Virus record (IMG/VR): IMGVR_UViG_3300037502_001048 | Span: 1-23,735 of that record | Origin: a virus | DNA length: 23,735 nucleotides | Strand: one strand, 5' to 3' | Shown here: positions 1 through 23,735 of the stretch, one piece after another | Layout of the letters: every line of letters starts with the position of its first letter | How positions within the stretch are numbered: the stretch's first letter is position 1 | Program-made: the position numbers and the translations under genes | Notes under the pieces: model-generated | Database searches by the model: none | The model's input: the letters and a program-made list of their open reading frames with translations, nothing else | What the model was told of the DNA's origin: nothing

Positions 1-582
1 GTGCTCGAGCCTGGCACAGTGTTGCACTCGTCCGGTCCACGCGCTGCCTGCATCGGCGGCTTTGAGGCTGAGGCGACGAGGCTGCTAGAGGCTGCTCTAC
101 GGCTCTCAGAGCGCCGCAACGCTCGGGAGCGTTGGGAGCATGGTCTCGACGCCTGCGCCCGTCTAGACGCAGCAGGAGGCGACCTGTCGGGATATGTGCG
201 CTCAGCCTGGGAGTACTTCGCTCGGCTCCTGCCCGATGAGGCTGCGATGACCCTGGCAACGACGCACCCGAGCACCCGGCAGCACCTCATGCCCGGCACC
301 GGCTGGACGGGGTTTGTGCTCAACCGGGACACGACGCTCGCCTACCACCGGGATACGTCGAACGGTCCCGGCTGGACGGCAGTGCTGGCGATCCGAGAGG
401 AAAGCCGAGGCGGCTGGCTGCACCTGCCGGAGTGGGACGTGTGGCTCCGGATGGCGCACGGCGAGGTCGCTCTGTTCCCGGGACTGACGACGTGGCATGG
501 CGTGTCGCCGGTCGATGGAGGGCTGAGGTGGTCGCTCGTCACCTACCCGAAGCGGCATGTCCCCAAGCGACGACCTGAGTAG
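1..582 (+). CDS. TET/JBP-like 2OG-Fe(II) dioxygenase, possibly 5'-truncated by the window edge
   Basis: The 193 residues visible carry the double-stranded beta-helix signature of an Fe(II)/2-oxoglutarate oxygenase. H116-x-D118 lies in the context YHRDTSNGPG, followed by GGWLHLPE at about 137-144, a distal H166 in TWHGVSP, and R176 in LRWSLVTYPKR, the usual 2OG carboxylate ligand position. The HRD-x-x-N-G start and the GG-x-L / HGV-x-P / R-x-S-x-V-x-Y ending resemble the TET/JBP branch that oxidises methyl groups on DNA pyrimidines; that family match is from memory. The GTG at base 1 may be the true start or an internal codon, because nothing upstream is visible. The stop TAG (580-582) abuts the -10 box of the next gene. 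Together with the ParB-like and ABC-GNAT genes downstream, a role in modifying phage DNA is inferred. A different 2OG oxygenase (for example protein hydroxylase) cannot be excluded. Confidence 0.75.
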   Translation: MLEPGTVLHSSGPRAACIGGFEAEATRLLEAALRLSERRNARERWEHGLDACARLDAAGGDLSGYVRSAWEYFARLLPDEAAMTLATTHPSTRQHLMPGTGWTGFVLNRDTTLAYHRDTSNGPGWTAVLAIREESRGGWLHLPEWDVWLRMAHGEVALFPGLTTWHGVSPVDGGLRWSLVTYPKRHVPKRRPE

Positions 583-594
583 TAGACTGCGAGC
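583..594 (+). promoter_or_regulatory. Leaderless -10 promoter for the ParB-like gene
   Basis: TAGACT at 583-588 is followed by 6 nt and the ATG at 595. No Shine-Dalgarno sequence precedes the ATG and no good -35 box lies 16-18 bp upstream. The same TAGACT plus 6 nt arrangement occurs before the gene at 22887. Inferred to give an mRNA that starts at or within a base of the start codon. Confidence 0.5.
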
Positions 595-1146
595 ATGAGC
601 ACCACCGAGCACATCGCTGAGGATCTGCGACCGCTCGCACAGCCGATCGACCTGCTCAAGCTCCTACCAGGCAACCCGAGGCGAGGCGATGTTGAGGCAG
701 TGATGCGCAGCTACGACCGCTTCGGGCAGCGCAAGCCGATCGTGGCGAGGCGTGACGGGACGGTCATCGCGGGGAATCATCAACTGCAGGCAGCGCAACG
801 CCTCGGCTGGTCGCACATCGCCGTGGTGTGGACGGACGACGATGACCTGACTGCGAAGGCGTTTGCACTTGCTGACAACCGGACCGCTGACCTCGGCGCG
901 TATGACGATGACGATCTGCGTGCGCTCATTGAGTCCGTGGCGATTGACCCGAACTTGCTTGCTGCAGCGAGTTATTCGCTCGATGATCTGCTGGACGACG
1001 CCAACGACATTATTGGCAATGGTGATTCTGTAGACATTGGAGAGCGATACGAGGTCGTCATTGAATGTGCAACTGAGTTAGAGCAAGAGGCTTTGTTGCT
1101 TAGGTTTAGTAATGAGGGCCTCAAAGTCAGAGCCATAGTTGTATGA
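595..1146 (+). CDS. ParB/sulfiredoxin-fold nuclease-like protein of the DNA-modification block
   Basis: A 183-residue protein with a ParB/Srx domain in its first ~110 residues. The LLPGNPRRGDVEAVMRSYDRFG segment (24-44) resembles the ParB N-terminal strand and helix; KPIVARRDGTVIAGNHQLQAAQRLGW (47-72) matches the core motif, with GNHQ replacing the GERR-type box of chromosomal ParB; ALADNRTADLGAYDDDDL (91-108) is typical of phage ParB-like proteins. No HTH or CTP-dependent partition partner is visible, so chromosome partition is unlikely. Phage ParB-fold proteins of this type often sit beside DNA methylases or modification enzymes and may bind or nick DNA. The tail (about 150-183, RYEVVIECATELEQEALLLR onward) looks like a separate small alpha/beta module, and base composition drops in AT-richer direction from about residue 138. 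The stop overlaps the next ATG (ATGA at 1143), suggesting translational coupling to the ABC-GNAT gene. Confidence 0.75.
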   Translation: MSTTEHIAEDLRPLAQPIDLLKLLPGNPRRGDVEAVMRSYDRFGQRKPIVARRDGTVIAGNHQLQAAQRLGWSHIAVVWTDDDDLTAKAFALADNRTADLGAYDDDDLRALIESVAIDPNLLAAASYSLDDLLDDANDIIGNGDSVDIGERYEVVIECATELEQEALLLRFSNEGLKVRAIVV

Positions 1147-2258
1147 CTGATATCGTTCTTTCATCGCGCATCGTTCGTAGCCCTAGAGTGATGCAGATCG
1201 AGGGAATGTTTGATCTGACGGCATCCGATACGAGTACGACTATTATTTCATGCAATGTTCCGAGTCTTGAGCAACAACACTGGAACATAGGGCTAATTGT
1301 CGGACCGTCTGGAAGTGGAAAGTCAACCGTTGCACGGCGCATGTTCGGAGCAGCGATGAAGGCAGCGGAAGATATTGCTTGGGACGCACAGCACGCGGTC
1401 GTGGACGAGTTCCCGAGCAAGCTGTCAGTGCGCGACGTTAGTGAACTGCTTTCCAGCGTGGGGTTCTCATCCCCGCCATCCTGGCTCAGACCGTTTCACA
1501 CTCTGTCGAACGGGGAACAGTTCAGGGTGGGGGTCGCTCGATTGCTTGCAGATGAGAACGACGTGACAGTCATCGACGAGTTCACCAGCGTGGTGGATAG
1601 AACGGTCGCGCGAGTTGGCTCTCATGCGATAGCAAAGGCGGTCAGAAGACGCGGTCAACGATTTGTGGCTGTGTCATGTCATTACGACATCGTCGAATGG
1701 CTGCAACCGGACTGGATCTACGAACCGGCCTCTGGAGAGTTCCGATGGGAGGGGCTTCAACGCCGACCAAGCGTCGACGTTGAGATCATTCGCTGCACGA
1801 CATCGGCGTGGTCATATTTCAGTCGGCATCACTATCTAAGTCACGAACTCAACAAGGCCGCAGCGGTGTATGTTGCCCTGATAGAAGATCAACCGGCCGC
1901 TCTTGCGGGCATTCTTCCATTTCCTCATCCGAAACTGAAGAACTGTTGGAGAATCAGTCGAATAGTCGTAACGCCAGACTTTCAAGGAATCGGTCTCGGG
2001 CTTCATGTCATCAACGGACTGGGTGCTGGCTATCGACATAACGCGCAACTGCTGGACATCTCTACAAGTCATCCGGCGATGATCGCTGCACTCAATCGCA
2101 GTTCTCTATGGTCACTCACTCGCAAGCCAAGTCGAACCGTTCGCAGCAAGTCCAACGCTGGCTTCGGAACTGCCGCTGGACGCATCACGGCCTCGTTTCG
2201 CTACTGTGGTCCGAGTGACGACCGATTGGGCTTGCTGACGTTGAGAGGTGGACGATGA
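1143..2258 (+). CDS. Soluble ABC ATPase fused to a Mom-like GNAT domain
   Basis: A 371-residue two-domain protein. Residues ~1-210 are a complete ABC-type ATPase: Walker A GPSGSGKST (54-62), signature LSNGE (121-125), Walker B VTVIDE (141-146), D-loop SVVD (149-152) and H-loop His180 in AVSCHYD. There are no membrane segments and no permease gene nearby, so it is not a transporter. Residues ~212-371 look like a GNAT domain: YFSRHHYLSHEL (225-236), then RISRIVVTPDFQGIGLG (270-286), which contains the acyl-CoA-binding Q-x-x-G-x-G turn. The HHYLS motif near the domain start resembles Mom-type GNATs; phage Mu Mom makes a carbamoylmethyl-type adenine modification. A role in DNA hypermodification, with the ATPase acting on DNA or as a remodeller, is inferred from this and the neighbours. 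It overlaps its neighbours by ATGA at both ends, and its base composition is AT-richer than the rest of the window, suggesting recent acquisition. Confidence 0.8.
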   Translation: MTDIVLSSRIVRSPRVMQIEGMFDLTASDTSTTIISCNVPSLEQQHWNIGLIVGPSGSGKSTVARRMFGAAMKAAEDIAWDAQHAVVDEFPSKLSVRDVSELLSSVGFSSPPSWLRPFHTLSNGEQFRVGVARLLADENDVTVIDEFTSVVDRTVARVGSHAIAKAVRRRGQRFVAVSCHYDIVEWLQPDWIYEPASGEFRWEGLQRRPSVDVEIIRCTTSAWSYFSRHHYLSHELNKAAAVYVALIEDQPAALAGILPFPHPKLKNCWRISRIVVTPDFQGIGLGLHVINGLGAGYRHNAQLLDISTSHPAMIAALNRSSLWSLTRKPSRTVRSKSNAGFGTAAGRITASFRYCGPSDDRLGLLTLRGGR

Positions 2259-2704
2259 GTAAGGGCGCACGCTCCGGCGACACTGGCAGGCACAGCAAGC
2301 TGACGCCCGAGGTGCAGGAGCGCATCGTGTCAGCGATCCGAGGCGGCAACTATCTAGAGGTCGCGGCGCAGTACGCAGGCATCGGCACGAGCACGCTCTA
2401 TCGCTGGTTAGCCAATGCCGACGACCCTGATGCCGACCCGAGTTATAGGGAGTTTCGGGATGCTGTAGAAAGCGCCCGTAGCGCAGCCGAGGTCCGCAAC
2501 GTGACGCTCATCCAGCAGGCAGCGAACGACGGCACGTGGCAGGCAGCAGCGTGGTATCTAGAGCGCACCGCCTGGCAGCGTTGGGGCAGACGGACGATGG
2601 TGACCGGCGACGCTGGCGAGGCGATCAAGGTCGAGGTCGACCACCGGCAGACGCTCCGGCAGGTACTCGGACTGGACGACGATGCCGCTCCTGCCGACGG
2701 CTGA
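2255..2704 (+). CDS. Terminase small subunit-like HTH protein
   Basis: A 149-residue protein with an N-terminal helix-turn-helix: LTPEVQERIVSAIRGGNYLE (about 16-35) followed by VAAQYAGIGTSTLYRWLANA (36-55), a resolvase/transposase-like HTH common in phage small terminases. A helical region follows (FRDAVESARSAAEVRNVTLI, IQQAANDGTWQAAAWYLER, WQRWGRR at about 66-116). The WYLER-x-x-x-x-x-W-x-R motif is typical of small terminases that recognise the packaging site. It starts at an ATG overlapping the preceding TGA, and its 3' end overlaps the large terminase by 23 nt, a normal arrangement. High-GC codon use resumes here. The role is inferred from the HTH and position directly before the large subunit. 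Confidence 0.8.
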   Translation: MSKGARSGDTGRHSKLTPEVQERIVSAIRGGNYLEVAAQYAGIGTSTLYRWLANADDPDADPSYREFRDAVESARSAAEVRNVTLIQQAANDGTWQAAAWYLERTAWQRWGRRTMVTGDAGEAIKVEVDHRQTLRQVLGLDDDAAPADG

Positions 2705-4085
2705 CAACCGCTCGTGGATCGACCGCTGGCGCGACGACGGGACGCTAGCGAGCCGTATCGACGCGCTGACGCCCGAGCAGGCTCGGGAGTTCCTCACACT
2801 CTGGGAGGTCTGGAGCCGACCCAATCAGCGCATCCCTGACGGCATGGGCGAGGCGTTCCGAGTGTGGATGTTCCGGGCCGGGCGAGGGTCGGGCAAGACG
2901 CGCTCGGGAGCGGAGACCTGCCGTCTGATGACTGAGCGTGTCGGGCGCATCGCCCTCGTCGCGCCGACTGCCGCTGACGTGCGGGACGTAATCGTGGAGG
3001 GCGAGTCGGGCATCATGTCCGTGTTTCCTAGCGACGAGCGACCGAGCTACGAGCCATCGAAGCGCCGTGTGACGTTCAAGAGCGGTGCTGTGGCGTTCAC
3101 CTACAGCGCAGAGGAGCCGGAGCGCCTCCGAGGTCCGCAGCACGGCTGGGCGTGGATCGACGAGCCTGCCTCGATGCCGTCAGGGCAGGCGATGCTCGAC
3201 AACCTGCTGCTCGGTCTCCGGCTCGGCTCTGCACCGTGGGCGATGGTCACCGGCACACCGAAGCCGCTGAAGTGGCTGCGAGAGTTGAGCGACCGCCCCG
3301 ACACGGTCACCACCACCGGCACGACGTTCGACAACGAGCGCTATCTCGCCCGTGGATTCATTACGGACGTGCTCGGGCGCTACGAGGGCACACGGCTCGG
3401 GCGGCAGGAGTTGTTCGCCGAGTGGCTCGAGGACGTAGAAGGTGCGCTCTGGACGCAGGCGATCATCGACGACAGCCGCATAGCGTCGTTCGACCTCGCT
3501 CGCCCGTGGGACTCGCTGAACGCCTGGCTCATCGCAGCCGGTCTCGCACCACGACAGGACCGCAGGCTGTGGCGCATCATCGTCGCCGTCGACCCACCGG
3601 GCGAGACAGCAGAGTGCGGCATCGTCGTCGCTGCTGCCCCGACGCAAGGCCAGGCAGGCGTGGACCATGTTGTGATTCTGGAGGATGCCAGCATCGCCGG
3701 TCGCCCCGAGGTCTGGGGCAGCCAGGTGGCGTCGGTGGCTCGCAAGTGGAACGCCGAGCGTGTCGTGGTGGAGAGCAATCAGGGCGGCGACATGACTCGG
3801 GCGACCATCGCCGCCGTGGACCCAACCCTGCGGATCGAGAAGATCCACGCCAAGGTCGGCAAGGGCGCACGCGCCGAGCCGGTCTCTGCTCTCTATGAGC
3901 GACGGCTGATCCATCACGCCGGGTTCTTGCCGATGCTCGAGCAGCAGATGACCACCTGGGTCTCTGGCGACAAGTCCCCCGACCGGCTGGACGCTCTCGT
4001 CCACGCCGTGTCGACGCTGGTCACGGCGCAGGCGAAAGTTCAAGCGTCTGTCCGCTCCGTCGCTAACCGAAGACTCCCGGCATGA
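2682..4085 (+). CDS. Terminase large subunit (ATPase plus nuclease)
   Basis: A 467-residue DNA-packaging motor. The N-terminal ATPase has Walker A GRGSGKT (67-73, in FRAGRGSGKTRSGAE) and Walker B with catalytic Glu in AWIDEPA (about 156-162). The motif MVTGTPKP (about 190) is the coupling motif. The C-terminal RNase H-like nuclease has its acidic residues in VAVDPPGE (about 302-309), VVVESNQGGD (about 361-370) and SPDRLDALVHAV (about 430-441). Length is usual for an actinophage-type terminase and the reading frame is intact, with no intein here. The chosen ATG lies inside the end of the small-subunit gene; the start cannot be much later because the N-terminal helices precede the Walker box by ~65 residues as expected. 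The gene is followed by 25 nt and a methyltransferase. Confidence 0.95.
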   Translation: MPLLPTADNRSWIDRWRDDGTLASRIDALTPEQAREFLTLWEVWSRPNQRIPDGMGEAFRVWMFRAGRGSGKTRSGAETCRLMTERVGRIALVAPTAADVRDVIVEGESGIMSVFPSDERPSYEPSKRRVTFKSGAVAFTYSAEEPERLRGPQHGWAWIDEPASMPSGQAMLDNLLLGLRLGSAPWAMVTGTPKPLKWLRELSDRPDTVTTTGTTFDNERYLARGFITDVLGRYEGTRLGRQELFAEWLEDVEGALWTQAIIDDSRIASFDLARPWDSLNAWLIAAGLAPRQDRRLWRIIVAVDPPGETAECGIVVAAAPTQGQAGVDHVVILEDASIAGRPEVWGSQVASVARKWNAERVVVESNQGGDMTRATIAAVDPTLRIEKIHAKVGKGARAEPVSALYERRLIHHAGFLPMLEQQMTTWVSGDKSPDRLDALVHAVSTLVTAQAKVQASVRSVANRRLPA

Positions 4086-4097
4086 CGACCGAAGTAG

Positions 4098-4110
4098 TAG
4101 CCTGGCAGGG
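4098..4110 (+). promoter_or_regulatory. Leaderless -10 promoter for the DNA methyltransferase
   Basis: TAGCCT at 4098-4103 is followed by 7 nt and the ATG at 4111. GGCAGGG (4104-4110) touches the ATG and is too close to act as a Shine-Dalgarno site. No convincing -35 box is seen. The arrangement matches other operon-head genes in this window. Confidence 0.45.
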
Positions 4111-5448
4111 ATGAGCACCACCAACCGCATCCTCCACGGCGACTGCCGACAGATGCTCCGCACCCTCGCCGACTGCTCGGTCGACTCGATCGTCACCGAC
4201 CCGCCGTACGAGCTGGGGTTCATGGGCAAGCACTGGGATGCCTCGGGCATCGCCTACAGCGTCGACATGTGGCGCCAATGCCTGCGGGTGTTGAAGCCTG
4301 GCGGTCACCTGCTGGCGTTCGGCGGCACCCGCACCTACCACCGCATGGCCGTCGCGATCGAAGACGCCGGGTTCGAGGTGCGCGACAGCATCCATTGGCT
4401 GTACGGCTCCGGGTTCCCGAAGTCGCTCAACGTCGCCATCGCCATAGACAAGGAGGCGGGGGCGATGGGCCACCGAGGCACGCGTGCCTCGGTGGCTGGC
4501 AACATTCGACAGGGGCAAAACGTCAAGCCCGCCAAAGCCATGCCAGCCCACGAGCCAGTGACCGACGCCGCCAAGCAATGGTCCGGCTGGGGCACGGCAC
4601 TCAAACCGGCACACGAACCGATCGTCGTCGCCCGCAAGCCGCTCGTCGGCACCGTGGCGCAGAACGTGCTGCAGCACGGCACCGGGGCAATCAACATCGA
4701 CGGGGGACGGGTTGCCGTCGGTGATGCTGAGGCTGCGGCTCGTGCCAGTTGGTCGGAGCGTTACGGAATGAACCATTACGCGACCGGCAACGTCTATGGC
4801 GGCGGGCAAGGGCTTGACAAGACGATGACCGGCGCAGGATTCAACGCCACCGGCCGCTGGCCCGCCAACATCGTCCTCACCCACGCCGTTGACTGCGCCG
4901 ACACCTGTGCCGCAGACTGCCCGGTCGCCGAACTGGACCGGCAGAGCGGCACGCTGACCAGCGGAGCGAACCCGACCCGCAGGAACAGCGACAAGTTCCG
5001 CAACGCGTACGGCGACTTCGTCGGACAGACCGAGTGCACGCCTGCCCGTGGCATCGACACCGGTGGCGCGTCCCGGTTCTTCACCGTCACCGAGTGGGAC
5101 CCGATCACCGACGTCCCGTTCCGCTACGTCGCCAAGCCTGGCAAGACAGAGCGGAACGCAGGGCTAGGTGCCAACTTCCACCCCACCGTCAAGCCGGTCG
5201 ACCTCATGCGCTGGCTCGTCAGGCTCGTCACGCCACCCGGCGGCACCGTCCTCGACCCGTTCCTCGGCTCCGGCACTACCGCCGTCGCAGCGATCCTCGA
5301 AGGCTTCGACTGGGTCGGCTGCGAACTGACCGACGACTACCTGCCGATCATCGAAGGGCGAGTTGCCTGGGCGCAGCACAGAGTCGGCTATGTGGCCCCG
5401 ACTCGGGTGACCTCATCCGAGCCTGACCAACTGGAGTTGTTCTCGTGA
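4111..5448 (+). CDS. DNA N6-adenine/N4-cytosine methyltransferase, beta type
   Basis: A 445-residue S-adenosylmethionine-dependent DNA methylase. The catalytic motif IV is TDPPYELGFMGKHWD (D30-P-P-Y33), the next conserved block LRVLKPGGHLLAFGGTRTYHRM lies at about 69-90, and the AdoMet-binding motif I region HPTVKPVDLMRWL...VLDPFLGSGTTAVAA is near 358-395. Having DPPY before FLGSGTT makes this a circularly permuted beta-class enzyme, which methylates the exocyclic amine of A or C, not the C5 position. Residues ~100-340 contain a long target-recognition region with the common phage-methylase phrases GTALKPAHEPIVVARKPL and GTGAINIDGGRV. No restriction enzyme gene adjoins it, so it is probably an orphan methylase that protects or marks phage DNA. 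The first codons ATGAGCACCACC match several other leaderless genes. The stop overlaps the GTG of the next gene. Confidence 0.9.
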   Translation: MSTTNRILHGDCRQMLRTLADCSVDSIVTDPPYELGFMGKHWDASGIAYSVDMWRQCLRVLKPGGHLLAFGGTRTYHRMAVAIEDAGFEVRDSIHWLYGSGFPKSLNVAIAIDKEAGAMGHRGTRASVAGNIRQGQNVKPAKAMPAHEPVTDAAKQWSGWGTALKPAHEPIVVARKPLVGTVAQNVLQHGTGAINIDGGRVAVGDAEAAARASWSERYGMNHYATGNVYGGGQGLDKTMTGAGFNATGRWPANIVLTHAVDCADTCAADCPVAELDRQSGTLTSGANPTRRNSDKFRNAYGDFVGQTECTPARGIDTGGASRFFTVTEWDPITDVPFRYVAKPGKTERNAGLGANFHPTVKPVDLMRWLVRLVTPPGGTVLDPFLGSGTTAVAAILEGFDWVGCELTDDYLPIIEGRVAWAQHRVGYVAPTRVTSSEPDQLELFS

Positions 5449-5729
5449 TCTGGCTGCTCGTCGCTCTCGCCACCTATCGCCTGACGCGCCTCGTCACGAC
5501 CGACACGCTGACCGCTCCGGCGCGTGAGTGGGTGCAGGCTCGCTACGACCGGGTCGGCTACCTCGTCGGCTGCGACTGGTGCTCGTCAATGTGGCTCGCT
5601 CCCGGTCCGGTGCTGCTCGGCGTGCTCGCTCCCGACTCGACGTGGACGCTGGTGCTGCTCGGCATCCCTGCTGCCTCGGCTGTCGTCGGGATCATGGCGA
5701 CGCTCGTCGGACGCTGGGAAGATTCCTAG
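5445..5729 (+). CDS. DUF1360-like small membrane protein
   Basis: A 94-residue protein starting at a GTG that overlaps the methylase TGA (GTGA). The N-terminus IWLLVALATYRLTRLVTTDT and the central GCDWCSSMWLAP motif (about 42-53) are characteristic of the DUF1360 family, which occurs in phages and Firmicutes/Actinobacteria and has no established function. Two hydrophobic stretches (about 50-63 and 68-87) are predicted membrane helices; the first 10 residues may form a third, short one. The CxxC pair could form a disulfide or bind metal. Its stop codon TAG (5727-5729) lies inside the upstream element of the first cassette promoter, so the two features overlap. Confidence 0.65.
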   Translation: MIWLLVALATYRLTRLVTTDTLTAPAREWVQARYDRVGYLVGCDWCSSMWLAPGPVLLGVLAPDSTWTLVLLGIPAASAVVGIMATLVGRWEDS

Positions 5730-5784
5730 AGATTCTTTGCGCTAGACGTAGACAACTACGACCGGAGTCGCTAAGATTCTCCAC
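5721..5784 (+). promoter_or_regulatory. Cassette promoter copy A, with operator-like palindrome and upstream element
   Basis: Upstream 20-bp element GATTCCTAGAGATTCTTTGC at 5721-5740 (two GATTC words 10 bp apart), 8 nt, -35 box TAGACA at 5749-5754, 17-bp spacer, -10 box TAAGAT at 5772-5777, then 7 nt to the ATG at 5785. The spacer contains CGAC-CGGA-GTCG (5759-5770), an inverted repeat that could be an operator. There is no Shine-Dalgarno site; transcription is predicted to start at the ATG. Three further copies are at 10608, 21929 and 22488. Confidence 0.85.
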
Positions 5785-6075
5785 ATGAGCAACGCCACCA
5801 CACTCCAGCACATCGGCCGCATGAACGTCCTCGCCATCTCGGGCGGTCGGGTGCAGGTCATCGACGAGACCACGATCAGCTTGCCGGTTCACTACGGCTA
5901 CTCGGTCGAGATCAAGCTCAACGAGGCACAAGACCTCTACGAGGTGCGGCGCATCTTCCGCCGTGGCACCAAGCGGTGGATCAAGGGCGAGCAGCTCGGC
6001 GTCTACTGCGACGAGGTCGGCGAGATCGCCTACCGGGCAAGCTGCTACCTCGACGAGTTCGGCGGCGAGTCGTGA
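5785..6075 (+). CDS. Cassette A gene 1, small hypothetical protein
   Basis: A 96-residue protein I do not recognise. It begins MSNATTLQHIG, then shows alternating hydrophobic and charged residues suggesting a small beta-rich fold (NVLAISGGRVQVI, YSVEIKL, LYEVRRIFRRGTKRWI, GVYCDEVGEIAYRASCYLDEF). The Y-x-V-R-R-I-F-R-R-G-x-K-R-W stretch (about 53-65) is strongly basic and the C-terminus acidic. No signal peptide or membrane segment. It is predicted to be translated from a leaderless mRNA and is coupled by a GTGA overlap to the next gene. Nothing in the sequence gives a biochemical role; its promoter groups it with the small genes at 10666, 21993 and 22552. Confidence 0.75.
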   Translation: MSNATTLQHIGRMNVLAISGGRVQVIDETTISLPVHYGYSVEIKLNEAQDLYEVRRIFRRGTKRWIKGEQLGVYCDEVGEIAYRASCYLDEFGGES

Positions 6076-6299
6076 GCCGGACCGTTCCGCTCGACGTGCT
6101 CGTCCGCTGCGATCAGAACCGCCTGTTCGGCTGCGGAGCGACGTGCTACGTCCCTGCCATCCTGCTCAAGCTCTACGGCTCCGACCTCATCAAGGTAGTC
6201 GGCGGTGGCGAGTGCTCTCGCTGCAGCCTGCCGCTCGCCGTCTGCCGTGACGCTCGAGCGACAGAGCGTGCGCTCTATGAGGAGCGCGTCAAGGCGTAA
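6072..6299 (+). CDS. Cassette A gene 2, small Cys-rich (possible zinc-binding) protein
   Basis: The GTG at 6072 overlaps the TGA of the preceding gene (GTGA), giving 75 residues; longer in-frame starts upstream would lie inside gene 1 and are rejected. The protein begins MSRTVPLDVLVRC and has six cysteines in two clusters, CDQNRLFGCGATC (about 13-25) and CSRCSLPLAVC (about 48-58). This spacing suggests a zinc-ribbon-like or disulfide-linked fold. The C-terminus is a charged helix. Not recognised as a named family. The same GTGA arrangement is seen in cassettes B and C. A hairpin at 6342-6376 lies 42 nt downstream and may end the unit. Confidence 0.65.
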   Translation: MSRTVPLDVLVRCDQNRLFGCGATCYVPAILLKLYGSDLIKVVGGGECSRCSLPLAVCRDARATERALYEERVKA

Positions 6300-6341
6300 G
6301 GCAGCAAGGGTCCAGCCCGGTGACCATCCGTGGCGCTGCCT

Positions 6342-6376
6342 CCCCGGAGCCGATACCGAACCACTCGGCTCCGGGG
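6342..6376 (+). terminator. Hairpin, possible terminator of cassette A
   Basis: CCCCGGAGCCG (6342-6352) and CGGCTCCGGGG (6366-6376) form a perfect 11-bp stem with a 13-nt loop. No T-tract follows. It lies between the end of cassette A and the next small gene. It is probably an intrinsic terminator of the U-tract-poor type seen in high-GC bacteria, or an attenuator for the genes at 6413 and 6554, for which I see no clear promoter. Confidence 0.6.
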
Positions 6377-6412
6377 CGATGGACCCCACCTACCACCACA
6401 GAAAGGGTCAGC

Positions 6413-6544
6413 ATGACCTCAACAACGAAAGGCCAACTATCCGTGTGGCGACTGGTCGTCGCTATCTGCACTGTCGGCATCTCCGCCCTGTTCATCGGCG
6501 TTCGCAAGCCGATCGGCAAGTCCAAGATCATTCATCACACCTGA
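6413..6544 (+). CDS. Small single-pass membrane protein
   Basis: A 43-residue ORF starting at the ATG at 6413, preceded by GAAAGGG (6401-6407) as a plausible ribosome site. The upstream in-frame start at 6320 would translate through the hairpin and has a low-complexity Pro/Thr stretch, so it is rejected. After MTSTTKGQLSVW comes one hydrophobic helix, LVVAICTVGISALFIGV, then a basic tail RKPIGKSKIIHHT, consistent with an N-out/C-in membrane peptide. Function unknown. Ten nt separate it from the next gene. Confidence 0.5.
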   Translation: MTSTTKGQLSVWRLVVAICTVGISALFIGVRKPIGKSKIIHHT

Positions 6545-6553
6545 GAGGACCAT

Positions 6554-6796
6554 ATGAGCATCATCTTCCGAGACCCACCACCCGACACCCGTCGCACCCG
6601 TGGCGCAGCGCAGGCGTTCGTCGACGTTCTTCAGGCGAATCCGCAACGCTGGGCCGTCTACAGCGAGGGCATGACGCAGAAGGCTGCGACCGGCTTTGTC
6701 AGTCGCAACCGTCGTCGCTTCCCGCAAGTGGACTGGCGTGCGACTCCCGAGACCGACGGGTCGTGGAGCGTCTACGGCTACTACCGCTTCGGGTAG
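6554..6796 (+). CDS. Small hypothetical protein with basic centre
   Basis: An 80-residue protein starting at ATG 6554 with AGAGGA (6544-6549) upstream. The sequence contains DVLQANPQRWAVYSEGMTQKAA and FVSRNRRRFPQVDWRATPE, then SWSVYGYYRFG. This is reminiscent of small phage proteins with an alpha-beta fold in which a helix is followed by strands that read out as 'W-x-V-Y-x-R', but I do not assign a family. It ends 28 nt before a strong hairpin that separates it from the portal gene. Role unknown. Confidence 0.65.
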   Translation: MSIIFRDPPPDTRRTRGAAQAFVDVLQANPQRWAVYSEGMTQKAATGFVSRNRRRFPQVDWRATPETDGSWSVYGYYRFG

Positions 6797-6819
6797 ACTG
6801 CTCAGCGGCGAGAAGAGAT

Positions 6820-6861
6820 GCGTCAACGCCTGCCCTGCTCATGTGGGGCAGGCGTTCACGC
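6820..6861 (+). terminator. Strong hairpin terminator before the portal gene
   Basis: AACGCCTGCCC (6825-6835) pairs perfectly with GGGCAGGCGTT (6846-6856), and the stem extends across one C-C mismatch with GCGT (6820-6823) and ACGC (6858-6861). The loop is 10 nt. No T-run follows. It separates the small genes from the portal operon, whose -10 box begins 14 nt downstream. Confidence 0.7.
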
Positions 6862-6874
6862 GTTCCGGGTGATG

Positions 6875-6887
6875 TAGGCTAGCGACC
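6875..6887 (+). promoter_or_regulatory. Leaderless -10 promoter for the portal operon
   Basis: TAGGCT at 6875-6880 is followed by 7 nt and the GTG at 6888. No Shine-Dalgarno site. It follows the hairpin at 6820-6861 directly, giving a terminator-promoter boundary between transcription units. Confidence 0.5.
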
Positions 6888-9755
6888 GTGGCGCGCAGAC
6901 GACATGAGCAGGCACCGGCGTGGAACTCGCTGATTGCCGCAGCCGAGATCATGACGGCCCCGTCGATGCCGCTGCGAGCCATCGCCCACCGCACCGAAGC
7001 ATGGCAGCAAGCAGCGTGGGACTACTACGACTCGGTCGGAGAGCTGCGCTTCGCCTCGCAGTGGATCAGCAACGCCGTGTCAAGGGTCAACCTTGTCGCC
7101 GCTGCACCGGCAACCGGACCGGGTGACGAGCCGACACCTATTGCTCAGGACGACTTCGAGTTCACTGCCGGGCAGCGTCGTGCCGCCGAGATCGTCGCAC
7201 AGATCGCAGGCGGCTCCGGAGGGCAGGGCCAGATGCTCGGGTCGTTCGGTGTCCATCTGACCATCGCCGGGATCGGCTGGCTGGTCGCTGAACCACCGAT
7301 CGACGACCCGCTTGCCGACGAGTTCACCTCGTGGAACGTCTACAGCTCCGAGGAGATCCGCACCACCTCTGACGGCGTGGTCGAGGTCCGGGTGAGCTAT
7401 CGAGAGTGGCGACCGCTGCACCCGAATAGCGTCGTCGTGAAAGCGTGGCGCAGGCACCCGAGGTGGAGCTATCAGCCGGACGCTCCTACTCGTGGCGTGC
7501 TCGGCGTGCTGCGCGAGATCGAACTGCTCCAGCAGCACATTCACGCGTCGGCGCAGTCCCGGCTCGCTGGTGCTGGCATTCTGACCATCCCGAGCGAGGC
7601 AGTGTTCCCGCCCGGGCAGGGACCGCAGTCGTCATTCGAGGACGTCCTCGCTCAGAATCAGAACGTCACAGCACCTGAGGACTCGTTCGTTGACACTCTC
7701 GTCGACTCGATGACGGTCCCGATCACGGACCGTTCGTCGGCTGCTGCCGTGGTGCCGCTGGTGATCCGCATTCCTGGCGAGTTCGTCGACAAGGTCCGGC
7801 ACCTGACGTTCGCAACGCCGTTCGATGATCGGGTGCTGAGCCTGATGGAGTCCGCCATCCGTCGTCTGGCGCTCGGTCTCGACATCCCGCCCGAGATCCT
7901 CACCGGCGTCGCTGGGATGAATCACTGGTGCGTGCCTGTCGAGCATCCCATCCTCACCGCTGAAGGCTGGAAGCACGTTGATGACCTGGCGCTCGGTGAG
8001 CGCATCGCCACGATGAACACGACGACGGGCGCTCTGGAGTTCCTCCCGGTCCAGCACATCTACCGTGCACAGGTCGAGGCTGAGCCGATGCTGGAGGTCA
8101 CTCTCGTCGGTCAAGGCGGGCACATGTCGAAGGTGTCAATGACGCAGGGTCACCGGAACGTGGTCCAACGTGACGGCACATGGACAATCGTCACCGCCGA
8201 TGAGCTGCGTGAGGGCGACGTGATCCCGACCGCTGCGCCTGCTCGTGACTTCCCGACCGAGCCGAAGTGGTCTGACTCGTTCGTGCAGTTGGTCGCCTGG
8301 TACTCGGCAGACGGCACGCTGACCAAGCAGAACGGCAAGCCCGGCCAGATTCGCATCGCCAAGTCGTGGAAGGTGAACCCGCACCTCGTCGGCAAGATGA
8401 CCGCTCTACTTACCGAGACCTTCGGACCGGCGTCAGAGACCATGCCGCAGGGCGCAGTCGAGCCGATGTGGCGCATGGAGATGCAGGAACGAGGCATGGC
8501 GGTCGCCGTGCTGAATGCTGCTGCTCGGAACATGCTGCTCGCCGTGATGCCTGGTCACGAGAAGGTCGTGCCTCGCTGGTTCGTGGAGTCGCTCACAGAG
8601 GCACAGACGCACCTGTTCCTCGCTGCATGGGCTGAGTCTGACGGCGTTAGCTCTGGCGGCGAGTGGAAGGGCGTCATCGAGCAGTCCAACCCTGACCGGC
8701 TCGACGCCATTGAACTCGCAGCACTTCGTGCCGGGTACTCGGTGCGTCGCTGGTCGGAATCGCTCGTCGGCGCAACGGAGCACGGCAGGTTCTCGGACCG
8801 TCCGATGCACTGCCTGCGAGTCGGCAAGATGACCTATCGCACGGTGCGCGCCATCGAGCAGGTCGCCTACACGGGCGAGGTGTGGTGCCCGACGACCGCC
8901 AACGGGACGTGGATCACGCAGACGGATCGTGGCTGGTCGATGGTCACCGGCAACTCGGCATGGCAGGTCGAAGAGCAGGCGATCACGCTGCACATCGAGC
9001 CACTGTCCGAGGTGATCTGCCACGCCCTCACCATCGGCTTCCTGGCACCTGCTCTCGAGGCCGAGGGCATCGACCCGAGCGAGGCGATGGTCTGGTACGA
9101 CACCAGCGACCTGACCGCTCGCCCGGACAAGACCCGGCAGGCGATCGAGGCATACGACCGCAACGAGTTGAGCGGCGCTGCGATGCTGCGTGAGGTCGGG
9201 CTGAGCGTCGATGACATGCCGAGCGAGGAGGAGAAGCGTGAGCGCATCCTGCTCTCCGTCGCCCGGAGCGTGCCTGCGCTTGCACCGCCAATCCTTGCCG
9301 AGCTTGGCTTCATCGCCTCTGACGCCATCCCGGTCGAGGTCGAGGCTGCACCTGCTTCTGCTGCGCTCCCGGCAGTAGAACCGACGCAGGGACCACCCGA
9401 GACCGCAGTGCCCGGCGACGCCCTGACGGCTGCGTGCGACGTGCTTATGCACCGAGCGATGGAGCGTGCCGGTGCCCGACTCCGGTCGGCTGCAGGCAAG
9501 CGCACGCAGGGTGGTGCGGCAGCGATTCCGTGTGATGACCCGAGCCGCCTGCACTGCACCGTCGATGCGACCTCGTTCGCCGACCTCGGCTCACTGCTTG
9601 AGGGCGCGTGGGGCATCGTGCCGGACATCGCCCGGAGATGCCGTGTGGACCCGGACACGCTGACGCAAAGCCTCGACCGCTACGCGCGCGCCCTCCTGGC
9701 GACCGGCGAGCCGCACACTCACGAGAGACTCGCTCATGCTCTCGGAACCGCCTGA
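6888..9755 (+). CDS. Portal protein precursor containing an intein
   Basis: A 955-residue reading frame. The host protein is a phage portal (dodecameric ring at the capsid vertex): N-terminal WQQAAWDYYDSVGELRFASQWISNAVSRVNL (about 39-69), HIHASAQSRLAGAGILTIPSE, and DDRVLSLMESAIRRLALGLDIPPEILTGVAGMNHW just before the insertion. An in-frame intein occupies residues 348-689 (7929-8954). Its removal joins NHW to SAWQVEEQAITLHIEPLSEVI, restoring the conserved NHW-x-AWQVEE portal segment and leaving a 613-residue protein. The C-terminal ~200 residues are Ala/Pro-rich and helical, with a motif CDDPSRLHC. The 3' end overlaps the MuF gene by 20 nt. Portal identity rests on these motifs and position between terminase and MuF. 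Confidence 0.9.
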   Translation: MARRRHEQAPAWNSLIAAAEIMTAPSMPLRAIAHRTEAWQQAAWDYYDSVGELRFASQWISNAVSRVNLVAAAPATGPGDEPTPIAQDDFEFTAGQRRAAEIVAQIAGGSGGQGQMLGSFGVHLTIAGIGWLVAEPPIDDPLADEFTSWNVYSSEEIRTTSDGVVEVRVSYREWRPLHPNSVVVKAWRRHPRWSYQPDAPTRGVLGVLREIELLQQHIHASAQSRLAGAGILTIPSEAVFPPGQGPQSSFEDVLAQNQNVTAPEDSFVDTLVDSMTVPITDRSSAAAVVPLVIRIPGEFVDKVRHLTFATPFDDRVLSLMESAIRRLALGLDIPPEILTGVAGMNHWCVPVEHPILTAEGWKHVDDLALGERIATMNTTTGALEFLPVQHIYRAQVEAEPMLEVTLVGQGGHMSKVSMTQGHRNVVQRDGTWTIVTADELREGDVIPTAAPARDFPTEPKWSDSFVQLVAWYSADGTLTKQNGKPGQIRIAKSWKVNPHLVGKMTALLTETFGPASETMPQGAVEPMWRMEMQERGMAVAVLNAAARNMLLAVMPGHEKVVPRWFVESLTEAQTHLFLAAWAESDGVSSGGEWKGVIEQSNPDRLDAIELAALRAGYSVRRWSESLVGATEHGRFSDRPMHCLRVGKMTYRTVRAIEQVAYTGEVWCPTTANGTWITQTDRGWSMVTGNSAWQVEEQAITLHIEPLSEVICHALTIGFLAPALEAEGIDPSEAMVWYDTSDLTARPDKTRQAIEAYDRNELSGAAMLREVGLSVDDMPSEEEKRERILLSVARSVPALAPPILAELGFIASDAIPVEVEAAPASAALPAVEPTQGPPETAVPGDALTAACDVLMHRAMERAGARLRSAAGKRTQGGAAAIPCDDPSRLHCTVDATSFADLGSLLEGAWGIVPDIARRCRVDPDTLTQSLDRYARALLATGEPHTHERLAHALGTA
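7929..8954 (+). other. Intein with LAGLIDADG (DOD) homing endonuclease in the portal gene
   Basis: 342 residues. Block A starts at Cys1 (CVPVEHPILTAEGWKHVDDL). Block B is SMTQGHRNVV with the T-x-x-H pair. The two LAGLIDADG-type helices are LVAWYSADG (about intein residue 120) and LFLAAWAESDG (about 230). Blocks F/G are EVWCPTTANGTWITQTD and MVTGN, followed by Ser as the +1 extein residue. The penultimate residue is Gly rather than the usual His. Both splice junctions restore a conserved portal sequence. Known role: self-excision by protein splicing, with the endonuclease spreading the element into intein-free portal alleles. Confidence 0.93.
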
Positions 9756-10602
9756 CGACCTCGCAGACCGCATCGTCTGGCGCAGAGAGGCAGAGGAGAC
9801 CTTCGCCGACAAGGTCCGCAGAAGACTGACGCAGATCGTCGTCGGAGCGTATGAGACCTATCTCGGCACCCTGACCGCTGCTGGTGACCTGTCGGCGTTC
9901 GATGCCATCCCGCAGCAGTGGCAGGTCTATGTGCTCGACGAACTGATACCCGACCTCGACGAGATGTACCAGGCTGGAGCCATCACGGCGTGGAACACGG
10001 CGCCGACGACGACCACGCTGCCAACGAGCGCAGCGACCGGCTGGGCGCAGATCATCGCTGAGCAGGCGATCGATTACCAGGCGACAGCCACTAACCGACT
10101 GCGTGGCGCAGGCGACGACATCTGGCTGAAGGTCAACTCGCAGGTAACCGATGCGCTCGCCAAGGGTGCAGGCACAGAGGTGCTCAAGCAGCAGATCGAG
10201 CAGGTCACGCAGTTTTCCGAGTTCCGAGCCGACATGATCGCTCGCACCGAGATGAACGGCGCGTTCGTTCGTGGGGCGTATGCCGGTGAGGTGGCGCTCG
10301 GTGAGTACGGACCGATGTTCAAGGAATGGCTAGCGGTCGGCGATGCGAGGACGAGGCCGGACCACGCCGAAGTCAACGGTACTGTCATCCCGTTCGCTGA
10401 TGACTTCATCGTCGGCGGCGAGCCGATGGCGTATCCGATGGTCGATACTGCGTCTCCAGAGCAAATTATTCAGTGCCGCTGCGACACGCTCTTTTACTAT
10501 GTAGGCGATACGTTGCCGGATGGCACGTTAGTAGAGTCTCCAGGCGCACGGTCGCAGTTCACCGAGGTCGCTGACGAGACCGCAGACGCTGAGGAACTGT
10601 GA
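9736..10602 (+). CDS. MuF-like minor head protein
   Basis: A 288-residue protein with the Mu gpF-like (MuF) C-terminal domain: RADMIARTEMNGAFVRGAYAG (about 164-184), KEWLAVGDARTRPDHAEVNG (about 196-215) and the Cys pair QIIQCRCDTLFYYV (about 245-258). The N-terminal half is helical (REAEETFADKVRRRLTQIVVGAYETYLGTL). MuF proteins are carried inside or at the portal of the procapsid and assist head assembly; some carry C-terminal toxin domains, but none is visible here beyond a short acidic tail. It overlaps the portal gene by 20 nt. Its final ~50 codons use more A/T-ending codons than the rest. The stop is 5 nt before the second cassette promoter. Confidence 0.88.
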   Translation: MLSEPPDDLADRIVWRREAEETFADKVRRRLTQIVVGAYETYLGTLTAAGDLSAFDAIPQQWQVYVLDELIPDLDEMYQAGAITAWNTAPTTTTLPTSAATGWAQIIAEQAIDYQATATNRLRGAGDDIWLKVNSQVTDALAKGAGTEVLKQQIEQVTQFSEFRADMIARTEMNGAFVRGAYAGEVALGEYGPMFKEWLAVGDARTRPDHAEVNGTVIPFADDFIVGGEPMAYPMVDTASPEQIIQCRCDTLFYYVGDTLPDGTLVESPGARSQFTEVADETADAEEL

Positions 10603-10607
10603 GCCTC

Positions 10608-10665
10608 GCAAAGAATCCCGAAGAATCGCTAGACAACTACGACAGCAGTCGCTAGTATTCATCAC
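10608..10665 (+). promoter_or_regulatory. Cassette promoter copy B, upstream element inverted
   Basis: GCAAAGAATCCCGAAGAATC at 10608-10627 is the reverse-complement orientation of the 20-bp element seen in copies A, C and D. It lies 2 nt (not 8) before the -35 box TAGACA (10630-10635). A 17-bp spacer with CGAC-AGCA-GTCG (10640-10651) leads to the -10 box TAGTAT (10653-10658), followed by 7 nt and the ATG at 10666. No Shine-Dalgarno site; a leaderless mRNA is predicted. Confidence 0.82.
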
Positions 10666-10923
10666 ATGAGCACCACCCACACCCACACCGACCTTCTCGA
10701 CCTCGCCGACGACTTCGCCGAGCGCATCCGAGCCATTCAGGCCAAGGAGGTCGCCAGCGGCGACGACTTCGCCCTCATCGAGCAGTTGACCAGCGACGCC
10801 GGTCTCGTGATCCCCGAGGAGGACGTGGTCGTCTGGCTGCGGGTCTCGGACATGACCGTCGTCGTCTGGGGCGGCAACGAGTTCGACTACGACATGAACC
10901 GGCTCGCCGAGGTGCGGCTGTGA
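10666..10923 (+). CDS. Cassette B gene 1, small acidic hypothetical protein
   Basis: An 85-residue acidic protein starting MSTTHTHTDLLDLADDFAERI. The N-terminal half is helical (LLDLADDFAERIRAIQAKEV, DDFALIEQLTSDAG) and the C-terminal part has strands (DVVVWLRVSDMTVVVWGGNEFDYDMNRLAEVRL). No known motif, membrane segment or signal peptide. The first four codons ATGAGCACCACC match those of the ParB-like and methylase genes. It is coupled by GTGA overlap to the next gene. Function unknown. Confidence 0.75.
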   Translation: MSTTHTHTDLLDLADDFAERIRAIQAKEVASGDDFALIEQLTSDAGLVIPEEDVVVWLRVSDMTVVVWGGNEFDYDMNRLAEVRL

Positions 10924-11120
10924 GGCCGCAGCACAACCTCCGCAGCCACCACTACTACGCTCCGACCATGCTCGACCGCCTCGCTCGCAAGTGGGAGCAC
11001 GCTGGTCCACGCTGGCACCTGCGGATCGCTCTCGCTGTCCTGCTCGGCACGCTGCTCGCTACTGCTGCGCTCGACGAACCGACGTTCTACGACCCAGAGC
11101 CGACCGAGCAGACGCCCTAG
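10920..11120 (+). CDS. Cassette B gene 2, small membrane protein
   Basis: A 66-residue protein starting at the GTG (10920) that overlaps the TGA of gene 1. A His/Tyr-rich N-terminus (MRPQHNLRSHHYYAPTMLDRL) is followed by WEHAGPRWHLR, a single hydrophobic helix (IALAVLLGTLLATAAL, about 36-51) and an acidic Pro-rich end (DEPTFYDPEPTEQTP). This pattern suggests a single-pass membrane protein with cytoplasmic N-terminus. Function unknown; a role at the host membrane is possible but not shown. A strong hairpin starts 13 nt after the stop. Confidence 0.65.
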   Translation: MRPQHNLRSHHYYAPTMLDRLARKWEHAGPRWHLRIALAVLLGTLLATAALDEPTFYDPEPTEQTP

Positions 11121-11133
11121 ACTCCACCTGCCG

Positions 11134-11182
11134 CACGGCACGACGCCCCGACGTTCCCCCTGAGCGTCGGGGCGTTGCCGTG
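11134..11182 (+). terminator. Strong hairpin terminator of cassette B
   Basis: CACGGCA (11134-11140) and ACGCCCCGACG (11143-11153) pair with CGTCGGGGCGT (11165-11175) and TGCCGTG (11176-11182): 18 base pairs with a 2-nt bulge and an 11-nt loop. Only TT follows. It lies directly upstream of the -10 box of the protease gene. Confidence 0.8.
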
Positions 11183-11195
11183 TTAGCATCGGCTC
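11182..11195 (+). promoter_or_regulatory. Leaderless (extended -10) promoter for the protease-capsid operon
   Basis: TAGCAT at 11184-11189 is preceded at 11181-11183 by TGT (the TGn extended -10 motif) and followed by 6 nt and the ATG at 11196. It abuts the terminator hairpin of cassette B. No Shine-Dalgarno site. Confidence 0.5.
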
Positions 11196-13055
11196 ATGCC
11201 GTTCGGACCGTATGCCGACTTCGATGACTGCGTGGCGCAGAACGGCGACAAGTCGAATCCTGCTGCGTATTGCGCGGCAGTCGAAGAAGCAGCGAAGGGA
11301 GCGCAGGCGATGCGACGTGTGCGGATGGCTCTCACGCCAGTGACGCTGGCAGACGAGGACGGCGACGGCATCGACGACATCACCGGGCTTCCGGTGGAGA
11401 CCGAGGCTGAGGCTCCCGAGCCGATGATCGAGGAGGACGGCGAGGAGGGCGAGGACTTCCACGCGCTCGTCGTGGTCGAGGGCGTCTGGACCGGCGATGG
11501 TCGCTGGATCGAAGAGGGCGCGCTGACCTGGCGTGACCTGCCGCTGCCGCTCATGGCGACCGACCGCACGACCGAGGGTCACATGGACGCCGTGCTGATC
11601 GGGTCGTTTACCCGCATGGAGCGCATGGGCCGAGAGATTCACGGCTGGGGCAGGTTCGTGGAATCTGACGACGCAGACGTGATGCGCCTGCAAGACCTGA
11701 TTCGTAACGGCGACCTGCGGGGCATCTCCGCAGACTTGGACATGATGGAGTACGACGTCATCGTCCCGGCGTCGATGATGCCAGGCATGGAGGACGAGGA
11801 CGAGGACGAGCCGGAGATGGAGGAGGACGGCTCCGTTCGCATGAGCGCCGACGACTACAAGATGAAGGTCACGTCAGCCCGGATCATGGGAGCGACCGGC
11901 GTGCCATTTCCGGCGTTCGCTGAGGCGTACATCGAGGGCATGGCATCGCTCACGGCTGCGCTGATGACCGAATGTCGAGCGACGGGCGGGATGCTCGAGA
12001 CCTGGCAGAGCATGGACGGCATCGACTTCCAGCCGCCGCAGGGCGCACGCGAGGAGGCAGAGCGTGGTCTCGCGTGGCGTGAGGAGTTCGGCCGAGGCGG
12101 CACGGCGGTCGGCGTCGCTCGGGCGCGTGACATCGCCAACGGTCGTAACCTGTCGCCGGACACCATCGGGCGCATGGTGTCCTACTTCGCCAGGCATGAG
12201 GTCGACAAGCAGGGCACCGGATGGTCCCCGGGCGAGGATGGCTTCCCGAGCGCCGGTCGCATCGCCTGGGCGCTGTGGGGCGGCGACCCTGGCCGGACCT
12301 GGGCCGAGAAGGTGCAGCGCCAGATGGCGAGCCGGAGAGAGCAGGGCAGCATCATCGCAGCCGGTCATCCCATCGAGCCGCCGCTGCTGCCGCCTGCGGA
12401 CTGGTTCGCCGATCCGAGACTGAGCCGTGCGACTCCGGTCACGGTCACGAACGACGGCAGGGTCTTCGGCCACGTCGCCGTGTGGGGTTCCTGCCACATC
12501 GGGTTCACCGACCAATGCGTGACGCCGCCTCGCTCGGCAACGAACTACGCGCACTTCCTGACCGGCGAGGTGCTCTGCGAGGACGGCTCGAGGGTCGCTG
12601 TCGGGCAGATCACGATGGACACCGGGCACGCGCCGATGAACGCCAACGCTCACCGAGCAGCAGCGCACTACGACCACACCGGCAGCGCAGTCGTGGACGT
12701 GACCGCAGGCGAGGATGCTCACGGCATCTGGATCGCCGGAGCACTCCGACCTGGCGTCGCTCCCGAGCAGATCAGGGCACTGATGGCGTCGGACGTGTCT
12801 GGCGACTGGCGTCGCATCGGCTCCGGTCTGGAGTTGGTCGCTGTGCTCGCTGTCAACGTGCCGGGCTTCGGCAAGGTCCGGGTCGGGATGCATGACGGTC
12901 TCGTCGCCTCGCTGGTCGCCTCGACCCATGTCGAGCCGGATGACCCCACTCGGCGCATCGTCGCTCGCATCGCTGCGTCGATCGGCCGGACGCCGGAGCG
13001 CAGGCGTGAGGAGCTGGCTGCTCGGGTCGCTCGGCTTCGTGAGGCTGGTCTCTGA
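11196..13055 (+). CDS. Capsid maturation protease, three-part protein
   Basis: A 619-residue protein. Part 1: an N-terminal motif MPFGPYADFDDCVAQNGDKSNPAAYCAA (residues 1-28), with two Cys, then a prohead-protease domain with candidate catalytic His in TEGHMDAVLIGSFTRMERMG (about 126-145) and Ser in DLRGISADLD (about 170-179), as in HK97-type serine proteases. Part 2 (about 280-375): RGLAWREEFGRGG, VGVARARDIANGRNLSPDTIGRM, SYFARHEVDKQG, IAWALWGGDPGRTWAEK, a small domain found in various phage head proteins. Part 3 (about 390-590): PPADWFADPRLSRATPVTV, GRVFGHVAVWGSCHIGF, VGQITMDTGHAPMNA and SGDWRRIGSGLELVAVLAVNVPGF, typical of actinophage proteins next to the capsid gene. It is inferred to cleave the capsid N-terminal delta region. 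An acidic linker (EDEDEDEPEMEEDG) splits the protease domain. Confidence 0.82.
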   Translation: MPFGPYADFDDCVAQNGDKSNPAAYCAAVEEAAKGAQAMRRVRMALTPVTLADEDGDGIDDITGLPVETEAEAPEPMIEEDGEEGEDFHALVVVEGVWTGDGRWIEEGALTWRDLPLPLMATDRTTEGHMDAVLIGSFTRMERMGREIHGWGRFVESDDADVMRLQDLIRNGDLRGISADLDMMEYDVIVPASMMPGMEDEDEDEPEMEEDGSVRMSADDYKMKVTSARIMGATGVPFPAFAEAYIEGMASLTAALMTECRATGGMLETWQSMDGIDFQPPQGAREEAERGLAWREEFGRGGTAVGVARARDIANGRNLSPDTIGRMVSYFARHEVDKQGTGWSPGEDGFPSAGRIAWALWGGDPGRTWAEKVQRQMASRREQGSIIAAGHPIEPPLLPPADWFADPRLSRATPVTVTNDGRVFGHVAVWGSCHIGFTDQCVTPPRSATNYAHFLTGEVLCEDGSRVAVGQITMDTGHAPMNANAHRAAAHYDHTGSAVVDVTAGEDAHGIWIAGALRPGVAPEQIRALMASDVSGDWRRIGSGLELVAVLAVNVPGFGKVRVGMHDGLVASLVASTHVEPDDPTRRIVARIAASIGRTPERRREELAARVARLREAGL

Positions 13056-13056
13056 C

Positions 13057-13230
13057 ATGGCTTGCAACTGCGGTAAGAGGCGTTCACTGAGCGGACCGTC
13101 GGCATCGTCGACGACCCTGCCGCATCAGGTCTGGCGCAACGGCGTCTACACCGGGCGCAGCTTCTCGTCGTTGTTCAACGCGCAGGCATACGCCGAGCGG
13201 ATCGGCGGTGAGGTGCGTAGTTCGTCCTGA
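13057..13230 (+). CDS. MACNCG small protein between protease and capsid
   Basis: A 57-residue protein starting at ATG 13057, one base after the protease stop; the longer upstream in-frame start overlaps the protease gene and lacks homologous look. It begins MACNCGKRRS with a C-x-C pair near the N-terminus, followed by a Ser/Thr-rich linker and HQVWRNGVYTGRSFSSLFNAQAYAERIGGEV. Proteins with the MACNCG start commonly sit between protease and capsid genes in actinophages; their function is unknown to me. A metal-binding or capsid-associated role is inferred from position only. Confidence 0.72.
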   Translation: MACNCGKRRSLSGPSASSTTLPHQVWRNGVYTGRSFSSLFNAQAYAERIGGEVRSSS

Positions 13231-13232
13231 CG

Positions 13233-13247
13233 TGCTACCGTCATCGC
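13233..13247 (+). promoter_or_regulatory. Weak candidate promoter before the capsid gene
   Basis: TGCTACCGT (13233-13241) fits an extended -10 box (TGn-TANNNT), with a predicted start near 13248 and an 80-nt leader before the capsid ATG. The capsid gene has its own strong ribosome site, so a leadered transcript would fit the need for high expression. No -35 box is seen. A weak stem (TGACG/CGTCA) overlaps it. Confidence 0.3.
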
Positions 13248-13316
13248 CAGGACATCGCCTAGCGAGCCTGACAAACGCACGGAGCCACGCTCGTGCCACC
13301 TATCCCCACGAAACAT

Positions 13317-13324
13317 GAGGAGGT
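13317..13324 (+). promoter_or_regulatory. Strong ribosome binding site of the major capsid gene
   Basis: GAGGAGGT lies 4 nt before the ATG at 13329. It decides the start in favour of 13329 over the in-frame GTG at 13293, which has no ribosome site. Confidence 0.8.
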
Positions 13325-13328
13325 CGGC

Positions 13329-14960
13329 ATGGACACGAACGTGCCGCAGGACTTGACCACGATCACCGATGAAGAGCTGAGCACCACGCTCGAGGCGCTC
13401 ATCGCCGAGTTCGACGCTTTGCACGACGCAGGCTCGACCGACATCGCACTGCTGACCGAGATCGCCGACGCCGTCGAAGCGGTGCAGGGTGAGGTCGCAC
13501 AGCGCGCCGAGGCTGCCGCACAGGCCGCCGAGCAAATCGCCGCATTGACCGAGCGTGTGCGTGCAGCGCAGCCGCAGGCGAGCGACGAGACCGAGGAGGC
13601 CGACGAGGTCGCCGAGGACACCGAGACCACCGAGGCCGTCGAGGCTGAGGCCGACCCCACCGAGGAGCGTGAACTCGTGACCGCATCTGGCACGACCCCG
13701 GCTCGCAAGGCTCCGTCCGCTCGTGCGGTGCGTGCCTTCAGCCCGACCCCTGAGCCGCCCGTGCAGCAGCCGGAGCTGGTCATCACCGCCGCCGCCGACA
13801 TTCCTGGCGTGGCGACTGGCCAGCACATGGACAAGCTGGGCGTGGCTCGTGCGATGCACGACAAGGCTCGTGCCCTGTCGAACGGCTCGCCTCGGGTGCC
13901 GATCGCCCGAATCAACCTGCCCTACAGCGAGCAGGAGAAGGTCGGCGCAGACATCGCGCACAACCTCGACGTGCTCGACCGGGTCCGCAACGTCGAGTCG
14001 CTCGTCGCTGCTGGCGGCTGGTGCGCTCCGAGCCAGAACCTCTACACGCTCTTCGGCGTGGACGCTGGTGACGGCTTGATCGACCTGCCGACCGTGCAGG
14101 TGACCCGTGGCGGCTTGAACGTGCCGGACTTCCTCGGCATCGACGACGCTGCCGGTGCGCTCTGGACGTGGACCGAGGCCGACGACATCGCCGCTCACGA
14201 CCCGGAGGCACCGGAGGGCAGCAAGCCCTGCCTGCGCATCCCGTGCCCGAGCTTCACGGACTACCGGCTCGTCGCTGAGGGTCTGTGCATCACGAACGGC
14301 AACCTGACGGATCGTGCGTTCCCCGAACTGACCGCCCGGTTCATCGACCTCGCCGTCAACGCCCACCTGCACCGCCTCTCGGGTGCGATCATCTCGGACA
14401 TCAGCGGCTCGGCCACTGGCGTCACGATCGCCGCCTACCCGACCAGCGCTGCTGGCTCGCTGCTCAACGCCATCGACCTGCAGGTGGAGGACTACCGCAG
14501 CCAGTATCGCATGGGCGTGTCGGCAGTGCTTGAGGCCATCTTCCCGCTGTGGACGAAGGCGCTCATCCGTGCCGACCTGGCAATGCGCTCCGGCGTGCTG
14601 CTGACCAACGTGACGGATGCGATGGTCGACGACCACTTCGCCGCTCGCAAGGTCCGGGCGCAGTTCGTGCACGACTACCAGCCGCTCTACGGCATGGCTG
14701 CTCGCACTGCCTGGCCGACCACGCTCGACTTCCTGCTGTACCCGGCAGGCGGCTACGTCCGTGGCGACGGCGGCACGATCGACCTCGGCATTGTCCGGGA
14801 CTCGGTGCTCAACGCCACGAACGACTACACCGCCGCATGGACGGAGCAGTTGTACCTCGTCGCTCAGCTCGGTCCCGCTGCCCGTGAGGTCACGGTGAAC
14901 TTCGACGTCGACGGCGTGACGGCGTGCTGCCCGTCGCCGAACCCGCCCGAGGTCATCTGA
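13329..14960 (+). CDS. Major capsid protein with N-terminal scaffold (delta) domain
   Basis: 543 residues from the ATG at 13329. Residues ~1-85 are a long coiled-coil/helical region (LTTITDEELSTTLEALIAEFD, AVEAVQGEVAQRAEAAAQAAEQIAALTERV), followed by an acidic Thr/Glu/Ala-rich linker (DETEEADEVAEDTETTEAVE) and a Pro-rich segment to about 140. This looks like the scaffold or delta domain removed by the protease. The rest fits an HK97-fold capsid: HMDKLGVARAMHDKARAL, VESLVAAGGWCAPSQNLYTLF, VQVTRGGLNVPDFLG, CPSFTDYRLVAEGLCITNGNLTDRAFPEL and VSAVLEAIFPLWTKALIRADLAMRSG. A cysteine-containing tail ACCPSPNPPEVI ends the protein. Identity comes from the overall pattern and position after the protease. 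Confidence 0.88.
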   Translation: MDTNVPQDLTTITDEELSTTLEALIAEFDALHDAGSTDIALLTEIADAVEAVQGEVAQRAEAAAQAAEQIAALTERVRAAQPQASDETEEADEVAEDTETTEAVEAEADPTEERELVTASGTTPARKAPSARAVRAFSPTPEPPVQQPELVITAAADIPGVATGQHMDKLGVARAMHDKARALSNGSPRVPIARINLPYSEQEKVGADIAHNLDVLDRVRNVESLVAAGGWCAPSQNLYTLFGVDAGDGLIDLPTVQVTRGGLNVPDFLGIDDAAGALWTWTEADDIAAHDPEAPEGSKPCLRIPCPSFTDYRLVAEGLCITNGNLTDRAFPELTARFIDLAVNAHLHRLSGAIISDISGSATGVTIAAYPTSAAGSLLNAIDLQVEDYRSQYRMGVSAVLEAIFPLWTKALIRADLAMRSGVLLTNVTDAMVDDHFAARKVRAQFVHDYQPLYGMAARTAWPTTLDFLLYPAGGYVRGDGGTIDLGIVRDSVLNATNDYTAAWTEQLYLVAQLGPAAREVTVNFDVDGVTACCPSPNPPEVI

Positions 14961-14992
14961 CCGACCTCTGACAGACTGAGGACACGCCGAAC

Positions 14993-15000
14993 GGAGAGGA
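14993..15000 (+). promoter_or_regulatory. Ribosome binding site for the 15005 gene
   Basis: GGAGAGGA lies 4 nt before the ATG at 15005 in the 44-nt gap after the capsid gene; no promoter is visible there, so the gene is probably cotranscribed with the capsid. Confidence 0.6.
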
Positions 15001-15004
15001 TCAC

Positions 15005-15814
15005 ATGGGAACAGCACTCAACACCTGGCATGAGGTCACCGCACCTCCTGCGATCCCCTACCGCTTCGGCGTGTTCTCGGTCGTCGAGCCTCGCACGGCG
15101 CAACTTGAGGGCGTCACTGTCGACGAGCACTGGCGGCTCGGTGTGCAGTGGGTCTCGGAGGCGTGCAGCGAGGCGCTCGTCACGACCGGCAACTGCATCG
15201 ACCCTGAGGTGGAGAGCCTCATCTCGGACCGTGCCTGCGACGAGTTCAAGTACGACCCGTTCACGGTGTACGCCTACAACACGGACGCCATCCCGGGTCA
15301 CACCCTGACGCAGCATGAGGCCAACGCCATCGCCCGGCTGACCAACGGCGAGCAGCGCACGGTGGAACAGGTGCTCTGGCAGCGGCTCCTCGTCGCTGAC
15401 CCGGTGCCGACCGACATGACCGGATTCCCTGGCTGGCTCGGTCTCGGCTACATCGAGCAGGCGCTTGCCGAGAACTATGGGTCGATGGGCGTGATCCACA
15501 TGAACCGCTACGCAGCGACGGCGCTCGCCATGCACCTCCGTATCGAGGGCGGCGTCATGCGGACCCTGCTCGGCACGCCGGTCATCGTCGGCGGCGGCTA
15601 CGACCCGCTGCCCTCGCCCATCGTCGACACGGCAGTCATCTTCGGCACTGGCCCGGTCGCCATGTGGCGAGGTGACATCGACACCCGAGAGAGCGCAGTG
15701 AACAAGGCGCTGAATGACGTGTCCATCGTGGCGCAGCGTGACTACGTCCTGGGCTGGGACTGCGTCGCCGTGTCGGCTGAGATCGCTCTCGGCTGCCCGT
15801 CTGCCGAGGTCTGA
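15005..15814 (+). CDS. Second virion structural protein following the capsid
   Basis: A 269-residue protein. Notable segments are PYRFGVFSVVEPRTAQLEGV, EHWRLGVQWVSEACSEALVTTG, CDEFKYDPFTVYAYNTDAI, EANAIARLTNGEQRTVEQVLWQRLL (about 117-141), GWLGLGYIEQALAENYGSMGVIHMNRYAATAL and GTGPVAMWRGDIDTRESAVNKALNDVSIVAQRDYVLGWDCVAV. The pattern of a conserved GEQ-x-x-VE-x-x-LW helix and a strand-rich end recurs in actinophage genes just after the capsid gene. It could be a capsid-like or decoration/minor capsid protein; I cannot name the family. Its tail (ALGCPSAEV) again contains a Cys-Pro-Ser, as does the capsid tail. Confidence 0.65.
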   Translation: MGTALNTWHEVTAPPAIPYRFGVFSVVEPRTAQLEGVTVDEHWRLGVQWVSEACSEALVTTGNCIDPEVESLISDRACDEFKYDPFTVYAYNTDAIPGHTLTQHEANAIARLTNGEQRTVEQVLWQRLLVADPVPTDMTGFPGWLGLGYIEQALAENYGSMGVIHMNRYAATALAMHLRIEGGVMRTLLGTPVIVGGGYDPLPSPIVDTAVIFGTGPVAMWRGDIDTRESAVNKALNDVSIVAQRDYVLGWDCVAVSAEIALGCPSAEV

Positions 15815-15817
15815 ACC

Positions 15818-15985
15818 GTGGCGATCGCTCTCGGTCTCGGGCACGCACAGGCGCTGACGCCGTGCTCGTCTGCCGGGCTGGGAGTGCTGCGCCGATCCAT
15901 CTTGTGGCTCGATGCCTGCGAGTCTCAGACGCTCTCGGAGCCGTCTGGCGACCCTGGTAGTGAGCCTGTCCCCGAGGAGGTCTAG
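15818..15985 (+). CDS. 55-residue peptide with LWLDACES motif
   Basis: An open frame from the GTG at 15818 to the TAG at 15983-15985, too short for most gene callers. It starts 3 nt after the preceding stop and ends 2 nt before the LamG gene. The product begins VAIALGLGHAQALTPCSS and contains RRSILWLDACESQTL (about 26-40) then an acidic Pro-rich tail (EPSGDPGSEPVPEEV). LW(I/L)DACES(E/Q)T also ends the tail-tube-like protein encoded at 20227-20925 (GGVLWIDACESETV), which supports this frame being translated. No Shine-Dalgarno site is close, so translation may be coupled to the upstream gene. Function unknown. Confidence 0.6.
   Translation: MAIALGLGHAQALTPCSSAGLGVLRRSILWLDACESQTLSEPSGDPGSEPVPEEV
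15974..15981 (+). promoter_or_regulatory. Ribosome binding site of the LamG-repeat gene
   Basis: GAGGAGGT lies 6 nt before the ATG at 15988 and is contained in the last codons of the 55-residue ORF. Confidence 0.75.
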
Positions 15986-15987
15986 CT

Positions 15988-18900
15988 ATGCCGTATGTGG
16001 AGAACCTCGGATCAGGTGGCGGCACGCTCGATGCACAGTACGGCTCGTCGTCGGCGCCGAACACGAACGCGCCGCTGCTGCTCGACCCTCGCACGTCGGG
16101 CAACTTCGTCTACACGCCAGGCTCGGCAGGCAACTACGTGTCCGTGCCGCACGCCGACTCGCTGAACATCCTCGGCACCGAGGGCGTCAAGTTCCTGTCG
16201 CTGCCGGGAGAGAATTCGCAGTTTGCCTCGTCGCCCGACGCCACTGCGCTAGATATCACCGGCGATATCGACCTACGGGCGCGCTTGGCTGCTGATAACT
16301 GGTCAGATCCAGATGCTCCGTATGTGCTCGCTAAGTCACAGTCCGGGCAGCGTTCATATGCGATTCAGATTATCGGCGGCGGTCTCGTCCTCTACTGGAC
16401 GACCGATGGCTCCACGCTGCTCAATGGCTCGTCGACGGCGGCGGTGCCATTCGCTGCCGGACAGGCTGGCTGGATTCGTGCCACGATCGACGTGGACAAC
16501 GGCGCAGGCGGTCGAACGATCACGTTCTACACGGCTCCTGATTCAGCGATAGAGCCGACCTCGTGGAACATTCTCGGCACTGCCGTCACGCAGGCAGGAG
16601 TTACGTCCATCTTTAGCGGCACCGCTCCGCTAGAGATCGGCTCGATCTCAAACGGCGGGCAGACGTTTGCAGGCAAGATCTACCGAGCCGTCGTGCTCAA
16701 CGGCATCAACGGCACGACCGTCTTCGACGCCGACTTCACGCAGCAGACCATCGGCTCCCGTGGCTTCATCGAGTCCACCGGCAAGCTGGTCACCCTCAAT
16801 GGAGCAGCCGCACAGATCGTCGACGGCACGACCTACGGCTTCATGCCTGGCGTCACCGGAGGCTGGACGACGCCGAACGTCGCAGCGCTCAACGTGTCCG
16901 ATCTGGAGATCACCGCACGCGTTTCGCTGAACGACTGGACGCCTGCTGCTAATCAGGCCCTCGTCGCTCGCTACACGAACACCGGACCGAGCCGGTCCTA
17001 CATCTGCTACATCGCCGCCACGACCGGGCGCATGTTCGTCCAGTACACGCTCGACGGCACGACCATCCTCGGGCAGGACTGGGGCGGCACCGCCTCTCCG
17101 TTCACGGACGGGCAGACCTACTGGCTGCGCTACCGGCGCATCGCTGCTACCGGCGTGTGGCGCTTCGACTGGGCACCGGACTCTCCGACTGAGCCGACCG
17201 TCTGGACGAATGTGGGCGGCGACCGAGCCGGGACCGCTGGCGCACTGTTCAACGCGACGACGGCACCGACCTCGCTCGGCGCGTTCAACGAGGTCACCAC
17301 GGGCAACCCTGCTGCCGGGCGCATGTTCCGGGCGATCATCCGCAACGCCAACACGGGCGGCACGAAGGTGCTCGACGCCGACTTCACCCGGCAGATCCAG
17401 TTTGCCTCGTCGTTCACCGAGGCCACCGGCAAGGTCGTCACGACGGTCGGCGCAGCGAGGATCGAGCGGGCACGCGACATGGAGCTAGTGGTGCGTGTCG
17501 CTCTCGACGACTGGACCCCGAGCGGACCGCAGGTCATCTGCGCGAAGGCTGCTACCGGGCAGTTCAACTTCCGGCTGTCGGTCCTGCCCGGTTCTGCTCT
17601 GCGCTTCTTAGTCACAGCGGATGGGACCAACTCGGGCACGGTTGACTCGGGCGTGTTGCCGTTCGCCGATGGGGTTGCCTACTGGCTGCGTGTCAGGTAC
17701 TACCCGGCGACCCTGACGGTTGCGTTCGAGTGGGCACCGGACTCGCCGACGGAGCCGACGGTCTGGACGAGCGCCGGGTCCGTTTCGACCACCACCGGCA
17801 GCATGTTCCCGGGCAATGCACCGGTCGAGTTCGGTCGCACCTCGACCAACACGCAGTTGATGAGCGGCAAGCTGTTCCGGGCAGTGCTCCGCAACGGCAT
17901 CAACGGTCCTGCGGTCCTCGACCTCGACTTCACGCAGCAGATCACCTCCGGCTCGCAGTCCGTCGTTGAGCCTGCCTCGGGTGCAACGATCCCGCAGGCA
18001 GTGCAGTTCGCACCGAACCTCGGCACGGGTGGCGCTGCGCTGAATGCACGCTACGGCTCGACGACGGGTGCGGACACGAACGATCCGCTGCTGCTGGAGC
18101 ACACGGGCACGAACTACCTGGACCTCCCCGGCTCGCTCAATAACTACGGCTCGGCACCATCGGCGGCACCACTGAACCCCACCGGAGTGACGACTCTGCG
18201 CGTCGAAGTCGACGTGGCGCTCGATGCCTGGAACCGAGGCGTCGGACAGAACAGCCTCCTGCATCTCCTGGGAGATACGTGGGAGTTCGCTTCGTGGGAT
18301 AACGGCACGTTGCTGTTCCTCTACTACGACGCCGGTCTGAACTATCGGCAAGCCATCTCTACGACGCCTGTGCCGTTCGCTGCTGGTGAGCGAGGGCGCG
18401 TGGCGGTCGAAGTCACTAGCGGCGGCGTCGTTACGTTCTTTGTGTCTTACGACGGCGTGACGTGGTCGCAGTTGCAGGCATCTACGGCTACCGGAGGCAC
18501 TGGGTTTCGCAACGCTCAGGGACCGCTCACGATTGGCACCTACGCCAACTTCCTCCGTCCCATGTCTGGCAAGTACTACCGGGCAACGATCAAGCACGAC
18601 GGCACGACGGTGTTCGACGCCAACTTCACGACCGGCATCACGAGCGGTGGTCAGACCACGTTCACCGAGTCCAGCAGCAACGCTGCGACGGTCACCATCA
18701 ACCGTTCCACCTCTGGCCGCAAGTCGGTTGCTGTGGTGCGGGATGTCTGGCTGTTCGGCACCGACGACTACATGGAGGTGCCGGACAACGACCTGCTGGA
18801 CTTCGGGGCAGGGCAAGACTTCACGGCGATCAGCGTCGCTCGCATGTGGGGCGCGAGCGGATCGTTCATGGCGCTGCTCTCAAAGGTCAACCCGGACAGC

Positions 18901-19914
18901 AACAGCAACGTCGGATGGCAGCAGGTCCGCATCAATGCCGGAGCGACCTCGATTGTCGACCTGAAAGACGGCAGCGGTTCGGCATCAGGCACGTCCTTCG
19001 CTCAGCCATACACGAGCGGGGCAGCGTTCGTGCTGACCTCGCAGCGAGAGGGCAACGTCGCTCGGCACCAGTTGAACCTGAACGCTCCGACGACGGGAAC
19101 GGCTACAACCCTGTCGCTCGCCAACTCCCTAGCAATGCGGATCGGCGCTACCGGCGCAGGGTCAGCGCTGTACGCCGACATGGAGTTCTACGGCGGTGCC
19201 ATCTTCCGGCGCGCCCTCTCGCCTGCGGAGATTGCGCTCGTCAACACGCACTATCAGACCGGGCCGACCGCAGCGAGCAACGCGCTGCTCTCCGAGTCCG
19301 TGTGGTGGATCGACGCCAGCCGCACCGCAGCGGCACAGATCAACCGGAGCACCACCGGCCGCAAGTCCGTAGCGTGCGCCGACTGCGTCTGGCTCCTCGG
19401 GACCGACGACTTCTTCGAGGTCGCCGACAACCCGCTGCTCGACTTCGACCAGGGCGAGGACTTCACCCTCATGAGCCTCGTCCGAGTCTGGGACTTCCAG
19501 GGCACGAACGATTCGCTCATCGCCAAGAGCAGCAGCAACACGCCAGGCGCAGCAGGGTACGGCTTGGCGACTGGCGGCATTGATCCCCTCACCACGACGG
19601 CACGCCTCGGAGACGGCTCTACAGGGGCATCTGTGAGCACGCTCGCACGTGTCCCCTCTCGGCTCGTCGCCGTATGGGCATGGCGAGACACCGCAACCGG
19701 GCTGCTGCACGTCGCGCTGAACAACGACGCCGGGTCGAGCACGGCAGACCTGACGACTGGCAACTCTGCGAACTCGCTCGCTCTCCGGCTCGGTGCGCTC
19801 TCCGGTGTCGCCTCTGAGTTCCTCGACGGCGAACTGAAGTCGACCGCCATCTGGCGACGCAAGCTCACCGCAGCCGAGCGGGCAGCGGTCAATACCTACT
19901 ACGGGACGGTGTGA
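15988..19914 (+). CDS. Giant LamG/ConA-like repeat protein, probable head fibre or decoration
   Basis: A 1308-residue protein built from about six beta-sandwich units. Four type-A units end in variants of GK-x-(Y/F)-RA-x-x-x-x-x-x-x-x-x-x-V-x-D-x-DFTQQ (near residues 229, 444, 626, 861) and three carry APDS-x-(T/I)-EPT-x-W. Two type-B units start with INRST-(S/T)-GRKSVA (near 904 and 1118) followed by FGTDD or LGTDD and LLDF-x-x-GxDF. The ENLGSGGGTLDAQYGSSSA opening is repeated as PNLGTGGAALNARYGSTTG near 675. LamG/concanavalin folds bind carbohydrate. No signal peptide, membrane helix or collagen repeat. Placement directly after the capsid genes and before tail-tube-like genes fits a head decoration or fibre; a tail adhesin is an alternative. 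The gene is high-GC throughout with slightly AT-richer patches near 16200-16330. Confidence 0.75.
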   Translation: MPYVENLGSGGGTLDAQYGSSSAPNTNAPLLLDPRTSGNFVYTPGSAGNYVSVPHADSLNILGTEGVKFLSLPGENSQFASSPDATALDITGDIDLRARLAADNWSDPDAPYVLAKSQSGQRSYAIQIIGGGLVLYWTTDGSTLLNGSSTAAVPFAAGQAGWIRATIDVDNGAGGRTITFYTAPDSAIEPTSWNILGTAVTQAGVTSIFSGTAPLEIGSISNGGQTFAGKIYRAVVLNGINGTTVFDADFTQQTIGSRGFIESTGKLVTLNGAAAQIVDGTTYGFMPGVTGGWTTPNVAALNVSDLEITARVSLNDWTPAANQALVARYTNTGPSRSYICYIAATTGRMFVQYTLDGTTILGQDWGGTASPFTDGQTYWLRYRRIAATGVWRFDWAPDSPTEPTVWTNVGGDRAGTAGALFNATTAPTSLGAFNEVTTGNPAAGRMFRAIIRNANTGGTKVLDADFTRQIQFASSFTEATGKVVTTVGAARIERARDMELVVRVALDDWTPSGPQVICAKAATGQFNFRLSVLPGSALRFLVTADGTNSGTVDSGVLPFADGVAYWLRVRYYPATLTVAFEWAPDSPTEPTVWTSAGSVSTTTGSMFPGNAPVEFGRTSTNTQLMSGKLFRAVLRNGINGPAVLDLDFTQQITSGSQSVVEPASGATIPQAVQFAPNLGTGGAALNARYGSTTGADTNDPLLLEHTGTNYLDLPGSLNNYGSAPSAAPLNPTGVTTLRVEVDVALDAWNRGVGQNSLLHLLGDTWEFASWDNGTLLFLYYDAGLNYRQAISTTPVPFAAGERGRVAVEVTSGGVVTFFVSYDGVTWSQLQASTATGGTGFRNAQGPLTIGTYANFLRPMSGKYYRATIKHDGTTVFDANFTTGITSGGQTTFTESSSNAATVTINRSTSGRKSVAVVRDVWLFGTDDYMEVPDNDLLDFGAGQDFTAISVARMWGASGSFMALLSKVNPDSNSNVGWQQVRINAGATSIVDLKDGSGSASGTSFAQPYTSGAAFVLTSQREGNVARHQLNLNAPTTGTATTLSLANSLAMRIGATGAGSALYADMEFYGGAIFRRALSPAEIALVNTHYQTGPTAASNALLSESVWWIDASRTAAAQINRSTTGRKSVACADCVWLLGTDDFFEVADNPLLDFDQGEDFTLMSLVRVWDFQGTNDSLIAKSSSNTPGAAGYGLATGGIDPLTTTARLGDGSTGASVSTLARVPSRLVAVWAWRDTATGLLHVALNNDAGSSTADLTTGNSANSLALRLGALSGVASEFLDGELKSTAIWRRKLTAAERAAVNTYYGTV
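16135..18672 (+). repeat. Four type-A LamG-like repeat units
   Basis: Approximate unit boundaries 16135-16782, 16810-17427, 17455-17982 and 18010-18672. Units 2 and 3 share FEWAPDSPTEPTVWT / FDWAPDSPTEPTVWT nearly exactly at DNA level (around 17165-17215 and 17728-17775), indicating recent duplication. Each ends with a FRA/YRA strand and DFTQQ-like terminus. Confidence 0.75.
18697..19902 (+). repeat. Two type-B LamG-like repeat units
   Basis: Units begin near 18697 and 19339 with INRST-x-GRKSVA, then a D-V-W-L-(F/L)-GTDD motif and LLDF. They resemble each other more than the type-A units, so this protein joins two repeat families. Confidence 0.75.
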
Positions 19915-19915
19915 G

Positions 19916-20143
19916 ATGGGAACCCTGCGGAGCCTCAAGAACTGGACAGGGCAGATCGTCGTGAACGGCGTGATGCTCGGCGACCCGGTCGAACTGGACA
20001 ACGACCCGCACACCTTCGAGTGGGACGATGCTCGCATCCCGAACGGCACGATCGACGACGACGGCAACGTCATCCCCGACGAGCAGCCGATGCCCGAGCC
20101 GACTCCCGAGCCGGAGCCTGAGCCGGAGCCTGATCCCGAGTGA
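19916..20143 (+). CDS. Small acidic protein with Pro-Glu tail
   Basis: A 75-residue protein starting one base after the LamG stop. The N-terminal part LRSLKNWTGQIVVNGVMLGDPVELDNDPHTFEW looks like one or two strands; the last ~20 residues are a Pro/Glu repeat (MPEPTPEPEPEPEPDPE, DNA 20092-20142) that is likely an extended, surface-exposed or linker segment. Not recognised. Position suggests a virion or assembly role tied to the LamG protein or the following tail genes. Confidence 0.6.
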   Translation: MGTLRSLKNWTGQIVVNGVMLGDPVELDNDPHTFEWDDARIPNGTIDDDGNVIPDEQPMPEPTPEPEPEPEPDPE

Positions 20144-20223
20144 TGTTCGTGTACGGCGTTCTCATCGGGTCAGCGGTCGGCGTGGTCGTTGCCGGTCTCA
20201 TGGCAGCGAGCCGAGAGGACTAG
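20143..20223 (+). CDS. 26-residue membrane peptide
   Basis: ATG at 20143 overlaps the preceding TGA (TGATG). The product MFVYGVLIGSAVGVVVAGLM is nearly all hydrophobic and ends AASRED: one transmembrane helix with a short polar tail. The TAG at 20221-20223 is 3 nt before the next gene. The tight coupling on both sides and clean TM pattern suggest it is expressed, but no family is known to me. Confidence 0.4.
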   Translation: MFVYGVLIGSAVGVVVAGLMAASRED

Positions 20224-20226
20224 ACG

Positions 20227-20925
20227 ATGCCGACGCGCACGCTCGCAAGCATCAAGGGCAGGACCATGCGCCTGACGATGCTCGACGCGTGCGGCACGCC
20301 GCTGCCCGAGGATGACTCGTGCCGGACCGTCGTGTCTGACGGCTTCATCAGCATTCAGATTCAGGGGCAGTACGACGAGCCGCTGCGCTATCAGTCCCGT
20401 AACATCTGGGGGAACCTCTGCGTCAACGACACGGCACCCGGCGAACTGCTCCGAGCCTCCGTGGCGATCACCCTCTGCGACGTTCATCCGGACGTGCTGA
20501 CCGTGACTCGTGCAGCCGAGGCAGTGCTGCACAACGGCGAGGCCATCGGCGTGCACCTGCCGACCGGGCGAGACTGGCACGGCTTCGCGCTCGAAGTCTG
20601 GACAAAGAACGTCAACGGCTGCGGACAATGGGGCTACATCAGCGTGCCGTTCTGCCGGAACGCTCGCCTGACGGATTCGGTCACCATCGCCTCGCAGACG
20701 CTCACCGTCACGCTGGAGGCTGACGCACTCCCGGCGACCTCGGCATGGGGCACGACGCCCTACACGCTGAACCCGTTCATGGAGCCGTTCCCGGTCGCGT
20801 CAGTGTTCGGCATGGTCGTCACTGACGTGCCACCGCCTGCACCTGTCGACCTGTCGCTGTGCATCGACCGCCTGCTGCCTGGTGGCGTGCTGTGGATCGA
20901 CGCCTGCGAAAGCGAGACCGTCTAA
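20227..20925 (+). CDS. Tail-tube-like protein, paralogue 1
   Basis: A 232-residue protein starting PTRTLASIKGRTMRLTMLDACGTPL. It resembles the product of 20978-21652 along its length: SIKG-x-x-(M/I)-R-(L/V)-T-x-LD-x-CG-x-P, S-x-x-VVS-x-(G/C)-F-(I/V)-S-(I/V), (I/A)WG-(N/T)-LC, FALEVWTK, WGY-x-x-VPF-x-RN-x-(R/K)-L, PYT-x-NPF-x-x-x-FPV-x-x-(V/I)-FG. Proteins with this opening are commonly annotated as major tail (tube) proteins in actinophages, though the exact position before the connectors is unusual. Its C-terminus (PVDLSLCIDRLLPGGVLWIDACESETV) shares a motif with the 55-residue peptide at 15818. The 20-25 residue tail is absent from paralogue 2. Ribosome site GCCGAGAGGA lies upstream. Confidence 0.6.
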   Translation: MPTRTLASIKGRTMRLTMLDACGTPLPEDDSCRTVVSDGFISIQIQGQYDEPLRYQSRNIWGNLCVNDTAPGELLRASVAITLCDVHPDVLTVTRAAEAVLHNGEAIGVHLPTGRDWHGFALEVWTKNVNGCGQWGYISVPFCRNARLTDSVTIASQTLTVTLEADALPATSAWGTTPYTLNPFMEPFPVASVFGMVVTDVPPPAPVDLSLCIDRLLPGGVLWIDACESETV

Positions 20926-20961
20926 CGCATCGCCTAGTGCGGATGCACTATCATCGTCCCC

Positions 20962-20969
20962 GAGGAGGG
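20962..20969 (+). promoter_or_regulatory. Ribosome binding site of tail-tube paralogue 2
   Basis: GAGGAGGG lies 8 nt before the ATG at 20978, which decides this start over an in-frame upstream codon inside the end of paralogue 1. A possible -10 TATCAT (20949-20954) precedes it, but no -35 box is evident. Confidence 0.6.
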
Positions 20970-20977
20970 CACACGTC

Positions 20978-21652
20978 ATGGCCACGAAGATTCTCAAGTC
21001 CATCAAGGGCAACGTCATCCGAGTCACCCGACTGGACGAGTGCGGCAACCCTGTCGTCGGCACCTGCTCCACCGTGGTCTCCGAGTGCTTCGTCAGCGTC
21101 ACCCTGTCCGGCGAGTATGAAACGGGCGACGAGTTCGTCCAGAAGTCAGCCTGGGGCACGCTCTGCATCAGCGACAAAGACCCGGACCAGCTCAAGCGGG
21201 TGAACGTGGCGATCTCGATGGCCGAGGTGAACCCGGACATCATGGACATCATCACCGGCTCGACCCCTGTCACCGATGGCGGCAACACGGTCGGCTCGAC
21301 CTGGGGCAGCGTCGTGCAGGACCAGGCGTTCGCTCTCGAGGTCTGGACGAAGTCGACTGGCACGGTGTGCTCGACGACGGCTCCGCTCTGGGGCTATTTC
21401 TTGGTCCCGTTCATCCGCAACGGCAAGCTCGACGGAGACATCACCATCGAGAACGGCGTGCTGACCGCTGGCGTGATGGGCGAGGCGTTCCCTGCTCCTG
21501 ACGACGGCACCGGCGACTCCACCTGGGATACCAGCCCGTACACGCCCAACCCGTTCCTCGTCGCATTCCCTGTCGGCGACATCTTCGGGATCATCACGAC
21601 CGACGAGCAGCCGCCGACCGATACGGCTGGCTGTGTCGCCATCGCTCCGTGA
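20978..21652 (+). CDS. Tail-tube-like protein, paralogue 2
   Basis: A 224-residue protein, ATKILKSIKGNVIRVTRLDECGNPVVGTCSTVVSECFVSV at its start; the motifs IKGNVIRVTRLDECG, AWGTLCISDKD and FALEVWTKSTG match the family widely annotated as phage major tail protein. It resembles the adjacent protein across the whole length, so the pair is a tandem duplication. The DECG/DACG strand and paired Cys suggest metal or disulfide stabilisation. Inferred to form the tail tube or an equivalent neck/head-decoration ring; the position before the connector genes leaves the head option open. It has its own strong ribosome site. Confidence 0.65.
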   Translation: MATKILKSIKGNVIRVTRLDECGNPVVGTCSTVVSECFVSVTLSGEYETGDEFVQKSAWGTLCISDKDPDQLKRVNVAISMAEVNPDIMDIITGSTPVTDGGNTVGSTWGSVVQDQAFALEVWTKSTGTVCSTTAPLWGYFLVPFIRNGKLDGDITIENGVLTAGVMGEAFPAPDDGTGDSTWDTSPYTPNPFLVAFPVGDIFGIITTDEQPPTDTAGCVAIAP

Positions 21653-21927
21653 CCATGGGTGACATCCTCCACGGGCTGTTCGCTCGCAAGAGCCGCAGGA
21701 AGGCCGCTGTAGAGCCGCTAGAGCGTCGATCCGAGCCGGAGAGCGTCGATAGCGCGCCGGTCTACGAATACGCCACAGAGGCGCTCGTGAGCGACGGTCC
21801 GCAGTTCGACCCGAGCGCGCACACGGTCGCTGAGGTGCTGGCGTTCATCGAGGCGCACCCGGAGACCGCTGAGGCTGTGCTCGCTGCCGAGCGTGAGGGC
21901 AAGGCTCGCAAGTCGCTACTCGGCTAA
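21649..21927 (+). CDS. Small protein with AEVLAFIEAHPE C-terminal domain
   Basis: A 92-residue protein. The GTG at 21649 overlaps the preceding TGA (GTGA); an in-frame ATG at 21655 is an alternative start. It is basic at first (FARKSRRKAAVEPLERRSE), then FDPSAHTVAEVLAFIEAHPETAEAVLAAEREGKARKSLLG (about 53-92), a C-terminal helical motif that I have seen in small phage structural-region proteins: P-x-x-x-x-V-x-E-V-x-A-(F/Y)-I followed by AAE-x-(E/D)-GK-(A/x)-R. Function unknown. Its end is 1 nt from the upstream element of cassette C. Confidence 0.65.
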   Translation: MTMGDILHGLFARKSRRKAAVEPLERRSEPESVDSAPVYEYATEALVSDGPQFDPSAHTVAEVLAFIEAHPETAEAVLAAEREGKARKSLLG

Positions 21928-21928
21928 G

Positions 21929-21992
21929 GATTCTTAGAGATTCTTTGCCTTAGTGCTAGACATGTGCGACCGGAGTCGCTAGTATGTCCACC
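21929..21992 (+). promoter_or_regulatory. Cassette promoter copy C
   Basis: GATTCTTAGAGATTCTTTGC at 21929-21948, 8 nt, -35 TAGACA at 21957-21962, 17-bp spacer with CGAC-CGGA-GTCG (21967-21978), -10 TAGTAT at 21980-21985 and 7 nt to the ATG at 21993. An ATG at 21984 lies inside the -10 box and is not the start. No Shine-Dalgarno site. Confidence 0.87.
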
Positions 21993-22205
21993 ATGAGCGA
22001 CACCACGAACACCCTGACCGAGACCGAGACCATCATCCTGCACATGCTCCGCAACGGCGCACGCCTGAGCATCGCCCATATCCATAACCGGCTGATCGGT
22101 CGGGGCGACACGCACGAGGCGATCATGAGCCTACAGCGCAAGGGGCTGATGAAGGTCTCGCAGATGGGCTACCCAACGGCGTATATCCCGAGCGAGGCAA
22201 AGTGA
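21993..22205 (+). CDS. Cassette C gene 1, winged-helix-like protein, candidate regulator
   Basis: A 70-residue protein from the ATG 7 nt after the -10 box. It begins MSDTTNTLTETET; helix 1 IILHMLRNGA, helix 2 LSIAHIHNRLI, helix 3 DTHEAIMSLQRKGLM, then a beta-hairpin-like KVSQMGYPTAYIP. This is the order of a minimal winged helix DNA-binding domain. If so, it may bind the CGAC-N4-GTCG palindrome or the GATTC element in its own promoter. The family is not firmly recognised and the DNA target is inferred. It is GTGA-coupled to the next gene. Confidence 0.65.
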   Translation: MSDTTNTLTETETIILHMLRNGARLSIAHIHNRLIGRGDTHEAIMSLQRKGLMKVSQMGYPTAYIPSEAK

Positions 22206-22477
22206 GGCGCAGCGAGCGAGTCCGGCAGGCCATCGGGCAGGAGGTCTGGACGCTGCAGCACGGTCTCGCCGAGTTGGTCAGCGAGCGCACCGAGCACAAC
22301 GTGACCGTCAGCGTGTTCCGCTGCGCCTGGCTGGCTCGTCCGTACCTCTGGTACGTAGAGCGGTACGACAGGACCGGAGGCGTATCGCAGGAGATCTGGC
22401 TTCCCGAGCCGGAGGGCTTCGCCACCGCCGAGGCGTGCGCTGCGGATGCCTGGGCGCTCGTCAATCGCCCGGACTGA
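22202..22477 (+). CDS. Cassette C gene 2, small hypothetical protein
   Basis: A 91-residue protein starting at a GTG that overlaps the TGA of gene 1. It has a basic start (MRRSERVRQAIGQEVW) and segments LAELVSERTEHNVTVSVFRCAWLARPYLWYVERYDRTGG and EPEGFATAEACAADAWALVNRPD, which read as an alpha/beta domain with W/Y-rich strands. No motif is recognised. The end is 10 nt before the upstream element of cassette D. No terminator is visible between the two units. Confidence 0.65.
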   Translation: MRRSERVRQAIGQEVWTLQHGLAELVSERTEHNVTVSVFRCAWLARPYLWYVERYDRTGGVSQEIWLPEPEGFATAEACAADAWALVNRPD

Positions 22478-22487
22478 CTCTCGGGAA

Positions 22488-22551
22488 GATTCTTAGAGAT
22501 TCTTTGCCATAGGGGTAGACAATACGACTGGAGTCGTATATAGTTACCTAC
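22488..22551 (+). promoter_or_regulatory. Cassette promoter copy D
   Basis: GATTCTTAGAGATTCTTTGC at 22488-22507, 8 nt, -35 TAGACA at 22516-22521, 17-bp spacer with the longest palindrome (ATACGAC-TGGA-GTCGTAT, 22522-22539), -10 TATAGT at 22539-22544 and 7 nt to the ATG at 22552. No Shine-Dalgarno site. Confidence 0.87.
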
Positions 22552-22818
22552 ATGAACAACACCACCGCCACCGCCACCTACAACGCAGTCGCCGGATACG
22601 TCGAAGTCACCCTCTCGGACGGCACGATCCTCAAGAGCAAGAAGGGCAAGAACGCCGCCAAGGCTCTCTACCTCACTGTCACCTTCGGCACGAAGAGCAA
22701 CCCCAACTGGGCACCTCGCATCGATTCAATGCAGACCAGCCTGACCGGCATCCAGAATCGGGCTGCTCACCTCGCTGACTGCACCTACAACGTCGAGGTC
22801 GTCGAAGTCACTCGCTGA
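22552..22818 (+). CDS. Cassette D single gene, small hypothetical protein
   Basis: An 88-residue protein beginning MNNTTATATYNAVAGYVEVTLSD, then GTILKSKKGKNAAKALYLTVTFGTKSNPNWAPRIDS and NRAAHLADCTYNVEVVEVTR. The strand-rich opening and lysine-rich centre (KSKKGKNAAK) suggest a small beta domain that could bind nucleic acid; I do not recognise a family. Leaderless translation is predicted. It is followed 16 nt later by a hairpin with a T-run. Unlike the other cassettes it has only one gene. Confidence 0.7.
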   Translation: MNNTTATATYNAVAGYVEVTLSDGTILKSKKGKNAAKALYLTVTFGTKSNPNWAPRIDSMQTSLTGIQNRAAHLADCTYNVEVVEVTR

Positions 22819-22831
22819 TCGACTCCACCCG

Positions 22832-22863
22832 AGGCGAGCCGCTCCACACAGGGCGGCTCGTTT
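22832..22863 (+). terminator. Intrinsic terminator after cassette D
   Basis: AGGCGAGCCGC (22832-22842) pairs with GCGGCTCGTTT (22853-22863), the core being CGAGCCGC/GCGGCTCG, with a 10-nt loop; two pairs are G-U. The stem ends in a TTT tract. It closes the C-D double cassette. Confidence 0.75.
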
Positions 22864-22874
22864 CGCGTCTGCAC

Positions 22875-22886
22875 TAGACTCGCCGC
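22875..22886 (+). promoter_or_regulatory. Leaderless -10 promoter for the connector operon
   Basis: TAGACT at 22875-22880 is followed by 6 nt and the ATG at 22887, identical in layout to the 595 gene. No Shine-Dalgarno site and no evident -35 box. Confidence 0.5.
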
Positions 22887-23591
22887 ATGACCTGCGACCC
22901 GTGGCCGATCCGGTGGGCGTGCGACATCGAGGACGTAGACCCGACGCTGCTCGCCCTGGCGCAGGATTCGGCCCAGTCGTTGCTCTGGAGCCTCACCGGC
23001 AGACGGTACGGAGTCTGCACGACCACTGAGTACTACCGGCCTCCGTGCGACTCGCCCTGCACGCAGCCATGGGTCAGGGAGTTCGGTCCTGGCGTCGACT
23101 GGCGCGTGAATCGAACCTACGGCTGGCTGCACGACTGCTGCCACCTGACATTGAGCCAGACGCCTGTGCGCGCCGTGCTCGAAGTCGAGGTGCTCGGCGA
23201 CGTTCTGCCCGAGACCGAGTACGCACTAGAGCTGGACCGGCTCATGCGGTATGGCGAGTGCTGGCCATGCGACGAGGGCTGCGACGACCCTCCCGTCAAG
23301 GTGACCTATATCTACGGCATCGACGTGCCTGCTCTCGGCGAGTTGGCAATGGGGGAGCTTGCCTGCGAGTTCCTCGCTGCGCTCACCGGAGCCGACTGCC
23401 GCCTGCCCTCCAACGCCATCAGCGTCACCCGGCAGGGCATCACCGTCGACCTCGGCGACCAGCAGACCCTCTTCGAGATGGGGCGTATCGGTCTGCCTAT
23501 CTCGGATGCGTTTATCCGCTCGGTGAACCCGAACAAGCTGCAGATGCAGAGCAAGGTCTGGACGCCTGACACGGCGAGGCGCGCACGATGA
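22887..23591 (+). CDS. Cys-rich head-to-tail adaptor
   Basis: A 234-residue protein. It begins MTCDPWPIRWACDIEDVDPTL, then ALAQDSAQSLLWSLTGRRYGVC (about 28-49), RPPCDSPC, HDCCHLTLSQTPVRAVLEVEV, GECWPCDEGCDDPPVKVTYIYGI and LPSNAISVTRQGITVDLGDQQTLFEMGRIGLPISDAFI. The DP-x-L-x-x-(L/A)-A...LW-x-L-(S/T)-GRR-(F/Y)-GVC pattern and RQG-(I/V)-x-(V/M)-x-(L/x) ending are typical of actinophage head-to-tail adaptors that bind under the portal. About 14 cysteines, many in CxxC or CC pairs, suggest disulfide or metal stabilisation. It starts its own operon with a leaderless promoter; its stop overlaps the next ATG (ATGA). Confidence 0.8.
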   Translation: MTCDPWPIRWACDIEDVDPTLLALAQDSAQSLLWSLTGRRYGVCTTTEYYRPPCDSPCTQPWVREFGPGVDWRVNRTYGWLHDCCHLTLSQTPVRAVLEVEVLGDVLPETEYALELDRLMRYGECWPCDEGCDDPPVKVTYIYGIDVPALGELAMGELACEFLAALTGADCRLPSNAISVTRQGITVDLGDQQTLFEMGRIGLPISDAFIRSVNPNKLQMQSKVWTPDTARRAR

Positions 23592-23735
23592 CCGTCGTGC
23601 AGTCACCCGAGGACATCGCTGCCTACTTCCTCTCGCAGGTCGAAATGGCGCTCGCTGACTGCGACCGTGACCCGGTGAACCGGGCCTACGTCGCTGCTGG
23701 CCAGATCGCCTGGGATGACTGCTGCGGGATGCTCG
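23588..23735 (+). CDS. Head-tail connector or tail terminator, 3'-truncated by the window end
   Basis: Starts at the ATG overlapping the preceding TGA and runs to the window end (49 full codons). The visible N-terminus MTVVQSPEDIAAYFLSQVEM is followed by ALADCDRDPVNRAYVAAGQIAWDDCCGML. The aWDdCC motif after a helical start is commonly found in the actinophage gene directly after the head-tail adaptor, usually a neck (stopper) or tail-completion protein. Both the precise role and the rest of the sequence lie outside the window. Confidence 0.65.
   Translation, partial: MTVVQSPEDIAAYFLSQVEMALADCDRDPVNRAYVAAGQIAWDDCCGML

Follow-up and report, generated by a model that had tools for sequence, protein, structure and literature searches.

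The window analyzed here is an entire linear virus record of 23,735 bases and is probably a fragment. Pfam and PHROG matches identify its right part as the packaging and structural region of a tailed phage, with genes for a head morphogenesis protein, a protease-like protein and the major head protein. A further gene bears an intein and was called portal by position. The window encodes a methylase of the N6/N4 type, and no C5-methylase was present among the window proteins scanned. Three open, co-directional reading frames lie directly upstream of the terminase genes, and their products match the TET/JBP, ParB and ABC plus GNAT families. The earlier note had described three such genes side by side, and they are present at 1-582, 595-1146 and 1143-2258; the second and third share a 4 bp overlap. 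The features of the region are as follows.

1 to 582, plus strand: TET/JBP-type 2OG-Fe(II) oxygenase of a short divergent subfamily, with the N-terminus truncated at the contig start (Tet_JBP, PHROG 6059, conserved residues)
595 to 1146, plus strand: ParB-family protein, by sequence a recombinant whose N-domain belongs to the phage's own lineage and whose tail is of the ABC-GNAT type (PHROG 723, chimera evidence)
882 to 2284, plus strand: swapped block with the rest of ParB, including the tail, and ABC-GNAT (similarity to L099 interrupted, low GC)
1030 to 1143, plus strand: ParB C-terminal tail of the ABC-GNAT type, residues 146-183, a proposed docking segment (tail profile, E = 2.4e-18)
1143 to 2258, plus strand: ABC-ATPase/GNAT fusion, 371 residues (PHROG 11143 over the full length, E = 2.7e-106; AlphaFold2 model; ABC and GNAT folds)
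1302 to 1325, plus strand: Walker A, GPSGSGKS, residues 54-61 (invariant alignment positions)
1503 to 1517, plus strand: ABC signature LSNGE, residues 121-125 (alignment)
1575 to 1580, plus strand: end of Walker B and catalytic glutamate, D145-E146 (alignment)
1755 to 2255, plus strand: GNAT domain, residues 205-371, with the CoA-binding motif QGIG at 281-284 (Acetyltransf_1, E = 1.4e-5; model pLDDT 90.1)
2255 to 2704, plus strand: terminase small subunit (PHROG 4102, 1.4e-33, and Terminase_6N, 4.6e-17, given jointly for both terminase subunits)
2682 to 4085, plus strand: terminase large subunit (TerL), which with the small subunit (2255 to 4085) forms the right flank of the slot

The third reading frame joins ABC_tran and GNAT in one protein. 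Walker A, LSNGE, Walker B with E146, and H180 of the H-loop are invariant or nearly so in an alignment of 44 sequences and a further alignment (n = 75). The GNAT motif residues Q281, G282 and G284 are equally constant in the 44-sequence alignment, and family motifs such as HHYL are conserved. The AlphaFold2 model (pLDDT 90.9, pTM 0.84) superimposes on the ABC nucleotide-binding domain 7w7b_E (Z = 14.8, rmsd 3.1, 175 aligned) and on the GNAT protein 1y9k_B (Z = 14.2, rmsd 3.2, 139 aligned). The GNAT domain alone matches 1y9k_B with a VIA Z of 13.7 (rmsd 3.3, 139 aligned), and in fold it comes nearest to generic acetyltransferases of proteins and small molecules, RimI and Naa50 among them.

Relatives of the fusion are far more numerous than chance would give: they occur in 78 named phage records (about 51 encode the complete fusion, the others the ABC part only), in 243 IMG/VR stretches and in 342 bacterial-genome stretches. 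Isolated phages with ParB and ABC-GNAT include Gordonia AnClar, BiggityBass and Axumite, Arthrobacter EastWest, Rhodococcus phage Jace and Lactococcus P335. AnClar shares the genus Sourvirus with Gordonia LittleMunchkin, in which the payload is TET. The prediction of DNA acyl modification by the ABC-ATPase-GNAT family reportedly originates with Iyer et al. 2013, and the family is one that we take to be COG2401. Tblastn aligned the window protein with the locus of QAX98348.1 from Aeromonas phage AsFcp_2 at E = 1e-62 (37.7% identity over 93%). The relevant passage of PMC7824862 restates the predicted acyl modification and names QAX98348.1. Our partial coverage of the literature turned up no published test of an ABC-GNAT product and no nucleoside analysis of a phage with ABC-GNAT. 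The aspartate decarboxylase PanD encoded beside ABC-GNAT in phage Jace was considered as a possible hint at the acyl donor and set aside as a single case among the viral and phage loci checked.

The label Mom-like, which the earlier note had given to the GNAT domain, does not hold. The Mom PHROG had no match to ABC-GNAT at E 0.1, Mom (PF25680) is not among the 25 Pfam families listed for the window, and hhalign against a profile led by Mu Mom returned a probability of 0.2%. An apparent HY motif in common is unsupported, and membership in the Mom family was rejected when the profile comparison failed. The solved Mom structure 8bv8 is not among the 50 fold matches listed, an absence that does not speak for a different fold. 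By sequence, then, the GNAT domain is not of the Mom family.

The ParB product matches PHROG 723 (E = 2.6e-33) and falls below the cut-off of Pfam ParB_N (19.4 bits against 26.3), and the ParB-fold assignment made earlier stands on the PHROG match. Of 69 non-redundant loci from viruses and phages, 65 have a ParB gene no more than 300 bp before ABC-GNAT, most commonly with a 4-bp overlap, and ParB is directly upstream in 66 of 75 bacterial-genome loci. As a control, other long ORFs from these viral loci (n = 423) were checked, and not one had ParB so placed. The same order is found in the named phages Jace, EastWest, NHagos and Leptospira LE4; a few phages, such as Nonlabens P12024S, have the fusion and no neighboring ParB. 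Gene fusions of ParB with ABC-GNAT or with TET, which would have argued for direct contact, were absent from the loci examined. ParB and ABC-GNAT are an old and widespread pair.

The genes upstream of terminase were read in the IMG/VR relatives of the window TerL. L099, the same contig as L087, has a TerL 77% identical to that of the window, and its slot runs TET, ParB, a DpdA-type transglycosylase, QueC, QueD, QueE and FolE, followed by the terminase genes. ParB and DpdA-type genes fill the slot in L100 and L110, and ParB and TET fill it in L107, L109 and L115. Pfam places an amino acid:DNA transferase (ADDT-type) in L107 and a PLP enzyme (PALP) with a P-loop kinase in L109, gene sets that follow the same logic as the thymine hypermodification described for phage Tonitrus. 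In L102-L104, ParB is fused to a methylase and accompanied by PALP-type PLP genes, and Pfam detected an AspH-like gene in the slot of L102, where it was checked. In L126, ParB is followed by two Mom genes, and a separate search for Mom found ParB directly upstream in most Mom loci. L098 has a TerL 96% identical to that of the window, and its DNA is 89.7% identical from window base 2495 rightwards; leftward of this point similarity is lost, and upstream lies a relative of the PALP genes in L101-L104.

In the ABC-GNAT loci, searches with DpdA, Que, FolE, kinase, ADDT and Mom sequences gave no match. One PALP-type match among these loci, in L073, is on the opposite strand. ABC-GNAT had no match in the whole records of the terminase relatives, a search that shows nothing by itself. 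The region is best explained as a DNA-modification slot upstream of terminase, in which the working unit of this phage would be ParB plus ABC-GNAT. The acylation prediction for ABC-GNAT and the cassettes of ParB with TET were already known. What is new is that other DNA-modification cassettes occupy the same slot in close relatives and that ParB also precedes Mom. No prior description of ABC-GNAT exchanging with DpdA/Que in one slot was found in the part of the literature covered.

The exchange left breakpoints in the window. Nucleotide similarity to L099 breaks off within ParB at position 881 and returns at 2285, shortly after the start of the terminase small subunit gene. The L099 counterpart of the intervening block consists of the ParB tail, DpdA, QueC, QueD, QueE and FolE. 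Within ParB, GC content drops from 0.64 (first part) to 0.51 (remainder); it is 0.54 in ABC-GNAT, and the TET, terminase and methylase genes lie at 0.66-0.68. ParB residues 1-96 are 85% identical (82/96) to the ParB of L087, the DpdA-type relative, and residues 129-183 are identical to it at 16 of 55 positions. The window tail is instead shared with the ABC-GNAT-paired ParB of L043 (33/51 identical), the N-domain of which is only 49/118 identical. The N-domain tree groups the window with L087 (support 0.957). The identity break, the GC break and the placement in the tree identify the window ParB as a chimera at the sequence level, with the N-domain of its own lineage and a tail of the ABC-GNAT type.

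A tail profile was trained on viral ABC-GNAT-paired ParBs with the window left out, and it matches the window ParB at the E value listed above. The profile was found in all 59 viral ABC-GNAT-paired ParBs of the training set and in all 68 from bacterial genomes, which lie outside it (127/127 overall). The tail type was absent from 47 other ParBs: 8 with TET, 4 with DpdA, 9 that neighbor Mom, and 26 that are methylase-fused or long. TET- and Mom-type ParBs have tails of their own, with a CPxCG motif in many of the Mom type. The match between tail and payload suggests that ParB carries a docking site for its enzyme, which points to ParB as an adaptor with a tail fitted to its partner. No earlier description of payload-matched ParB tails was found, again with partial coverage of the literature.

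The main alternative to docking is linkage: recombination in the conserved N-domain would carry the tail and the following gene with it, with no binding of the enzyme by the tail. The left breakpoint does fall in a conserved stretch of ParB, an expected site for homologous recombination, and the tails of DpdA-type ParBs are varied. Linkage accounts less readily for a tail type kept in every ABC-GNAT-paired ParB across phages and bacteria and missing from the ParBs with other partners. It also sits poorly with the N-domain tree, on which the ABC/non-ABC label changes 18 times (parsimony on a 97-column alignment, deeper supports uneven). We consider linkage alone rather unlikely, and docking the preferred explanation of the tails.

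A mechanism can be built on what the sequences show: the conserved pairing, ATPase and CoA-binding motifs that are intact, the exchange for other modification cassettes in relatives, and ParB tails specific to the payload. The ParB N-domain would bind nucleotide and load on or scan phage DNA, by the precedent of ParB and DpdB, and its C-terminal tail would bind the ABC-GNAT enzyme, as the tail-payload matching suggests. ATP-driven closure of the ABC domain may clamp the DNA or expose a base. The GNAT domain, to judge by its fold and motif, would then move an acyl group from acyl-CoA to the exocyclic amine of the base, and the acyl mark would shield phage DNA from host nucleases. Acylation of a DNA base is the best reading of ABC-GNAT, given the slot context, the prediction already in print, the intact motifs and a ParB pairing that enzymes of established base chemistry share. 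We regard it as probable that the slot houses ParB and ABC-GNAT for a protective acylation of this kind, with the ParB tail as the enzyme dock and TET as a separate element. The role in DNA modification that the earlier note proposed for the three genes is thus well supported for ParB and ABC-GNAT by the slot context and by ParB preceding Mom, but the genes do not form one three-enzyme pathway.

Some observations weigh against this explanation: the generic GNAT fold makes a protein substrate possible, and a few phages have the fusion with no neighboring ParB. ABC-GNAT might acylate a host protein or ParB itself and in this way, for instance, redirect host machinery or control ParB. In structure, the GNAT domain has its nearest neighbors among protein N-acetyltransferases and generic GNATs, and phage GNATs acting on protein are described, as for Rac on RNA polymerase in the part of PMC7824862 concerned. 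Against this, the slot holds base-modification cassettes in close relatives, and the arrangement with a ParB partner is common to Mom and DpdA-type genes. Protein acylation is therefore judged improbable, and base acylation remains the favored activity.

The product of the first reading frame scores below the curated Pfam cut-off for Tet_JBP (E = 2.4e-6; 27.3 bits against 34.9) and matches PHROG 6059 at E = 3e-16. Tblastn against annotated phage TET-like genes gave E values down to 2e-15. The 2OG-Fe(II) signature is intact (HxD at H116/D118, H166 and R176) and conserved with ten phage relatives, which bears out the TET/JBP-like oxygenase first proposed from the letters. The closest relative, in L087, is 59% identical and has about 17 extra N-terminal residues, a difference indicating that translation probably does not begin at the GTG of base 1 and that the 5' end was lost at the contig start. 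L087 was the only further relative of the short form found in the searches. Related phage TETs accompany genes of the 5hmU-kinase type, which suggests thymine as the substrate. With these kinase-linked relatives and no C5-methylase among the scanned proteins, the window TET most likely converts thymine to 5-hydroxymethyluracil. In the 23.7-kb window, itself a contig fragment, no 5hmU DNA kinase, ADDT or PLP genes were found.

The adjacency and common direction of TET, ParB and ABC-GNAT in the window are consistent with a combined chemistry, in which TET hydroxylates a pyrimidine and ABC-GNAT acylates the resulting hydroxymethyl group. The comparative data argue otherwise. Among the viral and bacterial-genome loci examined, TET stands alongside ABC-GNAT in this window only, the same short TET adjoins DpdA/Que in L087, and ABC-GNAT came in on a low-GC segment of its own. 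The three genes, taken earlier as one block, are no conserved unit, and a single chemistry of TET and GNAT finds no comparative support. We hold it to be very unlikely. Within this slot TET stands as an element of its own, and two independent marks in one genome are possible. Least probable is that the block is a defense or superinfection-exclusion system rather than a modifier of the phage's own DNA: ABC-ATPases are known in several defense systems and PADLOC gave a weak match between the ABC domain and a MADS protein, but this match is short and confined to the signature region, for which the MADS identity was rejected, the block has no nuclease or toxin gene, and it adjoins late packaging genes.

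The window protein has the same domain order as the ABC-ATPase-GNAT family represented by QAX98348.1 and is directly homologous to it; neither a ParB partner nor payload-matched tails are mentioned in the passage of PMC7824862 on that family. It resembles the Mom family of phage Mu (adenine modification, 8bv8) in the GNAT fold, the predicted base amine target and the ParB upstream of Mom relatives in IMG/VR, and differs in its classic CoA-binding QGxG motif, its own ATPase and the different ParB tails. The 7-deazaguanine systems of phages such as Rosebush and CRB2 (DpdA/DpdB) likewise pair a ParB-family gene with a base-modifying enzyme ahead of the terminase genes, but replace guanine by transglycosylation, as opposed to the base acylation predicted for ABC-GNAT. 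Chemistry has been measured for this cassette type in Rosebush (DpdA/Que), with dPreQ0 at ~28% of G. In CRB2, the ParB-like ORF1 precedes dpdA and is a suggested homologue of DpdB, a ParB-like ATPase that acts with DpdA and is dispensable in some clusters.

The thymidine hypermodification cassettes of Tonitrus, LittleMunchkin and the cluster B mycobacteriophages have ParB and TET upstream of terminase, as in the window. Their TETs follow ParB, some with kinase, ADDT and PALP genes, whereas the short divergent TET of the window precedes ParB and has no kinase, ADDT or PALP partner in this fragment. The tRNA cytidine acetyltransferase TmcA/NAT10 also combines an ATPase and a GNAT in one chain, and the TmcA structure 2zpa ranks 12th in Foldseek with the whole model. 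At the level of function, the likeness is no more than an analogy for base acetylation assisted by ATP: the TmcA/NAT10 ATPase is of the RecA/helicase type, not ABC, the substrate is RNA, and there is no sign of a close relationship.

The exchange of cassettes in the slot, together with the tail-payload match, makes a new DNA base a concrete expectation, and ABC-GNAT genes are common, at least in part, in named phages and in hundreds of IMG/VR and genome stretches. As a tentative generalization, phage ParBs may be modular adaptors that combine a DNA-loading N-domain with an enzyme-docking tail for ABC-GNAT, Mom, TET or DpdA, so that swapping tail and enzyme together would change the DNA chemistry. 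The phage of this window would be such a recombinant and may bear both a TET-made 5-hydroxymethyl pyrimidine and an N-acyl base. This suggests a general role for many of the phage 'ParB-like nuclease' genes that stand beside DNA-modification enzymes.

Comparison of the window with L098, a close IMG/VR relative, bears on three features.

4111-5448, N6/N4-type DNA methylase, lying after TerL and before the following gene
7933-8957, intein within gene 6888-9755 (Pfam Intein_splicing match)
about 5710-5801, 21929-22006 and 22476-22570, short intergenic repeat

L098 lacks the N6/N4-type methylase, and immediately after its TerL comes sequence matching the window from 5446 onwards. As judged from this alignment, the methylase gene is an accessory insertion. 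Gene 6888-9755 of the window aligns with its L098 counterpart on either side of the intein while about 7933-8957 is missing, and the L098 copy therefore seems to be an intein-free allele. All three repeat places align to the same L098 segment (2383-2476), and the repeat core GATTCTTAGAGATTCTTTGCC is present in the two right-hand copies (21929-22006 and 22476-22570). This repeat possibly serves as a promoter or operator.

Loci of TerL relatives (L126, L102 and L104) and of Rhodococcus phage Jace (L005) contain the following genes.

L126 6052-7827, ParB, then two tandem Mom-family genes
L102 3954-7584 and L104 4749-8262, cassette of a ParB-methylase fusion, an AspH-like oxygenase and a PALP-type PLP enzyme
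L005 6101-6526, PanD-type aspartate decarboxylase, Jace gp87 (Pfam 2e-33)

The L102 and L104 cassette occupies the modification slot upstream of the terminase genes. A CPxCG zinc-binding-like motif is found in many Mom-type ParB C-terminal tails. The Jace PanD-type gene lies directly 3' of ABC-GNAT, the sole case seen in the viral and phage loci checked, and beta-alanine made by its enzyme might go into an unusual acyl donor.

ParB with ABC-GNAT is frequent in planctomycete genomes (L257-L336). A simple search of the bacterial-genome ABC-GNAT loci located a TerL relative in 11 of them. The planctomycete copies of the pair may belong to prophages or may be chromosomal systems.

Follow-up and report, generated by a model that had tools for sequence, protein, structure and literature searches.

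Repeated promoter cassettes with predicted leaderless starts in a tailed-phage contig and its relatives

The window analysed here is a whole IMG/VR record (IMGVR_UViG_3300037502_001048; 23,735 bases, 65% GC), in which four small genes are each preceded by a copy of the same promoter cassette, with a -10 box that ends a few nucleotides before the ATG. On sequence grounds, the mRNAs of these cassettes are predicted to start on the A of the ATG, and thus to be leaderless, a reading to which a probability of about 0.86 is given. The cassette recurs in related phages, where it stands before small genes whose products are nearly all unrelated.

The virus and its gene content

The window encodes packaging and structural functions of a tailed phage, including small and large terminase, portal, a head protease region and the major capsid protein. 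The host is likely to be actinobacterial, a view that comes from protein relatives only, because most isolated relatives of the capsid protein (<60% identity) come from phages that infect Mycobacterium, Gordonia, Microbacterium or other actinobacteria. A terminase search of bacterial genomes returned distant relatives from other phyla only. No integrase was found in the window and 19 related records (20 in total, many of them fragments), and an HTH_3 repressor search gave sub-threshold matches only.

Two further features of the gene content are recorded here. The portal gene (6888-9755) contains an in-frame insert (~7926-8956) with Cys as its first residue and Asn as its last before Ser (junctions, marked by slashes, GMNHW/CVPVEHPILTAEGW...VTGN/SAWQVEEQ). 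This insert looks intein-like because of these terminal residues and because the portal of the nearest relative, L011, lacks it (GMNHWGAWQVEEQ); it had no Pfam match at E 0.001. In addition, the window encodes a Tet/JBP-like oxygenase that falls below the Pfam cut-off (1-582), a weak ParB_N-like protein (595-1146), an ABC-ATPase/GNAT fusion (1143-2258) and a DNA methyltransferase (4111-5448), a gene cluster that is suggestive of DNA hypermodification.

Architecture of the four cassettes

All four cassettes share the layout GATTCTTnnnGATTCTTTGC - TAGACA - 17 nt - TANNNT - 7 nt - ATG, in which the -35 hexamer, the spacer length and the gap between -10 box and start codon are constant. The ATGs lie at 5785, 10666, 21993 and 22552. 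The upstream block GATTCTTnnnGATTCTTTGC has four matches in the window, all at cassettes (0.01 expected), and is inverted in cassette 2 only. The component features are as follows.

5721..5740, plus strand: cassette 1 upstream element GATTCCTAGAGATTCTTTGC, made of two GATTCyT units at a distance of 10 bp; may be a UP element or the site of an activator
5749..5754, plus strand: cassette 1 -35 box TAGACA
5759..5770, plus strand: cassette 1 spacer dyad CGACCGGAGTCG, operator candidate
5772..5777, plus strand: cassette 1 -10 box TAAGAT
5778..5784, plus strand: cassette 1 discriminator TCTCCAC, 7 nt, C at -1, no SD
5785..6075, plus strand: cassette 1 ORF, 96 aa, predicted leaderless, CA-rich first codons
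6072..6299, plus strand: cassette 1 operon second ORF, GTGA overlap
10608..10627, minus strand: cassette 2 upstream element, reverse orientation
10630..10635, plus strand: cassette 2 -35 box TAGACA
10640..10651, plus strand: cassette 2 dyad CGACAGCAGTCG
10653..10658, plus strand: cassette 2 -10 box TAGTAT
10659..10665, plus strand: cassette 2 discriminator TCATCAC, 7 nt
10666..10923, plus strand: cassette 2 ORF, 85 aa, predicted leaderless
10920..11120, plus strand: cassette 2 operon second ORF, GTGA overlap
21929..21948, plus strand: cassette 3 upstream element
21957..21962, plus strand: cassette 3 -35 box TAGACA
21967..21978, plus strand: cassette 3 dyad CGACCGGAGTCG
21980..21985, plus strand: cassette 3 -10 box TAGTAT
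21986..21992, plus strand: cassette 3 discriminator GTCCACC, 7 nt
21993..22205, plus strand: cassette 3 ORF, 70 aa, predicted winged-helix protein, candidate regulator
22202..22477, plus strand: cassette 3 operon second ORF, GTGA overlap
22488..22507, plus strand: cassette 4 upstream element
22516..22521, plus strand: cassette 4 -35 box TAGACA
22525..22536, plus strand: cassette 4 dyad CGACTGGAGTCG, 7 base pairs of symmetry including flanks
22539..22544, plus strand: cassette 4 -10 box TATAGT
22545..22551, plus strand: cassette 4 discriminator TACCTAC, 7 nt
22552..22818, plus strand: cassette 4 ORF, 88 aa, predicted leaderless

An initial annotation of this DNA had reported a distance of 7 nt from -10 box to ATG in each copy and no Shine-Dalgarno (SD) site, and both observations hold: all four gaps measure 7 nt and none of the four cassettes has an SD-like tetramer 4-16 nt upstream of its ATG. 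The four copies are homologous, however, so that their equal spacings are not four independent observations. Its further suggestions, of independence from SD competition and of a role late in infection, are unsupported; as to timing, the -35 and -10 boxes are ordinary housekeeping-type hexamers. The start of cassette 3 is 21993 in the cassette register, although a mechanical ORF caller prefers 21984, which lies within the -10 box. If the leaderless reading is true, the -10 box marks the correct starts and so aids gene calling. Searches of Pfam and PHROGs assigned no family to the four cassette proteins, and comparison of the cassette DNA with isolated phages yielded nothing credible (best E 3-7).

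Cassettes in related phages

Related contigs were gathered by terminase and capsid searches, and cassettes were collected from them by a scan that permitted gaps of 5-8 nt. Including the window, this gave 49 cassettes over seven phage contigs: 21 in G002, a 57.7-kb contig that carries them on both strands, 12 in G006, five in G007, four each in the window and G014, two in G013 and one in L011 (G001). G003 and some other related contigs have none. Copies within one phage are homologous, and the independent support therefore amounts to at most some six or seven phage lineages, not 49. The gap from -10 box to ATG is 6 nt in 30 cassettes and 7 nt in 19, so the exact 7-nt spacing proposed earlier describes the window copies and not the family. 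L011 has 6 nt, which becomes 8 nt when TATATA is counted as the -10 box. A C occupies position -1 in 44 of the 49, an SD tetramer 4-16 nt upstream is found in none, and every copy possesses a -35/-10 pair with 16-18 nt spacing. Spacer and upstream block sequences are phage-specific, e.g. CGTTCCGGGATCRTG in G002 and GCCGACTCGAGTCGGC in G007.

Further examples are provided by L069 and L070, and additional cassettes, again with a 7-nt gap, came from a search of IMG/VR for the palindrome type. L070 has two near-identical cassettes (1930 and 11312) with a CCCGACACGGGTCGGGG dyad and a 6-nt gap, which were left out of the counts because their -35 box is TTGCAA. Searching IMG/VR with the upstream block alone retrieved mostly unrelated phages, L011 being the only true relative; besides L011, the TAGACA-dyad pattern also matched L025, a match that was judged spurious.

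These data bear on whether the genes are instead read mainly from long upstream transcripts, with the ATG reached by coupling or 70S scanning and the -10-like box weak or unused. The four window cassettes are codirectional and lie behind other ORFs of the structural region, so readthrough is possible. Such a scheme is nevertheless very improbable, as it accounts neither for the complete -35/-10 pairs in every copy nor for the occurrence of G002 cassettes on both strands, and it gives no reason for a locked 6-7 nt gap or for the C at -1.

Bacterial transcription start choice varies by a base or two, and the cassette start may likewise lie one or two bases off the A. The occurrence of both 6- and 7-nt gaps could be taken to favour near-leaderless mRNAs that begin 1-5 nt upstream of the A and carry a tiny leader. 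This is improbable, given that the base at -1 is so regularly a C, a poor initiating base and the preferred pre-start base in mycobacteria. Furthermore, mycobacteria appear to translate less efficiently from start codons at +2 to +5 (PMC4633059). Their RNA polymerase favours a purine at +1 preceded by C at -1 (PMC4633059, PMC6448022), which makes the A of the ATG the expected start.

Promoters of the same families with longer gaps

In a promoter-only scan, the part from -35 to -10 was searched and low-scoring matches were removed by eye. The scan matrices were built from the cassettes, which makes this a fair test of the gap and not of promoter identity. An ATG follows at 6-7 nt in 42 of 49 promoters, and the gap is longer in the other seven. 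Four of these seven drive recognisable ORFs after 20-41 nt, and two have clear SDs (AAGGAG at G002 28392 and AGGAGA at G007 17519). A comparable switch is seen among orthologues of gene 595, which starts as TAGACT-6-ATG in the window and TAGACT-7-ATG in L305, while L060 has a leader containing AGGAGG after its TAGACT. An IMG/VR-wide scan with TTGAC-N16-20-TATACT-N0-30-ATGAGCAC, which takes in unrelated phages, had a 6-nt gap in 18 of the 96 matches listed and, among those listed, a second peak at ~18-30 nt, often with an SD.

In G002 (record of L056), closely similar leaders, such as GAGGACACCCCAAGGGGAAGCG...ATGCTCCCCACACCTACGAG, stand downstream of two promoter copies, at 7776 on the minus strand and 11743 on the plus strand, with short ORFs only; these are perhaps small RNAs or leader elements.

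The initial claim that transcription starts at the A of the ATG is thus strengthened by comparison, through the 6-7 nt lock, the C at -1, the lack of SDs and the presence of SDs in leadered kin, and it is retained here as a prediction.

Composition of the first codons

After removal of the first eight residues, the cassette proteins were compared with one another, and only three homologous pairs were found among the 49, two of which are the same genes in G007 and G013. Nevertheless, their first codons are alike. The A+C content of nt 4-18 is 0.78-0.88 in cassettes, compared with 0.47-0.58 for SD-led genes in these phages, and T is nearly missing at nt 4-9 in the 49 cassettes. Very little folding is predicted for the first 35 nt, whose minimum free energy averages -0.8 to -2.1 kcal/mol; the corresponding value for SD-led genes is -6 to -9.5 kcal/mol. 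Wobble usage of Thr codons did not differ clearly between the tract and gene bodies. The sharing of a U-poor, CA-rich, unfolded stretch of 15 nt by nearly unrelated proteins is the new observation here.

In a review (PMC9031893), CA repeats near the start codon are described as strongly enhancing leaderless translation (citing Martin-Farmer and Janssen 1999), and structure around the start codon as inhibiting it. The CA-rich tract of the cassettes could be read either as a selected enhancer or as a passenger of the copied repeat.

Operon layout and leaderless-type starts elsewhere in the window

Cassettes 1, 2 and 3 of the window are each followed by a second ORF that overlaps the stop codon of the first in a GTGA. 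Across the collection, 27 of 49 cassettes, as a raw count, have a next ORF (minimum 40 aa) whose start lies no more than ~10 nt from the stop. At G006 36880 on the minus strand (record of L062), a leaderless-type ORF of 13 codons, MTTTTKGQPQAAP, has an ATGA overlap with a 425-aa ORF and may encode a leader peptide, itself leaderless, through which translation is coupled.

The terminase of L011 is 96% identical to that of the window, and its orthologue of the cassette 1 ORF is 77% identical. Between the L011 cassette and this orthologue lies a 64-aa ORF, and the orthologue starts with a GTG over the previous stop. Comparison of the two gene orders therefore indicates that a gene was gained or lost exactly behind the promoter.

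Leaderless-type starts in the window do not appear to be confined to the cassettes. In a blind count, taken as the fairest test, a TANNNT ends 6-7 nt upstream of 11 of the 716 plus-strand ATG/GTG triplets, and nine of the 11 are gene starts (hypergeometric p = 4e-12). The list used comprised ~29 gene starts, two of which had been entered off register with no effect on the matches. It is because this enrichment persists when the four cassettes are removed (p = 7e-7) that such starts are thought to extend beyond them. The five others, none of which (0/5) has an SD, are as follows.

583..597, plus strand: TAGACT, 6 nt, ATG of gene 595-1146
4098..4113, plus strand: TAGCCT, 7 nt, ATG of the methyltransferase gene 4111-5448
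6875..6890, plus strand: TAGGCT, 7 nt, GTG of the portal gene 6888-9755
11184..11198, plus strand: TAGCAT, 6 nt, ATG of gene 11196-13055
22875..22889, plus strand: TAGACT, 6 nt, ATG of gene 22887-23591

An alternative interpretation of the repeat is that it serves chiefly as a recombination seam for the swapping of small genes, its spacing being constant only through recent duplication. The same promoter does stand before different ORFs in the window and L011, where the 64-aa ORF is extra, the cassette proteins yield just three homologous pairs, and the first codons are common to the copies. However, spacers and upstream blocks are unrelated between phages and yet are accompanied by the same gap, C at -1 and CA-rich start; window genes that lack the repeat have the same gap; and leadered members with SDs occur in the same repeat families. 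As the principal explanation, a seam is thus unlikely, although such a role can coexist with leaderless expression.

Spacer dyads and a candidate regulator

The sequence CGACnnnAGTCG is present in all four window spacers, and GCCGACTCGAGTCGGC forms a perfect 16-bp palindrome in G007 and G013. The spacer dyad is highly significant in those two contigs, significant by itself in one of the four window copies and significant in part of G014. In G002 and G006 it falls short of significance, for which reason a general palindrome in all spacers was rejected. Two extra dyad matches in the window, at 9477 and 12803, are near the level expected by chance. An operator between the -35 and -10 boxes is therefore plausible in the palindrome phages, and the same reading is weak in G002 and G006 because the dyad is not significant there.

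The product of cassette 3 is predicted to form a winged helix (pLDDT 86) resembling MarR/ArsR-type folds (best E 3.4e-3), and on the basis of this model it is a candidate regulator. As an addition to leaderless expression, it has been considered that the spacer motif is an operator and that cassette 3 encodes its regulator. The palindrome of G007 and G013, the motif shared by the four window copies and the predicted winged helix would all agree with this. Against it, G002 and G006 have no significant palindrome, no homologue of the cassette 3 protein was found in the relatives examined, and no integrase was found in any contig, so that lysogenic repression is without support. The combined proposal is consequently regarded as doubtful.

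A model for cassette expression

The following scheme, in which start site, ribosome route, regulator and timing are inferred, would link these features. Each cassette would act as a housekeeping-sigma promoter joined directly to a start codon. The RNA polymerase of the host would read TAGACA or TTGACN together with TANNNT and start on the A of the ATG, 7-8 bases past the -10 box, to give a leaderless mRNA with a 5' AUG. The U-poor, CA-rich and unfolded first codons would leave this AUG exposed, and the CA-rich stretch probably aids its engagement by the ribosome. A second ORF, overlapping or abutting the stop of the first, is present in about half of the cassettes and could be read by coupling. 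Between -35 and -10, a motif particular to each phage, and clearly palindromic in some of them, may bind a regulator that switches all copies together. Within the phage group, the cassette would have been copied to many sites before unrelated small genes.

More tentatively, and with the balance against it, the cassette may be viewed as a copyable phage unit comprising promoter, regulator site, 5' AUG and CA-rich enhancer, by which accessory genes become SD-independent under one phage-specific switch. If true, the leaderless start would be a portable part, and genes would become expressible by landing behind a promoter/start/first-codon block. The dozens of natural promoters described here, leaderless and leadered in the same genome, would provide a test of leaderless efficiency in actinobacteria, and such a set bears on whether CA-rich first codons matter there.

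Comparison with known systems

Leaderless mRNAs make up roughly a quarter of M. smegmatis transcripts (PMC3160421, PMC4633059, PMC6448022), and leaderless genes of Actinobacteria are typically led by a TANNNT ~12 bp upstream of the start codon (Zheng et al., PMC3160421). The cassettes resemble these TA-led genes in the position of this box (four of four in the window, 42 of 49 in the promoter-only scan), in the lack of SDs (0/49) and in the C at -1. They differ in that mycobacterial leaderless genes have no enriched sequence downstream of the start codon (PMC4633059), whereas the phage cassettes carry a CA-rich tract over unrelated genes. In this respect they are akin to the CA-repeat enhancer of leaderless translation in E. 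coli (Martin-Farmer and Janssen), since CA-rich bases follow the cassette start codons.

Repeated elements are also known in mycobacteriophages. In cluster K phages (Adephagia), ESAS is a SigA-like promoter of 46-47 bp, present in seven copies, whose inverted repeat is imperfect and whose spacing is 17-18 bp. It lies ~50 bp upstream, and SAS, a repeated element at the start codon, contains an SD-like GATAGGAG (PMC11373665). The four window cassettes share with ESAS a repeated SigA-type promoter combined with an inverted repeat. However, the inverted repeat of ESAS spans -35 and -10 in the two copies examined, whereas the window dyad lies inside the spacer. The Adephagia SAS was located at L307, and no cassette has an SD or a counterpart of the GATAGGAG-type SAS, which stands 3-9 bp before the start codon; cluster K genes are leadered, in contrast to the predicted leaderless cassettes. 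The stoperators of cluster A phages (L5 repressor sites, described in PMC4351075) are likewise short regulatory repeats dispersed through a phage genome, but they are asymmetric, oriented with transcription, silencing and mostly outside promoters, whereas the cassettes are promoters fixed to start codons. In the window, the upstream repeat and the promoters occur only at the four gene starts.

The closest precedent for leaderless phage promoters is offered by cluster O mycobacteriophages (Corndog), in which PL1, PR2 and PL2 are predicted to be leaderless in the portion of the published description compared here (PMC4351075). According to that portion, PL2 likewise precedes a small gene inside a structural operon, but the promoters are not repeated cassettes, the 17-bp dyad repeats lie mostly off promoters, and common CA-rich first codons are not among the features described (PMC4351075). 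A repeated leaderless cassette with a CA-rich tract had no earlier report in the open-access literature searched. Each of these systems thus shares some features with the cassettes, in which repetition, predicted leaderless starts and a common CA-rich tract are combined.
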